This document shows, piece after piece, positions 1-64,000 of a stretch of DNA of 64,000 bases. This stretch comes from Methylopila sp. Yamaguchi. Lineage in GTDB: Bacteria > Pseudomonadota > Alphaproteobacteria > Rhizobiales > Methylopilaceae. The notes beneath the pieces were generated by a model, which saw only the letters and a list, made by a program, of their open reading frames with translations, was not told where the DNA came from and searched no databases. Numbering within the stretch: the stretch's first letter is position 1; every line of letters begins with the position of its first letter. The translations under genes and the position numbers were made by a program. Location of the stretch: contig NZ_BAUX01000006.1 of the NCBI RefSeq assembly GCF_002897035.1, positions 1-64,000 of the forward strand, read 5' to 3'.

Positions 1-24
1 TGTGGCGCGGCGGCGGGCTGAGCC

Positions 25-1446
25 GTGACGCAGGACCATTCCCTTCCGCTTGATCTTCCGGCGAATGAGATCGCGTCGGGCGTCCGCGGCGGCCGGTTCT
101 CGGCCGTCGACGTCATGCGGGAATCGCTGAAGCGGGCTCACGCGGCCCAGGACTTCTTCAACGCCTTCGCGCTGATCCGGGAGGAGGCGGCGCTCGCCGC
201 AGCCCGCGAGGCCGACGAGGCGGTGCGGGCAGGCCGCCCGACTGGCTTCCTGCACGGCGTGCCGTTTGCGGCGAAGGACCTGACGCCGACTGCCGGTGAC
301 TTGACGACGCTCGGCTCGTGGAGCTCCGGCGACGTCGTTCCCACCGAGACGGCGTTGTGCGTGCGACGCCTTCAACAGGCCGGCGCCATCCTGATGGGAA
401 AGACGACGACGCCGGAATTCGCGCATTCGAGCTTCACCTGGAGCCCGCGCTTTGGAGCGACCCGGAATCCGTGGGACCCGAGCCGGACGTCGGGCGGGTC
501 GTCCGGCGGTTCCGCCGTCGCGGTCGCGACTGGCGTTGTTCCCTTCGCCGAAGGCTCCGACATGGGCGGCTCGGTCCGCATCCCGGCCTCGTTCTGCGGG
601 GTCGTGGGGCTGAAACCCAGCCTCGGACGGATTCCCATGACGATCCTGCCGAGCGTGTTCGACGACATCTCCCATTTTGGGCCGCTTGCCCGCACGGTGG
701 ACGACGCCGTCGCGTTTCTTCAAGCGACCGCCGGCCCGAGCGACGAGGACATCCTATCGCTCCCGCTGACGTTCGCTCCCGAGCGCACCCACGACGGGAA
801 CCTTAGGGGCAAGCGCTTCGCCCTTTCGATCGATCTCGGCTTCTACGCCGTCGAACCGCAGGTCGAGTCGGCCATCCGGCGCGCGGCAGCCGCAATGGCG
901 GAGGCCGGCGCGGTCGTCGAGGAGGTGGCGCTGCCCTGGACGCGCGCCCTGGTCGACGAGTGGTACGAGATCTGGTGCGTGTTCATGTCGGCCTACTTCG
1001 GCGACCGGCTCGACGCCTTTCGTGAGCGCATGGACCCCGCCATGGTCGAGATCATGCGGCGCGGCTTCGCCAAGGACGCGACGTCCTACAAGCGGATCGA
1101 GCTGCTCCGCACCGCGATGTGGCGCGACATGGCCCGGCTGTTCGAGACCTATGACGCGCTGCTCTGCCCGACTTGCGCGGTGACGGCCCCGCCGGTGGCG
1201 ATGAAGGACGGCGACTACTTCGGCGAGGACGCGGCGGGGCGCCTGATCGGCCTCGACATGACGTGCCCGTTCAACCTTACGCCGCAGTGCCCGGCGATTT
1301 CCGTTCCGATCGGCCAAGCCGATGACGGACTGCCGGTCGGCTTGCAGATCGTCGGGCGGCGTTTCCAGGACGAAGCCGTCCTCGGCGTCGCCCGGGGCGT
1401 CGAGAGACTGCTTGCTGACAGCGCCGGGAGGTCTGAGGCTCGCTGA
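25..1446 (+). CDS. Amidase (amidase-signature family)
   Basis: 473-residue amidase-signature hydrolase, cutting a carboxamide to acid and ammonia; the substrate cannot be read from sequence. The Ser-cisSer-Lys triad is visible: Lys84 in FAAKDL, the Gly/Ser-rich loop TSGGSSGGSAVAVATG (cis-Ser 159/160) and nucleophile Ser183 in GSDMGGSVRIPASFCG. The length is normal and there is no signal peptide, so it is cytoplasmic. It starts with GTG, 4 nt after an in-frame TGA at 19-21 that probably ends an upstream gene lying outside the window, so the two may be co-transcribed. The C-terminal DGLPVGLQIVGRRFQDEAVL is typical of GatA-like amidases, but no gatB/gatC is visible, so a Glu-tRNA amidotransferase role is unlikely. 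Confidence 0.9.
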   Translation: MTQDHSLPLDLPANEIASGVRGGRFSAVDVMRESLKRAHAAQDFFNAFALIREEAALAAAREADEAVRAGRPTGFLHGVPFAAKDLTPTAGDLTTLGSWSSGDVVPTETALCVRRLQQAGAILMGKTTTPEFAHSSFTWSPRFGATRNPWDPSRTSGGSSGGSAVAVATGVVPFAEGSDMGGSVRIPASFCGVVGLKPSLGRIPMTILPSVFDDISHFGPLARTVDDAVAFLQATAGPSDEDILSLPLTFAPERTHDGNLRGKRFALSIDLGFYAVEPQVESAIRRAAAAMAEAGAVVEEVALPWTRALVDEWYEIWCVFMSAYFGDRLDAFRERMDPAMVEIMRRGFAKDATSYKRIELLRTAMWRDMARLFETYDALLCPTCAVTAPPVAMKDGDYFGEDAAGRLIGLDMTCPFNLTPQCPAISVPIGQADDGLPVGLQIVGRRFQDEAVLGVARGVERLLADSAGRSEAR

Positions 1447-1715
1447 CTCCAGCGCTCCGCCAGGCCGGGCCTTGTCCCGGGCGAGCAGTGGCTGAGACGT
1501 TCGTGCAGCGAGCCGCCCGCTTAGGGCGCACGAGGGCGGCCGTGCGCCTAGAGGATCGCCGCGACCTTGTCGACGAGATCCTCGAGCCTGAAAAGCGCGA
1601 CGACGACGATTGCGACGCCGTCCCGCTCGAAAGATCGCCGATCGAACATCAAACGCTCCAGGTTCAAGTGAACCTGCCAGCGCTTCCTCGAACGGCGGCT
1701 AGACCCTGGGAAAAA
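1447..1715. other. Intergenic region, mostly featureless
   Basis: About 270 bases between the amidase and the tRNA. It contains an imperfect GC-rich hairpin at about 1464-1482 (CCGGGC/CCCGGG-type arms around cttgt) without a T-run, which may be a decayed repeat arm or weak terminator for the amidase. On the minus strand there is a 33-codon ORF, described separately. Nothing else is supported. Confidence 0.4.
1548..1649 (-). CDS. Possible small protein (33 aa)
   Basis: A short minus-strand ORF encoding MFDRRSFERDGVAIVVVALF followed by RLEDLVDKVAAIL. A GGAG motif lies about 6 nt upstream of the ATG, and the peptide has a hydrophobic stretch (VAIVVVALF) followed by an amphipathic, charged segment. 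It starts about 70 nt downstream of the tRNA-Val 3' end, on the same strand. I do not recognise it, and ORFs of this length occur by chance in high-GC DNA. Confidence is low; conservation across relatives would decide. Confidence 0.2.
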   Translation of the reverse strand: MFDRRSFERDGVAIVVVALFRLEDLVDKVAAIL

Positions 1716-1790
1716 TGGTGCCCGAAACAGGGATCGAACCTGTGACCCCACCCGTGTGAAGGGTGTGCTCTCCCGCTGAGCTATTCGGGC
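1716..1790 (-). tRNA. tRNA-Val (anticodon CAC)
   Basis: The minus strand folds as a complete tRNA: acceptor GCCCGAA/TTCGGGC, D-arm with GCTCAGCGGGAGAGC, anticodon stem CACCC/GGGTG enclosing loop TTCACAC (anticodon CAC, reading GUG), and T-arm with GGTTCGATCC. The 3' CCA is encoded at 1716-1718. It stands alone, flanked by the amidase and thiD on the opposite strand. Confidence 0.96.
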
Positions 1791-1975
1791 GCCGATGCGG
1801 AACGGCCGTCGTTTACGCCGTATCGAACCGGATTTCAATCGCCGTCGCGCGCGAAGGCCGCGATCGATCGCCGGTCCCCATCGACGGGCTGTTCGGCGGC
1901 GGCCTCCCTTATGCGGGCCGTCCGTCGAGGGGAGGAGCGCTTGGCGGCGGATCGCCGCACGGCTAAGAGACGGGC

Positions 1976-2791
1976 ATGACCACGCCCATCGCCCTCACCA
2001 TCGCCGGCTCCGATTCGTCCGGCGGCGCAGGGATACAAGCCGACCTCAAGACCTTCTCGGCGCTGGGCGTCTACGGCGCGTCGGTGATCGTCGCGCTCAC
2101 GGCGCAGAACACACGCGGCGTGACGGCGATCCACGACGCTCCGGCGGCCTTCGTCACCGCGCAGATCGACGCGGTGTTCGACGATCTGGCGGTCGGCGCG
2201 GTGAAGATCGGGATGGTGTCGCAGAGCGCGACGATCGAGGCGATCGCCGCCGCTCTGGAAGCCCGCGCCGTGGCCGAGGTGATTGCGGATCCCGTCATGG
2301 TCGCCGCCTCCGGCGCCAGGTTGCTGCAGCAAGACGCGGTCGAGACGCTGAAGCGCCGCCTGATTCCCCGAGCGCGTCTCCTGACGCCGAACTTGCCGGA
2401 GGCCGCCGCTTTGCTCGGCGGCGCGGCGGCCGGCGATGAGCGGGAGATGGCGGAGCAGGGCAGGGCGCTTCAGGCGCTGGGGGCTCGCGCCGTGCTCGTG
2501 AAGGGGGGGCACGCGGAAGGAGCCGACAGCGTTGACGTCCTTGTGGACGAGGACGGCGGCGTGACGCGTTTCGTCGCCGAGCGCCACGTCACGCGCAACA
2601 CCCACGGCACGGGCTGCACCCTGTCCTCCGCCATCGCCGCTGAGATCGCTAAAGGGAGCAGCCTGATCGAAGCCGTGGCGACCGCGAAGGCCTACGTCAG
2701 CGCGGCGATCGCCGCCGCCGACGACCTGACGATCGGCGCCGGCCACGGACCGGTGCACCATTTCCACGCGTGGTGGCCCGAGCGCAGCTGA
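1976..2791 (+). CDS. thiD: Hydroxymethylpyrimidine/phosphomethylpyrimidine kinase
   Basis: 271-residue ThiD, a ribokinase-fold enzyme that phosphorylates HMP and HMP-P for the pyrimidine half of thiamine. The diagnostic N-terminus [20 protein letters not shown] binds the substrate, and the C-terminal anion hole/catalytic segment is [21 protein letters not shown], with Cys and Asp-equivalent positions as in the family. Length matches single-domain ThiD, with no ThiE fusion. A purine-rich GAGACGG lies just upstream of the ATG. No other thiamine genes and no TPP riboswitch are visible next to it, so it seems a stand-alone transcription unit. Confidence 0.95.
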
Positions 2792-2810
2792 TCCGCCGTC
2801 CGCGACAGGC

Positions 2811-2840
2811 CGGCCGTTAGCCCCCTGCCGGGGACGGCCG
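2811..2840. terminator. Possible hairpin between thiD and the RTX-like gene
   Basis: CGGCCGT at 2811-2817 pairs with ACGGCCG at 2834-2840, and an inner CCCC/GGGG pair shortens the loop. It lies between two convergent genes but lacks a clear T-run on either side, so intrinsic termination is only suggested. Confidence 0.35.
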
Positions 2841-2858
2841 CTGTCGTGCCTCGAAGTC

Positions 2859-4670
2859 TCACACCACGAGGATGTCGGAAGCCTCGACCGTTGGCTTGCC
2901 GGTCAGCGTCGCAATCAGCACCGCGGCCTGCGTCTCGTCGGAGCCGTCCGCGTCGTAGAAGAGGCTCCCGGTGCGCGCGTCGTAGAGGATCCGCTGCTCC
3001 GATGTCGTCGCCTCGGACCCGACGCCGAAGGCGTCTTCGGTCAGCGCGCCGGCGGATAGGGCCGTGAAGATCGTCGAGTCGAAGGCGAGGACGTCTTCGG
3101 CATGGGCGAAGTCGACCACCCGATCCTGTTCGCCGACGGGCGAAGGGAAGTCGAACGCGAAGGTGTCGGCGCCGGCGTCGCCCCGCAGAACGTCCGCGCC
3201 TGCCCCGCCGATGAGCGTGTCGTCGCCCGCGCCGCCGAACAGCCGGTCGTTTCCGTCCTGGCCGAAGAATGTGTTCGCCGCAGCGTCGCCGGTGATCGTG
3301 TCGCCGAAACCGGAGCCCGCCACGGTTTCAAAGTTGGTGACGCCGCCCGTCCCGATGGCGCGGCCGGTCTCGAGGTTGACGCGGGCCGCAGCGCCGTAGA
3401 GCGAGTAGTCGAGCGCGTCGTCGCCGGCGCCGCCGTCGCTCAGGCCGCGGATGCTGGAGCCGGCGTCGATCGCAAGCACGTTGTCGCCGGAGCCGAACAG
3501 GATGGCGTTTCCGCCGCCGCCGAGAATGCGCCCGCTGTTGATGATGACGTCGTCGAAGTCGCTGACGATCTTGATGGCGTAGCTCGATCCGCCCTGGATC
3601 GTGCCGGCGTTCTCGATCGTGGTCTCGAACGGCGCGTCGCCCTGGGAGCTGTCGTCGATGAGAATGCCGAGGCCTGCGCCGTAGATCCGCGCGCCGGCGA
3701 AGTTCGTGATGTCGCCGCCGCCGGCTGCGATGCCTTCGGCGGTGTTCGGCAGACCGTCCGATCCGGTTCCGCCGGCGCCAAGGCCGCGGATGACTCCGTA
3801 GTTCTGGATCGTCGCCTCGCCGTCGATGTCGATCCCGTCGCCGTCGCCGTCGTTGACGCCATCCGGGCCGCCGCCGTTGTCGGCGCCGCTTGTCGACCCA
3901 TTGATGTCCGAGCCTGCGGCGTCAGCGAAGAAGCCGGTGATCACGCCGTAGTTGACGACCAGCCCCGTGCCGTCGGACCCCACGCCGGAACCATTCCGGC
4001 CCACGATCGACCCGCTGGCCTCGTTGATCACGCCGACGGAGCTGTCCAGCCCCGCGTTGATCCCGTGGCGGTCGCCGACGATGACGCCGCCAGCGGCGTT
4101 AAAGATGAGCCCGCTCGCTCCATCCTCGATCTGCACGCCGTCGGCGCCCTGAACGTAGCTCGCCGCAGCACCCCCGCGGATCGCGCCGCTGTTGACGAGT
4201 TGCATGCCCCCGCCGATCCGGATGCCGTCGGAGATCTGGGAGACGATGGAGCCCGCGTTGTCGACGTTGGCGACAAACTCGCCGCTGGCGGACGCCAGAT
4301 CGAGGGCCTGGCCTTCCGCGGAAACGATCTTGCCGTCGACCCCGTTGGTGATCTCCAGCGTGCCGGCGCTCACGGCGCCGGCCTGTATCTGGATCGCATC
4401 GTCGACGGCGACGATCGTGCCTTGGTTGTCGATGAGCGCTGTGAGATCGGCGCCGACCCCGCTTTCGAAGCGGATGGCGCGGCCACCCGAGGCCGTGTTT
4501 TCGATCAGGCCGTCGTTGTGGATCTCGGCGCCGTCCGGCGCGCTCGAGAAGCGCACGGTCTGGGCGTTGGCTGCGACCGAGAAAATCCCGTCGACCTGCA
4601 GCGTGTCGCCGCCCGTCATGGTGAGGCGGGCGGCGAGCGTTTCGCCGGCCGCGACCGAATAGGCCGTCAT
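2859..4670 (-). CDS. RTX-type calcium-binding repeat protein
   Basis: 603-residue acidic, Gly/Ala/Asp-rich protein. The first ~430 residues carry irregular repeats with recurring IxNxGxI units (IENTASGGRAIRF, VNSGAIRGG, VNYGVITGF, IQNYGVIRGL), which suggest a parallel beta-helix. Around residues 450-510 are RTX nonapeptides (GQDGNDRLFGGAGDDTLIGG, then GAGADVLRGDAGADTFAFDF) that bind calcium in known RTX proteins. There is no N-terminal signal peptide, as expected of type I secretion substrates whose signal is C-terminal; the protein ends with a hydrophobic, uncharged segment. No type I secretion ABC/MFP pair lies in the window near it. It may be a surface or extracellular beta-helix protein; the function is unknown. 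The start ATG at 4670 has only a weak GGGG upstream. Confidence 0.8.
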   Translation of the reverse strand: MTAYSVAAGETLAARLTMTGGDTLQVDGIFSVAANAQTVRFSSAPDGAEIHNDGLIENTASGGRAIRFESGVGADLTALIDNQGTIVAVDDAIQIQAGAVSAGTLEITNGVDGKIVSAEGQALDLASASGEFVANVDNAGSIVSQISDGIRIGGGMQLVNSGAIRGGAAASYVQGADGVQIEDGASGLIFNAAGGVIVGDRHGINAGLDSSVGVINEASGSIVGRNGSGVGSDGTGLVVNYGVITGFFADAAGSDINGSTSGADNGGGPDGVNDGDGDGIDIDGEATIQNYGVIRGLGAGGTGSDGLPNTAEGIAAGGGDITNFAGARIYGAGLGILIDDSSQGDAPFETTIENAGTIQGGSSYAIKIVSDFDDVIINSGRILGGGGNAILFGSGDNVLAIDAGSSIRGLSDGGAGDDALDYSLYGAAARVNLETGRAIGTGGVTNFETVAGSGFGDTITGDAAANTFFGQDGNDRLFGGAGDDTLIGGAGADVLRGDAGADTFAFDFPSPVGEQDRVVDFAHAEDVLAFDSTIFTALSAGALTEDAFGVGSEATTSEQRILYDARTGSLFYDADGSDETQAAVLIATLTGKPTVEASDILVV

Positions 4671-4800
4671 GAGGTGTCCCCGTGCGCTTACGCCGTCGGA
4701 GCGACGAGCGTCGATTCTCTAAAGCGCTGCGGACGTTAGTCTTGCCCCATGACGCGCCGGCGACAAAGCGGGTCCGCGCCGCCGCCGTCCTCGTCGGGCT

Positions 4801-5649
4801 TCAGCCGCCGTAAGGGACGACGGTCTGGCGCTGCTCGCCCAAGAGATCGATGCCAAGGGACACGACGTCGCCAGCCTTGAGGTACTGCGGCGGCTTCATG
4901 CCCATGCCGACGCCGGGGGGCGTGCCGGTGGTGACGACGTCGCCCGGGTCCAGCGTGAGGAAGTCGCTGATGTAGCTGACGAGATATTCGATGTCGAAGA
5001 TCATCGTCGACGTCGAGCCGGTCTGCTTCCGCTCGCCGTTCACGTCCAGCCACATGCCGAGGTTCTGAAGATCCGGGATCTCGTCGAGGGTCACGAGCCA
5101 GGGCCCGAGCGGACCGAAGGTCGGGCAGCCCTTGCCCTTCATCCACTGGCCGCCGCGCTCCACCTGGAAGTGGCGCTCCGAGACGTCGTTGCAGATGCAG
5201 ACGCCGGCGACGTGGGACAGCGCGCCGTCCTTCTCGACGTTTTCCGCTCTGTCGCCGATGACGAAGGCGATCTCAACCTCCCAGTCCACCTTCTGGTGGG
5301 TCTTGGGCAGGATCACGTCATCGTTCGGACCGACGATGCAGTTCGGCGCCTTGTTGAAGAGGATCGGCTCCTCGGGGATGGGAAGGCCGGTCTCGTGCGC
5401 GTGGTCGACGTAGTTCAGGCCGACGGCGACGAAGTGGCGAACGCCGCCGACGCAGGGGCCGAGCCGCGCGCCCGCGGGCGCGAGCGGAAGGGAGGCGGGA
5501 TCGACCGCGCGGATCCTATTAAGTCCGGCGGCGGTCAGAGCCTCGCCGGCGATGTCGGGAACGATACCGCTGAGGTCGCGGATCGCGCCGTCCTTGTCGA
5601 TGATGCCGGGCTTCTCAGCGCCTGCGGGACCGAATCGCACGAGCTTCAT
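4801..5649 (-). CDS. Fumarylacetoacetate hydrolase (FAH) family protein
   Basis: 282-residue FAH-family hydrolase/lyase of the FAHD1/ureidoglycolate-lyase-like type. These enzymes cleave C-C or C-N bonds of 2-oxo or hydroxy acids using Mg2+/Mn2+. The core is recognisable: GLNYVDHAHETGLPIPEEPILFNK, then the metal site with VDWEVEIAFVIG and CNDVSERHFQ, and the C-terminal GDVVTTGTPPGVGMGM with the family TGTPxGVG loop. The N-terminal ~70 residues match the small lead domain (MKLVRFGPAGAEKPGIID). A GAGGAG ribosome-binding site lies just upstream of the ATG. The exact substrate is not determinable; catechol meta-cleavage, ureidoglycolate and acylpyruvate are all possible. Confidence 0.88.
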   Translation of the reverse strand: MKLVRFGPAGAEKPGIIDKDGAIRDLSGIVPDIAGEALTAAGLNRIRAVDPASLPLAPAGARLGPCVGGVRHFVAVGLNYVDHAHETGLPIPEEPILFNKAPNCIVGPNDDVILPKTHQKVDWEVEIAFVIGDRAENVEKDGALSHVAGVCICNDVSERHFQVERGGQWMKGKGCPTFGPLGPWLVTLDEIPDLQNLGMWLDVNGERKQTGSTSTMIFDIEYLVSYISDFLTLDPGDVVTTGTPPGVGMGMKPPQYLKAGDVVSLGIDLLGEQRQTVVPYGG

Positions 5650-5952
5650 GACGTCTCCTCATTTCATCGGCGCGCGTTGTGCGTGACCTGAACTTTTGCG
5701 CGCGGATCATGCGGTCCGACCCGCGCCGCGGCAAGCCATAGCGCCGCAGGCTTAGACTTTCGACACCTAAACCTCGCGGAACGTTGCAAAATGTGGTGCC
5801 CCCGCGCCACTCCCGCGGCGAAACGGTGGCGGAATCTAGCGCGATGGTTGTTCGTTAGAATCCGCCGCGTCACGGTCGACGGACGCCGTCCAGCGAGACG
5901 GAATCAACGACCGGCTCTTTCGCAGGGTCGGCGCGCGTCGAGGGGAATGTTC
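5650..5952. other. Divergent intergenic region
   Basis: About 300 bases between the FAH-family gene (leftward) and the FadL-like gene (rightward), so it should hold both promoters. I see no hexamer pair I would trust and no strong inverted repeat. The open frame of the fadL gene continues upstream to 5791, but that part is Arg-rich and reads like non-coding DNA. Confidence 0.5.
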
Positions 5953-7266
5953 ATGGTCGCGACCTCCATCCGCCGTAGACGGCTCGTTTTGGCCGGCGCC
6001 GCCACAGCGCTGTTGGCGGGCGCCTCGTCGACCGCGTTCGCGGGGGCGTTCGGTCTGCGCGAGCAGAGCACGACCGGACAGGGGATGTCGTTCGCCGGCA
6101 TGGCGGCGGGCGGCGGCGACTCGATCTCGGGGATGTTCTGGAACCCGGCGGTGGTGAACCAGGTCGCGACCTTCCAGAGCGAGCAGCACGTGACCGGCGT
6201 GTTTCCGTCGTCGAAGATCGACGTGAGCGACGCGACCAAGCGGAACATCGGCGCGGTGACAGGCGGGACGGGCGCCACCGGCGACTCCGGCGACATCGGG
6301 CAGGGCGCGCTGCTGGCGGCCGGCTACAACGCCTATCGGATCAGCGACAAGGTCGCCTTGGGTCTCGCCGTAACGGCGCCGTTCGGCCTGGTGACCGACC
6401 CGCACCAGTCTTGGGGCGGGCAGGTGCTCGCCCGCTCGTCGAAGGTCATGTCCGTCAATGTCTCGCCTACGCTCGGCGTGTCGGTCACCGACTGGCTGTC
6501 GATCGCCGGCGGCGTGCAGATCCAGTACTTCGATATCCGGCTGCGGCGCGCGACCGGCCTCCTGCCGACGTCGCCTTCGGCGACGCTGACCGGAGACGAC
6601 GTAGGCTTCGGCTTCACCGCGGGCTTCACCGTGACGCCTGCGGAGGGCACCTCGGTTGGCGTCGGCTTCCGTTCGGCGATCAAGCACAAGCTCGAAGGCA
6701 AGCTCAAGACGCCGCTTGGCGATTCGAAGATTGACGCGGACGTCACGCTGCCTGAGACGGTCTCCGTCGGCGTGCGGCAGGCGATCACGCCCGAGCTCAC
6801 GATCCTCGGCGGCGTCGAATGGACCAACTGGAGCCGTCTGAGCACGATTCACGTCAAGGCGCGGAACGGCGGCGCGACCTTGACCTCGCTTCCGTTCGAG
6901 TACGAGGACGGGTGGTTCTTCTCGGCCGGCGCGGAGTACGCCTTCTCGCCTGAGTTCACCGGGCGCGCCGGCGTCGGCTACGAACTTTCGCCGATCACCA
7001 ACAAGAACCGTGACGTCCGCCTGCCCGACGCCGACCGGTGGTGGCTGTCGGCGGGCGGGACCTACAACTATTCCGACCGCCTGTCGTTCGACCTCGGCTA
7101 CTCCTACGTCTTCGTTCCCGGCCGGTCCAAGATCAACGTCGACCTTCCGGCGCCGCTGCCGTTCGATTTCGAGGCGACCTCGAAGTCCAACGTGCACATC
7201 GTCTCTGCGTCGGTGCGCTACAAGTTCGGCGCAGAACCGGCTCCGGTGCTCGTCACCAAATACTGA
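5953..7266 (+). CDS. FadL/OmpP1/TodX-family outer-membrane transporter
   Basis: 437-residue outer-membrane beta-barrel for hydrophobic substrates such as long-chain fatty acids or aromatics. A signal peptide (RRRRLVLAGAATALLAGASSTAFA) precedes the mature N-terminus GAFGLREQSTTGQGMSFAG, the hatch-domain start typical of FadL. NPAVV and the repeated Gly/aromatic beta-strands follow, and the protein ends in YKFG...VTKY. An AGGGG at 5941-5945 is 7 nt from the ATG at 5953; the in-frame ATG at 5947 is too close to that site. A strong terminator follows. Its neighbour is an FAH-family gene, but they are divergently transcribed. The transported substrate is unknown. Confidence 0.9.
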   Translation: MVATSIRRRRLVLAGAATALLAGASSTAFAGAFGLREQSTTGQGMSFAGMAAGGGDSISGMFWNPAVVNQVATFQSEQHVTGVFPSSKIDVSDATKRNIGAVTGGTGATGDSGDIGQGALLAAGYNAYRISDKVALGLAVTAPFGLVTDPHQSWGGQVLARSSKVMSVNVSPTLGVSVTDWLSIAGGVQIQYFDIRLRRATGLLPTSPSATLTGDDVGFGFTAGFTVTPAEGTSVGVGFRSAIKHKLEGKLKTPLGDSKIDADVTLPETVSVGVRQAITPELTILGGVEWTNWSRLSTIHVKARNGGATLTSLPFEYEDGWFFSAGAEYAFSPEFTGRAGVGYELSPITNKNRDVRLPDADRWWLSAGGTYNYSDRLSFDLGYSYVFVPGRSKINVDLPAPLPFDFEATSKSNVHIVSASVRYKFGAEPAPVLVTKY

Positions 7267-7281
7267 GACGGATCAGCCGCC

Positions 7282-7326
7282 AAACTGAAAAGGCCCCCGG
7301 CGAAGCGCCGGGGGCCTTTTCAGTTT
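7282..7326 (+). terminator. Intrinsic terminator after the fadL-like gene
   Basis: A perfect 21-bp inverted repeat (7282-7302 against 7306-7326) around a 3-nt loop (AAG), with a GC-rich core GGCCCCCGGCG and a CCTTTT on the descending arm. It begins 15 nt after the stop codon. The A/T flanks make it able to act in both directions. Confidence 0.93.
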
Positions 7327-7360
7327 GAACGCCAAAACGGCAGCGCTGCGCGACCGTCAG

Positions 7361-7396
7361 AAAAAGGAAACGGCCCGAAGCTTGCGCTTCGAGCCG
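7361..7396 (-). terminator. Intrinsic terminator for fae
   Basis: Read on the minus strand, CGGC-CGAAG pairs with CTTCG-GCCG (one mismatch, loop CGCAAG) and is followed directly by TTTCCTTTTT. It lies about 100 nt downstream of the fae stop codon. Confidence 0.85.
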
Positions 7397-7495
7397 TCGC
7401 CGTCAGTCTTACTTACCAAATAAGATCGCGGCCAACCGCTGGAGCAGGCCTGGAGGCTTTGCTGCAGGCGGAGTCTGTCCAGGGTGGTTTCCGCT

Positions 7496-8008
7496 CTACG
7501 CGTTCGAAGCGAAGGGGTGCTTCGCGGTCGCCGACTGGGCGACGACGTCCTTGGCCTTCGGCTCGCCGGCGACGGCGCGCTTGAGGGCTTCCTTGGTCGC
7601 TTCGTAGTTGTACTGCTGGATCTTGGCGTCGTCCGCCGCTTCCCAGTGAATGAAGACGCCGACCGAAATGAACAGGTCGTCGGCCTCGTCCTCGGGGATC
7701 GTGCCGTCGGCTACGCAGTCGACGACAGCCTTAGCGACGCCGTACTGCGCCGGGCCAAACATCTGAACGGCCTGACGGGCGTCCTTGATGGTGACCTTGT
7801 TGAACAGGATCGTGTTCGGCTTGGCCAGCAGGTTGGGGGTCACCACCGCGAGAAGCGAGGTGAAGCCGTCCTTGTTGTTGGTCAGAGCGTTCACGAACGC
7901 CGACTCGGCGGTCGAGCCGCGCGGTCCAATGATCAGGTCGATGTGAGCGACCTCGTTGCCGTCGCCGACGAGCGACTCGCCGATCAGGGTCTTGGTGATC
8001 TTCGCCAT
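7496..8008 (-). CDS. fae: Formaldehyde-activating enzyme (tetrahydromethanopterin hydro-lyase)
   Basis: 170-residue Fae, which condenses formaldehyde with tetrahydromethanopterin to methylene-H4MPT, the entry to the H4MPT-linked oxidation pathway of methylotrophs; it is a cytoplasmic homopentamer. The sequence is family-typical throughout: [19 protein letters not shown], then [12 protein letters not shown] with the catalytic His22, [20 protein letters not shown], and [12 protein letters not shown]. The ATG at 8008 is used because GGGAGGA sits 5 nt upstream; the ATG at 8014 overlaps that ribosome-binding site. It is monocistronic with its own terminator. Its presence indicates C1 metabolism through the methanopterin route. 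Confidence 0.97.
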
Positions 8009-8395
8009 AAGCATCCTCCCAGGTTAAGCCATGGTGTTGCCGGCGCACCCGATGAGCGCGCCGACCGATGCCCTAGGCTATCTTTGCGTCTGCGTTCGGT
8101 GGGAGCCGAACCGGTTGACCCGATAGCGCCATGCAGGGGCATGCGGCGCGCACACTAGTCGGGACTTCCCGGCGACCGCAAGCGCTTCTTAGGGAGCGCT
8201 CCATATGCCGCACGCGACGACCTGCCGCTTCGAGCGCCCTTGAAATCGTCGTCCGGCTGTCACTGCAATGCAACATAACGTTGTTGCGACGCAAAATAAT
8301 AAGCGTAGGCTTAGGGTGCCCGAGGGGAGCCCTCTTGGGGTTCTCGCGCGCATGGGCGGCGCTGTGGCGCGCCGCGTCCAAAGGGAGCCTGACCG
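8009..8395. other. Intergenic region upstream of fae
   Basis: 387 bases between fae (leftward) and a small plus-strand gene, so it must contain the fae promoter and leader. It has an imperfect palindrome CAACATAACGTTGTTG at about 8269-8284, an AT-rich island in GC-rich surroundings that could be an operator. Nothing else is clear. Confidence 0.4.
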
Positions 8396-8620
8396 ATGGA
8401 TCTCGTCCTGATGGTGTGCCTTCTTGCGTCCCCGGAAACCTGCCGTGAAGAGCACGTGGCTATCGGCTACGAACTGGCCGATCCCCGCATGTGCATGGCC
8501 GGCGCTGTTCCCGTAATTGCGGAATGGTCCGAGACCAACCCGGACTGGCGCGTCGCGCGCTGGAAGTGCGGCCGTGCGTCGCGCGCCGCGGCGCTCGATA
8601 GCAAGATCGGCGCAAACTGA
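8396..8620 (+). CDS. Conserved small cysteine-containing protein
   Basis: 74-residue protein, MDLVLMVCLLASPETCREEH then a body ending WRVARWKCGRASRAAALDSKIGAN. The layout (VxxVCL, a CRxE motif, a Cys near residue 33, PVIAEWSETNPDWRVARWKCG) resembles a family of small proteins common in Rhizobiales, of unknown function. GGGAG lies 7-8 nt upstream of the ATG. Four conserved-looking cysteines suggest disulfides or metal binding, but the protein has no clear cleavable signal. Confidence 0.65.
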   Translation: MDLVLMVCLLASPETCREEHVAIGYELADPRMCMAGAVPVIAEWSETNPDWRVARWKCGRASRAAALDSKIGAN

Positions 8621-8688
8621 GCCGTAAGCTCTTCATCATAAGAAAAGAATAATACTTAGAAGAGTGGACGACGTACTTTCTCGTGTTT

Positions 8689-8707
8689 AGTCTTGCAGGC
8701 CAAGACT
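8689..8707. repeat. Short perfect inverted repeat
   Basis: AGTCTTG and CAAGACT (7 bp) flank CAGGC, in the roughly 290-base gap between the 74-residue gene and the next secreted-protein gene. There is no T-run, so an operator or mRNA hairpin is as likely as a terminator. Confidence 0.35.
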
Positions 8708-8914
8708 GGGACGGGATGCGCCCGATGCTGCGGTCCTTCGTTGTGGCGTCTTGGTCTTTTGACTGAGAACGTCGCGATGGGCGACGCGGCTCATCCGGGC
8801 GGCGCGGCGCGTCGGACCTCCGCGGAAGGGTGACGTTTCGTCTCCGGTCTTGGCGACGGATCTTGGATCCCAACGACATGTCCGCATCTCAAGCGGACCA
8901 ACGCGGAGAGAACG

Positions 8915-9352
8915 ATGCTCAAGAGATTGGCGGGCGCGGCGACTGCGGTCGCACTCGGCCTCGCGGCCGCGCCGGCGAGCGCGGCGGACCTCGCCAAGGG
9001 CCGCACGACCCTTCCGGACCTGGTGCTCGGCGAGGAAAACGGCAACGACTACGCCGTCAGCCAGAAAGACTACGAACTTGAGTCGGGCAAAGCCTATCAG
9101 CTCGACATCGTCTCGAAAGGAGGCAAGGAGTATAAGTTCTTCTCGCCCGAGTTGTTCCGTCATATCTGGATTAACCAGATTGTGATTAACCATCTCGAGA
9201 TCCACGGGCCCGGCGCGCCGCACCATCTGGAGTGGGACGACGCCGGCGCGATCCGCATCGAATTCGTCGTGATTCGGCCCGGGGACTTCAAATGGTGGAT
9301 CGACGGTCTCGAGTCGCGCGGCATGACGGGGACCTTCAAGGTCAAGCCGTGA
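8915..9352 (+). CDS. Secreted protein, possibly cupredoxin-like
   Basis: 145-residue protein with a clear signal peptide (LAGAATAVALGLAAAPASAAD, cleavage near residue 23), so periplasmic. The mature domain is beta-rich with a pattern YELESGKAYQLDIVSKGGKE, then FFSPELFRHIWINQ and IEFVVIRPGDFKWWIDG. This resembles the fold pattern of cupredoxin-like proteins found beside quinoprotein or copper genes, but there is no Cys, and a full Cu-site (His-Cys-His-Met) is not present, so metal binding is not shown. GGAGAG is well placed before the ATG. Its position between fae and a SoxYZ-like carrier hints at a role in C1/quinoprotein metabolism; this is inference. Confidence 0.75.
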   Translation: MLKRLAGAATAVALGLAAAPASAADLAKGRTTLPDLVLGEENGNDYAVSQKDYELESGKAYQLDIVSKGGKEYKFFSPELFRHIWINQIVINHLEIHGPGAPHHLEWDDAGAIRIEFVVIRPGDFKWWIDGLESRGMTGTFKVKP

Positions 9353-9411
9353 CGGCCGCTCAGAACAAGGCGCGCCAAGCGCCGATTTGCGAGAGGGAAG
9401 GAACGACTGGC

Positions 9412-9669
9412 ATGACGAAGATGACGGCTCTGGCCGCGGCGTTTGCGGTGATCACGCTCGGCGCGGGCGCCGCCCACGCAGACGACGCGTCCACGTGCGA
9501 TCAGGGGATCGCGATGATCGAGGCCGAACAGGCCAAGACGCATCCGGCCCCCGTCGCCGAGGCGCTCAAGACCGCGTTGCGGGTCGCGAAGCGCGAGAAG
9601 GGCGAGAAGGAATACGACGAGTGTCTCGACGCCGTCGCCGACGCCAAGAAGGCGCTCGGAGCCAAGTAA
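9412..9669 (+). CDS. Small secreted helical protein
   Basis: 85-residue protein: signal peptide MTKMTALAAAFAVITLGAGA ending at AHA-DD, then a charged helical domain with Cys residues (TCDQGIAMIE ... EYDECLDAVADAKKAL) that could form a disulfide in the periplasm. GGAAGGAA precedes the ATG. The previous gene ends 59 nt upstream and the histidine kinase frame opens immediately downstream, so co-transcription with the two-component system is likely. Its function is unknown; it could be a sensor accessory protein. Confidence 0.7.
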   Translation: MTKMTALAAAFAVITLGAGAAHADDASTCDQGIAMIEAEQAKTHPAPVAEALKTALRVAKREKGEKEYDECLDAVADAKKALGAK

Positions 9670-9771
9670 GTGACGCGTTCCACAGGGACGGCGGCGTCCG
9701 CGCCCCGTCCCATCGCTCCCCCGGACCGTCGACGGCCCCGCGCCGCCGGCTCTCCAGAAGGCGTTCGCCGG

Positions 9772-11397
9772 ATGTGGCGCTCGATCTTCAGATCGCTTCG
9801 GGTCCGCATGGCCCTGCTGCTCGCAACGGCGGTGCTGACCACCGCCGCGGCGGGGCTGGCGGTCGCGCTCACCTTCAAGGTGGCGGACGACCACGTCGAG
9901 GAGCTCGCCTCCGCTCAGCGCCGGCTCGAACTGCTCTCGGCGATCTCCAGCCGCGTGGGCGACTATGCGCTCGTCGCGCTGCAGACCACGGAATCGCAAG
10001 GCCAGCCCGACCGGCTCTCGCTGCCGCGCAAGCGCGTGCAGGAGACCTTCGTGCGGCTGGACGAGGAACTCGCGCGCGCGGTGGCGAGGGCGCGTGACGA
10101 GCAGGGCGCGACGATGGTCGCGGCCCGCAGCCGCGTGTTCGCGCAGATGCGCGGACGCTTCGACTTTCTCGACCGGCAGGCCCTGCAGTCGATCCGGGAG
10201 GCGCGGGAGGGGCAGGGCGGCAACGTCGAGCGTCTGCGCGTCGCCCTCGACAGCTTCGCCGCGAGCTTCGGACCCGGGCTGTCCCAGGCGATCGGCGAGG
10301 AACGCGCCACCGCGCGCGAGGCTGAGGCCGCGATGGCGGGCCTGCGCTCCGCGCTGGTTCCCGGAGCGGTGATCGCGGCCGGCCTCGCGGCCTTGCTGGC
10401 CTTCGTCCTCTACCGCGCCATCGCACGGCCGCTGGTTTCGCGGATCTCCGACGTTGCGGCCGCTGCGGGCGAGATCGCCCGCGGCGACAGCGGGATCAGG
10501 CTGAAGGTGCGCGGTCACGACGAACTCAGCCTCGCCATGATCCGCTTCAACCGCATGGCCGCGCAGCTCGCCCGCCGCGAGCGTCGGCTGATGGAGGCGC
10601 AGGCGCGGCTGCAGGAGATCGTGGACGAGCGGACGGCGGAGCTGCGGGGCGCAAACGAGCGGCTAACCGACGCCGACCGTGCGCGCCGACGTTTCTTTAC
10701 GGACGTCAGCCACGAGCTTCGCACGCCGTTGACGGTCATCCTGGGCGAGGCGGACGTGACGTTGCGCACCAAGGGCGGCGTCGAAGAGCTTACCGCTGCG
10801 CTGACCAAGATTAGGGGACGCGCGAAGGGCCTTCACCGACGCGTCGAGGACCTGCTTAGGGTCGCGCGTTCGGAGAGCGGGCAGCTCGAGCTCGAGCTCG
10901 AGCCGCTGTCGGTGAACGACCTTGTCGCCGCCGCGCGGGCCAGTCTCGAGCCTAACGCGCGCGCCCGCGGCGTGGCGCTGACCGCCGAGCTTCCGCCCTT
11001 CGATCTGCAGGTCGAGGCCGACGCCGACTGGCTGCGTCAGGTCGTCGAGGCGCTGATCGCGAACGCGTTGCGTCACACCGCCTATGGCGGCACGGTCCGC
11101 GTCATCGGCGGAATCGATTCGGAGGGAGCCGTCACGGTCGCGGTCGCGGACGACGGCGAGGGCATCCCCGAAGCCGATCTTCCTCATGTCTTCGAACGGT
11201 TCTACCGCGGCGCGTCCGAGCGCGAGGGCTCCGGTTTCGGCATCGGCCTCGCCTTGGCCCGCTGGGTGGTGGAGCGTCACCAAGGGACGATCGCGATCGA
11301 GAGCCGCACCGCCTCGCCGGAGCGCGCCTCCGGCACCACCGTTCTCATCCGCCTTCCCGCGCTGACCCATCGCCTCGTGATCGGAGCACGCTCATGA
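9772..11397 (+). CDS. Sensor histidine kinase (OmpR-system partner)
   Basis: About 541-residue membrane histidine kinase. It has TM1 just after the N-terminus (RMALLLATAVLTTAAAGLAV), a ~165-residue periplasmic helical sensor domain, TM2 (VIAAGLAALLAFVLYRAIAR), HAMP, a HisKA domain with phospho-His in FFTDVSHELRTPLTVI (His314 from this start), and a HATPase domain with VADDGEGIPEADLPHVFERF and GFGIGLALARWVVERH. The frame is open back to a GTG at 9670 directly after the preceding stop, but those 34 residues are Pro/Arg-rich; the ATG at 9772 with AGAAGG upstream fits a normal HK N-terminus better. It overlaps the response-regulator start by 4 bp. The signal sensed is unknown. Confidence 0.88.
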   Translation: MWRSIFRSLRVRMALLLATAVLTTAAAGLAVALTFKVADDHVEELASAQRRLELLSAISSRVGDYALVALQTTESQGQPDRLSLPRKRVQETFVRLDEELARAVARARDEQGATMVAARSRVFAQMRGRFDFLDRQALQSIREAREGQGGNVERLRVALDSFAASFGPGLSQAIGEERATAREAEAAMAGLRSALVPGAVIAAGLAALLAFVLYRAIARPLVSRISDVAAAAGEIARGDSGIRLKVRGHDELSLAMIRFNRMAAQLARRERRLMEAQARLQEIVDERTAELRGANERLTDADRARRRFFTDVSHELRTPLTVILGEADVTLRTKGGVEELTAALTKIRGRAKGLHRRVEDLLRVARSESGQLELELEPLSVNDLVAAARASLEPNARARGVALTAELPPFDLQVEADADWLRQVVEALIANALRHTAYGGTVRVIGGIDSEGAVTVAVADDGEGIPEADLPHVFERFYRGASEREGSGFGIGLALARWVVERHQGTIAIESRTASPERASGTTVLIRLPALTHRLVIGARS

Positions 11398-12077
11398 CCA
11401 TCCTGATCGTTGAAGACGACGCCGACATCGGCTCGGTCCTGCGGCGGGGCTTCGCGGCCGAGAGCTACGACGTCGAGCTGGTCGCCGACGGCGATTCCGC
11501 GCTGGCGGCGGCGTCCGGCAAGCCGCTCGCCGCGATCATCCTCGACGTGATGCTCCCCGGCCGGTCGGGCATCGAGGTCTGCAAGGCGCTGCGCGCCGCA
11601 GGCCAGACCGCGCCGATCATCATGCTGTCTGCGCGCTCAAGCGTTTCCGAGCGCACCGAAGGCCTGCTCGCCGGCGCCGACGACTACATGGTTAAGCCGT
11701 TCGATTTCGAAGAGCTGCTGGCGCGCGTGAAGGTGCAGGAGATGCGCCGCGAGAACGACGGGACGGACCAGCGTCACCTCATCGTCGGCCCCTTGGACCT
11801 CGATCTCGAGACCCGGGTCGCGACGAGCGCCGAGGGCTCCACCCGTCTCACCGAACGTGAGGTCGACCTGCTCGCCCTGCTCATGCGCCACGCCGGCGAG
11901 CCGCTGGCCCGCGCCGACATCTTCGCGGCGCTGTGGGCCGGGCACGGCGGCGCTTCGCTTAACGTAGTCGACGTCTACATCGGCTATCTACGCCACAAGC
12001 TCGCGGACGCGACGCCCGACGGCGCCCGGCTGATCGTCACCGTGCGCGGCCGCGGCTTCATGTACGCCCCGGACTGA
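11394..12077 (+). CDS. OmpR/PhoB-family response regulator
   Basis: 227-residue regulator with an N-terminal receiver domain (IVEDDADIG acidic pocket, phospho-acceptor Asp51 in IILDVMLPGRSG, Lys in YMVKPFDFEE) and a C-terminal winged-helix DNA-binding domain (LTEREVDLLALLMRHAGEPLARADIF ... VVDVYIGYLRHKL). Its ATG overlaps the kinase stop (ATGA), so it is the cognate partner. Targets probably include adjacent secreted-protein genes; this is inference from position. Confidence 0.92.
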   Translation: MTILIVEDDADIGSVLRRGFAAESYDVELVADGDSALAAASGKPLAAIILDVMLPGRSGIEVCKALRAAGQTAPIIMLSARSSVSERTEGLLAGADDYMVKPFDFEELLARVKVQEMRRENDGTDQRHLIVGPLDLDLETRVATSAEGSTRLTEREVDLLALLMRHAGEPLARADIFAALWAGHGGASLNVVDVYIGYLRHKLADATPDGARLIVTVRGRGFMYAPD

Positions 12078-12212
12078 CCGCGCTCCTCCCATCTGCCGAG
12101 CGCCGCCGGCATGGCGCCGGGGCGTCCGCCGGGCCATAATGAGCGTATTCTGAGAACACGGAGCCCGCCGGTTGACCGCGCGAGAAGCTCCTTGGCAAGG
12201 GAAGCGTTCAAA

Positions 12213-12917
12213 ATGTTGAAGTCAGTACGTCGGCGTGTCGCCGGCGCCGCGGCGTTGGCGTTGGTGCTCGCTGGGACGTTCGGGCCAGCCGCCCAGGCCG
12301 CGCCGACCCCCGAACAGTTGGTGTTCGAGCAGCCCTTCCTCGCGGCGTTCGAACCGGGCGCGTCGATCTCGTACCGGTTTTCCCGGGTCGCCGACGACGC
12401 CAACCTCGCGCCTTCGTTCGAGGACGTCGTGACGCTGAACGTCGTGAAGCCGGACGACGCGCGCGACGGCGGCAAGGCGGCCGTGGTCCAGCTGTTCTCC
12501 GGCCGAAAGGCCCGCTCGTTCGGCCCGATGCCCGTCACCTACAATCCGGTGGTGCTGGTCCTGCTCGAGCAGGACGTGGTCGAGATGCAGAAGGTTTTGG
12601 GCGGCAGCCCTTATTACATCCGAGGCCGGATCCGTGACGCGCTCACTTCGGCGGAGAAGGTTGACGAGGTGAAGGTCGACTACAAGGGCCAGTCGATCGA
12701 CGCGTGGTCGATCAAGGTTTCGCCGTTCGTGAAAGACCCCAATCGCGCCAAATTGAAGGACTTCGCCGACCGGACCTACGAGATCACGTACTCGGACAAG
12801 GTGCCGGGCGGCCTTTACGCCATCCACACGGTCACGCCCAAGGCGGGCGCAGCGACGCCGCTGCTCGTGGAGACGCTGACCGTCACCGGCGAGAGCGAAA
12901 CGGGAGCCAAGCCATGA
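12213..12917 (+). CDS. Secreted protein of unknown function
   Basis: 234-residue exported protein: signal peptide RRRVAGAAALALVLAGTFGPAAQAA, then a soluble domain without cysteine clusters or membrane segments. AAGGGAAG precedes the chosen ATG; the frame runs further upstream, but that part does not look coding. The domain starts TPEQLVFEQPFLAAFEPGAS and reads like a two-sheet beta protein; I do not recognise the family. It overlaps the next gene by 4 bp (ATGA), so the two are translationally coupled, probably secreted partners. Confidence 0.75.
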   Translation: MLKSVRRRVAGAAALALVLAGTFGPAAQAAPTPEQLVFEQPFLAAFEPGASISYRFSRVADDANLAPSFEDVVTLNVVKPDDARDGGKAAVVQLFSGRKARSFGPMPVTYNPVVLVLLEQDVVEMQKVLGGSPYYIRGRIRDALTSAEKVDEVKVDYKGQSIDAWSIKVSPFVKDPNRAKLKDFADRTYEITYSDKVPGGLYAIHTVTPKAGAATPLLVETLTVTGESETGAKP

Positions 12918-13267
12918 CGTTGAAGGTTTCGCTGATCGCGGCCGCGCTGTTCTGCGCGGTCGGAGCCGGCGCCGCGCAGGCGGCGGTCGGCGAGGATTAC
13001 CCAACCGCCGAGAAAGCCGACTACATCTTCGGCTGCATGGCCGCTAACGGACAGACGCGCGAGTCGCTCGACCGCTGCTCATGCTCGATCGACACTATCG
13101 CCACCATCCTGCCCTTCTCCGAGTACGAGCAGGCCGAGACGGTCCTGCGCATGAACAAGGTGGCCGGGCAGTCGTCGGAAGTGTTCCGCTCGACCGGCCA
13201 GTTGCGCGACGTCGTCTCGACGATGCGGCGCGCGCAGGCCGAGGCCGAGGTGAAGTGTTTCCCTTGA
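12914..13267 (+). CDS. Secreted cysteine-containing protein
   Basis: 117-residue exported protein: signal peptide KVSLIAAALFCAVGAGAAQA, then a small domain with FGCMAANGQTRESLDRCSCS and a C-terminal KCFP. The C...CxC...C pattern suggests disulfides or metal binding in the periplasm. The start overlaps the stop of the preceding secreted protein. Similar small proteins are found with PQQ-dehydrogenase accessory genes, consistent with the SoxYZ-like carrier on the opposite strand, but this link is inference. Confidence 0.72.
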   Translation: MTLKVSLIAAALFCAVGAGAAQAAVGEDYPTAEKADYIFGCMAANGQTRESLDRCSCSIDTIATILPFSEYEQAETVLRMNKVAGQSSEVFRSTGQLRDVVSTMRRAQAEAEVKCFP

Positions 13268-13351
13268 GCCTCGCCGGCCGCCGGGTCGGGGCGGCGGCTG
13301 ACGCCGCCGGCCTCACGACCGGGCCAAGTACGCTCCGATCGACGAACAAAT

Positions 13352-13390
13352 CATCAGGTCGCGGGGACGCGCGCGCCCCGCGACCTGATG
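13352..13390. terminator. Bidirectional terminator-like hairpin
   Basis: A perfect 15-bp stem (13352-13366 with 13376-13390; the arm begins CATCAGGTCGCGGGG) around a 9-nt GC loop, sitting between two convergent genes. The minus strand follows with ATTTGTTC, the plus strand with TTGGG, so the T-run is weak on both sides. Confidence 0.65.
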
Positions 13391-13408
13391 TTGGGAACTA
13401 CGCTAAGC

Positions 13409-14278
13409 TCACGAGCCCGGCTTCTTCTGATCGAGCGCGCCCGAGAACTGCACGCCCTCGGTGTCGCTCGCGGCCACCGTCACTCCGCCTTTGCCGGCGG
13501 GATAAGTGAACGAGATGGCCGGGTCTTCGCTGAGCGAGATGCCGCCCTCCATCGTGAACACCGTTTCCTCGCCCTGCTTGACCACAATGTGATTCACGAA
13601 GCGAGCGGGAACGTAGGTCCGGTTGATAGGATCCATCTGCAGACCGGAGAAGTTCGGATGGCGGATCATGAGCTGCGCCTGCGACATGCCGGCGTTCGCT
13701 TCCGACGGCTTCTCCGAAGCCTTCTCGGTCACGCGGCGGAACTTCATCTCGCCGAGATGGGCCAGCGCCTGGTCCTCGTCCTTGAGCGCGGGGGCGGAGC
13801 AGCCGCCGCTCGCCTTCACGAAGCGGGCGGCCATGTGAAGCTTGCCGTCATCCGTCTCGACGACGGCGCGGACGGAGGAGTAGGCGTTGACGCGCAGCCG
13901 CGTCGACAGGGCGAACTCCTGGCGCTTCTGGCCGAGCGTGAACGTGGCGGCGACCGGCGACGGGTTTTCGTCGACGATCAAGGTCAGCTTCGCGATGCTG
14001 CGGGGATCGTTCTCGGGGAGCCTCACCTGCACGTCGATCGGAACCACCGCGGCGTCCTCCGCGCGCTTGGGCGCGTCGAGAATGACGAACGGGCTATCGG
14101 CCTCGATCGGACGAGCGCCGAACGCGTCCTCCTTGAAGGTCGCGAACGTCTTGTCGGTGTCCTCGGCGCGCGCCGGGGGCCCTGCCAGCGTGGCGGCGCA
14201 GCCCAAGGCTGCAAGCGCAAGAGCGCCGCGACGAAGGGCGCGAGCGGACGACGAGAAAGGCGACAGGCGCGTGGACAT
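13409..14278 (-). CDS. Quinoprotein dehydrogenase-associated SoxYZ-like carrier
   Basis: 289-residue exported fusion: signal peptide (ALRRGALALAALGCAATLAGPPARA), an N-terminal SoxY-like domain ending with the carrier-type motif FVKASGGCSAP (Cys160), and a C-terminal SoxZ-like beta domain (AQLMIRHPNFSGLQMDPINR ... VNHIVVKQGEETVFTMEGGISLSEDP). In sulfur oxidation SoxY carries substrate on its C-terminal GGC cysteine, with SoxZ as partner; the fused form is a known family that co-occurs with PQQ-dependent alcohol dehydrogenases. GGGAGA lies 6 nt before this ATG; the further upstream ATG (14332) gives an Arg-rich extension. No methanol dehydrogenase genes are in the window, so its partner must lie elsewhere. 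Confidence 0.88.
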   Translation of the reverse strand: MSTRLSPFSSSARALRRGALALAALGCAATLAGPPARAEDTDKTFATFKEDAFGARPIEADSPFVILDAPKRAEDAAVVPIDVQVRLPENDPRSIAKLTLIVDENPSPVAATFTLGQKRQEFALSTRLRVNAYSSVRAVVETDDGKLHMAARFVKASGGCSAPALKDEDQALAHLGEMKFRRVTEKASEKPSEANAGMSQAQLMIRHPNFSGLQMDPINRTYVPARFVNHIVVKQGEETVFTMEGGISLSEDPAISFTYPAGKGGVTVAASDTEGVQFSGALDQKKPGS

Positions 14279-14394
14279 TGAGGTCTCCCGGATCGAACGC
14301 ACGCTTCGCGTGTGTCTTGGTCGGTTTCCCAAACCATTGTACTACGAAACCATGCGTCCTGTCGGATGACTGGCCGAAGTGCTTAAAGCGCCTC

Positions 14395-15486
14395 TCAACG
14401 CACGACGGTGACGCGCTTCGCGGCTCGCGTCAGGCCGGTGTAGAGCCACCGGGCGCGGTGCTCCCGGAAGGCGTAGCTCTCGTCGAAGAGCACGACGTCG
14501 TCCCATTGCGAACCCTGCGCCTTGTGAACGGTGAGCGCGTAGCCGTAGTCGAACTCGTCCGACCGCCGGCGCTGGGCGAAGGGGATCGCCTCAGCGTCGC
14601 CCTCGAAGAAGGCCTTCAGCACCGTCACTGAAACGGAGCGGCGGCCGAGGTCGTCTTCCGGGCTCAGGTCCATCTTCACCTTGGTGGCGTCCGATGACTT
14701 CAGCCGCTGCACCTGGAACACGCCGCCGTTCAGCAGACCCTTGGTTTTGTCGTTCCGCAGGCAGACCAGCTTGTCGCCGACGGCGGGAAGGGGATCGAGC
14801 AGCCCCTTCAGCTCTCGCAGACGGCCATTGTAGAGCTTTCGCGTCTTGTTCAGACCCACCAGAACCTGATCGGCCGAGGTGACGTCCTCGGTCGTGATCT
14901 CCCGTCGCGACACGACGCGGCTTTCGCCGTAGGGGCCGTAGTCCAGCGTCCCGCCCTCGCGGATCGCGAGCGACATCCGAATGATGGGGTCGTCGACCGC
15001 CTGGCGATGAACCTCGGTCAGCATGGCGTCAGGCTCGGCCTCGGTGAAGAAGCCGCCGCCCTTCACCGGCGGCAACTGCGCCGGGTCGCCCAGCACCAGC
15101 ACTTTGGTGCCGAACGACAGCAGGTCGCGGCCGAGCTCTTCGTCCACCATAGAGCACTCGTCGACCACGATCAGGTCGGCCTTGGCGGCGGCGCCGTCGC
15201 GGTTGATCGCGAAGGAAGGGCCCTCCTCGTCGCCGCCGCGCGGACGGTAGATCATGGCGTGGATCGTGGTCGCGCCTTCGCACCCTTTCGAGCGCATGAC
15301 GAGCGCAGCCTTGCCGGTGTAGGCGCCGAAGGCGACGTCCCCGTCGAGATCCTCGGCCAGATGCCGGGCGAGCGTGGTTTTGCCGGTGCCGGCGTAGCCG
15401 AACAGGCGGAACACCTGCTGCCGCGGCCGTTTCAGCCAATCGGCCACGGAGGCGAGCGCCTCATCCTGCTGGGGGGACCACCGCAC
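14395..15486 (-). CDS. RecD-like ATP-dependent helicase (Dda/RecD2 type)
   Basis: About 363-residue superfamily-1B helicase. Walker A is FGYAGTGKTTLARH; Walker B is LIVVDECSMVDEELGRDL; motif III is LVLGDPAQLPPVKGGGFF. A UvrD_C_2-type C-terminus (YALTVHKAQGSQWDDVVLF ... RWLYTGLTRAAKRVTVVR) completes it. The open frame runs back to 16128, but that region is antisense to the nitronate monooxygenase and is not protein-like. The best start is the GTG at 15486 (MRWSPQQDEALASVADWL), with AAGG and GAGGAG upstream, matching the usual start of this family. It probably acts in DNA repair or recombination in the cytoplasm; it is not part of a RecBCD locus. Confidence 0.88.
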   Translation of the reverse strand: MRWSPQQDEALASVADWLKRPRQQVFRLFGYAGTGKTTLARHLAEDLDGDVAFGAYTGKAALVMRSKGCEGATTIHAMIYRPRGGDEEGPSFAINRDGAAAKADLIVVDECSMVDEELGRDLLSFGTKVLVLGDPAQLPPVKGGGFFTEAEPDAMLTEVHRQAVDDPIIRMSLAIREGGTLDYGPYGESRVVSRREITTEDVTSADQVLVGLNKTRKLYNGRLRELKGLLDPLPAVGDKLVCLRNDKTKGLLNGGVFQVQRLKSSDATKVKMDLSPEDDLGRRSVSVTVLKAFFEGDAEAIPFAQRRRSDEFDYGYALTVHKAQGSQWDDVVLFDESYAFREHRARWLYTGLTRAAKRVTVVR

Positions 15487-15654
15487 GAACCTTGCGACTC
15501 CTCGAGGGTGCTGACGACCGACGCCTTGTAGCAGAGTCGGCCGTCCCGGCGAGCGCAGCCCTTGCGCGTTCTGGTCCGCGCCGAACGAACCGGGGTATGG
15601 CTGGGCCGCGAACAGACGCGCCGCCGGTCGACGGCGGCGGAGGGGGAGATCTGG

Positions 15655-16620
15655 ATGCCGATCCCGAAGGTGCTTGAAGGACGCCTCGCGCTGCCGGTGG
15701 TCGCGGCGCCAATGTTCATCGTGTCGGGGCCGGAACTCGTCGTCGCGCAGTGCAAGGCGGGAGTCGTCGGCTCGTTTCCCGCTTTGAACGCGCGACCGCA
15801 GGACCAGCTCGATCTCTGGCTTACGCGCATCCGCGCCGAGCTGGAGGCCTATGCGAAGGCGCATCCCGACCTGCCGGTCGCGCCCTTCGCGGTGAATCAG
15901 ATCGTCCATGCGTCCAACGCTCGTCTGCGGCAGGACATGGAGACTTGCGCCAGGCATCGCGTCCCCATCGTCATCACCTCGCTGCGGCCGCCGAACGAGG
16001 TCGTCGAGGCCGTCCACGGCTGGGGCGGAATCGTCTGGCACGACGTGATCTCCGTCCGCCACGCGCGGAAGGCCCTGGAGGCGGGCGTTGACGGGCTGAT
16101 CCTGGTCTGCGCCGGCGCGGGCGGCCACGCCGGCGCCCTCAGTCCCTTCGCGCTGCTGCAGGAGGTGAGGGCCTTCTACGACGGGCCGCTGCTGCTGTCC
16201 GGCGCGCTCGCGACCGGCCGCGCGGTGCTGGCCGCCCAGGCGGCGGGCGCCGACCTCGCCTACGTCGGCACCCGCTTCATCGCGACCGAGGAGGCCAACG
16301 CGGCCGAGGCTTACAAGCGGATGCTGATCGACGGCGCCGCGAGCGACATCGTCACCTCCTCGCTCTTCACCGGCGTGAGCGGCAACTATCTCAAGCCCTC
16401 GATAGCTGCCGCCGGCCTTGATCCCGACGCGCTGCCGGGCTCCGACAAGACCGCCATGAACTTCGGCGCGATCGACGCGAAGGCTTGGCGGGACGTTTGG
16501 GGCGCGGGCCAGGGTCTCGGCGCGATCACGGACGCGCCATCGGTCGAGACGGTCGTCGCCCGCATGCGGGCGGAGTACGCCGCAGCGCGAGCCGATCTGG
16601 CGGCGCGCTCCATTTGGTGA
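15655..16620 (+). CDS. Nitronate monooxygenase (2-nitropropane dioxygenase family)
   Basis: 321-residue FMN-dependent TIM-barrel enzyme that oxidises alkyl nitronates such as propionate 3-nitronate. Family marks are APMFIVSGPELVVAQCKAGVVGSFPALNAR, the FMN-binding GLILVCAGAGGHAG, and LSGALATGRAVLAAQAAGADLAYVGTRFIATEEA. The family catalytic His is consistent with GGHAG. A GGAGGGGGAG ribosome-binding site precedes this ATG; the frame is open further upstream without support. Its 5' end is 168 bp from the divergent helicase start. Close paralogs act as enoyl reductases (FabK-like), so the substrate assignment is family-level. Confidence 0.9.
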   Translation: MPIPKVLEGRLALPVVAAPMFIVSGPELVVAQCKAGVVGSFPALNARPQDQLDLWLTRIRAELEAYAKAHPDLPVAPFAVNQIVHASNARLRQDMETCARHRVPIVITSLRPPNEVVEAVHGWGGIVWHDVISVRHARKALEAGVDGLILVCAGAGGHAGALSPFALLQEVRAFYDGPLLLSGALATGRAVLAAQAAGADLAYVGTRFIATEEANAAEAYKRMLIDGAASDIVTSSLFTGVSGNYLKPSIAAAGLDPDALPGSDKTAMNFGAIDAKAWRDVWGAGQGLGAITDAPSVETVVARMRAEYAAARADLAARSIW

Positions 16621-16742
16621 TGCTCGTTAGCCACACTGCCGACTTTCGCGTCGGGCGGTGCTCGACTTTTCATCCTCCGTCGCTCATTTCACCGCCTAAG
16701 CGCGGGGGTCACCCGCGTCCCACTCACGTTTGGGGGGAAGCC

Positions 16743-17414
16743 ATGCTTCGTCACCGTCTCGCCGTCGCCGTCTCGGCCGCGGCTCTCTCCGCCCTCGCCA
16801 CCGGCGCTTTCGCCGCCGACCTCCCGGCCTACGAGCCGGCTCCGTCCATCGCCGTGCCGTCCTTCACCTGGACCGGCGCCTACGTCGGCGTCCAGGCTGG
16901 CTATGGTTGGGGCGACAGCAAGTCCCGTGCGCTCGGCGGAAGCGTTAAGACGAGCCCCGACGGCTTCGTCATTGGCGGCTACGCCGGCTACAACTATCAG
17001 TTCGACGGCTCGCCGGTCGTGATCGGCATCGAGACCGATTTCAACTACTCCGACGCGGACGACAAGCGGACCGTCTTCGGCTTCCGCGGCCGCAACGAGG
17101 TCAACTGGACCGGCGCCACCCGCGCTCGTCTCGGCTACGCGTTCGACCGGTTCCTCGTGTACGGAGCGGCCGGCGTCGCCTACGCCGACCGTGAGCTGCG
17201 CGTCGCTGGCGTGGGCAAGGACAGCAAGACCGCCATCGGCTGGACCGTGGGTGGCGGCGTTGAGTCGGCCGTTACGGACAACGTCGTCGTTCGCGCTGAG
17301 TACCGCTACTCCGACTTCGGCAAGGATAAGTTCCGCATCGCTGGTGTTCGCGCCAGCAGCGACTACACCGAGCACCGCGTGATGGCTGGCGTCGCTTACA
17401 AGTTCGGCTGGTAA
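16743..17414 (+). CDS. Outer-membrane beta-barrel protein (Omp25/Omp31-like)
   Basis: 223-residue outer-membrane porin-family protein: signal peptide (AVAVSAAALSALATGAFAADL), then the family start FTWTGAYVGVQAGYGWGDSK, with repeated aromatic beta-strands such as GYAGYNYQF, RLGYAFDRFLVYGAAGVAYA and VVRAEYRYSDFG, ending in YKFGW with the C-terminal aromatic residue needed for barrel assembly. Eight strands are likely. GGGGGGAAG precedes the ATG and a strong terminator follows. It is a structural surface protein typical of Rhizobiales. Confidence 0.92.
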   Translation: MLRHRLAVAVSAAALSALATGAFAADLPAYEPAPSIAVPSFTWTGAYVGVQAGYGWGDSKSRALGGSVKTSPDGFVIGGYAGYNYQFDGSPVVIGIETDFNYSDADDKRTVFGFRGRNEVNWTGATRARLGYAFDRFLVYGAAGVAYADRELRVAGVGKDSKTAIGWTVGGGVESAVTDNVVVRAEYRYSDFGKDKFRIAGVRASSDYTEHRVMAGVAYKFGW

Positions 17415-17433
17415 TCTCTCAGTCGGCTGAATT

Positions 17434-17467
17434 AAAAGGCCCTGCAGCGCGAGCTGCAGGGCCTTTT
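17434..17467 (+). terminator. Intrinsic terminator of the omp gene
   Basis: Perfect 15-bp stem (AAAAGGCCCTGCAGC with its complement) around loop GCGA, followed by a T-run (CCTTTTTCT). It begins 20 nt after the stop codon. Confidence 0.95.
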
Positions 17468-17498
17468 TCTATTCAAAGCAGTCAGCGCTGAGGTGCCG

Positions 17499-17807
17499 TT
17501 AGGCGCGCCCGGCCTTGCGCGGCCCGCGCTGAGACAGGGCAGACTTGATGACGCGCGACGCGGCGTCGACCTCGCGGGTGAACGCGGACTGGAGGCCCGC
17601 CAGCCAGGCGTCGATCACCGCCTCGGACTCGCCCGCGATCTTGAGGCTTGCGGCGCCCGCCTTGACGCGGCGGTTGATGCCCGCCCGAAGCTGAGCCCTC
17701 TGCTCGTCGGTTGGGTTCTCCCGGCTCTGGCGGATCGCGGCGCGCGCGAGCTCGAGTCCGACCGTCGCGCCTTCGGCGCGCGCCTCCGTCTCGCGATCTG
17801 TCGTCAC
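17499..17807 (-). CDS. Small hypothetical protein
   Basis: 102-residue soluble, helical protein (TTDRETEARAEGATVGLELA ... SRVIKSALSQRGPRKAGRA) with a basic C-terminus. The GTG at 17807 is chosen because GGGAGA lies 5 nt upstream; the alternative ATG at 17870 would add 21 residues. No signal peptide or known domain is recognised. It lies downstream of the FAD oxidoreductase, on the same strand with a 126-base gap. Confidence 0.55.
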   Translation of the reverse strand: MTTDRETEARAEGATVGLELARAAIRQSRENPTDEQRAQLRAGINRRVKAGAASLKIAGESEAVIDAWLAGLQSAFTREVDAASRVIKSALSQRGPRKAGRA

Positions 17808-17933
17808 CGCCGTCTCCCGAAGCCCGACTCGGGCAGACGCAGTCTTCGCTGATTCCTTCCCGGATCGCACGCGGCGGGCGCCGTGGTCGCCCCCGATGGC
17901 GCAGCCGGTCGGTCAAACGCGCGAGGTGGGACG

Positions 17934-19304
17934 TCAAATATTGGCCGCGTCGCGAAGCCGGTACCAGGATTCGACCAGAGGGACCGCGGGCTTCGCAAGC
18001 TTATGGAAGCGGTGGCTCGGGAAGGCGATGTCGCTGAAGGCGCTGGCGCCCTCGGGGCGCCCGAGCATCTGGAGCGCGATCTTCCGCCCGAAGTGCGTGG
18101 AGCGCGACACGCCGGTCCCGCAGTAGCCCATGGCGTAGTGCACGCCCTCGTCGGTCCGGCCGAGATGGGGAAACTCGTCGAAGGTGTAGCCGATCTGACC
18201 GCTCCACGCATGGCTGACGGCGACGTTCTCGAGCGCCGGGAACGTGCGCAGCAGATCGCGCGCGAGATGGGCGTAGGCGGCCGCCGAGGTCTTCGACGCC
18301 AGATGGTTCGACCGACCGCCCCAGATCAGGCGGTTTTCGCCCGGCGCGGGGCGGAAGTAGAAGAACACGCGGTTCGAGTTCCCGAACATGCGCTTCTTCG
18401 GGAAGATCGCGTCGAACAGCTCTTGCGGCATGGGTTCGGTCGCGATCTGCGCCGAGACGATCGGCACGATGCGCTTCGCGAAGAAGGCGCCGACATTCCT
18501 GGTGTAGCCGTTGGTTGCGACCAGAACGTCACTGGCGTCGATCGTCAGGTCGTCGAGGCGGACGGAGCGCCGCCCGTGTTCGGAGACGATGTCCCGGACA
18601 GCAGCGTTCCCGCAGATCACTGCTCCGGCCTTGATCACCCTGTCCATCAGGCCGGCGTGATAGCGTCCGGGATGAAGCCCCGCGTCCTGGGGCAGGAGGG
18701 CGCCGCCGTGGAACAGGTCCGAGCCGATCTCGCTCGCCTGCTCACACTTTGGGATCATGGCGGTCTCCACGCCGGCCCAGCGCGTGAGATCGGCCATGTC
18801 GCGGGCCATGCTCTCGTAATGCTCGGGCCGCATCGCGCCGCGGAAGCGACCGCAACGCGTGAAGCCGCATTCGATCTTTTCACTCGCGATCAGGGCTTCG
18901 ATGCCGTCCAGCATCTCGACGCCTTCGCGCAGCAGGTCGACGGCCTTCCGTTCGCCCATCATCGCGATCAGCGTGCGGACGCGAAACTTCTGGTTCCCGC
19001 TGCCGACCTGGCCGCCGTTCCGGGTGCTCGCCCCGAAGCCCGGGACGCCGGCGTCGAGAACGACCACCTGACGACCGGCCCGGGCGAGAACCAGCGCCGC
19101 TGACAGGCCGGTGAAGCCGGAGCCGATGACCACGACGTCGGCCTTCGCCGGTGGTCGCGAGAAGCCGGACGACATCGGCGGGGCCGCAACCCACCAGTAA
19201 GGGGTCGCGCCGACCTGCCCGCGGGCGCGCCCGCGCGCGAGATCACCCAGGGTTGGGCCCTGCGCGCTGAACGCTGCGCTTGCCTGACTCCCAGACGTCG
19301 ACAT
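17934..19304 (-). CDS. FAD-dependent amine/amino-acid oxidoreductase (PuuB/DadA-like)
   Basis: 456-residue DAO-family flavoenzyme. The Rossmann FAD motif is VVVIGSGFTGLSAALVLARAGRQVVVLD (about residues 54-80), followed by GFGASTRNGGQVG, typical of gamma-glutamylputrescine oxidase and related enzymes. C-terminal features are RNRVFFYFRPAPGENRLIWG-like and GYCGTGVSRSTHFGR, the FAD-binding end. GGGAGAG lies 5 nt before the ATG. It follows the amidase by 71 bp in the same direction and may be the last gene of the ABC/amidase operon; it would release ammonia from an amine or amino acid made upstream. The substrate is unproven. Confidence 0.87.
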   Translation of the reverse strand: MSTSGSQASAAFSAQGPTLGDLARGRARGQVGATPYWWVAAPPMSSGFSRPPAKADVVVIGSGFTGLSAALVLARAGRQVVVLDAGVPGFGASTRNGGQVGSGNQKFRVRTLIAMMGERKAVDLLREGVEMLDGIEALIASEKIECGFTRCGRFRGAMRPEHYESMARDMADLTRWAGVETAMIPKCEQASEIGSDLFHGGALLPQDAGLHPGRYHAGLMDRVIKAGAVICGNAAVRDIVSEHGRRSVRLDDLTIDASDVLVATNGYTRNVGAFFAKRIVPIVSAQIATEPMPQELFDAIFPKKRMFGNSNRVFFYFRPAPGENRLIWGGRSNHLASKTSAAAYAHLARDLLRTFPALENVAVSHAWSGQIGYTFDEFPHLGRTDEGVHYAMGYCGTGVSRSTHFGRKIALQMLGRPEGASAFSDIAFPSHRFHKLAKPAVPLVESWYRLRDAANI

Positions 19305-19375
19305 GCCCGCTCTCCCGCGCCACCCGAGCGGCCTTGATACACCGAAGACGCCCGCGTAGCGCCTGCCGCGCGGCG

Positions 19376-20785
19376 CTATCTCGCGTCGTCGAGCCGCCTC
19401 TCAAACGTTTCGGCGAGACCTATGATCCGGCCATCAGCCGCCCCCAGGCCGACCATGCTGAGCGCGGACGGCAACCCGTCCGTCCGAGGCGCGCCTGGGA
19501 CCGACACGGCGCAGAGGTTCATCGGGTTCACATAGTAGGTGTAGGTCCCCATCACCGTGTTGCGCGCCATTGGGTCGGCGAGCAGCTCGTCGATCGTGAA
19601 GATCGTCGGAACCGTCGGGGTCACCAGCGCCGCGAAGCCGTCAAGGGCCATTTCGGCTGAGCGGGCGAGCGCGCGCATCCGGTAGATCGCCTCGAAGGCT
19701 TCGCGTGCGGAGTAGGCGAGGCCCGGCTCGATCGAGGCGCGCACGGCGGGGTGAACCCCGTCCGGCCGGTTGGCGAACACCTCGCCGTAGTCGACCAAGC
19801 GCTCGGCCACCAACGCCGATTGGAAGACGAGGCGCCCCGCCTCTTCGAACGGCGCGAAGTCGATTTCGACCAGCTCGAAGCCCAGCGCCTCCAGCGCGGC
19901 CAGATTGGCGTCGTGGGCGGCCCCCGCGGCGGCGTCGCCGAAGAAGCGAAGCTGGTCGCGGCGTGGAACGGCGATCCGCGCGCCGGGTTCCGGCGGCGTC
20001 GACGCCAGGTCGACGGCGTCGGCGTCGCGCCGGCTCCAGGGATCGACGGGATCGAAGCCCGCGATCGTGCGCAGGATCTCGGCGGCGTCGGCCACCCGCT
20101 TCGCGAAGACCGGCACGCAGTCGAGGAAGCGGCTGTTGTAGACAAGCCCCTGCGTGCTCACGAGGCCGAGCGTCGGCTTCAGGCCGACGACGCCGTTGCA
20201 GGCGGCCGGCACGCGGCCCGAGCCTCCGGTGTCGCTGCCGAGCGAGAACGACACGATGTCGCGCGCGACCGCCACCGCCGAGCCGGAGCTGGAGCCGCCC
20301 GGGATGTAGGCGGGGTTCACGGCGTTGCGGCAGAGCGGATCCGGCGAGCGCGTCCCGTTCAGGCCGGTCGCGAACTGGTCCATGGTGTTCTTGCCGATGA
20401 GCACAGCGCCGGCGCGCTCCAGCACGCCGATCAGCGGCGAGCCCGCGCCGGGATCAAGCGCCAAGGCCGGGCAGTTCGACGTCGTCGTCATGCCCGCCAC
20501 GTGGATGTTGTCCTTGACCGCGAAGGTCAGGCCCAGCAGCGGCAGGTCCTCGCCGGCGCGCGCGCGGGCCGCCGCGTCCTGAGCGCGAGCGCGCACGGTC
20601 TCTTCCCGCACAAGGGCGGTGAAAACGCCTTCGTCCGCCACCGCCGCCGCGCGCCGCCAGCTTTCGAGCGCGAGCGCGACAGGATCGGCGCCCTCCGCGA
20701 GAGCGGCGCGGACGGAGGCGAAGTCGAACGGCAACGCGTCGAGATCGGTCGGCGCGGGGCGCGTCTGCGGCGAGGCGAGGATCAT
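19376..20785 (-). CDS. Amidase, allophanate hydrolase (AtzF)-like
   Basis: 469-residue amidase-signature enzyme: Lys91 in FAVKDNIHVAG, cis-Ser loop IPGGSSSGSAVAVARDIV (Ser166/167) and nucleophile Ser189 in LGSDTGGSGRVPAACNG. The stretch TTSNCPALALDPGAGSP with MDQFATGLNGTRSP closely resembles the catalytic domain of allophanate hydrolases (AtzF/DUR2), which make ammonia and CO2 from allophanate; the separate C-terminal AtzF domain is absent. GGGAGGGA precedes the ATG, which overlaps the permease stop (ATGA). Co-transcription with an ABC importer suggests that it acts on an imported carbamoyl or amide compound. Confidence 0.88.
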   Translation of the reverse strand: MILASPQTRPAPTDLDALPFDFASVRAALAEGADPVALALESWRRAAAVADEGVFTALVREETVRARAQDAAARARAGEDLPLLGLTFAVKDNIHVAGMTTTSNCPALALDPGAGSPLIGVLERAGAVLIGKNTMDQFATGLNGTRSPDPLCRNAVNPAYIPGGSSSGSAVAVARDIVSFSLGSDTGGSGRVPAACNGVVGLKPTLGLVSTQGLVYNSRFLDCVPVFAKRVADAAEILRTIAGFDPVDPWSRRDADAVDLASTPPEPGARIAVPRRDQLRFFGDAAAGAAHDANLAALEALGFELVEIDFAPFEEAGRLVFQSALVAERLVDYGEVFANRPDGVHPAVRASIEPGLAYSAREAFEAIYRMRALARSAEMALDGFAALVTPTVPTIFTIDELLADPMARNTVMGTYTYYVNPMNLCAVSVPGAPRTDGLPSALSMVGLGAADGRIIGLAETFERRLDDAR

Positions 20786-21573
20786 CGCCGTCCCTCCCAG
20801 TGAACGATGCGGCGGCCCGCCCAGGCGAGGCCGCGGTCGGTCGCGAGGCCGATCAGGCCGATCACCGCGACGCCGGCGAAGACATAGGTCGTGCGGAAGA
20901 AGCTGGAGGCGTCGAGGATGAGGAAGCCGAGGCCGCGGTCGCCGCCGAGCAGTTCGGAGGCGACCAAAATGGTCAGCGCGGTTCCCATCGCGACCCGGAG
21001 ACCGGTCATGATCTGCGGCAGCGCAGACGGCAGCACCACGAAGCGGAACACCTGCCAGCGGTTGGCCCCCATGGACTGCGCGGCGCGCAGCGAGTCGAGG
21101 GAAGAGGCGCGGACCCCGGCCTGGGCGTTGACCATCATGATCAGCAGGACCGACAGGAAGATAAGCAGGACCTTCGAGGTCTCGCCGACGCCGAACCACA
21201 GGATGAACAGCGGAATGAGCCCGAGAGGCGGGATGGGACGCAGCAGCTCGGCCGGCGCCAGCAGCACGGCGTCGATCAGCCGGGAGCGGCCGCGCAGCAG
21301 GCCAAGCCCGACTCCGAGCGCCGCGCCAGCGACGTAGGCCACCGACACGCGGGCGAGGCTCGCCGCGACATGCGTCCAGAGCGAGACGCCGGAGTAGCCG
21401 TTCGCAGCCATGTCGAGAAAGCTCGCCCAGATCGCGGAGGGCGGCGGCAGGATGATCGGCGAGGTCCAGCCGCGCGCGGCCGCGAACGCCCAGAGGGCCA
21501 GGATCGCGAGCGGCGACAGCGTCGCGACCAGAACGTAGCGCAGGCGCTCGCGGCGCTCGTCCGACCGGTTCAA
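20782..21573 (-). CDS. ABC transporter permease (SsuC/TauC-like)
   Basis: 263-residue inner-membrane permease with about six TM helices (YVLVATLSPLAILALWAFAA, VAYVAGAALGVGLGLL, LGLIPLFILWFGVGETSKVL). It carries the EAA loop DSLRAAQSMGANRWQVFRFVVLPSALPQIMTGLRV that contacts the ATPase. It is of the nitrate/sulfonate/taurine type. Four-base overlaps with the ATPase gene upstream and the amidase downstream show a single operon. Confidence 0.92.
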   Translation of the reverse strand: MNRSDERRERLRYVLVATLSPLAILALWAFAAARGWTSPIILPPPSAIWASFLDMAANGYSGVSLWTHVAASLARVSVAYVAGAALGVGLGLLRGRSRLIDAVLLAPAELLRPIPPLGLIPLFILWFGVGETSKVLLIFLSVLLIMMVNAQAGVRASSLDSLRAAQSMGANRWQVFRFVVLPSALPQIMTGLRVAMGTALTILVASELLGGDRGLGFLILDASSFFRTTYVFAGVAVIGLIGLATDRGLAWAGRRIVHWEGRR

Positions 21574-22388
21574 TGCCGCATCCTCCGGTAGATCGTCTCC
21601 CGCAGGCGCAGGAACGAGGGGTGAAGCCGGTTATCGGGCGAGGCGCGCGGCGTCGGCAGATCGACGTCGAAGGTGTCGTAGGCCCCGGCCTTGAGGTCGT
21701 TCAGCAGGAAGATGCGGTCGCCGAGGAACGCCGCTTCGTCGATCGCGTGCGTGACGAACAGGATGGTGCATCCGGTGCGATCCCGAATGCGCAGCACCTC
21801 CTCCTGCAGGCTCTCCCGGGTCTGAACGTCGAGCGCCGAGAAGGGCTCGTCCATCAGCATGACCTTGGGCTTTGCAGCCAGCACCCGGGCGAGGCCCACG
21901 CGCTGCCGCATGCCGCCGGAGAGCTGGTAGGGATAGGCGTCCTCAAACCCAGTGAGGCCGACGAGGGCCGCCATCTCCTCGGCGACCGCGCGGCGCTCTC
22001 CCTTACGGGCGCCCGCGCAGCGCAGCGAGAAGGCGATGTTCTCGGCGACCGTCATCCAGTCGAACAGCGCCGCGGCCTGAAACACCACGCCGCGGTCGGG
22101 ACCGGGCCCCGTGATCTCGCGGCCGTCCACCACCGCGACGCCGGCCGTCGGCCGAAGGAAGCCCGCCACCATGTTGAGGATCGTCGTCTTGCCGCAGCCG
22201 GAGGGCCCGAGCAACGCGAGGATATCCCCCGGGGCGACCGCGAACGAGACGTCGCGCATGATGGTTCGGCCGTCGTAGGAGAAGCCGACCTTCTCGAACT
22301 TCAGCACCGGCGGCGCGCCGTCCGCCTTGGCCTGAAGCAGGGCGTCGGGAGGTTCGTGCGAAGGCAGGGGACGCGCCGCGGCCGTCAC
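21570..22388 (-). CDS. ABC transporter ATP-binding protein (SsuB/TauB-like)
   Basis: 272-residue ATPase: Walker A LLGPSGCGKTTILN, Q-loop VFQAAALFDWMTVAEN, signature YQLSGGMRQRVGLARVLA, Walker B KVMLMDEPFSALD and switch His in ILFVTHAIDEAAF. It energises the permease and binding protein encoded around it for uptake. It overlaps both flanking genes by 4 bp. Confidence 0.94.
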   Translation of the reverse strand: MTAAARPLPSHEPPDALLQAKADGAPPVLKFEKVGFSYDGRTIMRDVSFAVAPGDILALLGPSGCGKTTILNMVAGFLRPTAGVAVVDGREITGPGPDRGVVFQAAALFDWMTVAENIAFSLRCAGARKGERRAVAEEMAALVGLTGFEDAYPYQLSGGMRQRVGLARVLAAKPKVMLMDEPFSALDVQTRESLQEEVLRIRDRTGCTILFVTHAIDEAAFLGDRIFLLNDLKAGAYDTFDVDLPTPRASPDNRLHPSFLRLRETIYRRMRH

Positions 22389-23416
22389 TGCGACGCGCTC
22401 GCGAGGTAGGCCTGGATCGGCTTGGTGTCGAACAGCCCGGCCCAGTCCTTCGGCTCGGCCTGAATCCGCTTCTGCTCAAGAAGGAAGCCGCCGATGCCCT
22501 GCAGGTGCTTCATCAGGCGGGAGTCAAGCTCCTGGCCCGGCGCGCCGAGAAAGTCGGCGGTCAGGGTCTCCCGGAAGGTCGGGTGCGCGACGCTCTGGCC
22601 TTCGACGAGCTTGTCGAACTGCTCCGCCGTCATGCCCACGCGTTTCGCCTCGTAGGCGCGCACCGCGGCGGGGTTCGCCTTGTAGTCCTGCTGCGCCTGG
22701 TCCCAGGCTTTCAGGAAGCGCCGCATGGTCTCCGGCTCTCCGTCCATGAAGGGCCGCCGCCCGACCCAGACGCCGCCGGTGATCATGCCGAGGCTCCTGG
22801 TGTTCGCGATCGGCTTCGCGCCCTCGCGCTCCATGGCGCCGACGTTCGGCTCCCATACGAAGGCGGCGTCGATCTGGCCGGCGACATAGGCCGGCGGCAT
22901 GTTCGCGGGGGTGAGGTTGACGAGGGTGACGTCCTCAGACTTCAGCCCCGCCTTCGCGAGCGCCCGCAGCGTGTGGTAGTGGCTGGTGGAGCCGATCGCG
23001 ACGCCGAGCCGTTTGCCCTTCAGGTCTTCCAGCTTCTCGATCCCCGCCTTCGGGTTGACGACGAGCCGGACGTTGGTGGCGTCGATCCGCTCCATGAACA
23101 GGATCGCAATCGGCAGCCCGTTGGCGTAGCCGGTGACGGACGGGAACTCGCCCATCCAGGCGAGGTCGATCTCCTCGCCCGCGAGCGCCGGCAGCATCGC
23201 AGGGCCTGCCGGGAACGGCTTGGTGGAGACGTCGAGCCCTTCCTTCTTGAACAGGCCGGAGCCGAGCGCGTAGCTCAGCAGCACGTTGATCTCGCCGGTC
23301 TGAAAGCCGAGGCGGATCGGTTTCGCGTCCTCAGCCGCGGCGGGGGCGGCGAGGCCGAGCGCGAGGCCGGCCAGAAGCACGAGACGGCGGCTCACGCCGA
23401 TGGCTGCGCGGATCAT
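22385..23416 (-). CDS. ABC transporter substrate-binding protein (SsuA/NMT1-like)
   Basis: 343-residue periplasmic binding protein. It has a signal peptide (RRLVLLAGLALGLAAPAAAED), then IRLGFQTGEINVLLSYALGSGLFKKEGLDV and AWMGEFPSVTGYANGLPIAILF, the fold of nitrate/sulfonate/thiamine-pyrimidine binding proteins. AGGAGA lies 6 nt before the ATG at 23416; a more upstream ATG at 23455 overlaps the M20 gene's stop. The ligand is unknown; the neighbouring amidase, M20 hydrolase and oxidase suggest a nitrogen-containing organic compound. Confidence 0.9.
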   Translation of the reverse strand: MIRAAIGVSRRLVLLAGLALGLAAPAAAEDAKPIRLGFQTGEINVLLSYALGSGLFKKEGLDVSTKPFPAGPAMLPALAGEEIDLAWMGEFPSVTGYANGLPIAILFMERIDATNVRLVVNPKAGIEKLEDLKGKRLGVAIGSTSHYHTLRALAKAGLKSEDVTLVNLTPANMPPAYVAGQIDAAFVWEPNVGAMEREGAKPIANTRSLGMITGGVWVGRRPFMDGEPETMRRFLKAWDQAQQDYKANPAAVRAYEAKRVGMTAEQFDKLVEGQSVAHPTFRETLTADFLGAPGQELDSRLMKHLQGIGGFLLEQKRIQAEPKDWAGLFDTKPIQAYLASASQ

Positions 23417-23451
23417 CGAAGGTCTCCTGGAGGGGCGGGGCAGGGCGGCGC

Positions 23452-24756
23452 TCATTCGGCGACGCCGAGGATGTCCAGCATGGCGAGCGCGATCACCTTG
23501 GTGGCCGCGACCGCCTTGCCGATGTGGATGCTTTCGTTGATCGGAGCCCAGCCGTCGTCGCCCGGGCCGAAGGTCACGGCCGCCTTGCCGCGCTCGGCGA
23601 AGCGGATCGTGTCGTTGAAGGCGTTCTTGCGGTAGAGCTTCGGCTCGGTGCCCAGCGTGCGGACATAGGCCCGCCGCAGCGCCGCCGTCGGTTCAGCGTC
23701 GCCGTCCTGCTCGAGCGTGCCGTCGACGAACAGCGCTTCGGGGTAGGGCCGCGCCGAGGCGTCGAGCTCCGGATCGTCCCGCATGGCGTTCGCGATAACG
23801 GCCTCGATGTCGGCCATGACGCTCTCCGCCGTCATGCCGGGCAGGATCCCGACGACGCCCAGCACGGCGCGGCAGACGTCGGGCGTGAACTGCATCTCGC
23901 GCGGAACGCCGCCAGCGATGCGCAGGATGGTGGTCCGTGGGGGCGTGCCACCCGCAAGCTTCGCCGGCGTGTGAGCGAAGGTCATCGTCTCGAGCGCCGG
24001 CAGCAGCCGGGCCATCTTCGCGACGGCGTTGACGCCGGTGTCCGGCCGCCAGAGATGGGTCTTGGTCCCGCGCGTCTCGACCTCGACGAGGAAGTTGCCG
24101 CCGTTCGCCACCGCGACGCCGAGGCCCCAGCTTCCGTCCTCCGCCGTCCATCCGGTCGGCTCGCAGACGATGACGCAGTCGGCGTCGAGGCCCTTTTCGT
24201 CGAGCAGGAAGATCGAGCCGTCCGGGCCGTTTTTCTCCTCATCCGCGGTGTAGACGCAGGAGAGGTCGCCCTTGAGCCGAACGCCGGCCGCGAGGATCGC
24301 GCGCGTCGCGAGCAGCGTGCAGGCGAGATTCCCGCGGGTGTCGGATGTGCCGCGGGCGTAGAGCCGGTCGCCGTGGCGCTTCGGCCGGAACGGATGGCCG
24401 CCGGTCATGGTCCAAGCCGACCAGTCGCCCGCGGGGTAGGTGTCGAGATGGTCGTTCAGGATCAGCGACACGCCGCCGCCTGCGCCGGGCAGCGACGCCA
24501 CCACGTTGGGCCGGCCCTCGCGCTTGGTCGGCAGCTCGACCGCGAAGCCCATGTCCCTCAGCAGGTCGGCGATGAACAGCGCCGCGCCCTCTTCGCGCCC
24601 TGACGGCTGGTCTGGGTCGAGGGGGTTCTCAGCCTCCGGCTGCCCCGCAGGGATGAGAGCGCAGGCCAGGTCTAGCCAGGCCTCCTCGGTGACGCCGTCG
24701 AGAACGCGGCGTTCGAGATCGGTCATGGCGGCTGGGGAAACGAGGGCGGTGGTCAT
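23452..24756 (-). CDS. M20-family amidohydrolase (ArgE/DapE-like)
   Basis: About 434-residue metallopeptidase-family enzyme hydrolysing N-acyl or N-formyl amino acids. Metal-binding marks are ILNDHLDTYPAG (His/Asp), RGTSDTRGNLACTLLAT and YTADEEKNGPDGS (Glu-Glu), with C-terminal His in INESIHIGKA. The ATG at 24756 is preferred; the frame extends to a TTG at 24780 that would overlap a palindrome, and a third choice is the ATG at 24726. No clear ribosome-binding site is seen for any of them. It is the first gene of the operon with the ABC importer (35 bp before the binding-protein start), so it probably processes the imported compound. Confidence 0.85.
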   Translation of the reverse strand: MTTALVSPAAMTDLERRVLDGVTEEAWLDLACALIPAGQPEAENPLDPDQPSGREEGAALFIADLLRDMGFAVELPTKREGRPNVVASLPGAGGGVSLILNDHLDTYPAGDWSAWTMTGGHPFRPKRHGDRLYARGTSDTRGNLACTLLATRAILAAGVRLKGDLSCVYTADEEKNGPDGSIFLLDEKGLDADCVIVCEPTGWTAEDGSWGLGVAVANGGNFLVEVETRGTKTHLWRPDTGVNAVAKMARLLPALETMTFAHTPAKLAGGTPPRTTILRIAGGVPREMQFTPDVCRAVLGVVGILPGMTAESVMADIEAVIANAMRDDPELDASARPYPEALFVDGTLEQDGDAEPTAALRRAYVRTLGTEPKLYRKNAFNDTIRFAERGKAAVTFGPGDDGWAPINESIHIGKAVAATKVIALAMLDILGVAE

Positions 24757-24776
24757 GCTGGAGCGATCTACCAGAT

Positions 24777-24792
24777 TCAATCGATCGGTTGA
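24777..24792. promoter_or_regulatory. Candidate operator upstream of the M20/ABC operon
   Basis: TCAATCGATCGGTTGA matches its own reverse complement at 14 of 16 positions and ends 21 bases upstream of the first gene's ATG. The surrounding bases are AT-rich compared with the region. This is a good shape for a dimeric regulator site, but no protein is assigned. Confidence 0.45.
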
Positions 24793-25025
24793 GTCGATTA
24801 GTTTCCTTGTTCGGCAATAAGGGCGATCGCCGACTTCCGCGCCCTTAAGCGCAAGCCCCGTGCCACGCCTTCGCAGGCGGTCGTTCGCCGAGGCGCGGCG
24901 CCATCGCCTCCTGGGAATCAGGGGTTTCGACGACGGTGGGCGAAGTGTCAGAAAATTTCCTCAGGGGGCGGGATGGCGCCTGGACGGGCGCCCGCTGGAC
25001 GCAATCCGCGATGTTGCGCGCCGCC

Positions 25026-25775
25026 TCAGCCTGCGCGGTCGCCGCCGGTGGCGAGCGCCACGATCGCGTCCGGCTTCAGGATCCGAAGCACGCCTCGCTT
25101 CTGGCTGAGCGTCCCGTCCTTCTGCAGTCGGTTGAGGCTGATCGTGACCCATTGCCGGGTGGCTCCGATCAACGCCGCGATCTCCGCATGGGTGAAGGAC
25201 GCCGCGATGGCGACGCCCTTCGCGGGGTCGTCGTCCGGCACGCCATGGATCTGCATCATGTGCAGCAGCACATGGGCCAGCCGTTCGCCGAGCGAGCGGG
25301 TTCCGAGCATCTGGGCCAGCGAGGAGTAGCAGCGGGCCTTATAGGCGAGCGCATCGATGATGCCGAGGGCGAGGTCGGGCACCTCGCGCGCCAGCGCCCG
25401 CAGGCCGGCGCCGGGAAGGTGCAGCGCTTCGGTGGGGCGAGCCGCTTCCGCCGCCCAGATGTGGCGGCCGCCGCCGAAAACGTCGGGTCCGCCCACGAAG
25501 GCGCCGGGCCGCCAATAAGCCAGCGTGATCTCGCGGCCCTGCGGCGCGGCGTAGAAGCTGCGGACCAGCCCGCGCTGGATCAGCATCACGCCGTCATGCG
25601 CGTCGCCCTGCCGGAAGATGGCTTGGCCGCGCTCATACGCGATCCGCCGCCCGTGCGCCTCGACCCGCGCGCGATCCTCGGGCGCAAGAGGCCCCAGCAT
25701 GCCCGGCGCGGCAGCCGCGTCGGCCTGCTCCTCGGAGAGGAGCATGTCGCCGGAACTTTGCTCGGTGCCGTTCAT
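25026..25775 (-). CDS. Crp/Fnr-family transcriptional regulator
   Basis: 249-residue regulator with an N-terminal cyclic-nucleotide-binding-like jelly roll (ERGQAIFRQGDAHDGVMLIQRGLVRSFY ... EITLAYWRPGAFVGGPDVFG) and a C-terminal helix-turn-helix (FTHAEIAALIGATRQWVTISLNRLQKDGTL). No Fnr cysteine cluster is seen, so oxygen sensing through Fe-S is unlikely. It lies 85 bp downstream of the cytosolic binding-protein gene, on the same strand, and may be the last gene of that regulatory operon. It also lies next to the M20/ABC operon, so it could regulate either one. Confidence 0.88.
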   Translation of the reverse strand: MNGTEQSSGDMLLSEEQADAAAAPGMLGPLAPEDRARVEAHGRRIAYERGQAIFRQGDAHDGVMLIQRGLVRSFYAAPQGREITLAYWRPGAFVGGPDVFGGGRHIWAAEAARPTEALHLPGAGLRALAREVPDLALGIIDALAYKARCYSSLAQMLGTRSLGERLAHVLLHMMQIHGVPDDDPAKGVAIAASFTHAEIAALIGATRQWVTISLNRLQKDGTLSQKRGVLRILKPDAIVALATGGDRAG

Positions 25776-25860
25776 GCGAACCCGTCCTCGCCGCAGACGA
25801 TCCCGCGACGGCGCCTCATGACTATCGGCGGCGGCGCAGGGCTCATCAAGCTCGAGCGCG

Positions 25861-27078
25861 TCAGCCGCGAGCGTCGATCCAGGGCGGCAGGACGAAGCGA
25901 TCGGTGTTGAAGGGCTCTGGCGCGATCAGCGCAAGCGGTTTGCGGTAGTCCTGGATCTGGAAGAACAGGTGCGGCAGGCCGAGCGACGGGTCCTGGGAGA
26001 CCACGGGGTAGGGCGCCGCTGCCTGCCACTGCTCGTCGTAGCGGATCGTGCCGGAAACGCTGCGGTAGATCACCGCCTTCAGCGCCTTCGCCACCTTCCG
26101 GTTTTGCTCGAAGCCCCCCGGCCCGGCCGAGCCGCCGGCGAGGGAGGCGGCGAGCACGTAGTGATGCAGCGCGCTGTAGGACTGGCAGCCGATGTGCGGC
26201 GTCGAGCCCTCGCCGAAGCGGGCGACGTAGCGGGAGGCGAAGCTCCTGCCCATCTCGTCGCGCAGCAGGCCGATGACCGTGCTCGTGAGCACGCCGACGC
26301 CTTTGCTCTGCGCGACGTCCGAAAACGACTGGTGCATGGCGCCGTACTGCAAATAGACGAGGCTGTCGGTCGGCCGCTCCATGAACTGCAGCTGAAAGCT
26401 TGCGAGATCGCCCGAGTAGAAGTGGGTGTTGGCGATCACCGCGGGCTTCGTCGCACGGATCGCGTCGAGCGCTTCGCGCCAGTCGGAGGTCGGCGTCTGC
26501 ACGAGCTCGGGGCCGAAGCACACGCGCCAGCCGAACTTGGCGGCCGATGAGGCCATCGCCTGGGCGATCACGATGCTGTAGGGCTTCGAGCCGGAGACGA
26601 TGGCGATGCGGTTCGACGACGGCTTCCACTGGCCCGTGTCCCGCAGCCACGAAATGAACTTCAGGAAGCCGGGCCCGTACCAGTAGTCGGCGGGGTCGGT
26701 CATGAAGCACCCGAAGTAGCGTTCGGGGTCGCTCATCACCGTGTCGTGGTGCTGCAGCAGCGTGTTGGCGTGGATGTAGATCACGCCGGCCTCCGCCACC
26801 GGCTCGTACTCCGAATTCTGGGGGCCAATGTTGTAGCCGTTGACGATGGCGTGGACCTTATGCGTCCCGATCAGCGTGCGGGCCGCCGCCACCACGTCCT
26901 CGGCGCCTTGGCGTCCGGTGTCCGCGAAGATCGGCTTGATCGGGCGGCCAAGAAGTCCGCCGCGGGCGTTCACCTCTTCGGCCGCAAGGATGACGCCCTT
27001 GCGGAACTCGGCGCCGTCGGCCGCGGAAGGCCCGGTCAGGGGGACCATGCTGCCAATGGGGATGAAGGCGTCGACCAC
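25861..27078 (-). CDS. Signal-peptide-less amide/urea-type binding protein (candidate sensor, AmiC-like)
   Basis: 405-residue type I periplasmic-binding-fold protein (Peripla_BP_5 type), beginning FIPIGSMVPLTGPSAADGAE only five residues after the start. It has no signal peptide: the GTG at 27078 (AAAGGA 8 nt upstream) is preceded in frame by a stop 10 codons back without another start codon, so it must be cytoplasmic. It is clearly paralogous to the exported protein at 29640: TGQWKPSSNRIAIV versus SGAWKPKNRKVHIV, and DSLVYLQYGAMHQSF versus NSLVYLQYGPSQPEF. It lies 27 bp after a soluble hybrid kinase gene. By analogy with AmiC, it probably binds the transported amide inside the cell and controls the kinase; this role is inference. 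Confidence 0.85.
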   Translation of the reverse strand: MVDAFIPIGSMVPLTGPSAADGAEFRKGVILAAEEVNARGGLLGRPIKPIFADTGRQGAEDVVAAARTLIGTHKVHAIVNGYNIGPQNSEYEPVAEAGVIYIHANTLLQHHDTVMSDPERYFGCFMTDPADYWYGPGFLKFISWLRDTGQWKPSSNRIAIVSGSKPYSIVIAQAMASSAAKFGWRVCFGPELVQTPTSDWREALDAIRATKPAVIANTHFYSGDLASFQLQFMERPTDSLVYLQYGAMHQSFSDVAQSKGVGVLTSTVIGLLRDEMGRSFASRYVARFGEGSTPHIGCQSYSALHHYVLAASLAGGSAGPGGFEQNRKVAKALKAVIYRSVSGTIRYDEQWQAAAPYPVVSQDPSLGLPHLFFQIQDYRKPLALIAPEPFNTDRFVLPPWIDARG

Positions 27079-27105
27079 GGCGTTCGTCCTTTGGCGTTTC
27101 GGTGT

Positions 27106-28632
27106 TCAGGCGGGGTCTTGTTCGAACAGCAGGTGGTGCATCATCACCCTGAGCCGGGGCGGGCTGACGGGCTTCACCATCAAGGGGAGACTCGCGGCGC
27201 GGACCCGCTCCACCACGCCGGGCTCGGCGTCGGCTGTGATGATGCAGGCGGGGATTTCCGCTTCCGACACGCCGCGGACGTGGGCGATCACGTCGAGGCC
27301 GGTGCTTTTGCGGATGCTGTAGTCGGCGATGATGAGCCGTGGCCGGAAGCCGCCGGCGACGATCGCCGCAGCCTCCTCGGCCCCCGCCGCGGAGCGCCGG
27401 TCGACGCCCCAGCGGTCGAGGAGCTGGCCCATCGCCTCCCGGAGCGCGTCGTCGTCTTCGACGAGCAGGATCGGCGCTCCGACGAACTCTCCGGCGACCG
27501 CCTCGTTCACCTCGGTCTCCACGACCTCGCTATGCCAGACGTTGCCGAGCGGCACGAACACAGAGAAGCGGGACCCGACCCCCGGCGCGGACTGCAGCTG
27601 GATACGGTGACCGAGCAGGTCCGACAGGCGCTTGACGATGTTGAGGCCCAGGCCGAGGCCTGTTTTCTCCAGCCGCCGGTCGTCCGCCGCGCGGAAGAAC
27701 TCGTCGAAGATCCTTTCCTGGTCCTCCGGCGCGACGCCGCGCCCGGTGTCCACCACGTCGATGCGCAGCCCGTCGCCCCGCCGGCGGCAGCCGACCAGCA
27801 CCCCGCCGACATCGGTGAAGCGAAGCGCGTTGGCGACGATGTTGCTGAGGATTCGTTCGAGCAGCGCGCGGTCGCTGGACACCGCGGCGCGGGCGCCCAC
27901 GATCCGCAGGCGCAAGCCCTTGTCCGCGGCCTGATGCCGGAACTGAATTTCAAGACGCTCGAACAGGGTCGAAAGCTGGAACGTCGCGATCCGCGGCTTG
28001 ATCCGGCCGGCGTCCAGCTGTCCGATCTGCAGCAGCGCGCCGAGCAGGTCCTCCATCACGGACACGGACACGTCCATGCCGTGCAGCAGGTCGCGCCGGC
28101 GGGCGTCGTCCGTCTCCCGCATGCAATTGAAGATCATGATCTTCAGCGCCGCGAGAGGTTGCCTCAGGTCGTGGTTGGCGGCCCGCAGAAAGCGCGACTT
28201 CGCCTCGTCGACGGCCTCGGCCTTCTCCTTCGCGGCGAGAAGCGTCGCCTCCCGGCGCTCCGCGGCCGTCACGTCTGAGAGCATGGTGGCCGCGCCGCCG
28301 CCGTCGATGGGGGCGACCGACATCCGGACGACCCGCCCGTCCGCCGACTTGTAGTCGGCTTCGCTTTCTTCGCCGAAGGCCGCCGCCTGTTCTGTGATCC
28401 AGATATCCGGCGGGACTGGCAGCCTCCACTCCCGGGAGGCCGCGACGGCTGTCAGGAAGCGGGCGTAAGGCAAGCCGACGGGCAGCGCGAAGTCGAAGCT
28501 TTGGCGAAACGCACGGTTCGCGAAGAGGAGGGCGCCCGCCTCGTCCCAGACCGCGGCGCCGTTCGGCAAAGCGTCGAAGCCGGCGAAAACGCGACCGGGG
28601 TCCGTCTCCGCCGCGCCGTCTCCGTCAGCCAC
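27106..28632 (-). CDS. Soluble PAS hybrid histidine kinase
   Basis: 508-residue kinase without membrane segments. Domains in order: PAS-like (about 15-122), HisKA with phospho-His154 in RFLRAANHDLRQPLAALK, HATPase (ILSNIVANALRFTDVGG ... VVDTGRGVAPEDQERIFDEF ... GLGLGLNIVKRL), and a C-terminal receiver with Asp437 in LIIADYSIRKSTG and Lys in PLMVKPVSPP. The NHDLRQPL box is typical of soluble hybrid kinases. Its start overlaps the response-regulator stop by 8 bp, so they form a coupled pair. The lack of a membrane anchor and the adjacent cytosolic binding protein suggest sensing of an intracellular ligand. Confidence 0.9.
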   Translation of the reverse strand: MADGDGAAETDPGRVFAGFDALPNGAAVWDEAGALLFANRAFRQSFDFALPVGLPYARFLTAVAASREWRLPVPPDIWITEQAAAFGEESEADYKSADGRVVRMSVAPIDGGGAATMLSDVTAAERREATLLAAKEKAEAVDEAKSRFLRAANHDLRQPLAALKIMIFNCMRETDDARRRDLLHGMDVSVSVMEDLLGALLQIGQLDAGRIKPRIATFQLSTLFERLEIQFRHQAADKGLRLRIVGARAAVSSDRALLERILSNIVANALRFTDVGGVLVGCRRRGDGLRIDVVDTGRGVAPEDQERIFDEFFRAADDRRLEKTGLGLGLNIVKRLSDLLGHRIQLQSAPGVGSRFSVFVPLGNVWHSEVVETEVNEAVAGEFVGAPILLVEDDDALREAMGQLLDRWGVDRRSAAGAEEAAAIVAGGFRPRLIIADYSIRKSTGLDVIAHVRGVSEAEIPACIITADAEPGVVERVRAASLPLMVKPVSPPRLRVMMHHLLFEQDPA

Positions 28633-29395
28633 GGCCGGGGTTGGCGCCGCCGAACAGGCTCATGGCGTAGTGCAGAGCCGCGGATCTGTCCGGGAGGTTC
28701 AGCTTCTTCATCGCGTTGCGAAGGTGGACGCGAACGGTCTGCTCCGCGACGCCGCAGGCTTCTGCGATCTTCCGCACGGAGGCCCCGCGTCCCAGCAGCT
28801 CCATCACCTCGCGTTCCCGTTCCGTCAGGGCAGGTCCGTCCGACGCCGGCTCGGGGGTCGCGGCGGCTGGCGCTCCGGGGGCCGACCGCTCGATGATGCG
28901 GCGCGGGAACGAGACCTCGCCGGCGAGGACGCGCTCCAGCGCGCGCTCCACCTCGGGCGCGCCGGCGGACTTCGGAATGTAGCCAATGACGCCGTGCTCG
29001 ACCGAACGCATGACGTGCTCGACATCCTCGTGCACGGAGACGACCACCAGCGGGACGGTCGGGAATTCTTTGCGCAGCCGGCGCAGCCCCGCGAAGGCCT
29101 CGAATCCCGGCATCACCAGATCGACGAGCATGAGGTCGACGTCGGGATGGCGCTCCAGCGTCTCCGCGGCCTCCGCGAAGCTCTCCGCTTCGTAGATCTC
29201 GATCGTCTGCTCCAGCCGCTGCATGACCTGCTTGAGCGACTGCCGGACCATCCAGTGATCGTCGGCGATGACCACTTTCAGCCGCCCGCCGGCGGGGACG
29301 GCGCGCGATGCGTCGGGACGTGGCGCGCGGTCGAAGTCGCCCGCGCCGCCGCGGCGCCTCGGCTTGGGGTCGACGCTCTCGAAGGAGTTCAGCAT
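28625..29395 (-). CDS. NarL/LuxR-family response regulator
   Basis: 256-residue regulator: receiver (KVVIADDHWMVRQSLKQ, phospho-Asp92 in LMLVDLVMPGFEA, GYIPKSAGAPEVE) and a C-terminal LuxR helix-turn-helix (LTEREREVMELLGRGASVRKIAEACGVAEQTVRVHLRNAM). The ATG at 29395 is preferred; a TTG at 29431 would add 12 residues, and neither has a strong ribosome-binding site. It is the first gene of the minus-strand regulatory operon and faces the divergent ABC/DMFase operon, so it is the likely activator of that operon. LuxR-type regulators are known at other DMF-degradation loci, in line with this. Confidence 0.9.
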   Translation of the reverse strand: MLNSFESVDPKPRRRGGAGDFDRAPRPDASRAVPAGGRLKVVIADDHWMVRQSLKQVMQRLEQTIEIYEAESFAEAAETLERHPDVDLMLVDLVMPGFEAFAGLRRLRKEFPTVPLVVVSVHEDVEHVMRSVEHGVIGYIPKSAGAPEVERALERVLAGEVSFPRRIIERSAPGAPAAATPEPASDGPALTEREREVMELLGRGASVRKIAEACGVAEQTVRVHLRNAMKKLNLPDRSAALHYAMSLFGGANPGRG

Positions 29396-29519
29396 GAGTC
29401 TCGATCTAAACGAATTGGCTAGCTTACTCAACAGCCACTTTCGGCGATGTCTGCCTCATACATGGGCAAGCCACAGCCCCGATACAAAGGCGGAGGAGCA
29501 GTCACCACCAGAAAATTCG

Positions 29520-29569
29520 TTTCGTCAGACGAAATGCGGTTGACACTCCAAAATGGCTCCGCCTAGCCT
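29520..29569 (+). promoter_or_regulatory. Palindrome and candidate promoter of the amide/DMF operon
   Basis: TTTCGTCAGACGAAA (29520-29534) is a perfect 7-1-7 palindrome. TTGACA at 29540-29545 is a consensus -35 box, with a weaker TAGCCT-type -10 about 18 bases on (29564-29569) and the gene start at 29640. The spacing, palindrome just upstream of -35, is that of an activator site; the divergent NarL-type regulator is the obvious candidate. Confidence 0.6.
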
Positions 29570-29639
29570 CTAGCCCAGAGAGCTAGACGTAATGCGTAGT
29601 GATCTCGCGATCGTTTAACGCGACCCATGGGGCGGCACG

Positions 29640-30926
29640 ATGAAAGACATCACGCGGCGGACACTTGTGAAGGCGACGGCGGCGGGCGGCGCCGCGGCGG
29701 CGCTCTCGGCTCCCTTCATCTCGCGGGCCTGGGCGGCGGAGCCGATCCTGCTCGGCGTTCCGACGTCGCAGACCGCCGCGGCGGGCGTGGCGGACGACCT
29801 CGATCACCTCAACGGCACCACGCTGGCGATGGAGGAGATTAACGCCGCCGGAGGCATCCTGGGGCGGCCGCTCAAGCTCTATGTGACCGACGTCGACAAG
29901 CTCTCTCCCGAGAGCTGCCAGCAGGCGATCGCCGCCTGCGTCGACGCCAAGGTGCATGCGATCTCGAACGCCTTCGTGTTCGTGCCGATCCCCGCGATGG
30001 ACGCCTCCGCCAAGTACAAGTGCCCCTATCTCAACGGCAACACCCAGCGCGCCGCCACCGAGGCGTTCAAGAAGAACCCGGACAAGTACAGCCATGTCTT
30101 CCAGACCGACCCGTCGGAAGTGCACTACGGCTACACATACCCGATCTGGCTGAAGGCGATGGAGAGCTCCGGCGCCTGGAAGCCGAAGAACCGCAAGGTG
30201 CACATCGTCCAGGAGCAGGTCGCCTACTGTCAGACGATCTCGCGGGCGGCCCAGGAGGCGTTGAAGAAGAGCGACTTCGAGGTCGCAAAGATCACCGACA
30301 TCCAGTTCCCGGTGCAGGATTGGGGTCCAGTGATCCAGGAGCTCAAGGAGGTCGACGCCGGCGCGATCATGATCGACCACTGGGTCGCCGCCGAATACGC
30401 CGCCTTCTGCAAGCAGTTCCAGGCCGACCCGGTGCCCAACTCGCTAGTCTACCTGCAGTACGGCCCGTCACAGCCGGAATTCCTGACGCTCGCCGGCGAG
30501 GCGGCAAACGGCTTCTGCTGGTCGACGGTGCTCGGCGTCTACGCCGACGAGAAAGGCAACGCCTTCCGCGCCAAGTACAAGAAGCGGTTCCCCGGCATCA
30601 TGGGCCTCGTCTACACCGGCAACGGCTACGACATCGCCTACTACCTCAAGGCCGCCTGGGAGGCGACCGGCGACCCGTCCAACTTCAAGGCCGTGTGCGA
30701 CTGGATCCGCACCCACCCCTACCGCGGGGTCTGCGGCTACATGGACATGAACAACAAGTACCAGGAGTCCGGGCACTTCCCGGACAACGGTTTCGCTGTC
30801 ACGGCGACCGAACTCGAGAAGGGAATGAGCCAGCTCTACGTCCAGGTCCAGGACGTCGAACATAAGATCATCTACCCCTACGAGATCAAGGAATCGGCGC
30901 TTAAGCCCGCGCCGTGGTGGAGCTGA
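29640..30926 (+). CDS. Amide/urea-type ABC transporter substrate-binding protein
   Basis: 428-residue exported binding protein with a Tat-like signal (DITRRTLVKATAAGGAAAA ... SRAWAA, twin Arg at 6-7), then LLGVPTSQTAAAGVADDLDH and a Peripla_BP_5 fold related to urea and short-chain amide binding proteins (UrtA/FmdD). It heads an operon of transporter genes ending in DMFase, so the likely ligand is DMF or a related small amide. It is the exported paralog of the cytosolic protein at 25861-27078. It overlaps the next gene by one base (TGATG). Confidence 0.92.
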   Translation: MKDITRRTLVKATAAGGAAAALSAPFISRAWAAEPILLGVPTSQTAAAGVADDLDHLNGTTLAMEEINAAGGILGRPLKLYVTDVDKLSPESCQQAIAACVDAKVHAISNAFVFVPIPAMDASAKYKCPYLNGNTQRAATEAFKKNPDKYSHVFQTDPSEVHYGYTYPIWLKAMESSGAWKPKNRKVHIVQEQVAYCQTISRAAQEALKKSDFEVAKITDIQFPVQDWGPVIQELKEVDAGAIMIDHWVAAEYAAFCKQFQADPVPNSLVYLQYGPSQPEFLTLAGEAANGFCWSTVLGVYADEKGNAFRAKYKKRFPGIMGLVYTGNGYDIAYYLKAAWEATGDPSNFKAVCDWIRTHPYRGVCGYMDMNNKYQESGHFPDNGFAVTATELEKGMSQLYVQVQDVEHKIIYPYEIKESALKPAPWWS

Positions 30927-31684
30927 TGGCGGCGCCTGCGGCGCGCGTTTCGGACGCGCCGCTCTTCGCCTGCGAGGACATCACGCTCGATCTCGGCGGC
31001 CGCTCGATCCTGCATGGGATCAGCTTGGACGTCCGACCGGGCGAAGTGCTCGGCGTCATCGGACCGAACGGCGCCGGCAAGACCAGCCTGTTCGAGGTTC
31101 TTTCCGGCCGCATGCGGCCGAAGAGCGGGCGGGTGACCTTCAAGGGCGAGGACATCACCAAGCTGCCGCTGCACGCCCGCGCGCGCCTCGGCGTGGGGCG
31201 CACCTACCAGACCCCCGTTGTGCCGGATGAACTGACGGTCGGCCAGACCTTTAAGGCCGCCCGTCAGGCCTACCGCCCTTACCTGACGCGCCTGGACGCC
31301 GAGTACGGCGCCGAGCTCGTGCATCTGCACGTCGATCACGACGAGGCGACTGCGCAGCTTGAAACCATGAACCGGCGGAAGCTGCTGCTGGCGTGCCTCC
31401 TCATGCGGCGACCGGCGGTCCTGCTGATGGACGAGCCCGCCGCCGGCCTCATCAACTCCGAGGTCGACGAGATCGACCACCTCATCCGCATGCTCTCGAA
31501 GGAGATGAACGTGGCGATCGTCATCGTCGAGCATCGGATCGAGCTGCTGGAGACCATCGCCGACCGCGTGATGGTCATGGACGCGGGCGCCGTCATCGCA
31601 TCGGGGTCGCTCGCGGACATCCTGACCGACCCCAAGGTCCACGCGGCCTACTTCGAAGGTCCCGGCGAAGGGGACGACGCGTGA
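30926..31684 (+). CDS. ABC transporter ATP-binding protein (LivG/UrtD-like)
   Basis: 252-residue ATPase: Walker A VIGPNGAGKTSLFEVL, Walker B PAVLLMDEPAAGL and switch His in VIVEHRIELLE. The usual LSGG signature is altered: after the Q-loop region the segment reads ETMNRRKLLLACLLMRRPAV, with NRRK in place of the LSGGQ core. This could reflect a degenerate signature, with ATP hydrolysis supported by the partner ATPase. The ATG overlaps the stop of the binding-protein gene; an alternative GTG lies at 30914. It works with the second ATPase and the two permeases. Confidence 0.9.
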   Translation: MAAPAARVSDAPLFACEDITLDLGGRSILHGISLDVRPGEVLGVIGPNGAGKTSLFEVLSGRMRPKSGRVTFKGEDITKLPLHARARLGVGRTYQTPVVPDELTVGQTFKAARQAYRPYLTRLDAEYGAELVHLHVDHDEATAQLETMNRRKLLLACLLMRRPAVLLMDEPAAGLINSEVDEIDHLIRMLSKEMNVAIVIVEHRIELLETIADRVMVMDAGAVIASGSLADILTDPKVHAAYFEGPGEGDDA

Positions 31685-32439
31685 GCGCGCCCGCGGCCGT
31701 CTCCCCGGCGGCGGCGCCGGAGCGGCGCGAGATCCTGAGGGTCAAGGGCCTGTCCGCCGGCTACGGCCCGATGCGCGTCATCCACGACCTCGATCTGTCG
31801 GTTTATTCGGGCGAGCGGGTCGGCATCGTCGGCCTGAACGGCCATGGCAAGTCGACACTGTTCTACGCCATCGCCGGGCTCACGGGCTGGCAGCGCGGCT
31901 CGATCCTGCTGAACGGCGTCGAGGTCGGCCGCACGCGCAGCCAGGGGCCGGGCCGCTACACCCACCTCGTGGTCCGCCAGGGCCTCGCGCTCATCCCGCA
32001 GGGCGACGAGATCTTCCACGGGCTCACCGTCGAGGAGCACCTCGACTCCGGCGCCTTCACGCCCCGAGCTTGGAAGGAGCGGAGAGAGCGCAAGGAGAAG
32101 ATCCTCAAGATCTTTCCGCCGCTGGTGAAGCTGATGAAGACCCCGGTCGGCCGGCTGTCCGGGGGAGAACGGCGCATGGTCTCGATCGGTCGCGGGCTGA
32201 TGGCGGAGGCGTCGCTGTTCCTGGTCGACGAACCCTCGCTCGGCCTCGCTCCCAAGATCGGCAAGGGCGTGATGGAGGCGCTGTTCGATGTGGAGCTCGG
32301 CCAGTCCGCGATGATCATCGCCGAGCAGAACGTGGCGCTGCTCGAGGGCCGCGTCGACCGCGTCATCGGCATGCATGTCGGCAAGCTCAAGGGCGAGGCC
32401 TCCGCGTCGCTGTCCTTCCAGACCCGCCGGGAGCTCTGA
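31681..32439 (+). CDS. ABC transporter ATP-binding protein (LivF/UrtE-like)
   Basis: 252-residue ATPase: KGLSAGYGPMRVIHDLDL, Walker A VGLNGHGKSTLFYAI, Q-loop LIPQGDEIFHGLTV, signature GRLSGGERRMVSIGRGLM, Walker B LFLVDEPSLGLAP and switch region AMIIAEQNVALLE. The GTG at 31681 overlaps the previous stop (GTGA). It is the canonical partner to the LivG-like ATPase whose signature is degenerate. Confidence 0.93.
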   Translation: MSAPAAVSPAAAPERREILRVKGLSAGYGPMRVIHDLDLSVYSGERVGIVGLNGHGKSTLFYAIAGLTGWQRGSILLNGVEVGRTRSQGPGRYTHLVVRQGLALIPQGDEIFHGLTVEEHLDSGAFTPRAWKERRERKEKILKIFPPLVKLMKTPVGRLSGGERRMVSIGRGLMAEASLFLVDEPSLGLAPKIGKGVMEALFDVELGQSAMIIAEQNVALLEGRVDRVIGMHVGKLKGEASASLSFQTRREL

Positions 32440-32443
32440 TCCC

Positions 32444-33325
32444 ATGGACGTCGGTTTCATCCTGAGCAACGCGATCGTGCTCGCCTGCATCTACGGCACG
32501 CTCGCGATCGGGCTCTCCATCACCTGGTCCAGCGTCGGCCTGATCAATCTCGGCTACGGCTTCATCTTCGCGCTGTCAGGCTACGGCGCCTGGCTCGCCT
32601 CGCAATACATCTCGACCAACGGCGTCGTGGTCCTCACCGCGGGCGTCCTCACCGGCGCGCTCGGCGGGCTGCTGGTCTGCGCGCTCGCCTTCATCCCGAT
32701 CCACGACAAGCCGAACTTCACCGTCCGCGGCCTGATCGCGACCCTCGCCATCAGCCTCATCGGCACACAGGCGCTGCTCTACTTCTTCGGGCCTCGCTCC
32801 AAGAACCTCCCGGACATCTTCGGCTTCTGGAAGGTGAACGTCGCCGGGATCGTGCTGACCTCCGACAAGATCGGCAACGTCGTGGTCTCCATCGTCGTGG
32901 TGACCGCGGTGCTGCTCTGGATGCGGTCGAGCCGGCGCGGGCTCGAGATCCGGGCGATGATGATGAACCCGCACGCCGCCTCGATCGTCGGCATCGGGGT
33001 GCGCAAGACCGGCTTCTACGTGATGGCGATCACCGGCGGGCTCGCCGGCCTCGCGGCGGTGCTGCTGTCCCAGACCTACTACATCTCGCCCTTCGGCGGC
33101 CTCGCGCCGATGATCAAGGGCGTCAGCATCGCGCTCTGCGGCGGGCTCGGCAGCGTCCGGGGCGCGGTGATCGCGGCGATCATCCTCGGTCTGAACGAGG
33201 CGCTCACCGCCCGCCTGCTTGGCGGTCAGTACGTCCTCATCACCCAGTTCCTCCTGATCATCCTGATCCTGCTCGTCCGTCCCCGCGGCATTGCGGGCAT
33301 CCTCGACCGCGCTCGGGAAGCTTGA
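32444..33325 (+). CDS. ABC transporter permease (LivH/UrtB-like)
   Basis: 293-residue inner-membrane permease starting MDVGFILSNAIVLACIYGTL, with about eight hydrophobic helices and the branched-chain/urea permease motif AASIVGIGVRKTGFYVMAITGGLAGLAAVL plus CGGLGSVRGAVIAAIILGL. It lies 4 bp after the ATPase stop and 2 bp before the second permease. It forms the membrane channel with LivM. Confidence 0.93.
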   Translation: MDVGFILSNAIVLACIYGTLAIGLSITWSSVGLINLGYGFIFALSGYGAWLASQYISTNGVVVLTAGVLTGALGGLLVCALAFIPIHDKPNFTVRGLIATLAISLIGTQALLYFFGPRSKNLPDIFGFWKVNVAGIVLTSDKIGNVVVSIVVVTAVLLWMRSSRRGLEIRAMMMNPHAASIVGIGVRKTGFYVMAITGGLAGLAAVLLSQTYYISPFGGLAPMIKGVSIALCGGLGSVRGAVIAAIILGLNEALTARLLGGQYVLITQFLLIILILLVRPRGIAGILDRAREA

Positions 33326-33327
33326 GC

Positions 33328-34968
33328 ATGACCGGCCATATCTGGCGCAATCCGCTTTACTTCTGGGGCGTCGAAGGCGCGGAGAAGGAGGTCCCCTCCA
33401 TCCCGCACAAGAGCCCGCAGGACGTCTGGGACGAGACCACTGCGTCCAAGGCGAAGATGCTGCCGGTCGGACGGCTGCGGTACTACTACAAGTGGCCCGG
33501 CCACGGCGGCCTGACCTGGCCGCGCTTTCGCTACTGGGGGACGCGCCGGCGGGCGCTGAACATCCGCAGCGTCTACAATCCGAAGACGATGCGTCTCGAG
33601 AAGACCATCGTCGACAAGCGGCCGATCTGGTGGGTGCTGGGGCTGCTCGCCTTCATGCTGGCGCCGCTGGCGATGCCCGCATCGTTCCAGAACACGCTGC
33701 TGACCGCCGGCGCGACCTTCTCGATCTACGCCGCGATCAACCTCTGCTGGATGCTGATCATCGGCACCGCCGGCATCTACTCGCTGGCGAGCTACGCCGT
33801 GGTGGGCGCCGCCGCCTTCGGGACGTCGTGGCTCTCGATCAACCTCGGGCTGCCGTGGTGGACGCTGCCGCTGGTCGGCGCCGGCGTCGGCCTGGTGTTC
33901 GGGATGATCATCGCCGTGCCGGCGATCCGGCTCGACGGGTTCTACTACGCGCTGCTCACCATTGGCCTGAACGAGCTCTGCCGGGTCTACGCGCTGCAGT
34001 CCAAGCAGTTCGGCTCGTCGACCGGCGGCCTCTACGGCGCCGACACCTACATCCCGCAGGGGTGGGACCAGTACGACCAGTCGCTGCTCGCCTACTACGC
34101 CTGCTTCGGCGTGATGTTGGCGGGCCTTGCGCTCTACCGGTTCATCGACGGCCGCAGGCTCGGCCGCATCCTGAAGATGGCGCCCGAAAAGCGCGAGGCC
34201 TTCGCGGAGGCGACCGGCGTCGACTTCCGGCGCGCCCGCATCTGGGTGTTCGTGATCTCGTCGATCGGGCTCGGCTTCATCGGCGGCTTCTACGCCGCGC
34301 ATTACCGCGGCGTGTCGTTCTCGATCTTCAGCTTCGACACGGTGCTGCTCGGGCTCGCCATGCTCGTCATCGGCGGCATCGGCCGGGCTGAGGGCGCGGT
34401 CGTCGGCACCGCGATCGTGATCCTGCTCGACAAGGTGCTGCTCTCCACCGGTCCGCTCCGGCTGATCCTCATCGGCCTGATCATGCTCGGGGTGGTGCTG
34501 TTCCTGAAAGGCGGGCTGTTCGGCATCAAGGCCCAGTTCCGGGCCTGGCGCGACAAGAAGAAGAGCGAACGCCGGTCCATGCGGGCCGAGAAAGGAGGCG
34601 AGATGTTGCCTGAGGAAGCCACCGAGACGAAGGATAAGGATCTCCTTTACTGGCGCCGCTACGACAAGATGCAGCGCGAGTTCCTGAAGACGGTGATCTC
34701 GCCCGAGCTGATCGAGGAGCACCGCAAGAAGCCGCTCGGCCAGCACAGCGAGCCGCTGGAGCGCCTCCTGCTCTACTTCCGCCGCGCGCCCCAGAACGAC
34801 AAGTACGCGATCGTGGCCGTCGAGCCGTTCAAGGCCTACCGCATCGTCGCCCTGTCAGGGCAGCGCGGCGTCGCCCCGCGCATCGTCGAGGACAAGATCT
34901 ACACGTCGACGGACGAGGCCTATCACGGCGTCTTCCTCCGCCGCGTCCAGGATCTCCTCGAGTCCTGA
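33328..34968 (+). CDS. LivM-type permease fused in frame to DMFase small subunit
   Basis: 546 codons, far longer than normal LivM (about 300-420). Residues 1-95 are a hydrophilic extension (GHIWRNPLYFWGVEGAEKEV ...). Residues ~96-405 form the LivM permease (PIWWVLGLLAFMLAPLAM, MIIAVPAIRLDGFYYALLTI, LGLAMLVIGGIGRAEGAVVG). Residues ~406-425 are a Lys/Arg-rich linker. From residue 426 the sequence is like the small subunit of N,N-dimethylformamidase (IEEHRKKPLG ... LLLYFRRAP ... EAYHGVFLRRVQDLL). No stop separates the two parts. Translation may give a fusion, or the small subunit may also be made from the internal ATG at 34603. Confidence 0.88.
   Translation: MTGHIWRNPLYFWGVEGAEKEVPSIPHKSPQDVWDETTASKAKMLPVGRLRYYYKWPGHGGLTWPRFRYWGTRRRALNIRSVYNPKTMRLEKTIVDKRPIWWVLGLLAFMLAPLAMPASFQNTLLTAGATFSIYAAINLCWMLIIGTAGIYSLASYAVVGAAAFGTSWLSINLGLPWWTLPLVGAGVGLVFGMIIAVPAIRLDGFYYALLTIGLNELCRVYALQSKQFGSSTGGLYGADTYIPQGWDQYDQSLLAYYACFGVMLAGLALYRFIDGRRLGRILKMAPEKREAFAEATGVDFRRARIWVFVISSIGLGFIGGFYAAHYRGVSFSIFSFDTVLLGLAMLVIGGIGRAEGAVVGTAIVILLDKVLLSTGPLRLILIGLIMLGVVLFLKGGLFGIKAQFRAWRDKKKSERRSMRAEKGGEMLPEEATETKDKDLLYWRRYDKMQREFLKTVISPELIEEHRKKPLGQHSEPLERLLLYFRRAPQNDKYAIVAVEPFKAYRIVALSGQRGVAPRIVEDKIYTSTDEAYHGVFLRRVQDLLES
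34603..34968 (+). CDS. dmfA1: N,N-dimethylformamidase small subunit, nested at the 3' end of the permease frame
   Basis: In the same frame as the permease, ATG 34603 is preceded by AAAGGAGG at 34591-34598 (4-nt gap), a near-ideal ribosome-binding site, and would yield a 121-residue protein. Compared from memory with the 132-residue Alcaligenes/Paracoccus DMFase small subunit, shared elements include IEEHxxxPxG, a YFRxxP segment, AYRI and the C-terminal EAxHxVFLRRxxD. The large subunit follows 63 bp downstream. The small subunit is required for assembly of active DMFase in characterised enzymes. Whether it is made free, fused or both is not known. Confidence 0.7.
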   Translation: MLPEEATETKDKDLLYWRRYDKMQREFLKTVISPELIEEHRKKPLGQHSEPLERLLLYFRRAPQNDKYAIVAVEPFKAYRIVALSGQRGVAPRIVEDKIYTSTDEAYHGVFLRRVQDLLES

Positions 34969-34986
34969 GATCTCCTCGAGTCCTGA
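34951..34986. repeat. 18-bp perfect tandem duplication over a stop codon
   Basis: GATCTCCTCGAGTCCTGA occurs twice back to back (34951-34968, 34969-34986). The first copy ends the permease/dmfA1 frame with TGA; the second lies in the spacer before dmfA2. It is probably a slippage duplication with little effect on protein. Confidence 0.9.
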
Positions 34987-35031
34987 TCATCGCCGCCGAC
35001 GGCGCTCGGCGATCGCGTTTCGGAGCATGAT

Positions 35032-37353
35032 ATGGCCCAGGTGAAATTGTTCGGCTACGCCGACAAGATCTCGGTGAAGCCGGGCGACACCATCGACATT
35101 CACGTCTCGGCCGACGGCGTGGACACCGCCGACGCCAAGCTCGTGCGCCTGATCCACGGCGACGAGCATCCCGACGGCCCCGGCTTCATCGAGGAGGAAG
35201 TGGCTTGCGAAGCCGACGGCCCCTGGGCCGTGCGCAAGCAGTACACCCAGGTCGGCTCCTACCTGAAGGTCGACGACCCGACCAACGTGCTCGCGCTCGA
35301 CGGGCCGATCACGCTGTTCGCCTTCATCTACCCCGGCATCCCGGACGCAGGCCTGAGACAATGTCTGCTCGCCCGCTGGAACAACGACCGCAACTTCGGC
35401 TACTCGCTCGGCATCAACCAACGCGGCCACCTGGAGTTCTGGGTGGGGCAAGGGGGCGAGGTCGATTACATCCAGGCGGAGGCCCCGCTGCTGGTGAAGA
35501 TGTGGTACTTCGTCGCCGCTAGCTACGATCCCAAGACGGGCCGGACGGAGATCTATCAAGAAGGCGTCGCCAACCGGTACAACAGCCTGCTCGGCAAGGT
35601 CTGTCCGATCGAATACCGCAGCCATGTCACCGAGACCTTCCGGTTCCGGCCGAAGCACCTCGCCGAAACGCCGTTCCTGATCGCCGGCTCGCAGGATTTT
35701 CACGAGACCCGCGGCGCCTTCGTGTCCGAGACCTACTGCGGGAAGATCGACCGTCCCGGCGTCTACGGCCGCGCGCTGACCCGCGTCGAGCTGGACGAGA
35801 TCCGGGACGGCAAGCCGCCGAAGCCGGACGGCCTCGTCGCCTATTGGGACACGACGGCGGGCTACACCGACCGGGGAATTGGCGACGTCGTGATCGATGT
35901 CGGCCCCCACAGGCTGAACGCCCTCGGCTTCAACCGCCCTGTGCGCGCCCAGACCGGCTGGAACTGGAACGGCCGCAACGACTGCTTTCGTCTGGCGCCG
36001 GAGGAGTATGGCGGGGTCGAGTTCCACTACGACCAGGTGGTGGACTCGAACTGGGACAAGACGCGCACCGTCCGCCTGCCGGACGACCTGAAGAGCGGCT
36101 GTTACGCGATCCGCCTGAGGGCGGGTCCGGGCAAGGGGCTTTCGGAAGAGCACGTCGTGTTCTTCGTCCGGCCGAAGACGCCGAAGGGCAAGGTCGCGCT
36201 GCTGTTCCCGACCGCCACCTATCTCGCCTACGCCAACGAGCATCTGAGCTTCGACGCGCAGATCATCCAGCCGATGACGGGGCAGCCGCCGATCGTCACC
36301 GAAATCGACATCGAGATGTACAAGAACTGGGAGTTCGGCTTCTCGACCTACGACAGCTGGGCCGACGGCAACGGGGTTTGTTACACGTCATACCGCCGTC
36401 CGATCCTGAACATGCGGCCCAAGGCGCGGATGTCGAGCATGGGCGTCACCTGGGCGTTTCCAGCGGACCTCTCGATCCTCGCCTGGCTCGAGACCAAGCG
36501 CTACGACTACGACGTCGTAACCGACGAGGACCTGCACCGCGAGGGCCTTGCGGCGATCGAGCCCTACGCCTGCGTGCTGACGGGATCGCACCCGGAATAC
36601 ACCTCCGAGCCGATGCTGGACGCGATGGAGGACTACGTCGCCGGCGGCGGGCGCTTCATCTACATGGGCGGCAACGGCTTCTACTGGAACGTGGCGTTCC
36701 GGGAGGAGGAGCCGTGGGTGATGGAGGTGCGGAAGCTCGACTCCGGTATGAGGGCCTGGCAGGCGCGGCCGGGCGAGCACTATCTCGCCACCACCGGGCA
36801 GAAGAGCGGGCTCTGGAAGAACCTCGGCCGCCCGCCGCAGAAGACCTTCGGCGTCGGGTTCATCGGCGAGGGCTTCGAGACCAGCCGGCCGTTCCGCCGG
36901 ATGCCCGACAGCTACCACCGCACGGTCGACTGGATGTTCGACGGCATCGAGGGCGAGATCATCGGCGACTTCGGCCTCGCCTACGGCGGCGCGGCGGGCC
37001 TCGAACTCGACCGCTACGACCTCACGCTCGGCACGCCTCCGCATGCCAAGATCATCGCGTCCTCGGGCGGCCACAGCGACAACTACATGCTGTCGATCGA
37101 GGAGATCCTCTACCCCTATCCTGGACTCGCCGGCTCGCAGGACTACCGGCTTCGCGCCGACCTCGTGTACTTCCCGACGCCCAACAACGGCGCCGTCTTC
37201 AGCACCGGCTCGATCGCCTTCTGCCAGGCGCTGCCGATCAACGGCTTCGACAACAACATCTCGAAGCTGCTGAGCAATCTGGTCGACGCCTTCACCAAGC
37301 CGGGACTGCTGCCGGGATCGTTCTGGGTGAACGAGGAGAAGCAGTGGAAGTGA
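35032..37353 (+). CDS. dmfA2: N,N-dimethylformamidase large subunit
   Basis: 773-residue protein matching the DMFase large subunit family (about 760 residues), which hydrolyses DMF and similar small amides to formate and dimethylamine using mononuclear iron. The N-terminal half has a LamG-like beta-sandwich (around 60-260, LDGPITLFAFIYPGIPDAGL). The C-terminal half has a glutamine-amidotransferase-like fold with LLFPTATYLAYANEHLSFDA, EFGFSTYDSWADGNG and LTGSHPEYTSEPMLDAMEDY. As I recall, characterised enzymes bind Fe through two Tyr and one Glu; Tyr397 or Tyr400, Tyr440 and Glu522 sit at matching places. No signal peptide, so cytoplasmic. It is the last gene of the operon, with no clear terminator in the next 140 bases. 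Confidence 0.92.
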   Translation: MAQVKLFGYADKISVKPGDTIDIHVSADGVDTADAKLVRLIHGDEHPDGPGFIEEEVACEADGPWAVRKQYTQVGSYLKVDDPTNVLALDGPITLFAFIYPGIPDAGLRQCLLARWNNDRNFGYSLGINQRGHLEFWVGQGGEVDYIQAEAPLLVKMWYFVAASYDPKTGRTEIYQEGVANRYNSLLGKVCPIEYRSHVTETFRFRPKHLAETPFLIAGSQDFHETRGAFVSETYCGKIDRPGVYGRALTRVELDEIRDGKPPKPDGLVAYWDTTAGYTDRGIGDVVIDVGPHRLNALGFNRPVRAQTGWNWNGRNDCFRLAPEEYGGVEFHYDQVVDSNWDKTRTVRLPDDLKSGCYAIRLRAGPGKGLSEEHVVFFVRPKTPKGKVALLFPTATYLAYANEHLSFDAQIIQPMTGQPPIVTEIDIEMYKNWEFGFSTYDSWADGNGVCYTSYRRPILNMRPKARMSSMGVTWAFPADLSILAWLETKRYDYDVVTDEDLHREGLAAIEPYACVLTGSHPEYTSEPMLDAMEDYVAGGGRFIYMGGNGFYWNVAFREEEPWVMEVRKLDSGMRAWQARPGEHYLATTGQKSGLWKNLGRPPQKTFGVGFIGEGFETSRPFRRMPDSYHRTVDWMFDGIEGEIIGDFGLAYGGAAGLELDRYDLTLGTPPHAKIIASSGGHSDNYMLSIEEILYPYPGLAGSQDYRLRADLVYFPTPNNGAVFSTGSIAFCQALPINGFDNNISKLLSNLVDAFTKPGLLPGSFWVNEEKQWK

Positions 37354-37495
37354 GGGCGGGCACAGGCCTCCGATCCTGCACTTCTTGAACGCTGCTCGGA
37401 AGCGTCGCCCTCAAGTCCAGCCATAACGGAAGGACGAAGCGGAATATCGCATCGACGCAGAGCGTCGCTTCGTTCGGCGTTGCCGGCGGGCGGCG

Positions 37496-38098
37496 CTAGA
37501 ACTCGACGCCGGCCTGCGCCTTCACGCCGTCGCGGAAGGGGTGCTTGATCTGGGTCATCTCGGTCACGAGGTCGGCGATCTCGATCATCTCGTCCTTGGC
37601 GTTGCGGCCAGTGACGATCACGTGGCAGCCCTCGGGCCGCGCGGCGATGGCGGCGAGCACTTCCTTGAGATCGAGGTAGTCGTAGCGCAGCACGATGTTG
37701 AGTTCGTCGAGGATCACCATCTTGATCGAAGGGTCCGCGATGAAGCGCTTCGACATCTCCCACGCCTCTCGCGCGGCGCGGATGTCGCGCTCGCGGTCTT
37801 GCGTCTCCCAGGTGAAGCCTTCGCCCATGGCGTGCACCTCGACCTGCTCCGGGAACTTGCGCAGCAGGTCGCGCTCGCCGCTCTCCCACGGGCCCTTGAT
37901 GAACTGCACCACGCCGACCTTCTGGCCATGGGCGATGGCGCGCATCGCCATGCCGAAGGCGGCCGTCGACTTGCCCTTGCCCTTGCCGGTGTGGACGATC
38001 AGCAGCCCTTTCTCGACCTGGCGCTCGGAGACGATCTTGTCCTGATGCTCCTTGCGCTTTTTCATCTTCTCGGCGTGGCGGGCGGGATCTTCGGTCAT
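37496..38098 (-). CDS. cobO: Cob(I)yrinic acid a,c-diamide adenosyltransferase
   Basis: 200-residue CobO/BtuR-type enzyme that adds the adenosyl group to Co(I) corrinoid. The N-terminus has ARHAEKMKKRKEHQDKIV, then P-loop LLIVHTGKGKGKSTAAFGMA, and later VILDELNIVLRYDYLDLKEV and VTGRNAKDEMIEIADLVTEM. The open frame runs further upstream, but its ATG at 38098 overlaps the cobN stop by 4 bp and gives the usual CobO length. It is the last gene of the riboswitch-controlled cobalamin operon. Confidence 0.95.
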   Translation of the reverse strand: MTEDPARHAEKMKKRKEHQDKIVSERQVEKGLLIVHTGKGKGKSTAAFGMAMRAIAHGQKVGVVQFIKGPWESGERDLLRKFPEQVEVHAMGEGFTWETQDRERDIRAAREAWEMSKRFIADPSIKMVILDELNIVLRYDYLDLKEVLAAIAARPEGCHVIVTGRNAKDEMIEIADLVTEMTQIKHPFRDGVKAQAGVEF

Positions 38099-41000
38099 CG
38101 GGCTGGCTCCGTCGTCAGGCTGAGAAGATCGTTGTGGGCGCTGTTGCGGGTCGGTCGCCAGAAGCCGCGGCGCTCCGCCTCCAGAAAGGCGCGGGCCATG
38201 GCGGCGAGCGCCGCGGGATTCGCCTCCGCGATGAAGCCGCGCACCGCCTCGTCGCCGAGATAAGCGCCGTAGAGCGCGTCGAACTGGTGGGAGCCGACGG
38301 CGTCGGTAGTGGCGGCGAACCCTGAGAGGTTCGTCACGGTCGCAAGCATCTCCGCCGCGCCCTTGTGGCCGTGCTCGCGCATGGCGTCGATCCATTTGGG
38401 GTTCGTCGCCCGCGCCCGGACCACAAGGGCGATCTCCTCCTTCAGCGAGCGCACCACCGGCGTTTCAGTCCTGGAGGTGTCGAGGTGGTAGATCGCAGGC
38501 GCCGCGCCCTTCAGCGCCTCCACCGCCGCGGAGAGGCCGCCGGCGAACTCGTGGACGTCGTCGCTGTCGAGCAGGTCGAACTCGCGGGCGTCCTGGGTCT
38601 GCACCACGCCGTCGACCCCTTGCGCGATCGCGTTCAACTCCGCCCGCGCTGCCGTTCCCTCGACGCCCTGGGCGTAGGCGAAGCCGCTCGCCGTGAGATA
38701 GGCCTCGGCCAGATCGTCGCGGGTCTCCCAGGCGCCGGCGTCGAGCAGCGGCGCGAGGCCCGTCCCGTAGGCGCCGGGCGCTGCCCCGAACACGCTGTGG
38801 CCCGCGCGGCCGGCGGCGGCCTCGGCGCGCAGGCGGGCGCGGACCGGATTGGCCTCGTCGTCCTCGTCCAGCGCGCCGACGAGCCGCACGGCCTCGTCGA
38901 TCAGGTCGATCTGGAACGGAAAGGCGTCGCGGAAGAAGCCGGAGATGCGGAACAGCACGTCCACGCGCGGGCGCTGAAGCTCGGCGAGGGAAAGCGGAAC
39001 GAGCCCCACCACGCGCGACGAGCCCGCCTCCCACTGCGGCGCCACGCCCATCAGCGCGAGCGCCTGGGCGATGTCGTCGCCGCCGGTGCGCATGTTGGCG
39101 GTGCCCCAGGCGGAGATGGCGAGCCGGCGCGGCCACTCGCCCTGATCCTGAAAATGCCGGCGGCACAGCACGTCGGCCGCCGTCCGCCCCAGCCGCCACG
39201 CCGCCTCGGTGGGGGCCGAGCGCGGATCGAGCGCGAAGAAGTTGCGGCCCGTGGGAAGAGCGTCGAGCCGCGCGCGCGTCGGCGCGCCCGACGGCCCCGG
39301 CGCCACGAAGCGCCCGTCGAGCGCCCGCAGCAGGCCGTCGATTTCGGCCGCGCCTGAGACGTCGACGCGCGGCGCGACGAGGGTAGCGAGTTCATGGAGG
39401 ACGGCGGAAGCGGCTGGGTACTGACCGAGATCCCACCCGCGCCGTCGTCCTCCGGCTTGACCGGAGGACCCGCCGGCGCCGTCGAGCTTAACGTCGGACG
39501 TGGATGGTCCGGTCAAGCCGGACCATGACGGCGGGGAGGAGGCTGACGGCGCGGTGATGAGATCGGGCGCGCCGGCCTCCACCAGCCGCAACGCCAGAAG
39601 CTCCAGCCGCTCCACCGTGTCTCCGGTCGTGCGCCACGCGTCCTCGGAAAGTCCGATCAGCGCCGCCGGCCGCGGACCGGTCCAGGGCGCGGCGAAATCC
39701 GCTGCGAGCGGGTCGAAGCCGCCGAGCCCAAGGTCGCTGGCCAAGGCCCGCGTCAGCGAGGCGTCCTCCGGGCGCGCGCCGCGGGGGGAGCGCACCAGCG
39801 CCGCCAGCAGCTCGGCGCGCCTCGCGCCGGTCGGAGAGCGGCCGAACACGTGCAGCCCGTTGCGGACCTGAAGCTCCTTCACCTCGCACAGGAAGGCGTC
39901 GAGCTTGGTCAGGGCGTCGTCCGGGTCGTCGGCGATCGAGAATCCGCAATCGCGGTCGAGGCCGAGGCTCGCCGCGCGGGCGAGGATCTCCTTGCCGAGA
40001 CTCGCCGCCCGGCGCGGGTCGAGCCCCTGCGCCTCGGCGTACTCGTCCACCAGCGTCTCGACCTCGCGCAAATCCGCGGTTCCCTCCGCGCGGGCCAGCG
40101 GCGGCGTGAGATGGTCCACGATGACGGCGGCGGCCCGGCGCTTGGCGGCGGCGCCTTCGCCGGGGTCGTTCACGATGAAGGGGTAGACGTGTGGCAGGGG
40201 CCCGAGCGCGACCTCGGGGTAGCAGGTTTCGCTCAGCGCCAGCGACTTCCCCGGCAGCCACTCCAGATTGCCGTGCTTGCCGACGTGAACGACCGCGTGG
40301 ACGCCGAAGACCTCGCGCAGCCAGACATAGAACGCGAGGTGGCCATGGGGCGGCGGCAAGTCCGGATCGTGGTGGGCTGCCTTCGGGTCGACGTCGAAGC
40401 CGCGCGAGGGCTGGACGCCGACGATCAGGTTGCCGTAGGCGCGCAGCGCGAGGCGGAAGCCGCCGGCCTGCGCGTCGAAAGTCGGGTCGCTCTCGGGCGG
40501 GCCCCAGCGGTCAAGCATCTTGTCCCGGGCCGCGGCGGGCAGGGCCGCGAGGAAGCGACGATACGTGGCGACAGGAAGGAGCGTCGCTTCCGAATAGAGC
40601 GCGTCATGCCCCGGCTTGTCCGGGGCATCCAGGGTCGCTGAAACGCTCGGCGCCGAAACTGGATTTCCCGGACGAGCCGGGGAATGACGAGCCTTCCTTT
40701 GACCCGTCGCGCCGACGGAAGCTGCAAGCGCCGCCGTCATCGCCTGCACGACGGCGGCGCCGGTCTCCGGCGCGCCGTCCGCGGCGTAGCCGGCGGAGCG
40801 CAGGGCGTCGAGCATCACGGCCGTGCTCTGGGGCGTGTCGAGACCGACACCGTTGGCGAGGCGCGCCGCGCCGGTGGGATAATTGGCGAGTATCAGCGCG
40901 ACCCGGCGGTCGGCCCGCGGCGTGGTCCGCAGCCGCGCCCAGTTCGCCGCAAGATCCGCGACGAAGGACACGCGATCCTCCGCGGCCTCGAAGGCGACGA

Positions 41001-42105
41001 TCTCGGTCTCGGTCGCGGCATCAACGCGGCCAGCGGTCTTGAAGGCGACGGCGCGGGTGAAGATGCGGCCGTCGATCTCGGGCAGCGCCACGCCCATGGC
41101 GAGATCGCGCGCCCCGAGGCCTCGGGGGGAGGCCTCCCAAGTCGGGCGGTCGATGGCGGCGAGCGCGACCTGCAGCACGGGCGCGTCCGCCGAATCGAGC
41201 GGCGTCGCAGCCCAGACCGCGCCGGGCTTCGACACCGCGAACACCGTCGTGTTGAGCACCACGGCGGGCCGGACCGTCGCGAAGGTCTCGCGCACGAAGG
41301 CGGCGGCTGCGGCCTCCTTCAGTGAGGACACGAAGATCGGCAACGGCCCGAGGCCGCGGGCGAGCAGCGCCGCGATGAGCGCGTCGATCGCGACGACGTC
41401 GCCGGCCTGATACTGCGCCCTGTAGAACACGATCGGCGCCGCATGCGCGCTTGACCAAGTCGGCTGTCGCCGACTTGGTCCTCCAACGTGTGCCAACTCG
41501 GGAACACGCGGGTTGGCCGGCCACTGCGCGGCGATTGAGTCGAGGCTCGGCGCGGCGAGGCCCGGCCAGTAGAAGCCGGCGGCCGGCGTCGCGACGGGCT
41601 CGGCGGCGACTGGCGCTCCGTCCACCCAGGCGCGGCATGCCTGGAGCGCGGCGGCGAGGTTCGCAGGCCCGCCCTCCACCAGCAGCCGCCACAGCCGGTC
41701 GGCCTCGTCCGCCGGCACGGTGGAGCGCGCGATCAGGTCGGGATCGGCGTTGTGGCAGCCGGGCATGACCGCGAGCTTGATGCCATGGCGCCGCGCGATG
41801 CGGACCGCCTCCTCGACCCCGTAAGGCCAGTAAGAGGCGCCGCCGAGCAGCCTGAGCACGAGCAGCTTCGAGCGCGCGGCCGTCTTCTCGAGGAAGAGGT
41901 CGACCGACAGGTTGTGGCGCAGCTTCTGCAGGCTCGCGAGCCGAAGCGACGGCGCGTCCGCTCCAAGGCCGGCGTGCGCGCGGGCGAGGCCGGCGATCTC
42001 CGTGTCGGCCGCGGACACGATCACGACGTCAGCCGGCGTCAGGTCGAGATCGACCGCCTCCGTCCCGTCGCCGATCGGCTGTCCCTGCGCCTTCAGGAGG
42101 TGCAT
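38095..42105 (-). CDS. cobN: Aerobic cobaltochelatase subunit CobN
   Basis: About 1336-residue CobN, which inserts cobalt into hydrogenobyrinic acid a,c-diamide with CobS and CobT (not in this window). It matches the family over its length: [73 protein letters not shown]-type chelatase core, [25 protein letters not shown] and the C-terminal [26 protein letters not shown] precedes ATG 42105. Three in-frame insertions rich in inverted repeats, at about residues 209-218, 473-501 and 859-888, interrupt the normal family sequence in surface-like Pro/Ser/Arg-rich loops. Confidence 0.95.
   Translation of the reverse strand: [1336 protein letters not shown]
39444..39529. repeat. Nested palindromic repeat, copy B, inside cobN
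   Basis: 86 bp. Each end is itself a hairpin (GTCCTCCGG-CTTGA-CCGGAGGAC on the left; GGTCCGG-TCAA-GCCGGACC on the right), and the outer ends (GTC... and ...ATGAC) are also inverted. It is read in frame in cobN as a Ser/Pro/Gly-rich peptide ([19 protein letters not shown]). It has the same layout and length as the copy at 40603. Confidence 0.85.
40603..40688. repeat. Nested palindromic repeat, copy A, inside cobN
   Basis: 86 bp running from GTCATGCCCCGGCTTG to GCCGGGGAATGAC. The left arm CCCCGG-CTTGT-CCGGGG and the right arm TCCCGG-ACGA-GCCGGGG are hairpins, and the two arms are inverted copies of each other (GTCAT...ATCCA / TGGAT...ATGAC). It is read in frame by cobN ([15 protein letters not shown]). 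Confidence 0.9.
41453..41480. repeat. Perfect 12-bp-arm palindrome inside cobN
   Basis: GACCAAGTCGGC (41453-41464), loop TGTC, and GCCGACTTGGTC (41469-41480). It encodes the in-frame peptide [13 protein letters not shown] between PELAH and APIVFYRA, where CobN normally runs without such an insert. It is a different element from the 86-101 bp family. Confidence 0.85.
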
Positions 42106-42177
42106 GCGTTTGGAACTCCTTGTTCCGAGGCGCGGGTCAGCCCGAGCCTGGCAGCGGTTCGCCTCGGCAGACGCATC

Positions 42178-42278
42178 GTCATGCCCCGGTTTATCCGGAG
42201 CATCCAGACCCGGCGTTCGCACGCGGGCGCGGAACCGTCGGCGGCGACGTGGATCTTCCGGACAAGCCGGGGGATGAC
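42178..42278. repeat. Nested palindromic repeat, copy C, between cobW and cobN
   Basis: 101 bp in the 202-base cobN-cobW spacer, with left arm GTCATGCCCCGG...CATCCA and right arm TGGAT...GGATGAC as in copy A, but a longer, different centre. It could form an mRNA hairpin between the cobW and cobN messages. Confidence 0.88.
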
Positions 42279-42307
42279 GGCAGAGCCCTGCCGCGGGTCG
42301 CTGACGC

Positions 42308-43351
42308 TCAGTTCACCGCCAGCGCCCGGGCGATCGCGGCTTGGTCCACGCCCTTCTCGCCGATCACGACGAGCCGGCCCAGCCGCGCCTCGCCCGGCTT
42401 CCACGCCCGGTCGAAATAGGCGTCGACCCGCGTCCCGACCGCCTGCACCACGAGCCGCGCGGCCTTGCCGGCCACCGGCACGAAGCCCTTCAGCCGCAGC
42501 ACCGGGTGCGCCTCCAGAACGCGGCGCACCCGCGCCTCGAGTTCGCCCGCGTCGGCGGCCTCCGGCGTTTCGGCGATGAAGCTCTCGAAGTCGTCATGGT
42601 CGTGTTGCACCTCGCCCTCAAGCTCATGGGTCGTGGGGCGGGCGTCGATCTTGTCCTCGACGCCCGAGGCGAGGCCGAGCAGCACGTCCGCCGGCAGGTC
42701 GCCGTTGGCGGCGGAGACCACCCGCACGCCGGCGCTGGAATGCGCCAGCACGTCGGTCTTCACGGCTTCGATCTCGGCGTCCGACAGGCGATCGGCCTTG
42801 TGCACGATGATGAGGTCGGCGGAGCGGACCTGGTCCTGGAACAGCTCCTCGATCGGGTCCTCGTGGTCGACGTTGGGGTCGGCGGCGCGCTGGGCGGCGA
42901 CCGCCTCCTCGTCATGGGCGAAGCGGCCGTCGCGGACCGCCGGGCCGTCGACCACGGTGACCACGCCGTCCACCGTCACGCGGGTCGCGATTTCCGGCCA
43001 GCGGAAGGCGCGCACCAGCGGCTGGGGCAGGGCGAGGCCGGAGGTTTCGATCACGATGTGGTCCGGCTGCGGCGACCGCGCCAGGATCTTCTCCATGGTC
43101 GGGATGAAGTCGTCGGCGACGGTGCAGCAGATGCAGCCGTTCGCGAGTTCGACGATGTCCTCCTCGCGGCAGGCCTCGCTCTCGCAGGCGCGCAGCACGT
43201 CGCCGTCGATGCCGACGTCGCCGAACTCGTTGACGATCAGCGCGATCTTCCGGCCGCCGGCGTTCTGCAGCAGGTGGCGGATCAGCGTGGTCTTGCCGGC
43301 GCCGAGGAAGCCGGTGACGACGGTGGCGGGGATCTTGTGGGACGCGGTCAT
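42308..43351 (-). CDS. cobW: Cobalamin biosynthesis GTPase CobW
   Basis: 347-residue G3E GTPase, thought to deliver cobalt for corrin synthesis. Walker A is VVTGFLGAGKTTLIRHLL; the metal-binding CxCC motif is in ANGCICCTVADDF; the Walker B/base region includes VETSGLALPQPLVRAF and LIIVHKADRLSD. The His/Asp segment EVQHDHDDFE before the C-terminal CobW_C domain fits metal handling. It overlaps cobU by 4 bp. The cobN operon context separates it from other COG0523 paralogs. Confidence 0.95.
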   Translation of the reverse strand: MTASHKIPATVVTGFLGAGKTTLIRHLLQNAGGRKIALIVNEFGDVGIDGDVLRACESEACREEDIVELANGCICCTVADDFIPTMEKILARSPQPDHIVIETSGLALPQPLVRAFRWPEIATRVTVDGVVTVVDGPAVRDGRFAHDEEAVAAQRAADPNVDHEDPIEELFQDQVRSADLIIVHKADRLSDAEIEAVKTDVLAHSSAGVRVVSAANGDLPADVLLGLASGVEDKIDARPTTHELEGEVQHDHDDFESFIAETPEAADAGELEARVRRVLEAHPVLRLKGFVPVAGKAARLVVQAVGTRVDAYFDRAWKPGEARLGRLVVIGEKGVDQAAIARALAVN

Positions 43352-43899
43352 GAAGTTGGCTCCTTCGGGAGCTTGAGATCGAGAGGGAGGCCCGCCGCCA
43401 CCAGCGTCACGCGGTCCGCGATGGCGGCCACGCGCTGGTTCAGCCGGCCCTGATGGTCACGGAACGCGCGGGCGAGCGCGTTCTCGGGGACGATGCCGTA
43501 GCCGACCTCGTTGGAGACCAGGACGACGGGACCTCGCGCGGCGTCGAGCGCCGCGAGCAGGCCGTCGGCTTCACGCTCCACGTCAAGGTCCGCCAGCATC
43601 ACGTTGGTCAGCCACAGCGTCAGGCAGTCGACCAGCAGCGCCGTCTCGGGCGCGGATTCGGCGACGACGACGTCGGCGAGCGCAAGCGGCGCCTCGACCG
43701 CGCGCCAGCCCGCGCCTTCGCGGTCGGCGCGGTGACGGGTGATCCGCTGCCGCATCTCGTCGTCGAAGGCCTGCGCCGTCGCGAGATAGACGAGGTCGAG
43801 CCCGGTCGCCGTCGCGAGACTCTCGGCGAAGCGGCTCTTTCCGGAGCGCGCGCCGCCGAGGACGAGGGTGACGGTCCCGCGGCGCGCGGGGGCGGGCAT
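43348..43899 (-). CDS. cobU: Adenosylcobinamide kinase / guanylyltransferase
   Basis: 183-residue CobU/CobP: P-loop TLVLGGARSGKSRFAESLA, then LVYLATAQAFDDEMRQRITRHRADR with the guanylylation His in the conserved ARHRADR-type helix, LLVDCLTLWLTNVML and VLVSNEVGYGIVPENALARAFRDHQGRLNQ. It phosphorylates and guanylylates adenosylcobinamide in nucleotide-loop assembly. It sits between cbtA and cobW in the cobalamin operon. In aerobic-pathway organisms the gene is also called cobP. Confidence 0.95.
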   Translation of the reverse strand: MPAPARRGTVTLVLGGARSGKSRFAESLATATGLDLVYLATAQAFDDEMRQRITRHRADREGAGWRAVEAPLALADVVVAESAPETALLVDCLTLWLTNVMLADLDVEREADGLLAALDAARGPVVLVSNEVGYGIVPENALARAFRDHQGRLNQRVAAIADRVTLVAAGLPLDLKLPKEPTS

Positions 43900-43906
43900 C
43901 GGCCCG

Positions 43907-44662
43907 TCAGGCCGCGGCGAAGCGCCCGCGCAGGGCGCCGGCGAGGACGCCGATCGCCGCCCAGAACACGAAGCCCGTGACGATCACCGCCACCACGAAG
44001 TCGTGCTCGAGGTCGCGCGGGATGGCCGGGGCTTCGGTCGCCTGCGGCGCGCCGATCACGTGCGGGGCGGCGATGAGCACGATGGCGCCGAGCGCCGTTA
44101 GGGGCGAGCGGCCGTAGGCGAGCAGGGCGAGGCCGGCGGCGGTCGCGACCGCCGTGCCGATCCACCAGATCTGGCGGTCCATCAGCGGCGCGCCCTCGAC
44201 GCCGGGCGCCTCCGGCGGCAGGCCGATGGAGGGCGCGAGCGTGAACACCGCGAAGCCGGCGAGGCCCCAGAACAGGCCTTCACGCCACGAGGTCAGCCCG
44301 CCCTTGAGCTCGCTTGCGGCCACCAGCAGCAATGCGAAGCCGACGCCGCTCACGACGTTGGCGGCGAGCGTCCAGAGGAAGCGCTCGGCCCCGTCGGCCG
44401 GCGCCCAGCCGTCGCCGTGGTCGTGGGCTTCGTGGGCCTCGGCCGCCGCGACGTCGGCGGCGGACGCCGCGAGGTGGTCGTGGGCGCCCATGGCGTCATG
44501 GTGATGAGGTTTCGGGGCAGAGGCCTCGGTGCGCGCCTGCTCGAAGCCCTCCGCCTTCACGATCAGCGGCTGGGTGCCGAACTGCTGGACGACGGTCAGG
44601 ACGACGCCCGCGCCGAAGCCCACCAGCGCCGCGAGAAGGACGATGGTGCGAAAGAGGGTCAT
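43907..44662 (-). CDS. cbtA: CbtA-family cobalt transporter subunit
   Basis: 251-residue inner-membrane protein with five or six hydrophobic helices (TIVLLAALVGFGAGVVLTVV, LAANVVSGVGFALLLVA, LFWGLAGFAVFTLAPSIGLP). It has a His-rich segment between TM1 and TM2 (KPHHHDAMGAHDHLA ... AHEAHDHGDG), which fits cobalt binding. PPEAPG and WIGTAVATAAGLALLAYG are typical of CbtA. It pairs with the CbtB gene 13 bp upstream, both behind the B12 riboswitch. Confidence 0.93.
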   Translation of the reverse strand: MTLFRTIVLLAALVGFGAGVVLTVVQQFGTQPLIVKAEGFEQARTEASAPKPHHHDAMGAHDHLAASAADVAAAEAHEAHDHGDGWAPADGAERFLWTLAANVVSGVGFALLLVAASELKGGLTSWREGLFWGLAGFAVFTLAPSIGLPPEAPGVEGAPLMDRQIWWIGTAVATAAGLALLAYGRSPLTALGAIVLIAAPHVIGAPQATEAPAIPRDLEHDFVVAVIVTGFVFWAAIGVLAGALRGRFAAA

Positions 44663-44675
44663 CTCGGTCGTTCCC

Positions 44676-44858
44676 TCAGTGGCAGGGAAAGCCGATGGAA
44701 TGCCTGTGGTCGTGCGCCGCGTTGTGGGCCGCGGCCATCTGCGCGAACCCGGTCCCGCCGATCACGACCACCCCGAGGAGAAAGGCGCAGACGATCGGCA
44801 GCGCGCGGGTCGCCGAGAGGGCTCCGGCGCGGGTCGGGGAGCGGGTCAGGTCGGTCAT
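44676..44858 (-). CDS. cbtB: CbtB small cobalt transporter subunit
   Basis: 60-residue protein with one TM helix (LPIVCAFLLGVVVIGGTGFA) and the family-typical C-terminus AAHNAAHDHRHSIGFPCH, whose histidines probably bind cobalt. The ATG at 44858 follows GAGG; an ATG at 44870 behind GGGAGGG is also possible and would add four residues. It is the first gene after the riboswitch. Confidence 0.92.
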   Translation of the reverse strand: MTDLTRSPTRAGALSATRALPIVCAFLLGVVVIGGTGFAQMAAAHNAAHDHRHSIGFPCH

Positions 44859-44904
44859 CACAGGCCTCATGTGCCCTCCCACCGAGGGCGTTGGCGGTTG
44901 CTCG

Positions 44905-45080
44905 CGGTTCCGGCAGGTGTCCTGGCTCGCGGGTCGCGGCGGTCGCGCCGGCCTTCCCAGGTCGAAACCCAGTGGCCCTGGTCCTTGGCGCGCCGCTCGC
45001 CGCTCACAGTTGCGGGGGCAGCTCCGGATTCGGAACGCGCCTAGCGCTCCCCACCGGATTCCCTCAGAGGTCCCGAAGGA
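44905..45080 (-). promoter_or_regulatory. Cobalamin (B12) riboswitch
   Basis: Read on the minus strand, the leader has the conserved elements in order: GGGAAtccGGTG, then GGAGCTGCCCCCGCAACTGT, a GCCACTGG helix and the B12-box-like GCCAGGACACCTGCC ending near 44911. It is followed by a short GC-rich expression platform covering the cbtB ribosome-binding site. Binding of adenosylcobalamin would turn off the cbt/cob operon. The exact ends are approximate. Confidence 0.93.
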
Positions 45081-45176
45081 CGCCGAAGCGAATGTCCGAG
45101 GCGTAGCAGACGGCGGAGGGCGGGACAACGGAAAGCGCAGCCGCCGTTCGTAGGATGAGCCGTTGCGAGCCCCGAC

Positions 45177-46427
45177 TCACCCGAACTTCCGGTCGTAACG
45201 AAGAGCCGCGTCGAGCAGGACCTGGGCGCCTGCGGCGCACTGCTGCAGCGTCGAGCTCTCGGCCTCGTTGTGGCTGATCCCGTCCTTACAAGGGACGAAG
45301 ATCATCGCGGTGGGCGCCACTCGCGCCACGTAGGCGGCGTCGTGTCCGGCGCCGGACACCATCCGCCGGCAGCCCTGGCCGAAGGCCTCGGCCGCGGCCT
45401 CGACCGCGGCCACGCATTCGGCGTCGAAGATCGTCGCGGGCTGGTCCCAGATGCGCACCGGCGCGCCTTCGAGCCCGAGGTCGGATGTGATCTCCGCGAC
45501 CGCGTCGATGAGGTCGGCCTCCATGGCCGCGACCTTGGCGTCGTCCGGGGAGCGGAAGTCGACGGTGAGGAAGACCTCGCCGGGCGAAACGTTGCGGGAG
45601 TTCGGCTTGACCTCCATCAGCCCGACCGTGCCGACGCAGTCCGGCCGCGCCCGACCGATGCGGTCGACCGCCGCCACCACGCGCGCGGCGCCGACCAGTG
45701 CGTCGCGGCGGAGCCGCATCGGCGTCGCGCCGGAATGGGCGTCCTGGCCGACGAGCGTGATCTCGTACCAGCGGATGCCCTGAACGGCCTCGACCACGCC
45801 GACCATCTTGTCCTCGTCCTGGAGGATCGGGCCCTGCTCGATGTGGAGCTCGAAGAAGGCGGAGAACGCGCGCGCCCCGCAGGGCTCCTCGCCGCGATAG
45901 CCGATGCGGTCGAGCTCGGCCCCGAAGGTCGCGCCCTCGCGGTCGGTCTGGGCGAGCGCCGTCTCCTTCGCGATCGCGCCGGCGAACACGCCCGAGGCGA
46001 GCATCGCGGGAGCGAAGCGCGAGCCTTCCTCGTTGGTCCAGTTGACCAGCTCCAGCGGCGCGTTGGTCTCGTATCCGGCGTCGTGAAGGGTGCGGAGCAC
46101 CTCGAGCCCGGCGAGAACGCCTAGGACGCCATCGAATTTGCCGCCGGTCGGCTGGGTGTCGAGATGCGACCCGAAGGCGATTGGCGCGAGGTCGTCGCGG
46201 CGACCTGGGCGGCGGGCGAACATGTTGCCCATGTCGTCGACCGTCACCGCGCAGCCCAGGGCCTCGCAGGCGGCGCGGAACCAGTCGCGCACCTGCCGGT
46301 CCTCGTCGGACAACGTCAGCCGCCGCACGCCGCCCTTGGGCGTGCCACCAAAGGCCGCCGTCTCGTGAATCGCGTCCCAGAGCCGCCGGCCGTCGACGGC
46401 GAGATTGTGGGTGGTGGGCGTCGCCAT
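45177..46427 (-). CDS. N-carbamoyl-amino-acid hydrolase / beta-ureidopropionase-like (M20 amidase)
   Basis: 416-residue Zn-dependent amidase (HyuC/AmaB family) that removes the carbamoyl group from N-carbamoyl amino acids. Metal marks are FGSHLDTQPTGGKFDGVLG, NWTNEEGSRFAP and FELHIEQGPIL; the family signature DAHSGATPMRLRRDAL and MVSGAGHDAAYVA follow. GGAGGCGC lies before the ATG. It is the last gene in a tight operon after an aminotransferase and a small membrane protein. Together with the aminotransferase, it fits N-carbamoyl-beta-alanine to beta-alanine in reductive pyrimidine breakdown; substrate is inferred. Confidence 0.88.
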   Translation of the reverse strand: MATPTTHNLAVDGRRLWDAIHETAAFGGTPKGGVRRLTLSDEDRQVRDWFRAACEALGCAVTVDDMGNMFARRPGRRDDLAPIAFGSHLDTQPTGGKFDGVLGVLAGLEVLRTLHDAGYETNAPLELVNWTNEEGSRFAPAMLASGVFAGAIAKETALAQTDREGATFGAELDRIGYRGEEPCGARAFSAFFELHIEQGPILQDEDKMVGVVEAVQGIRWYEITLVGQDAHSGATPMRLRRDALVGAARVVAAVDRIGRARPDCVGTVGLMEVKPNSRNVSPGEVFLTVDFRSPDDAKVAAMEADLIDAVAEITSDLGLEGAPVRIWDQPATIFDAECVAAVEAAAEAFGQGCRRMVSGAGHDAAYVARVAPTAMIFVPCKDGISHNEAESSTLQQCAAGAQVLLDAALRYDRKFG

Positions 46428-46446
46428 GGGATGCGCCTCCGAAAGG

Positions 46447-46827
46447 TCAGTAGCCGAGCAGGGCGGCGACGATGCCGACCGGCGAGGGCGATAGCCCTCG
46501 ACCGACCGCGACCGCCTCCCAGACGAACAGGACGAGCGCCGTCGCGCCGAAGGCGACGCCGAAGCGGCGAAACGCCTCGCCCGACCGGCTGGCGGAGGCG
46601 GAGCGGGCGAGCATGACCGTCGCGGCGCCGAGCGCAGCGGCCACGAGGACGACGACGATGGCGTAGCGCAGGTTCGCCGCGCCGCGGATCTGCGGGCTGT
46701 GCCCGAGGCCCACGACCGAGAGCGCGATCAGGCTGATGAAGCCGAGACCCCAACCGAAGAAGGCGGCGCGGCTCAGAGGGCGGTCGTCGGAGGGACGAGG
46801 CGCCGGGGCGCCGTTGGGGAGCGTCAT
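46447..46827 (-). CDS. Small inner-membrane protein
   Basis: 126 residues with three hydrophobic helices (FFGWGLGFISLIALSVVGLG, YAIVVVLVAAALGAATVMLA, FGVAFGATALVLFVWEAVAV) and a hydrophilic N-terminus. It sits 1 bp after the aminotransferase stop and 19 bp before the amidase start, so it is co-transcribed. Family and function are not recognised. Confidence 0.65.
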   Translation of the reverse strand: MTLPNGAPAPRPSDDRPLSRAAFFGWGLGFISLIALSVVGLGHSPQIRGAANLRYAIVVVLVAAALGAATVMLARSASASRSGEAFRRFGVAFGATALVLFVWEAVAVGRGLSPSPVGIVAALLGY

Positions 46828-46828
46828 T

Positions 46829-48172
46829 TCAATCCAGCGTACGCAGCACGTCGGCGAGCGTGCCGACCAGTTCGTCGATCTGCGCTTCCGAAATGATGAG
46901 CGGCGGGGACATTGCGATGATGTCGCCGGTGGTGCGGATCATGATCCCCTTTTCATAGGCCTTCAGGAAGGCGGAGAAGGCGCGCTTGGTCGGCTGCCCC
47001 GGGATCGGCTCGAGCTCCACCGCGCCGACGAGGCCGATGTTGCGGATGTCGACGACGTGGGGGAGGCCCTTCAGCGCATGCAGCGCGTCGGCGAAGCGCT
47101 CTCCGGTCTCGCTGGCGCGGGTCAGCAGGCCTTCTTCGGCGTAGGTGTCGAGCGTCGCGAGGCCCGCTGCGCAGGCGAGCGGGTGCGCCGAGTAGGTGTA
47201 GCCGTGGAACAGCTCGATGACGTGCTCCGGGCCGTTCATGAATGCCTCGTAGATCGCCGAGGACACGAACACTGCGCCCATCGGCACCACGCCGTTGGTG
47301 ACGCCTTTGGCGGTCACCATGATGTCCGGCGTGACGCCGAACCAGTCGGCGGCGAAGGGCGCGCCGAGGCGGCCGAAGCCGGTGATGACCTCGTCGAAGA
47401 TCAGCAGCAGGCCGTGCTTGTCGCAGAGCGCGCGCAGGCGTTCGAGATAGCCCTTGGGCGGCAGGACAACGCCGGTCGAGCCCGCGACCGGCTCGACGAT
47501 GACGGCCGCGATGGTGGAGGCGTCATGCAGCGCGACGAGGCGCTCCAGGTCGTCGGCGAGCTCCGCTCCGTGCGCCGGAATCCCGCGCGAATAGGCGTTG
47601 CGCTCGCGGTCGTAGGTGTGGCGCAGGTGGTCGGTTCCGGGCAGGCCGGGGCCGAACGCCTTGCGGTTGGTGACGATGCCGCCGACCGAGATGCCGCCGA
47701 AGCCGACGCCGTGATAGCCGCGCTCGCGGCCGATCAGCCGGAACCGGCCGCCCTCGCCGCGCACCTTCTGGTAGGCGAGGGCGATCTTCAGCGCGGTGTC
47801 GACCGACTCCGAGCCGGAGTTGGTGAAGAACACATGATCAAGGCCCTTCGGCGCGAGCGCGGTGAGGCGGCTCGCGAACTCGAAGGCCTTGGGGTGGCCC
47901 ATCTGGAAGGCGGGCGCATAGTCGAGCTCCGCCACTTGCCGCTGCACCGCCTCGACGATCTTCGGCCGCGCGTGGCCGGCGTTGACGCACCAGAGCCCGG
48001 CGGTGCCGTCGAGAACCTGCCGGCCGTCCGCGGTCGTGTAGTGCATGTCCTTGGCGCCCACGAGCAGGCGCGGCGCGTCCTTGAACTGCCGGTTGGCGGT
48101 GAACGGCATCCAGAAGGCGTCGAGGTTGTTGGTCGCCGCGGGGGCGAATGCGGCGGCGGAACTCGGGGACAT
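46829..48172 (-). CDS. Omega-amino acid / beta-alanine--pyruvate aminotransferase
   Basis: 447-residue class III PLP aminotransferase. It begins with DAFWMPFTANRQFKDAPRLL, the exact hallmark of omega-amino acid:pyruvate aminotransferases, followed by TNSGSESVDTALKIALAY, the RERGYHGVGFGGISVGGI segment and LLIFDEVITGFGRLGAPFAA; the PLP Lys is in MVTAKGVTNGVVPMG. It converts beta-alanine (or similar omega-amine) and pyruvate to malonate semialdehyde and alanine. It is the first gene of the operon with the carbamoyl hydrolase. No strong ribosome-binding site is seen. Confidence 0.93.
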   Translation of the reverse strand: MSPSSAAAFAPAATNNLDAFWMPFTANRQFKDAPRLLVGAKDMHYTTADGRQVLDGTAGLWCVNAGHARPKIVEAVQRQVAELDYAPAFQMGHPKAFEFASRLTALAPKGLDHVFFTNSGSESVDTALKIALAYQKVRGEGGRFRLIGRERGYHGVGFGGISVGGIVTNRKAFGPGLPGTDHLRHTYDRERNAYSRGIPAHGAELADDLERLVALHDASTIAAVIVEPVAGSTGVVLPPKGYLERLRALCDKHGLLLIFDEVITGFGRLGAPFAADWFGVTPDIMVTAKGVTNGVVPMGAVFVSSAIYEAFMNGPEHVIELFHGYTYSAHPLACAAGLATLDTYAEEGLLTRASETGERFADALHALKGLPHVVDIRNIGLVGAVELEPIPGQPTKRAFSAFLKAYEKGIMIRTTGDIIAMSPPLIISEAQIDELVGTLADVLRTLD

Positions 48173-48398
48173 GACGGCTGATCCGGTCTCGAAGACAAGC
48201 GAAGGCGGCAGGGTGGGCCGCCCGCGCCCGCCGGGTCAAGGCGCGGGACGGCATGGCTCCCGCGCCGGCCTCGCGCCGGTTCGGTTCCCGATCGCGTGAT
48301 CGCCGCGCACGGAGCGAAGCCTCGCGTCGTAAGAGGACGGACCGGGCGACGATGGCGCCGCCGCTCGCGCTGGATTATGGTTGTTGTCAGGAGATCGC

Positions 48399-49550
48399 AT
48401 GCGCACGTCGTTCATCGCCCTCGCGGCCCTCGCCGCGGTTGGAGCCGGCGCCTACGCCGGATTGAACGAGCTGCTGCCGTCTCCCGTCCAAGGCGCTTTC
48501 GACAAGGTCGCCGTGGCCGCAGGCCGTTCCGGCTCCAGCGCCGCCGCGAAACCGGCTCCAGCCTCGGCGCCCGGCGTCGCCGTGGAGGCCGTCCCGGCCA
48601 AGCCCCAGACGGTCTCGTCGCGCTTCGCCTCCGTCGGCTCTCTGGTGTCCGAGGAGTCGGTGCAACTCGCGGCCGAACAACCCGGCCGGCTCGTGTCGAT
48701 CAACTTCAAGGACGGCGACCGGGTGGCGGCGAACGCGCCGGTGCTCAAGTTCGACGACACGCTGCTGATGGCGGAGCTGCAGGATCTCGAAGCGCGCCTG
48801 GCGCTCGCCGAGGCCAACTACAAGCGCGCCCAGTCCCTGTCGAAGTCGGGCTACGCCACCGACACCGCCCGCGACCAGGCGATCGCCGACCGCGCGATCG
48901 CGAAAGCGGCGGTGGAGCTGGTGAAGGTGCGGCTCGGCAAGACCGAGATCCGCGCGCCGTTCGATGGCGTCGTCGGCTTCCGCCTCGCCTCGATCGGCGC
49001 CTATGTCCCGGCGGGCCAGCCGATCGTCAATCTCGAGAGCATCGACACCCTGAAGGTCGATTTCCGCGTGCCCGAGACGCGGCTCGCCGACGTCAAAATC
49101 GGCTTGGCCGTCTCAGTGTCGGTCGACGCATATCCTGGCCGGACCTTCAAGGGGAAGATCTACGCGATTGACCCGCTGGTCGACGTCAACGGCCGCGCGC
49201 TCAAGGTCCGCGCCCGTCTCGACAACGCGGACCGTCTGCTGCGCCCCGGCCTGTTCGCCCGCGTCGACGTGACGGCGGACGAGACGCAGTCGGTGGTGGT
49301 GATCCCGGAAAGCGCGCTCGTGCCGCGCGGCTCCGAGAATCTCGTCTACCGGGTGAAGGACGGCAAGGCGGTCGAGACGACCGTGAAGCTCGGCGAGCGC
49401 AGGGTGGGCGAGGTCGAGATCGTGGACGGGGTCTCGGGCGACGAGATGGTCGTCGTCGCCGGCCAGCAGCGGCTGAAGGACGGCGCCGCGGTGCGGGTCG
49501 TCGATCCGGCCCGGCAGGCCGCCGCGGCGCCCGCCAAAGCCGCCCGCTGA
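48399..49550 (+). CDS. RND efflux periplasmic adaptor (membrane fusion protein)
   Basis: 383-residue HlyD/AcrA-family adaptor with an N-terminal membrane/signal segment (FIALAALAAVGAGAYAGL), lipoyl half-motifs RLVSINFKDGDRVAANAPVL and KTEIRAPFDGVVGFRLASIGAYV, a coiled-coil hairpin between them, and a beta-barrel region (VDAYPGRTFKGKIYAIDPLV). AGGAGA lies 5 nt before the ATG. The RND pump follows after 18 bp. It bridges the inner-membrane pump and a TolC-type channel. Confidence 0.94.
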   Translation: MRTSFIALAALAAVGAGAYAGLNELLPSPVQGAFDKVAVAAGRSGSSAAAKPAPASAPGVAVEAVPAKPQTVSSRFASVGSLVSEESVQLAAEQPGRLVSINFKDGDRVAANAPVLKFDDTLLMAELQDLEARLALAEANYKRAQSLSKSGYATDTARDQAIADRAIAKAAVELVKVRLGKTEIRAPFDGVVGFRLASIGAYVPAGQPIVNLESIDTLKVDFRVPETRLADVKIGLAVSVSVDAYPGRTFKGKIYAIDPLVDVNGRALKVRARLDNADRLLRPGLFARVDVTADETQSVVVIPESALVPRGSENLVYRVKDGKAVETTVKLGERRVGEVEIVDGVSGDEMVVVAGQQRLKDGAAVRVVDPARQAAAAPAKAAR

Positions 49551-49568
49551 GGCGGGGGCCGCGCCGCC

Positions 49569-52500
49569 ATGAAGATCGCCGAAACCTGCATCCGCCGCCC
49601 CGTTTTCGCGACGGTGCTCAGCCTCGTCATCCTGCTGGTCGGCTTCGTGTCCTACCAGCGGCTGGCGGTGCGTGAGTATCCGAACGTCGACGAACCGACG
49701 GTCTCGGTCACCACCGCCTATCCCGGCGCCGCGGCCCGGATCATCGAGAGCCAGGTCACCCAGGTGCTCGAGGACTCGATCTCCGGCATCGAAGGCATCG
49801 ACGTCATCGAGAGCCAGAGCCGGCAAGAGTCGAGCCGTATCACCGTGCGGTTCAATCTCAACGTGAACCCGGATGTGGCGGCGAGCGACGTGCGCGACCG
49901 CGTGGCGCGCGTGCGCCAGAACCTGCCCGACGAGATTGATGAGCCGGTCATCGCCAAGGTGGAGGCGGACGCCCAGCCGGTCATGTATCTGGCGTTCCGG
50001 TCCGACCGGATGAACCAGCTGGAGCTCACCGACTACGTCAACCGCTACGTGCTCGACCGCTTCAAGATCCTGCCCGGCGTCGCCGACATCCAGATCTTCG
50101 GCGAGCGCAAATACGCGATGCGGATCTATGTCGACCGCAACCGCCTCGCGGCCTACGCGCTCACCGTCCAGGACGTCGAGACCGCGCTCGCCCAACAGAA
50201 CGTCGAGATTCCCTCGGGCCGGATCGAAAGCGCGGACCGCGAGTTCTCGGTGCTGTCGCGCACCGGGCTGCAGACGCCCGAGGAGTTCGGGAACATCATC
50301 GTCAAGGTGGCGGACGGCGCCCAGGTGCGCCTCCGCGACGTCGCCAAGGTTGAGCTCGGCGCGGCCGACGAGCGGAAGCAGTCCCGCTACGATTCCGGCC
50401 CAGCGGTCGCGATCGGCGTCATCAAGCAGGCGACGGCGAACCCGCTGGAGGTATCGCAGGGCGTCCGCAAGGCGCTGCCCGAGATCCAGGAGGCGCTCCC
50501 CGAGGGCGTCACCGTGCTGCTGAACTACGATCAGGCCGTCTTCATCGACAAGTCGATCGAGGCGGTGTGGCACACGATCGTCGAGGCGATCGTGCTTGTG
50601 GTCCTCGTGATTTTCTTCTTCCTGCGCACAGTCCGCGCCTCGCTGATCCCGGTGGTGACGATCCCGGTCTCGCTGGTCGCGACCTTCGCGATGATGCTGG
50701 CGTTCGGCTTCACCGTGAACACGCTGACGCTGCTCGCGCTGGTGCTCGCGATCGGCCTCGTGGTCGACGACGCGATCGTGGTGCTGGAGAACATCTACCG
50801 CCACGTCGAGGAGGGCATGAAGCCCATCGACGCCGCGATCAAAGGCTCGCGCGAGATCGGCTTCGCCGTCATCGCGATGACGGTGACGCTCGCCGCCGTC
50901 TACGCGCCGGTCGCCTTCTCGCCGGGCCGTACGGGGCGTCTCTTCACTGAGTTCGCGCTGACGCTCGCGGGGGCCGTGATCGTTTCGGGCTTCGTCGCGC
51001 TGACGCTGACGCCGATGATGTGCTCGCGCATGCTGAAGCACGATCCGAACCCCGGCCGCGTCTTCATGGCGATGGAGCGCGGCTTCCGGGCGACCGAGCG
51101 CGGCTACAAGCGGCTCGTCGGCGCGGCGCTGAAGGCGCGGGTGCTCGTCGTGCTGTGTGCGCTCGGCGTCGCGGGCGGGGCGGGGCTGCTGTTCACGAGC
51201 CTCACCTCGGAGCTCTCGCCGGTCGAGGACCGCGGCATCCTGCAGATCCGCGGCCAGGCGCCCGAAGGCTCCACCATCGCCTACAGCACCCGGTACACGG
51301 AGCAGCTCGAGGCGATCCTGCGCGCCACGCCGGAGGTCGACGGCTATCTCACCATCATCGGCCAGCCGCTGATCGCGAACGTGCTCGGCCGGGCGCCGCT
51401 GAAGGATTGGAGCGAGCGCGACCGGTCGCAGCAGCAGATCATGGCGGAGCTGTCGAAGAAGCTGCGCGACATCCCCGGGCTTGCGCTGTTCACCACCAAC
51501 CCGCCGGCGCTCGGCCAGCGCGGCGGCGCGCGGCCGGTGCAGTTCGTGCTGCAGACCTCCGGCGCCTACGAGGATCTGGACCGAACCGCCAAGGCCTTCG
51601 TCGCGAAGATCTCCGAAAATCCCAACCTCACCAACATCGAGAGCGATCTCGAGCTGAACGCGCCGGAGCTCAGGGTGGAGCTCGACCGCGCCAAGATCGC
51701 CGATCTCGGACTGGACGTCGCGATGGTGGGCCGAACGCTCGAGACCATGCTGGGCTCGCGGCAGGTCACCCGCTTCGAGCGCGACGGCGAACAGTACGAC
51801 GTCATCGTGCAGCTCGCCAACGCCGACCGCGCGACGCCGGAGACGCTGTCGACGATCTACGTCCGCACGCCCGATCGAGACGGGCGGGGCGCGCAGATGA
51901 TCCAGCTCTCGAACCTCGTGAAGGTGGCGGACTCGGTCGCGCCGCGGGAGTTGCGCCGCTTCAACCAACTGCGCTCCGCGACCATCGAGATGAACCTCGC
52001 CGGCGGCTACGCCATGGGCGAAGCGCTGGCCTATCTCGAACGGATCGCGACCGAGACGCTGCCGGAGACCGTGCAGACCGACGTCAACGGCCAGAGCCGC
52101 GAGTACGTCGCCTCCAACCAGAGCCTCGGGCTGATCTTCGGCCTCGCCATCCTGTTCATCTACCTCGTGCTCGCCGCGCAGTTCGAGAGCTTCGTCGATC
52201 CCTTCATCATCCTGCTGACCGTGCCGCTCTCCATGACCGGGGCGCTCGGCGCGCTCTGGCTGACGGGGGGCACGCTCAACGTCTATTCGCAGATCGGCCT
52301 CGTGACGCTGATCGGCCTGATCACCAAGCACGGCATCCTGATCGTGGAGTTCGCGAACCAGCTTCAGGAGCAGGGCAGGGGCCGCCGCGAGGCGGTTGTG
52401 GAGGCCGCGGCGCTGCGGCTGCGGCCGATCCTCATGACCACGGGCGCGATGGTGCTGGGCGCCGTGCCGCTGGCGCTCGCGACCGGAGCCGGCGCCGAAA

Positions 52501-52661
52501 GCCGGGCCCAGATCGGCTGGGTGATCGTCGGCGGCATGACTTTCGGCACGCTGCTGACGCTGTTCGTGGTGCCAGCCGTCTACAGCTTCCTTGGCCGGAA
52601 AGCGGGTGTTCCCGAGGCGCACGTCGCGCCGGCTCTGCCCGCGGCCGCTCCCGCCGAGTAG
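49569..52661 (+). CDS. RND efflux permease (HAE1-type)
   Basis: 1030-residue resistance-nodulation-division pump with twelve TM helices. It starts with KIAETCIRRPVFATVLSLVI and has the large periplasmic loops after TM1 and TM7. The TM4 proton-relay motif is ALVLAIGLVVDDAIVVLEN (Asp pair), and the C-terminal half has TLIGLITKHGILIVEFANQLQEQG and ILMTTGAMVLGAVPLA. It belongs to the hydrophobe/amphiphile efflux group, with proton-driven export of drugs, solvents or lipids. It forms a two-gene operon with the adaptor; an outer-membrane channel is not encoded here. Confidence 0.96.
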   Translation: MKIAETCIRRPVFATVLSLVILLVGFVSYQRLAVREYPNVDEPTVSVTTAYPGAAARIIESQVTQVLEDSISGIEGIDVIESQSRQESSRITVRFNLNVNPDVAASDVRDRVARVRQNLPDEIDEPVIAKVEADAQPVMYLAFRSDRMNQLELTDYVNRYVLDRFKILPGVADIQIFGERKYAMRIYVDRNRLAAYALTVQDVETALAQQNVEIPSGRIESADREFSVLSRTGLQTPEEFGNIIVKVADGAQVRLRDVAKVELGAADERKQSRYDSGPAVAIGVIKQATANPLEVSQGVRKALPEIQEALPEGVTVLLNYDQAVFIDKSIEAVWHTIVEAIVLVVLVIFFFLRTVRASLIPVVTIPVSLVATFAMMLAFGFTVNTLTLLALVLAIGLVVDDAIVVLENIYRHVEEGMKPIDAAIKGSREIGFAVIAMTVTLAAVYAPVAFSPGRTGRLFTEFALTLAGAVIVSGFVALTLTPMMCSRMLKHDPNPGRVFMAMERGFRATERGYKRLVGAALKARVLVVLCALGVAGGAGLLFTSLTSELSPVEDRGILQIRGQAPEGSTIAYSTRYTEQLEAILRATPEVDGYLTIIGQPLIANVLGRAPLKDWSERDRSQQQIMAELSKKLRDIPGLALFTTNPPALGQRGGARPVQFVLQTSGAYEDLDRTAKAFVAKISENPNLTNIESDLELNAPELRVELDRAKIADLGLDVAMVGRTLETMLGSRQVTRFERDGEQYDVIVQLANADRATPETLSTIYVRTPDRDGRGAQMIQLSNLVKVADSVAPRELRRFNQLRSATIEMNLAGGYAMGEALAYLERIATETLPETVQTDVNGQSREYVASNQSLGLIFGLAILFIYLVLAAQFESFVDPFIILLTVPLSMTGALGALWLTGGTLNVYSQIGLVTLIGLITKHGILIVEFANQLQEQGRGRREAVVEAAALRLRPILMTTGAMVLGAVPLALATGAGAESRAQIGWVIVGGMTFGTLLTLFVVPAVYSFLGRKAGVPEAHVAPALPAAAPAE

Positions 52662-52743
52662 GGCCCGCGCGCTTGCGGCCCTGGGCGGGGAGGGCTACAG
52701 GCTCGCTCCGAACCCCCGCACGCCGAAGAGCTTGAAGGACAGC

Positions 52744-54555
52744 ATGTCCGTCCCCGCGCCGCAGACCGATCCCGATCGGATCAGCGACCTTTCGCGTCGC
52801 GAGACCCGCATCGACGAGCCGTTCCGCTCCCGCGTCGGTCGTCTGAAGCGGTTCGGGCGGGAGTTCCTGCTGCCGCATGCCCGGAATCTCGTCGTAGCGG
52901 TCCTCGCGATGAGCGTTTTCGCCGGCACGGTCGTGGCTTTGCCGTGGCTGTTCAAGTCGCTCGTGAACGACATCCTCGTGCGGCGCGACGCGGGCGCGCT
53001 CTACGAGATCGTGGGCGTCGTGCTCGTGCTGTTCGGGTTGCGGGCCGCGGCGGGCTATCTGCAGCAGTACATGCTGTCGCGGGTCTCCAACCACGTCACG
53101 ACCTCGCTGCAGAACCGGATCTCGAACCACCTCCTCGGCCTCGACCTGGCGTTCTTCCAGAAGAACAGCGTCGGCCAGATCATCGCCCGCGCCACCGACG
53201 ACGTGAACGTGCTGAACAACACGTCCACCAACATCGTCGTCACGCTCGGGCGCGACTTGGTCACCTTTGTGGGCCTGGTGATCTACGTGCTGTGGGCGAG
53301 CCCGCAGTGGTTCCTGCTGGCGCTCGCGGGCGGCCCGCTGATCGCCATCCCGGCGGTCATCGCCAACCGCAAGCTCCGGGCTCTGATGCGGCACGGCCAG
53401 CAGCTCGGCGGCGAGATCCTCCAGGCCTTCGAGGAAGCGCTCCACGGGATCCGCGGCGTCAAGGCCGAGAACCACGAGGACGTGGAGCGGAAGCGCCTGC
53501 GCGACGTCATCGTGGGCCGCCGGAAGATCGGGCTCAAGGTGGCGCGCACCCGTGCGGCGCTGTCGCCGATCGTCGACGTCGTCACCGCCCTAGCCCTCGT
53601 CGGCGTGTTGCTGGTAGGCGGATCCCAGGTCATCGACGGCTCCAGCGACGCCGGCGAGCTGATGGCCTTCGTAAGCGCGCTGATGCTGCTCTACGAGCCG
53701 CTCCGCCGCCTGCTGCAGGTGAACGCGCAGCTGCAGATCTGCGGCGTGTCGATCGCGCGCATCTACGAGATCCTCGACCGCCGGCCCCGCATCGTGGATG
53801 CGGCCGGCGCGGTCGCGCTCGCCGATCCGTCCGGGGCGATCGTCTTCGACGACGTGAGGTTCGGCTACGATCCGGCGAAGCCGGTTCTCGACGGCTTCTC
53901 CGTAACGATCCCGGCGGGCGCCTCCATCGCCTTCGTCGGCCCCTCCGGCTCCGGCAAGACGACGGTGCTCAACCTCGTCGCGCGGCTCTACGAACCTTCG
54001 GGCGGCCGCGTCACGATCGGGGGCCAGGACATCGCCGGTGTCACGCTCGCCTCGCTTCGCGAGTCGATCGCCCTCGTCAGCCAGGACGTGCTGCTGTTCG
54101 ACGCCAGCGTGCGGGCGAACATCGCCTATGGGCGGCCTGACGCGACCGACGCGGAGATCGAGGCGGCGGCGCGAGCGGCCATGGCCCACGAGTTCATCGA
54201 GCGGCTGGAAGGCGGCTACGGGTTCCGCGTCGGCCCGCGGGGAACGCGCCTCTCCGGCGGCCAGCGCCAGCGCGTGGCGATCGCGCGGGCGCTGCTGAGG
54301 AACGCGCCGATCCTGTTGTTGGACGAGGCGACCTCCGCGCTCGACGGCGCGATCGAGGCTCAGGTGCAGGCCAACATTTTCGCCGCGCGAAAGAATCGAA
54401 CCACGCTGATCATCGCCCATCGGCTGGCGACGGTTGTCGCCGCCGACCTCATCTGCGTCGTCCGCGACGGCCGCGTGGTCGAACAGGGCGATCACCGCAC
54501 GCTCCTCGGGGACGACGGCGAATACGCTGAGTCGCACCGCCTCCAAAGCGGCTGA
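52744..54555 (+). CDS. MsbA-like ABC exporter (fused permease and ATPase)
   Basis: 603-residue half-transporter: six-helix transmembrane domain (NLVVAVLAMSVFAGTVVALP, coupling segment LDLAFFQKNSVGQIIARATDDV) and ATPase domain with Walker A FVGPSGSGKTTVLNLVARLY, Q-loop LVSQDVLLFDASVRANI, signature RLSGGQRQRVAIARALLRN, Walker B ILLLDEATSALD and His-loop LIIAHRLATVV. This is the lipid A/lipid or drug flippase type. The ATG at 52744 has GAAGGA upstream; the frame extends back over the preceding gene's end without support. It probably acts as a homodimer. Confidence 0.92.
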   Translation: MSVPAPQTDPDRISDLSRRETRIDEPFRSRVGRLKRFGREFLLPHARNLVVAVLAMSVFAGTVVALPWLFKSLVNDILVRRDAGALYEIVGVVLVLFGLRAAAGYLQQYMLSRVSNHVTTSLQNRISNHLLGLDLAFFQKNSVGQIIARATDDVNVLNNTSTNIVVTLGRDLVTFVGLVIYVLWASPQWFLLALAGGPLIAIPAVIANRKLRALMRHGQQLGGEILQAFEEALHGIRGVKAENHEDVERKRLRDVIVGRRKIGLKVARTRAALSPIVDVVTALALVGVLLVGGSQVIDGSSDAGELMAFVSALMLLYEPLRRLLQVNAQLQICGVSIARIYEILDRRPRIVDAAGAVALADPSGAIVFDDVRFGYDPAKPVLDGFSVTIPAGASIAFVGPSGSGKTTVLNLVARLYEPSGGRVTIGGQDIAGVTLASLRESIALVSQDVLLFDASVRANIAYGRPDATDAEIEAAARAAMAHEFIERLEGGYGFRVGPRGTRLSGGQRQRVAIARALLRNAPILLLDEATSALDGAIEAQVQANIFAARKNRTTLIIAHRLATVVAADLICVVRDGRVVEQGDHRTLLGDDGEYAESHRLQSG

Positions 54556-54886
54556 ATCCGGGCTCCTCCGCGTGCGCCGCGACTTGCGAAAGCGCACGAA
54601 TCCTGTCCTCGCCCCGGCAAAATCCCGCGTTCGGGGGCCGGCTCATCCCAGTTTCGTGTTCTTCCAGCCACAGCGTGTGGCAAAGGCCCGGCGGGGAAGC
54701 GTCACAATCGTGATCGCGCTTGCATGCCACCAGTCCGTGAATATGGTCGGAATGCGACGTCGGGGGGGCGCCCCGGCCGCATTTACGGATCGTCCGCAGC
54801 GGGCGATCGCTTCCGGGGCGACCGGCGAAGAGGCCAAACGGTTTCGACGCTTACGGGCCTTCCAGATCTGGGGTTGGAGGAACGAC
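54556..54886. other. Porin leader region with a possible promoter
   Basis: 331 bases upstream of the porin. TTGCAT (54720-54725) and TATGGT (54742-54747) with 16-base spacing are a plausible sigma70-type pair, giving a leader of about 135 bases with GGAGGAACG before the start. No long coding sequence is convincing here. Confidence 0.4.
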
Positions 54887-56107
54887 ATGAAACTGGTCAA
54901 GAGCCTCGTGCTTGGCTCTGCCGCCGCCTTCGTCGGCGTGACGGGCGCTTCGGCGGCCGACCTGCCGCTCGCTGAGCCGGTCGAATACGTGAAGGTTTGC
55001 GACGCCTACGGCGCCGGCTTCTTCTACATTCCGGGCACGGAAACCTGCCTGAACATTGGCGGCTATGTCCGCGCCGAGTACTCGGTCGGCGAAGTGTCCA
55101 AGACGCTCGGCGGCGTCCGTCCGAACAACGCAAGCGGTTTCCGCGCTCGCGCTCGCTTCTGGTTCGACGCTCGCACCGAGACCGAGTACGGCACCGTTCG
55201 CACCTACATCCGCGCGCAGTTCCAGCGCGACTCGGGCAGCGTGAACAACGTCGCCACCACGGCGACCGGTTCGGACGACTCGATCTTCGACAAGGCCTTC
55301 GTGCAGTTCGCGGGCTTCACCGCGGGTCTCACGGACTCCTTCTGGGACTTCAAGCCGTACCCGACCTTCACGAACCCGTTCGTGTCGGACCGCACGCTGG
55401 CCCTTATCGGCTACACCTTCGACTTCGGCGGCGGCTTCTCGGCTAGCGCGGCGATCGAAGACGGCACGGCCCGCCGCTCGAACGGCGGCGCGGTCTACCA
55501 GGAGCAGACCTACCCCGACTTCGTCGGCAACATCCGCCTTCAGCAGGGCTGGGGTGAGGCTCAGCTGTCCGGCTTCGCGCACCAGATCAACTCGTCGGCC
55601 GTCAACGACAGCGAGTGGGGCTACGGCGCTCAGATCGGCGCGAAGATCAACCTGCCGTTCCTCGCGAAGGGCGACTATCTGTGGGGCACCGCGGCCTACA
55701 CCGAAGGCGCACTGTCCTACATTGGTCTCGGCAGCTCGGGCGACGCCGGCTTCGCCTCTGGCAATACGCAGAACATCGTCGGCGGCAACTCCGCTCCGGA
55801 CTTCGTCATCAACGGCGGCGACATCGACAAGACCAAGGCCTACGCGTTCAACCTCGGCGTCCTGCACTACTGGTCGCCCAAGTGGCGTTCGGCCCTGCAG
55901 GGCACCTACGCCGACGTGAACGTCAAGGCGGCCGGCGCGGACTTCACCGCTTACGCAGTCACCGGCAACCTGATCTGGACGCCGGTCAAGAAGCTCGACA
56001 TCGGCGCCGAGCTGAACTACATCAAGGTCAAGGACAAGGCCTCCAACTACACGCTGCGTGACGACGACGCCTTCATCGGCCGTCTCCGCATCCAGCGCGA
56101 CTTCTGA
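54887..56107 (+). CDS. Alphaproteobacterial porin
   Basis: 406-residue outer-membrane porin: signal peptide KLVKSLVLGSAAAFVGVTGASAAD, then VEYVKVCDAYGAGFFYIPGTETCLNIGGYVRAEY (paired Cys in the hallmark N-terminal motif of Rhizobiales porins), sixteen-strand pattern with LTDSFWDFKPYPTF, and a C-terminal LRIQRDF ending in Phe for barrel assembly. GGAGGAACG precedes the ATG. An efficient terminator follows. It is probably one of the main diffusion porins. Confidence 0.95.
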   Translation: MKLVKSLVLGSAAAFVGVTGASAADLPLAEPVEYVKVCDAYGAGFFYIPGTETCLNIGGYVRAEYSVGEVSKTLGGVRPNNASGFRARARFWFDARTETEYGTVRTYIRAQFQRDSGSVNNVATTATGSDDSIFDKAFVQFAGFTAGLTDSFWDFKPYPTFTNPFVSDRTLALIGYTFDFGGGFSASAAIEDGTARRSNGGAVYQEQTYPDFVGNIRLQQGWGEAQLSGFAHQINSSAVNDSEWGYGAQIGAKINLPFLAKGDYLWGTAAYTEGALSYIGLGSSGDAGFASGNTQNIVGGNSAPDFVINGGDIDKTKAYAFNLGVLHYWSPKWRSALQGTYADVNVKAAGADFTAYAVTGNLIWTPVKKLDIGAELNYIKVKDKASNYTLRDDDAFIGRLRIQRDF

Positions 56108-56133
56108 TCCTAGACGATCTGAAAAACGCTACG

Positions 56134-56165
56134 ACGACCCCGCTTCGGCGGGGTCGTTTCGTTTG
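56134..56165 (+). terminator. Intrinsic terminator of the porin gene
   Basis: ACGACCCCGC pairs with GCGGGGTCGT around a stabilising TTCG tetraloop, followed by TTTCGTTTGT. It starts 26 nt after the stop. Confidence 0.93.
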
Positions 56166-56624
56166 TGGTGGCCCCTTGGATGACTCGGAGCCGCTCGGAT
56201 GGCTCCTCGCCCGGCGGAGGCCCATGAGATCTCGCCTCCGCGGACAAGCGCCGCGCGGATGAGACCGTCGACCCGCCACGAGAGCGCGACACAGATCAAG
56301 CATCGGAAAGCCGAGGCGCGTTTGGATGACGCGCGCGAGTTACGCGACGCCGAGACCGACTTTGGCGATAGCTTCGATCGGTGTTTGGTTCGCGTCTCCC
56401 ACATCCAAGCGGAGACGTCGCATCAGGCGGCGATCGCGGCGCGGGTCGAGATCTAGCCCGCGCCTCGTACAGCGGCGGCGACGGATCCGGATCGCGGCCG
56501 CCCGTCCGAAGGACGCCACGCTAATAGGCTTTCGGACGACGTCGACCTCTATTTGACGGTGCGATCGGCAGTCAGCGGGAGCGGCGGGCGCGCCGGGCCG
56601 CCTTCATATGAAAAGAAGCGATGC
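56166..56624. other. Gap with no supported gene
   Basis: About 460 bases between the porin terminator and the alpha/beta hydrolase. A plus-strand frame at 56199-56456 (85 codons, GGAG about 8 nt before its ATG, ending IQAETSHQAAIAARVEI) and an overlapping minus-strand frame at 56129-56404 are open, but neither reads like a known family. I would leave both uncalled. Confidence 0.4.
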
Positions 56625-57530
56625 TCAGCCGGCTAGAGACCGCCGGCCCGGCGTCTCGCTCGCGGCGAGAAACGCCGTGACGGCCGCGAGCGTCAAAGGG
56701 TCTCCGAGCTGTGGCGCGTGACCTTGTCCGGGCACGTCGAGGACCACGAGATCCGGCCTCCGCGCCTTCATGGCTCGCAGCGTCTCCCTGCTCAGGATGT
56801 CGGACGTCTCACCGCGGATCGCCATCAGCGGGACGCCGGCCATCCCGTCGAACAGCGGCCACAGGGTCGGCAGAGGCTTTTCCAGATCGAGCGACTCGAG
56901 CGAGCGCATCAGCGCCGGGTCCGTGAGCGGGGCGAGACCGCCCTCCGCCGTCTCCCGCCATGTGCGCCGCGCCATGCGCCGGAACTCGGCAGGCCCGAGC
57001 GCCGGGAAGCGCGCGCCGAACAGGTCGACCACCGCGCTCTCCGCTTCGTCCCAGGTCTTGGGCGCGGTCGCCGCGGCGAGGTAGCTGCGGATGCGGAGCA
57101 GCCCCTGCGGCTCGATCACGGGGCCGACGTCGTTGAGGATGACCGCGTGGCCGAAGCCGGGGCGCAGAGCGCCGAGGGCCATGGCCTGCAGTCCGCCGCG
57201 GGAGGTCCCGATCAGCGCCGCGTGAGCGAGGCCGAGCGCGTCGGCGACGGCGAGCACGTCGCTGGCCTCGACCCGCACGTCGTATCGCGCAGGTTTTGGG
57301 TCCCGATCCGAGAGGCCGCGCCCCCGCGCCGAGATGGCCACGACGTGGCGGCCGCCCCCGGCCGGAGAGGCGAGATGGTCGGCCAGTTCGTTGAAATCCT
57401 CGAGGCCGCGGGCCAGACCGGGCAGGCACACGACGGGCAGGCCGTGCGGCTCGGGGGGCGACCAGGCGCGGACATGCAGCCGCAGGCCGTGCGTCGTCGC
57501 GATCCGGCGATCGACGACCTCGGTCGTCAT
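56625..57530 (-). CDS. Alpha/beta-fold hydrolase
   Basis: 301-residue hydrolase with the nucleophile elbow in LIGTSRGGLQAMALGAL, oxyanion region VVCLPGLARGLEDFNELADHL, and catalytic His near LDVPGQGHAPQLGDPLTL. No signal peptide. Family members include haloalkane dehalogenases, esterases and 3-oxoadipate enol-lactonases, so the substrate is open. It ends upstream of nothing co-directional but begins 13 bp after the lytic transglycosylase stop, so the two could be co-transcribed. Confidence 0.88.
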   Translation of the reverse strand: MTTEVVDRRIATTHGLRLHVRAWSPPEPHGLPVVCLPGLARGLEDFNELADHLASPAGGGRHVVAISARGRGLSDRDPKPARYDVRVEASDVLAVADALGLAHAALIGTSRGGLQAMALGALRPGFGHAVILNDVGPVIEPQGLLRIRSYLAAATAPKTWDEAESAVVDLFGARFPALGPAEFRRMARRTWRETAEGGLAPLTDPALMRSLESLDLEKPLPTLWPLFDGMAGVPLMAIRGETSDILSRETLRAMKARRPDLVVLDVPGQGHAPQLGDPLTLAAVTAFLAASETPGRRSLAG

Positions 57531-57543
57531 CGCGGGACGTTCG

Positions 57544-59655
57544 TCACTGCGCTCCGCCTGCCGCCATGTCGCGCTCGATCAGAAGCGCGGTGCGACCGTT
57601 GAGGCGCGTGCGATAGACCTGCGTGTTCTCCATCACCCGCTGGACGTAGTTGCGGGTCTCGGTGAAGGGAATGCGCTCGACCCAGTCCACCGCGTCGGTG
57701 TCGGGTTTGCGGGGATCGCCGTAGCGCTGGACCCACTCCATCACGCGGCTCGAACCGGCGTTGTAGGCGGCGAACACCATGACGTAGGAGCCGCGGAAGT
57801 CGCGGTTCAGCTCGCCGAGGTGAGCGGCGCCGATCTGGGCGTTGAACGCGGCGTCGGTCGTCAGGCGGCGGGCGTCGAACGCGACGCCAGCGTTCTTCGC
57901 GGTCTTGGCCGCCGTCGAGGGCAGCAGCTGCAGCAGGCCGCGGGCGTTGGCGTGGCTGACCGCCTTCGGATTGAACGAGCTTTCCTGCCGAGCGATCGCG
58001 TGCACCACCGGCGGCTCGATCGAGGGGCCGACGGGGCGGAAGCTCGGCACGCCGCCCGTGGGATAGGCGAGGGCGTCCATGGGATAGCCGTTGTTGATGC
58101 CGGCCTTGCCGACCACAAGCGTGGTGCGGGGGTCCTTGTAGCGCTGGGTCAGCTCGCCAAGCAGGGTGAGTTCGCCGGGGCTGCGGAGGTCGTCGGCGAG
58201 GCCCGCCGCCATCGGCAGCGCAAGCTCCGGTTCGCCTGCGCGGTAGAGTAGATCGATCGCGCGCACGGCGACGCGCGAGCCGAAGGTGGCGCGGTCGGTG
58301 GAGGTCGGGCTCGGCAGGGCGCGGATGGGCAGGTTCTGCAGGCCGAGCCGGGCGCGCGCGATCTGGCCGTAGTAGCTGGTGACGTGGCGGGCGGCCTTCT
58401 CATAGGCGGCGCGGGCGCCGCCCTGGTCGCCGGAGGCCTCGAGCGCCCGTCCCTGCCAGTAGAAGGCGCGCGACAGCGTGCCGGGGATGGTCGCCTCGGC
58501 CTGCACGCGGGCGAAGTGCCGGTACGCGGTCTTTGGATCGCTCAGCGCGCGGAGCGCGATGAAGCCCGCCAGCATGTCGGTCTCGACGCGCTCGCTGTCG
58601 CTGGAGGCCTCGGCGTGGCGGATCACCTCGTAGGCCATGCGCGCGTCGCCGATGTCGAGCAGGTCGCGGGCGACGACGCGCCGCTCCACCGACCAGGCGT
58701 CGGAGTCGACGAGGGCGGCGGCGCTGGTCGGGGCCTTGGCGAGCGCGGCCGCCGCCTCGCGCGGGCGGTCGGCGCGGCGGTTGAACTTGGCCACGGCGAA
58801 GAGATAGCCCGGGTCGGACCGACCGGCGCTGGGCACGGCGGCCAGCGCCGCCGCGGCGTCGGGTCGCTTGCGGATGACGGCCGCGCGGGCCTTGGCCACA
58901 GCCACGTAGGGGCCGCCGACGCGGGCCGCGGCGCGCAGGCCCGCATCCACATTGTCGTTGAGAAACTGCTGCTCCGCGCGGGCGCGGTGGTCGGACGCGC
59001 TGAAGAACGAGCCGAACGTCGACAGCGCCTGGCCTTCGAGCGCGCCGTCGAGATCGTCGCGGCGCCAAGCCTCGCGGGCGAGCGCCGCCCCGGCGTCGCG
59101 CTGGCCGGCGGCGACCAGCGCGCGGGCGAGCGCGAGGCGCCCCTCGGGGCGCTGCGGCTTGCCGTTGGCGGCGAAGAAGCCGCGCACCGTCGGCGCGGCG
59201 ACGTTCTCAAGCCAGAGCGCCTCTTCCGCCCGTCGGCGCACCATGCTCGCCTGCGGCCAATCGCGATGGGCGCGCAGGAAGGCTTCGATGCGGGGATAGC
59301 CGACCTGCCGAGACGAGAACCGGATCGACAGCCAATCCAGCAGCGCGATCGCGCCGGGATCCCGCAACGAGCCGCGAACGCTCATGGCCCCGCCGAGGTC
59401 GCCCTTCTGGAACGCGGCGATCGCCGTCTTGATCGCGGCGACGTCGCCCGCCTGCACGCTGGCGGTCGGGGCGGAGCGGCTGGCGGAGGGTATGGCGCCG
59501 GTGGTCGGGGGATCGTAGGCGACCAGGAACTCGCCTTGAATCTGCCCGCTGGAAGCCGCGGCTTCGTCCCCGCTGCCGACTTCGGCGAGCGCGGGCAGGG
59601 CGGCGAACAGGCTGACGGCGGCTGCGCCGCGAAGGAGGGCTCTCAACGCGAACAT
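57544..59655 (-). CDS. Soluble lytic murein transglycosylase (Slt-like)
   Basis: 703-residue periplasmic enzyme: signal peptide (ALLRGAAAVSLFAALPALAE), a long superhelical TPR-like domain, and a C-terminal SLT domain with catalytic Glu in IARQESSFNPKAVSHANARG, followed by LLQLLPSTAAKTAKNAG and VFAAYNAGSSRVMEWVQRYG. It cuts glycan strands of peptidoglycan with 1,6-anhydro product formation, for turnover or for insertion of envelope machinery. The length matches Slt70 (about 645) with an N-terminal extension. Confidence 0.94.
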   Translation of the reverse strand: MFALRALLRGAAAVSLFAALPALAEVGSGDEAAASSGQIQGEFLVAYDPPTTGAIPSASRSAPTASVQAGDVAAIKTAIAAFQKGDLGGAMSVRGSLRDPGAIALLDWLSIRFSSRQVGYPRIEAFLRAHRDWPQASMVRRRAEEALWLENVAAPTVRGFFAANGKPQRPEGRLALARALVAAGQRDAGAALAREAWRRDDLDGALEGQALSTFGSFFSASDHRARAEQQFLNDNVDAGLRAAARVGGPYVAVAKARAAVIRKRPDAAAALAAVPSAGRSDPGYLFAVAKFNRRADRPREAAAALAKAPTSAAALVDSDAWSVERRVVARDLLDIGDARMAYEVIRHAEASSDSERVETDMLAGFIALRALSDPKTAYRHFARVQAEATIPGTLSRAFYWQGRALEASGDQGGARAAYEKAARHVTSYYGQIARARLGLQNLPIRALPSPTSTDRATFGSRVAVRAIDLLYRAGEPELALPMAAGLADDLRSPGELTLLGELTQRYKDPRTTLVVGKAGINNGYPMDALAYPTGGVPSFRPVGPSIEPPVVHAIARQESSFNPKAVSHANARGLLQLLPSTAAKTAKNAGVAFDARRLTTDAAFNAQIGAAHLGELNRDFRGSYVMVFAAYNAGSSRVMEWVQRYGDPRKPDTDAVDWVERIPFTETRNYVQRVMENTQVYRTRLNGRTALLIERDMAAGGAQ

Positions 59656-59921
59656 GGCTCTCGACTTCGGGTGTTCCGCAGGCGGCTGTCGCCAGCGGTG
59701 TCAGGTCTAACTCGCTTCAATTTCGCCGGATTAGGCTTTACGAAGACCTAACTTTGGCGCCGCTGGTGTGGCGAAGACGCGTCCCCCGCGCACGATCGCG
59801 CGAGCGACCACTTTGCGCGAAGCCCCGTCGCTTGTATCAAGAGCGCCCGAATGCGAGGCGCGTCCCGCCTCATGCCCGCCTGGCGCGGGCTTTCCGCCTT
59901 GAGCCGTGAAAGCCGTCCCGC
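59656..59921. other. Divergent intergenic region (slt / dapA)
   Basis: 266 bases between slt (leftward) and dapA (rightward), which should contain both promoters. I see no clear repeat or structured RNA. Confidence 0.4.
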
Positions 59922-60824
59922 ATGACTTCGACCCCGATTTTCCGCGGCTCCATGCCGGCCCTCGTCACCCCGATGACGGACGACGGCGGCCTCGACGAAG
60001 GCGCGTTCCGCGCGCTGGTGGATTGGCAGATCGCCGAAGGCACCCACGGCCTCGTGCCGGTGGGCACCACCGGCGAAAGCCCGACCCTGACCCACGACGA
60101 GCATAACAAGGTCGTGGAGTGGTGCGTGCAGGAGGCTCGTGGCCGCGTCCCAGTGATCGCGGGCGCAGGCTCGAACTCGACCGCCGAGGCCGTCGCCCTG
60201 GCGCGCCACGCCGCGAAGGCCGGCGCGGACGGCGTGCTGGTCGTCACCCCTTATTACAACAAGCCGACGCAGGAAGGGCTCTACGCCCACTTCAAGACGG
60301 TCGCCGAGGCGACCGACCTGCCGCTGATCATCTACAACATCCCGGGCCGCTCGGTGATCGACATGTCGGTCGAGACCATGGCGCGTCTCTACGAGATCAA
60401 GCAGGTCGTCGGGGTGAAGGACGCCACCGCGAACCTCGCGCGCGTCACTCAGCAGCGCGAGAAGCTGGGGCCGGACTTCATCCAGCTGTCGGGCGAGGAC
60501 GTGACGGCGCTCGGCTTCATGGCGCACGGCGGCCACGGCTGCATTTCGGTGGTGGCGAACGTCGCCCCGGCGCAATGCGCCGCGCTGCAAGAAGCCTGCT
60601 TCAAGGGCGATTACGTCACCGCGCTCGCCTATCAGGACCGCCTCGGCCCGCTCCACAGCGGTCTGTTCTGCGAGACGAGCCCTGGTCCCGTGAAGGTCGG
60701 GCTGGCCATGCTCGGCCGCTGCTCGGAAGTCATGCGCCTGCCAATGGTGCCGGTCGCCGACAAGTCCCGCGTCATCGTGCGCGCCGCCATGGTTTATGCG
60801 GGCCTTATCGCGGGGAACGCGTGA
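59922..60824 (+). CDS. dapA: 4-hydroxy-tetrahydrodipicolinate synthase
   Basis: 300-residue DapA, condensing pyruvate and aspartate semialdehyde, the first step of the lysine/diaminopimelate branch. Hallmarks are [37 protein letters not shown], the active-site Tyr in [18 protein letters not shown] and Schiff-base Lys in [13 protein letters not shown], then the [20 protein letters not shown] loop. smpB follows 16 bp downstream, a conserved Rhizobiales arrangement. Confidence 0.96.
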
Positions 60825-60840
60825 CCCCACATTCCCGCCC

Positions 60841-61317
60841 ATGAACGCCAAGGCCCCCAATCCGCGCTACAAGATCGCCGCCGAGAACCGGAAGGCTCGC
60901 CACAATTACGAGATCGGCGAGACGTTCGAGGCCGGCATCGCGCTCGCCGGAACCGAAGTGAAGTCGCTGCGCCTGGGCAAGGCGACGATCGGGGAGGCAT
61001 ACGCCGCGGAGTACGGCGGCGAGCTGTTCCTCTATAACTCCTACATCCCCGAGTACCTGCAGGCGAACCGTTTCAACCACGAGACGCGGCGCCCGCGGAA
61101 GCTCCTGCTGCACAAGAACCAGATCAACAAGCTGGCCGGCGCCGTGACCCGTGAAGGGCTTACGGTGGTTCCGCTCAAGATCTACTTCAACGAGCAGGGC
61201 CGGGCGAAGGTCGAGATCGCGCTCGCCCGCGGCAAGAAGCTCCACGACAAGCGCGAGGCCGACCGCGAGCGGAGCTGGAACCGCGACAAGGCCCGCATCA
61301 TGCGGGCGCGGGGATGA
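60841..61317 (+). CDS. smpB: SsrA-binding protein
   Basis: 158-residue SmpB, which carries tmRNA to stalled ribosomes for trans-translation. Recognisable blocks are [56 protein letters not shown], and the positively charged, unstructured tail [23 protein letters not shown] that enters the mRNA channel. The ATG at 60841 fits the family N-terminus; the frame is open further back to 60796. The downstream gene overlaps its stop. Confidence 0.97.
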
Positions 61318-61715
61318 CGCCGCACGCGGAACGCTGGGCGTTCCGCGCGGTCGTGGGCCTCGCCGGCCTCGTCCCGGTGGGCGGCGGTCTCTACGGCGTC
61401 CTTTCCGGCGCGGCCGCCTTCGACGGCGCGTCGAGCGCTGCGCTCGACAGCCACGTCCGCTATCTCTCAGGCTTGCTGCTCGCGATCGGCGTCGCCTTTT
61501 GGACGACGCTCGGCCGGCCGGAGCGTTATGGCCGGCGCTACTGTCTGCTCACCGCGATCGTCGTCGCCGGCGGCCTCGCCCGCCTTTACGGCGCCGTCGT
61601 CGACGGAGCGCCGCCCCCACCGATGCTGTTCGGGCTGGCGATGGAGCTCGTCGTCACTCCGGCTGTGTGCTGGTGGCAGACGCGGATTGCGTGTTCGGCG
61701 GCTCAGGTGAGGTAG
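61314..61715 (+). CDS. DUF4345 membrane protein
   Basis: 133-residue inner-membrane protein with four hydrophobic segments ([77 protein letters not shown]). The central [17 protein letters not shown] ... RLYGAV pattern is that of DUF4345 proteins, unknown in function. It overlaps smpB by 4 bp and ends overlapping the convergent uracil-DNA glycosylase gene by 13 bp. Confidence 0.85.
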
Positions 61716-62344
61716 GCTCGCACCCGCGCGAACACAGCCTCGAACATCTCGGTCGTGAGCACGCCCGTGTTCGTGTTGTAGCGGGAGCAGTGGTAGCTGT
61801 CGAAGAGCGTGACGCGGCCGAGCGCGTGCTCCGCGCCGTGCCGGAAAGGCGCTGCGGCCAGCCGCACGCCGAGCGCCCGGAGCGTGCTGTCGTGGGCGAT
61901 CCGCCCAAGCGCGACCACTGCGCCGCCCTCCGCCACCGCGGCCAGCTCGCCCGAAAGATACGGTCGGCAGGTCGTGATCTCAGGTCCCGTCGGCTTGTTC
62001 TCCGGCGGCACGCAGCGCACGGCGTTTGTGATCCGCGCCCCTGAGAGCCTCAGGCCGTCGTCCGGCCGCTCATCGTACACGCCCTCGGCGAAACCGAAGG
62101 TCAGCAGGGTCGCGTAGAGCAGGTCGCCGGCCCAGTCGCCGGTGAACGGGCGCCCCGTGCGGTTCGCCCCCTGGAGGCCGGGAGCGAGGCCCACGATCAG
62201 CAGGCGCGGGCGCTCGGGCCCGAAGGATGGGACCGGCGCGTTATGCCACTCCGGCCGGCGCGTGCGTTGCTCCTCGCGGAACGCCACGAGGCGCGGGCAG
62301 GCCGGGCAGTCGCGCGGCGGTGCGAGGACGGAATTTTCGGGCAT
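61703..62344 (-). CDS. Uracil-DNA glycosylase, family 5 (UDGb)-like
   Basis: 213-residue glycosylase that removes uracil (and possibly hypoxanthine) from DNA. The Fe-S type start is RDCPACPRLVAFREEQ, motif A is LIVGLAPGLQGANRTGRPFTGD with the family-5 GLAPG core lacking the polar catalytic residue of family 4, then NAVRCVPPENKPTGPEITTC for the other cluster cysteines and DSYHCSRYNTNTGVLT at motif B. The ATG at 62344 is used; the frame is open to 62467, where the added sequence is not protein-like. The ribosome-binding site is weak. It acts in base excision repair. Confidence 0.9.
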   Translation of the reverse strand: MPENSVLAPPRDCPACPRLVAFREEQRTRRPEWHNAPVPSFGPERPRLLIVGLAPGLQGANRTGRPFTGDWAGDLLYATLLTFGFAEGVYDERPDDGLRLSGARITNAVRCVPPENKPTGPEITTCRPYLSGELAAVAEGGAVVALGRIAHDSTLRALGVRLAAAPFRHGAEHALGRVTLFDSYHCSRYNTNTGVLTTEMFEAVFARVRAYLT

Positions 62345-62397
62345 GGAAGAAATCGCAGGTTGGAGATCGGCCGACGGTTTGGGGCGGGCCGGCCGGC

Positions 62398-63021
62398 TTA
62401 GTTCAGTCTGGTCGTTTTGATGAGAAGATGGGGCGACGAGATCGTAACATTCTCCCCCCATCCCCATAACGCGATTTCGTCCGAAGCCAGCAGCCGGAGG
62501 GCGTCTGGAAGAACGCGAACGGATCCAATTTTGGCTACCGCCATATTGTGAATTTGACGTTGCAGCTTGCGGAAAGTCGAGGTGAACATCTTCCAGTCTA
62601 CGTCATCGAGGTATTCGTCAGAATAAATTGAGCGGCTGCGTGCGCCGGCCGGATTCCAGGCGCTGAAGACGGAGTTCTGAAGACATTTCGGAGAAGTTCT
62701 CATCCATCCATACCACGTGCAGTTGATCAGCGCGGGGCCGATCAGTTGCTGAAGTAGTATGTTGCCCGGCTCCGGAGGGTTACGATCGTCGCGGGGCGTG
62801 AGATCAAGAACGGGAGCGCCACCGGCCAACGAGGGGTGCAGCTTTAGAGAAATGTACGGCTCCGCGGCCCGGGCCTCTCGGACTTCCTCGGCCGAGAAGA
62901 ACTCTCGGAGCGGCCTATCTCCATGAACCGCAGCTTCGTAAACGCGCATCCCGGGCAACGCGAACGCCAACTTCCAGACCTCTAACTCGTCGATCTCCGT
63001 CGCAAAAAAGCTGATCTGCAT
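62398..63021 (-). CDS. Protein of unknown function in a lower-GC patch
   Basis: 207-residue soluble protein starting MQISFFATEIDELEVWKLAF, no signal peptide or membrane segment, rich in Trp and aromatic residues (NCTWYGWMRTSP, VDWKMFTSTFRKLQ). I do not recognise a family. Its base composition is visibly lower in GC than both neighbours, suggesting recent acquisition. It lies between uracil-DNA glycosylase and a NYN-domain gene, all on the minus strand. The length and isolated setting would fit an orphan immunity-type or other accessory protein, but there is no direct evidence for that. Confidence 0.7.
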   Translation of the reverse strand: MQISFFATEIDELEVWKLAFALPGMRVYEAAVHGDRPLREFFSAEEVREARAAEPYISLKLHPSLAGGAPVLDLTPRDDRNPPEPGNILLQQLIGPALINCTWYGWMRTSPKCLQNSVFSAWNPAGARSRSIYSDEYLDDVDWKMFTSTFRKLQRQIHNMAVAKIGSVRVLPDALRLLASDEIALWGWGENVTISSPHLLIKTTRLN

Positions 63022-63052
63022 CCTGCGGAGCTCCGCCCGGGTGCGGCCGCCC

Positions 63053-63640
63053 TTACGGCTCCGGCGTGGTGTCGATCGGCGGATGCCGGCGGGCCTCGCG
63101 GGCTGCGCGTTCGCCCGGGTCGCGGCCGATCTTGGCGCCGAGGTCGGCGAGGTCGAGGAAGTGGTCGGCGCGGCGGCGCAGGTCGTCGGCGATCATCGCC
63201 GGCTGGGTCGTCACGGTCGAGACCACGGTGACGCGCACGCCCCGGCGCTGCATCGCGGCCACCAGCGGCGTGAAGTCGCCGTCGCCGGAGAACAGCACCA
63301 TGTGGTCGATGTGCTCGGCCATCTCGAGCGCGTCGATCGCGAGCTCGATGTCGAGGTTGCCCTTCACCTTGCGCCGGCCCTGACTGTCGGTGAACTCCTT
63401 GGTCGGCTTGGTGACCACGGTGTAGCCGTTGTAGTCGAGCCAATCGATCAGCGGGCGGATGGTCGAGACCTCGAGGTCTTCGGCCATCGCCGTGTAGTAG
63501 TAAGCGCGAATCAGGTAGCCGCGGCCCTGGAACTCGCGGAGCAGGCGACGGAAGTCGATGTCGAAGCCGACGCCGCGCGCCGTCGCGTAGAGGTTGGCGC
63601 CGTCAATGAACAGGCCGAGACGCTCGTCGGAATAGAACAT
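63053..63640 (-). CDS. NYN-domain (LabA/DUF88-like) protein
   Basis: 195-residue PIN-like nuclease-fold protein: acidic residues at the putative active site in [33 protein letters not shown] and [21 protein letters not shown]. The family is a predicted RNase, but catalytic activity is not proven for most members. The ATG at 63640 matches the family start ([19 protein letters not shown]); the frame is open to 63739 upstream. The arrangement next to rpoZ in Rhizobiales is common. Confidence 0.92.
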
Positions 63641-63834
63641 TGTCGGGCAATCTTTCCAAAATGGCGTGCGAAGCCCGCGCCGGGAAAGGTTCCGGAGTCG
63701 CAGGGTGTTCGACGCAGCGCGGGGGATGCTGCGGAGCAAAACGCTCTACGTTATGGTCCTTGCCACAGGAACGGGCTCACGGTAAAGACCGCGGTCAATC
63801 CAGAAGCACAGTCATCAAGAGGAGCGGACGCCCC

Positions 63835-64000
63835 ATGGCCCGCGTCACCGTCGAGGATTGCATCGACAAGGTCGAGAACCGGTTCGAGCTCGTTCTGCTC
63901 GCCGGCCATCGCGCCCGGCTGATTTCGTCCGGCTCGCAGATCACGGTCGATCGCGACAACGACAAGAACCCGGTCGTCGCGCTCCGCGAGATCGCGGAGG
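63835..64000 (+). CDS. rpoZ: DNA-directed RNA polymerase omega subunit (partial)
   Basis: The first 55 codons of RpoZ ([20 protein letters not shown] ... [11 protein letters not shown]), cut by the window end. Omega aids assembly of RNA polymerase by holding the beta' C-terminus. GAGGAG precedes the ATG by about 9 nt. In many relatives relA/spoT (rsh) follows. Confidence 0.96.

Follow-up and report, generated by a model that had tools for sequence, protein, structure and literature searches.

A DMFase-type small subunit encoded in frame with a LivM-type importer permease, with a candidate internal start for the free subunit

The fused gene and its operon

The window, a stretch of 64,000 nucleotides from Methylopila sp. 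Yamaguchi, contains an operon with the genes of a putative ABC importer and of a putative amide hydrolase of the DMFase type. A single reading frame was found to cover both the LivM-type permease of the importer and the small subunit of the enzyme. The features of the locus are as follows.

27106..28632, minus strand: hybrid histidine kinase, possible regulator
28625..29431, minus strand: LuxR-type response regulator, divergent, possible regulator (homologues adjoin some related operons)
29640..30926, plus strand: periplasmic substrate-binding protein of the importer (Pfam Peripla_BP_6, E 6e-28; same place in related operons)
30914..31684, plus strand: ABC ATPase 1, LivG-like, exact start unsettled (ORF; homologues in related operons)
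31681..32439, plus strand: ABC ATPase 2, LivF-like (ORF; homologues in related operons)
32444..33325, plus strand: LivH-like permease (ORF; homologues in related operons)
33328..34968, plus strand: fused gene, LivM-type permease and DMFase-type small subunit (546 aa, ATG at 33328)
33328..33612, plus strand: N-terminal extension ahead of the first hydrophobic helix (alignment, hydropathy)
33712..34494, plus strand: BPD_transp_2 permease domain, residues 129-389 (Pfam, E 2e-22)
34519..34626, plus strand: basic linker past the last hydrophobic helix, beginning GIKAQFRAWRDKKKSERRSMRAEKGGE (alignment, hydropathy)
34591..34598, plus strand: internal Shine-Dalgarno (SD) sequence AAAGGAGG, which doubles as Lys-Gly-Gly codons
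34603..34968, plus strand: predicted nested frame for the free small subunit (121 aa, start MLPEEATE)
35032..37353, plus strand: DMFase-type large (catalytic) subunit, 773 aa (6lvb_A, E 4e-179)

The ORF listing of the window gave 33328..34968 as one frame of 546 codons without a stop, in agreement with the uninterrupted permease/small-subunit frame claimed in an earlier, sequence-only reading. The in-frame ATG at 34603 and the AAAGGAGG at 34591-34598, both reported in that reading, were also confirmed, with a spacing of 4 nt.

The fused protein was characterized, at its N-terminus, by an Arg/Lys-rich extension (17 K/R versus 7 D/E in residues 1-93) with a W-x-N-P motif and no Pfam match. This extension of about 95 residues had no BLAST match in the shorter fused proteins of L028, L070, L074, L075, L079, L087, and L088. 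The permease was assigned to the LivM type on the basis of its BPD_transp_2 domain, found in an operon with a substrate-binding protein, two ATPases, and LivH. Three NCBIfam LivM/UrtC models matched it, all far under their cut-offs (best LivM 46.8 bits versus 366; UrtC 39.1 versus 296.2 bits); judged by sequence, it is a divergent member of the fold family, neither LivM nor UrtC proper. The linker was strongly conserved, with many invariant columns in the alignment of fused proteins and, because it is positively charged, the positive-inside rule places both the linker and the small subunit probably in the cytosol. The last 121 residues had no match in Pfam or NCBIfam and matched the solved DMFase small subunit 6lvb_B (E 7e-13, residues 9-118; profile E 4e-14), which establishes homology to DMFase (DmfA1/DmfA2), with about 32% identity to the small subunit of the soluble enzyme. 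The join was located just ahead of the stretch aligning with the solved subunit, the alignment starting at residue 9.

In the accessible part of the structural report, the iron ligands of 6lvb are Y399, Y440, and E521, with H519 and N547 essential nearby (PMC7686228). In a manual count on the alignment, the residues at all these positions were identical in the large subunit encoded next door, which thus carries a 2-Tyr-1-Glu iron site, and 6lvb F693 corresponded to Tyr. The earlier label "DMFase" was right at the family level, with a putative substrate assignment.

Related operons exhibited the gene order substrate-binding protein, ATPase, ATPase, LivH, fused LivM-small subunit, and large subunit, with an extra small-subunit gene in some of them. 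Free small-subunit homologues were also present elsewhere in the genome of the window (49% and 40%), so that the need for a nested free subunit is not absolute. In the same genome, we observed a second Liv/urea-type operon (L091, contig C20:31000-50000, minus strand), with an unfused permease of 367 aa, a free small subunit (146 aa) and a large subunit, and a carbon-nitrogen hydrolase gene further along. It was preceded by another free small subunit of 121 aa, starting with MLPKP.

Occurrence of the fused frame

The sequence-only reading had proposed that homologous loci be compared for a stop between the two genes. An unselected scan (one genome per species, small-subunit peptides as the only queries) returned 25 loci. 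The join was present in 24 of them, the frame extending at least 380 codons upstream of the small-subunit start. The only exception was L018, a SAR11 single-cell assembly in which a T run just ahead of the junction contains a frameshift, either an amplification error or real. The titles of the scan loci included Methylopila, Hansschlegelia, Chelatococcus, Bradyrhizobium, Methyloversatilis, SAR11 single cells, and one Desulfobacula MAG. The fused gene was also present in plasmid records from Agrobacterium, Rhizobium, Aminobacter, and Ensifer, and in the annotated plasmid records inspected the fused frame was a single CDS under the name "branched-chain amino acid ABC transporter permease"; the frame itself is already on record, named just a permease.

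The same 842-aa stop-to-stop frame was found in Methylopila capsulata (L004) and in a different genome of the same genus (G142); a further entry, G235, had the coordinates of L004, was evidently the same record, and was not counted as an independent case. Because this frame recurs in independent assemblies and the join is kept in diverged relatives, a sequencing or assembly error hiding a stop or a frameshift is excluded in practice, and we give it a negligible probability.

Among the 397 genomes of the window's order, 52 had some small-subunit homologue. Thirteen of the 15 matches with E < 1e-35 lay in frames of at least 514 aa, the other two being a frame ended by the contig end (256) and a free second copy (194); weaker matches mostly lay in short frames. 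Further draws of genomes, which overlap one another, gave under stricter cut-offs 7/385 (class), 3/398 (phylum), and 8/399 (order of G1063), in addition to draws from families. A single-genome oddity was ruled out by the scan and these draws. Overall, the gene was fused in 65 of the 66 loci fetched that have a permease matching this LivM, L018 being again the exception; however, the later loci, including most of those behind this count, were mostly fetched for their long frames, and 24/25 is therefore the fair figure. One genome with fragments on two contigs (G224) was left out of the fetched loci.

The free small-subunit genes of L029, L031, L032, and L033 had no adjoining permease matching this one. 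Two candidate fusions were rejected: an archaeal one in Halalkalicoccus, suggested by the name "inner-membrane translocator", was really a free small-subunit gene (about 180 aa) with no permease, and the 483-aa open frame of G682 had no permease match (locus L080). No relative was found in viral contigs. On a plasmid of Aminobacter sp. MDW-2 (L053), the fused gene, with an intact internal start, was followed by two large-subunit genes. Another membrane-linked setting was observed on plasmid p1 of Aminobacter niigataensis DMFA1 (L104), where a flotillin-domain gene lies directly ahead of the genes for free small and large subunits of the DMFase type, and ABC transporter genes are close by.

Conservation of the internal initiation site

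The junction was compared between operons with and without a second small-subunit gene, absence meaning that no such gene lay on the same strand in the 3 kb downstream. After removal of L089, L101, and L102, identical to others, the 65 fused rows left 62 distinct loci (L018 excluded because of its frameshift): 49 without a second gene, 11 with one, and 2 (L023 and L079, both with a start codon) scored as unknown because of too little downstream sequence. The absence of a second gene was scored on short flanks in two loci, L070 (2718 bases downstream) and L098 (2481); L099, a near-identical twin of L098, has the full flank.

A conserved [KR]GGE motif precedes the internal start. At all 49 loci without a second gene, a start codon (ATG, GTG or TTG) was found at the first (37 ATG, 2 GTG) or second (3 ATG, 5 GTG, 2 TTG) codon after GGE; at 7 of the 49 loci the start codon was GTG or TTG, coding Val or Leu. 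Among the 11 second-gene loci, five had no start codon, four had ATG, one GTG, and one TTG (start loss versus second gene, Fisher P 8e-5, relatedness ignored). GGAGG or GGGGG was present at the junction in 37/49 loci without a second gene versus 0/11 with one, and the first Gly was encoded by GGC in 10/11 second-gene loci versus 2/49 of the others. The strong SD was thus absent from all 11 second-gene operons, and the fused domain was full length in every one of them, including the five without an internal start. Two arrangements were observed: fused-small2-large in six operons (L015, which ends inside the large gene, L020, L027, L034, L071, which ends soon after it, and L072) and fused-large-small2-large2 in five (L013, L014, L073, L085, and L086). 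A separate gene would supply the short form in 11 of the 60 loci with scorable downstream sequence.

In a tree built on the fused proteins with the junction columns removed, the second-gene loci formed two clades, with two changes of second-gene state and four of start loss. Because there were only two independent origins, a phylogenetic paired test (2 pairs) was unable to reach significance; the weak-SD trait agreed with expectation in nearly all random pairings, under a rule written after the junctions had been seen. At the level of sequence, the internal site was shown to be weakened or lost where a free copy lies downstream. The small-subunit tree suggests that the free copies may have been duplicated from the fused domain; AU tests of small-subunit topologies gave p 0.4 for a joint clade of free copies and 0.08 for one fused clade. 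Only one of the 11 free copies (L086) has a candidate start like the nested MLP, and the other starts differ.

Codon choice at the junction also differed between the two groups. The SD Lys was encoded by AAA in 37 of the 41 Lys-bearing loci without a second gene (versus 7.7 expected by local codon usage), the remaining 8 of the 49 being SAR11 loci with Arg in its place, versus 1 of the 11 second-gene loci (2.2 expected). We then examined 271 conserved columns in the 34 loci left from the 49 once the 8 scored SAR11 loci and another 7 near-copies had been removed. The four most usage-defying columns were the SD Lys, the SD first Gly, and two of the first five nested codons, with z values of 10.8, 8.6, 5.8, and 5.4, the 5.8 column including L070 and L074, where the TTG serves as the proposed start. 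The same columns had z values of -0.9, -2.1, -0.6, and -1.1 in the 11 second-gene loci. The SD pair still ranked first and second in thinned sets of 15 loci (<75% identity) and 7 loci (<65%). Elsewhere in the frame, a Lys column 70 codons past the SD Lys also over-used AAA, in both groups and unrelated to the second gene (z 4.85 in the 34-locus test; 3.0 and 4.6 in the structure/thinning test).

The mRNA from -24 to +30 was predicted to be less structured than synonymous redraws are on average in all 15 thinned loci (mean z +1.8; 9/15 individually at 5% or less; two with z of only 0.3), versus more structured than redraws in 9 of the 11 second-gene loci (mean z -1.1). Predicted anti-SD pairing energy alone failed to separate the groups, whereas the codon-usage and structure tests did so. 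In 12 of the 49 loci (AAAGGTGGA/AAAGGCGGA/AAAGGTGGG), pairing was no stronger than with random synonymous codons (P 0.79-0.97), and the SAR11 loci showed no pairing excess (P 0.62-0.72), AGA and GGA being common codons there. Given the codon tests, the arrangement is more than chance. Taken as comparative sequence evidence, these data show a conserved fused frame in which the SD and the in-frame start codon are under nucleotide-level selection, as expected of a dual-product gene.

Two probable products, their possible role, and related systems

The sequence-only reading had offered a choice between a membrane-anchored enzyme and a nested gene giving both fused and free subunit. The second option, which includes the first, is supported, since the fused coding sequence and the internal initiation site are both kept, and since second-gene operons lost the strong site and kept the fusion; the answer is probably both. 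Because these operons lose the strong SD yet keep the fused domain, the cell seems to need a tethered as well as a free small subunit.

Translation from 33328 would yield an importer subunit of the LivM type that ends, on the cytosolic side, in the small subunit of a DMFase-type amide hydrolase, and initiation at the SD-preceded ATG 34603 would yield the small subunit alone. Both forms would bind the large catalytic subunit. An importer of this type holds one LivM. DMFase is an alpha2beta2 enzyme in which, according to the accessible part of the source, the large subunit alone is inactive, the N-terminal helix of the small subunit is wedged between two large subunits, and a cavity between large and small subunits leads to the active site (PMC7686228). 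Given one LivM per importer and an alpha2beta2 enzyme, the preferred assembly would have one tethered and one free small subunit per enzyme, together holding two large subunits at the cytosolic mouth of the importer, where the imported amide, probably N-methylated, would be hydrolysed as it enters. We infer the synthesis of both proteins, the mixed stoichiometry, the docking, the channelling and the substrate, the tethering and channelling by analogy with the soluble DMFase. We consider it likely that one gene gives two products and that mixed tethered/free enzyme docks at the importer mouth to cut the amide on entry. Points that speak against this are the six second-gene loci in which a start codon persists, the differing starts of most free copies, the 12/49 loci with weak predicted pairing, the lack of a pairing excess in SAR11, and the free small-subunit homologues elsewhere in the window's genome. 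The most detailed version, an importer with a built-in enzyme in which the tethered and nested free subunits clamp the iron amide hydrolase dimer over the cytosolic exit, the amide being cut as it emerges, and in which the nested gene was twice replaced by a fused-only gene plus a free paralogue, is put forward tentatively.

Two products could also form two pools, a membrane-bound fused enzyme and an ordinary soluble alpha2beta2 enzyme, with neither mixed complexes nor channelling. The codon and start evidence is the same under this reading, and the five operons with small2 and large2 could encode a separate soluble enzyme; however, the six second-gene operons with two small-subunit genes and one large fit a shared complex better, and we regard separate pools as somewhat unlikely. 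It is less probable still that only the fusion is made. SD-like stretches within genes can slow ribosomes, and the one seen here might be a programmed pause for membrane insertion, or a relic of separate genes, with no free subunit formed. The conservation of the fused protein, linker included, and the weak predicted pairing in 12/49 loci are consistent with this. A pause, however, needs neither an unstructured start region nor a start codon, yet the latter was kept in 49/49 loci despite a one-codon shift and residue change, and the SD should not vanish in two clades with a second free gene.

The opposite case, that only the free subunit matters and the permease stop was lost without harm, or the fusion is cleaved after synthesis, appears very unlikely. 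The solved or named DMFase small subunits considered here are indeed free (6lvb; dmfA1 of P. aminophilus), but the sole unjoined locus among the 66 with this permease is the frameshifted single-cell assembly, the linker is highly conserved, and five loci without the internal start retain a full-length fused domain.

Regarding the substrate of the putative two-product system, methylotrophy is known in genera carrying the operon, such as Methylopila and Methyloversatilis; Bradyrhizobium and the SAR11 bacteria, which are abundant in the ocean, also have the operon. In 7 of 10 SAR11 loci (L017, L018, L021, L022, L024, L025, and L026), GATase, GXGXG, and glutamate-synthase-like genes were present downstream of the large subunit. 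This trio was not found in the available sequence of L016 and L019, and L023 was too short to tell; in L009, the last of the three genes lay upstream. We take the trio to be, probably, N-methylglutamate synthase (mgsABC) and, because of this resemblance, the substrate of the operon is likely a methylamine-releasing amide. A published SAR11 gene cluster (PMC10308929), in which one gene is called "inner membrane translocator" and another "N,N-dimethylformamidase", may represent the same permease/enzyme pair. The SAR11 gene context suggests a pathway that turns dissolved N-methylated amides into methylamine.

That nutrient importers of bacteria are physically coupled to the first enzyme of catabolism has often been suspected and is hard to show. 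Here, an enzyme subunit would have become covalently attached to an importer in evolution, with a nested start retained for the unattached form, so that the coupling question can be tested by removing one start codon.

Compared with the Paracoccus DMFase (DmfA1/DmfA2, 6lvb), described in the accessible part of PMC7686228, the small and large subunits are homologous and the iron-site residues of the large subunit are shared. The small subunit of that enzyme is a free gene product, whereas the one described here forms the C-terminal domain of an ABC permease; no transporter was annotated in the 9.7 kb inspected of the P. aminophilus plasmid. With LivHMGF-type importers of branched-chain amino acids or urea, the permease fold and the gene set are shared, but the present permease has an extra N-terminal extension and a C-terminal enzyme subunit, and scores far under the LivM/UrtC cut-offs. 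In full-text searches on importer-enzyme fusions, DMFase, and the DMFase genes, subscription papers being mostly beyond reach, we found no account of the join.

As far as the accessible text describes it, the Cas11b small subunit is likewise encoded in frame inside a larger gene, Cas8b, from an internal Met start (PMC11899642), with unrelated proteins and without a membrane transporter. The closest case in logic is that of YscQ/SctQ and YscQ-C in the C-ring of type III secretion, where an in-frame internal start likewise yields a C-terminal fragment that, in the part of the source available, is required for assembly and forms part of the same complex as the full-length protein (PMC4295842). 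The proteins are unrelated, and in the present case an importer would take the place of the long form and an enzyme subunit that of the short one. C-terminal partners made from internal in-frame starts are thus already known, and the importer-enzyme version is the new part.
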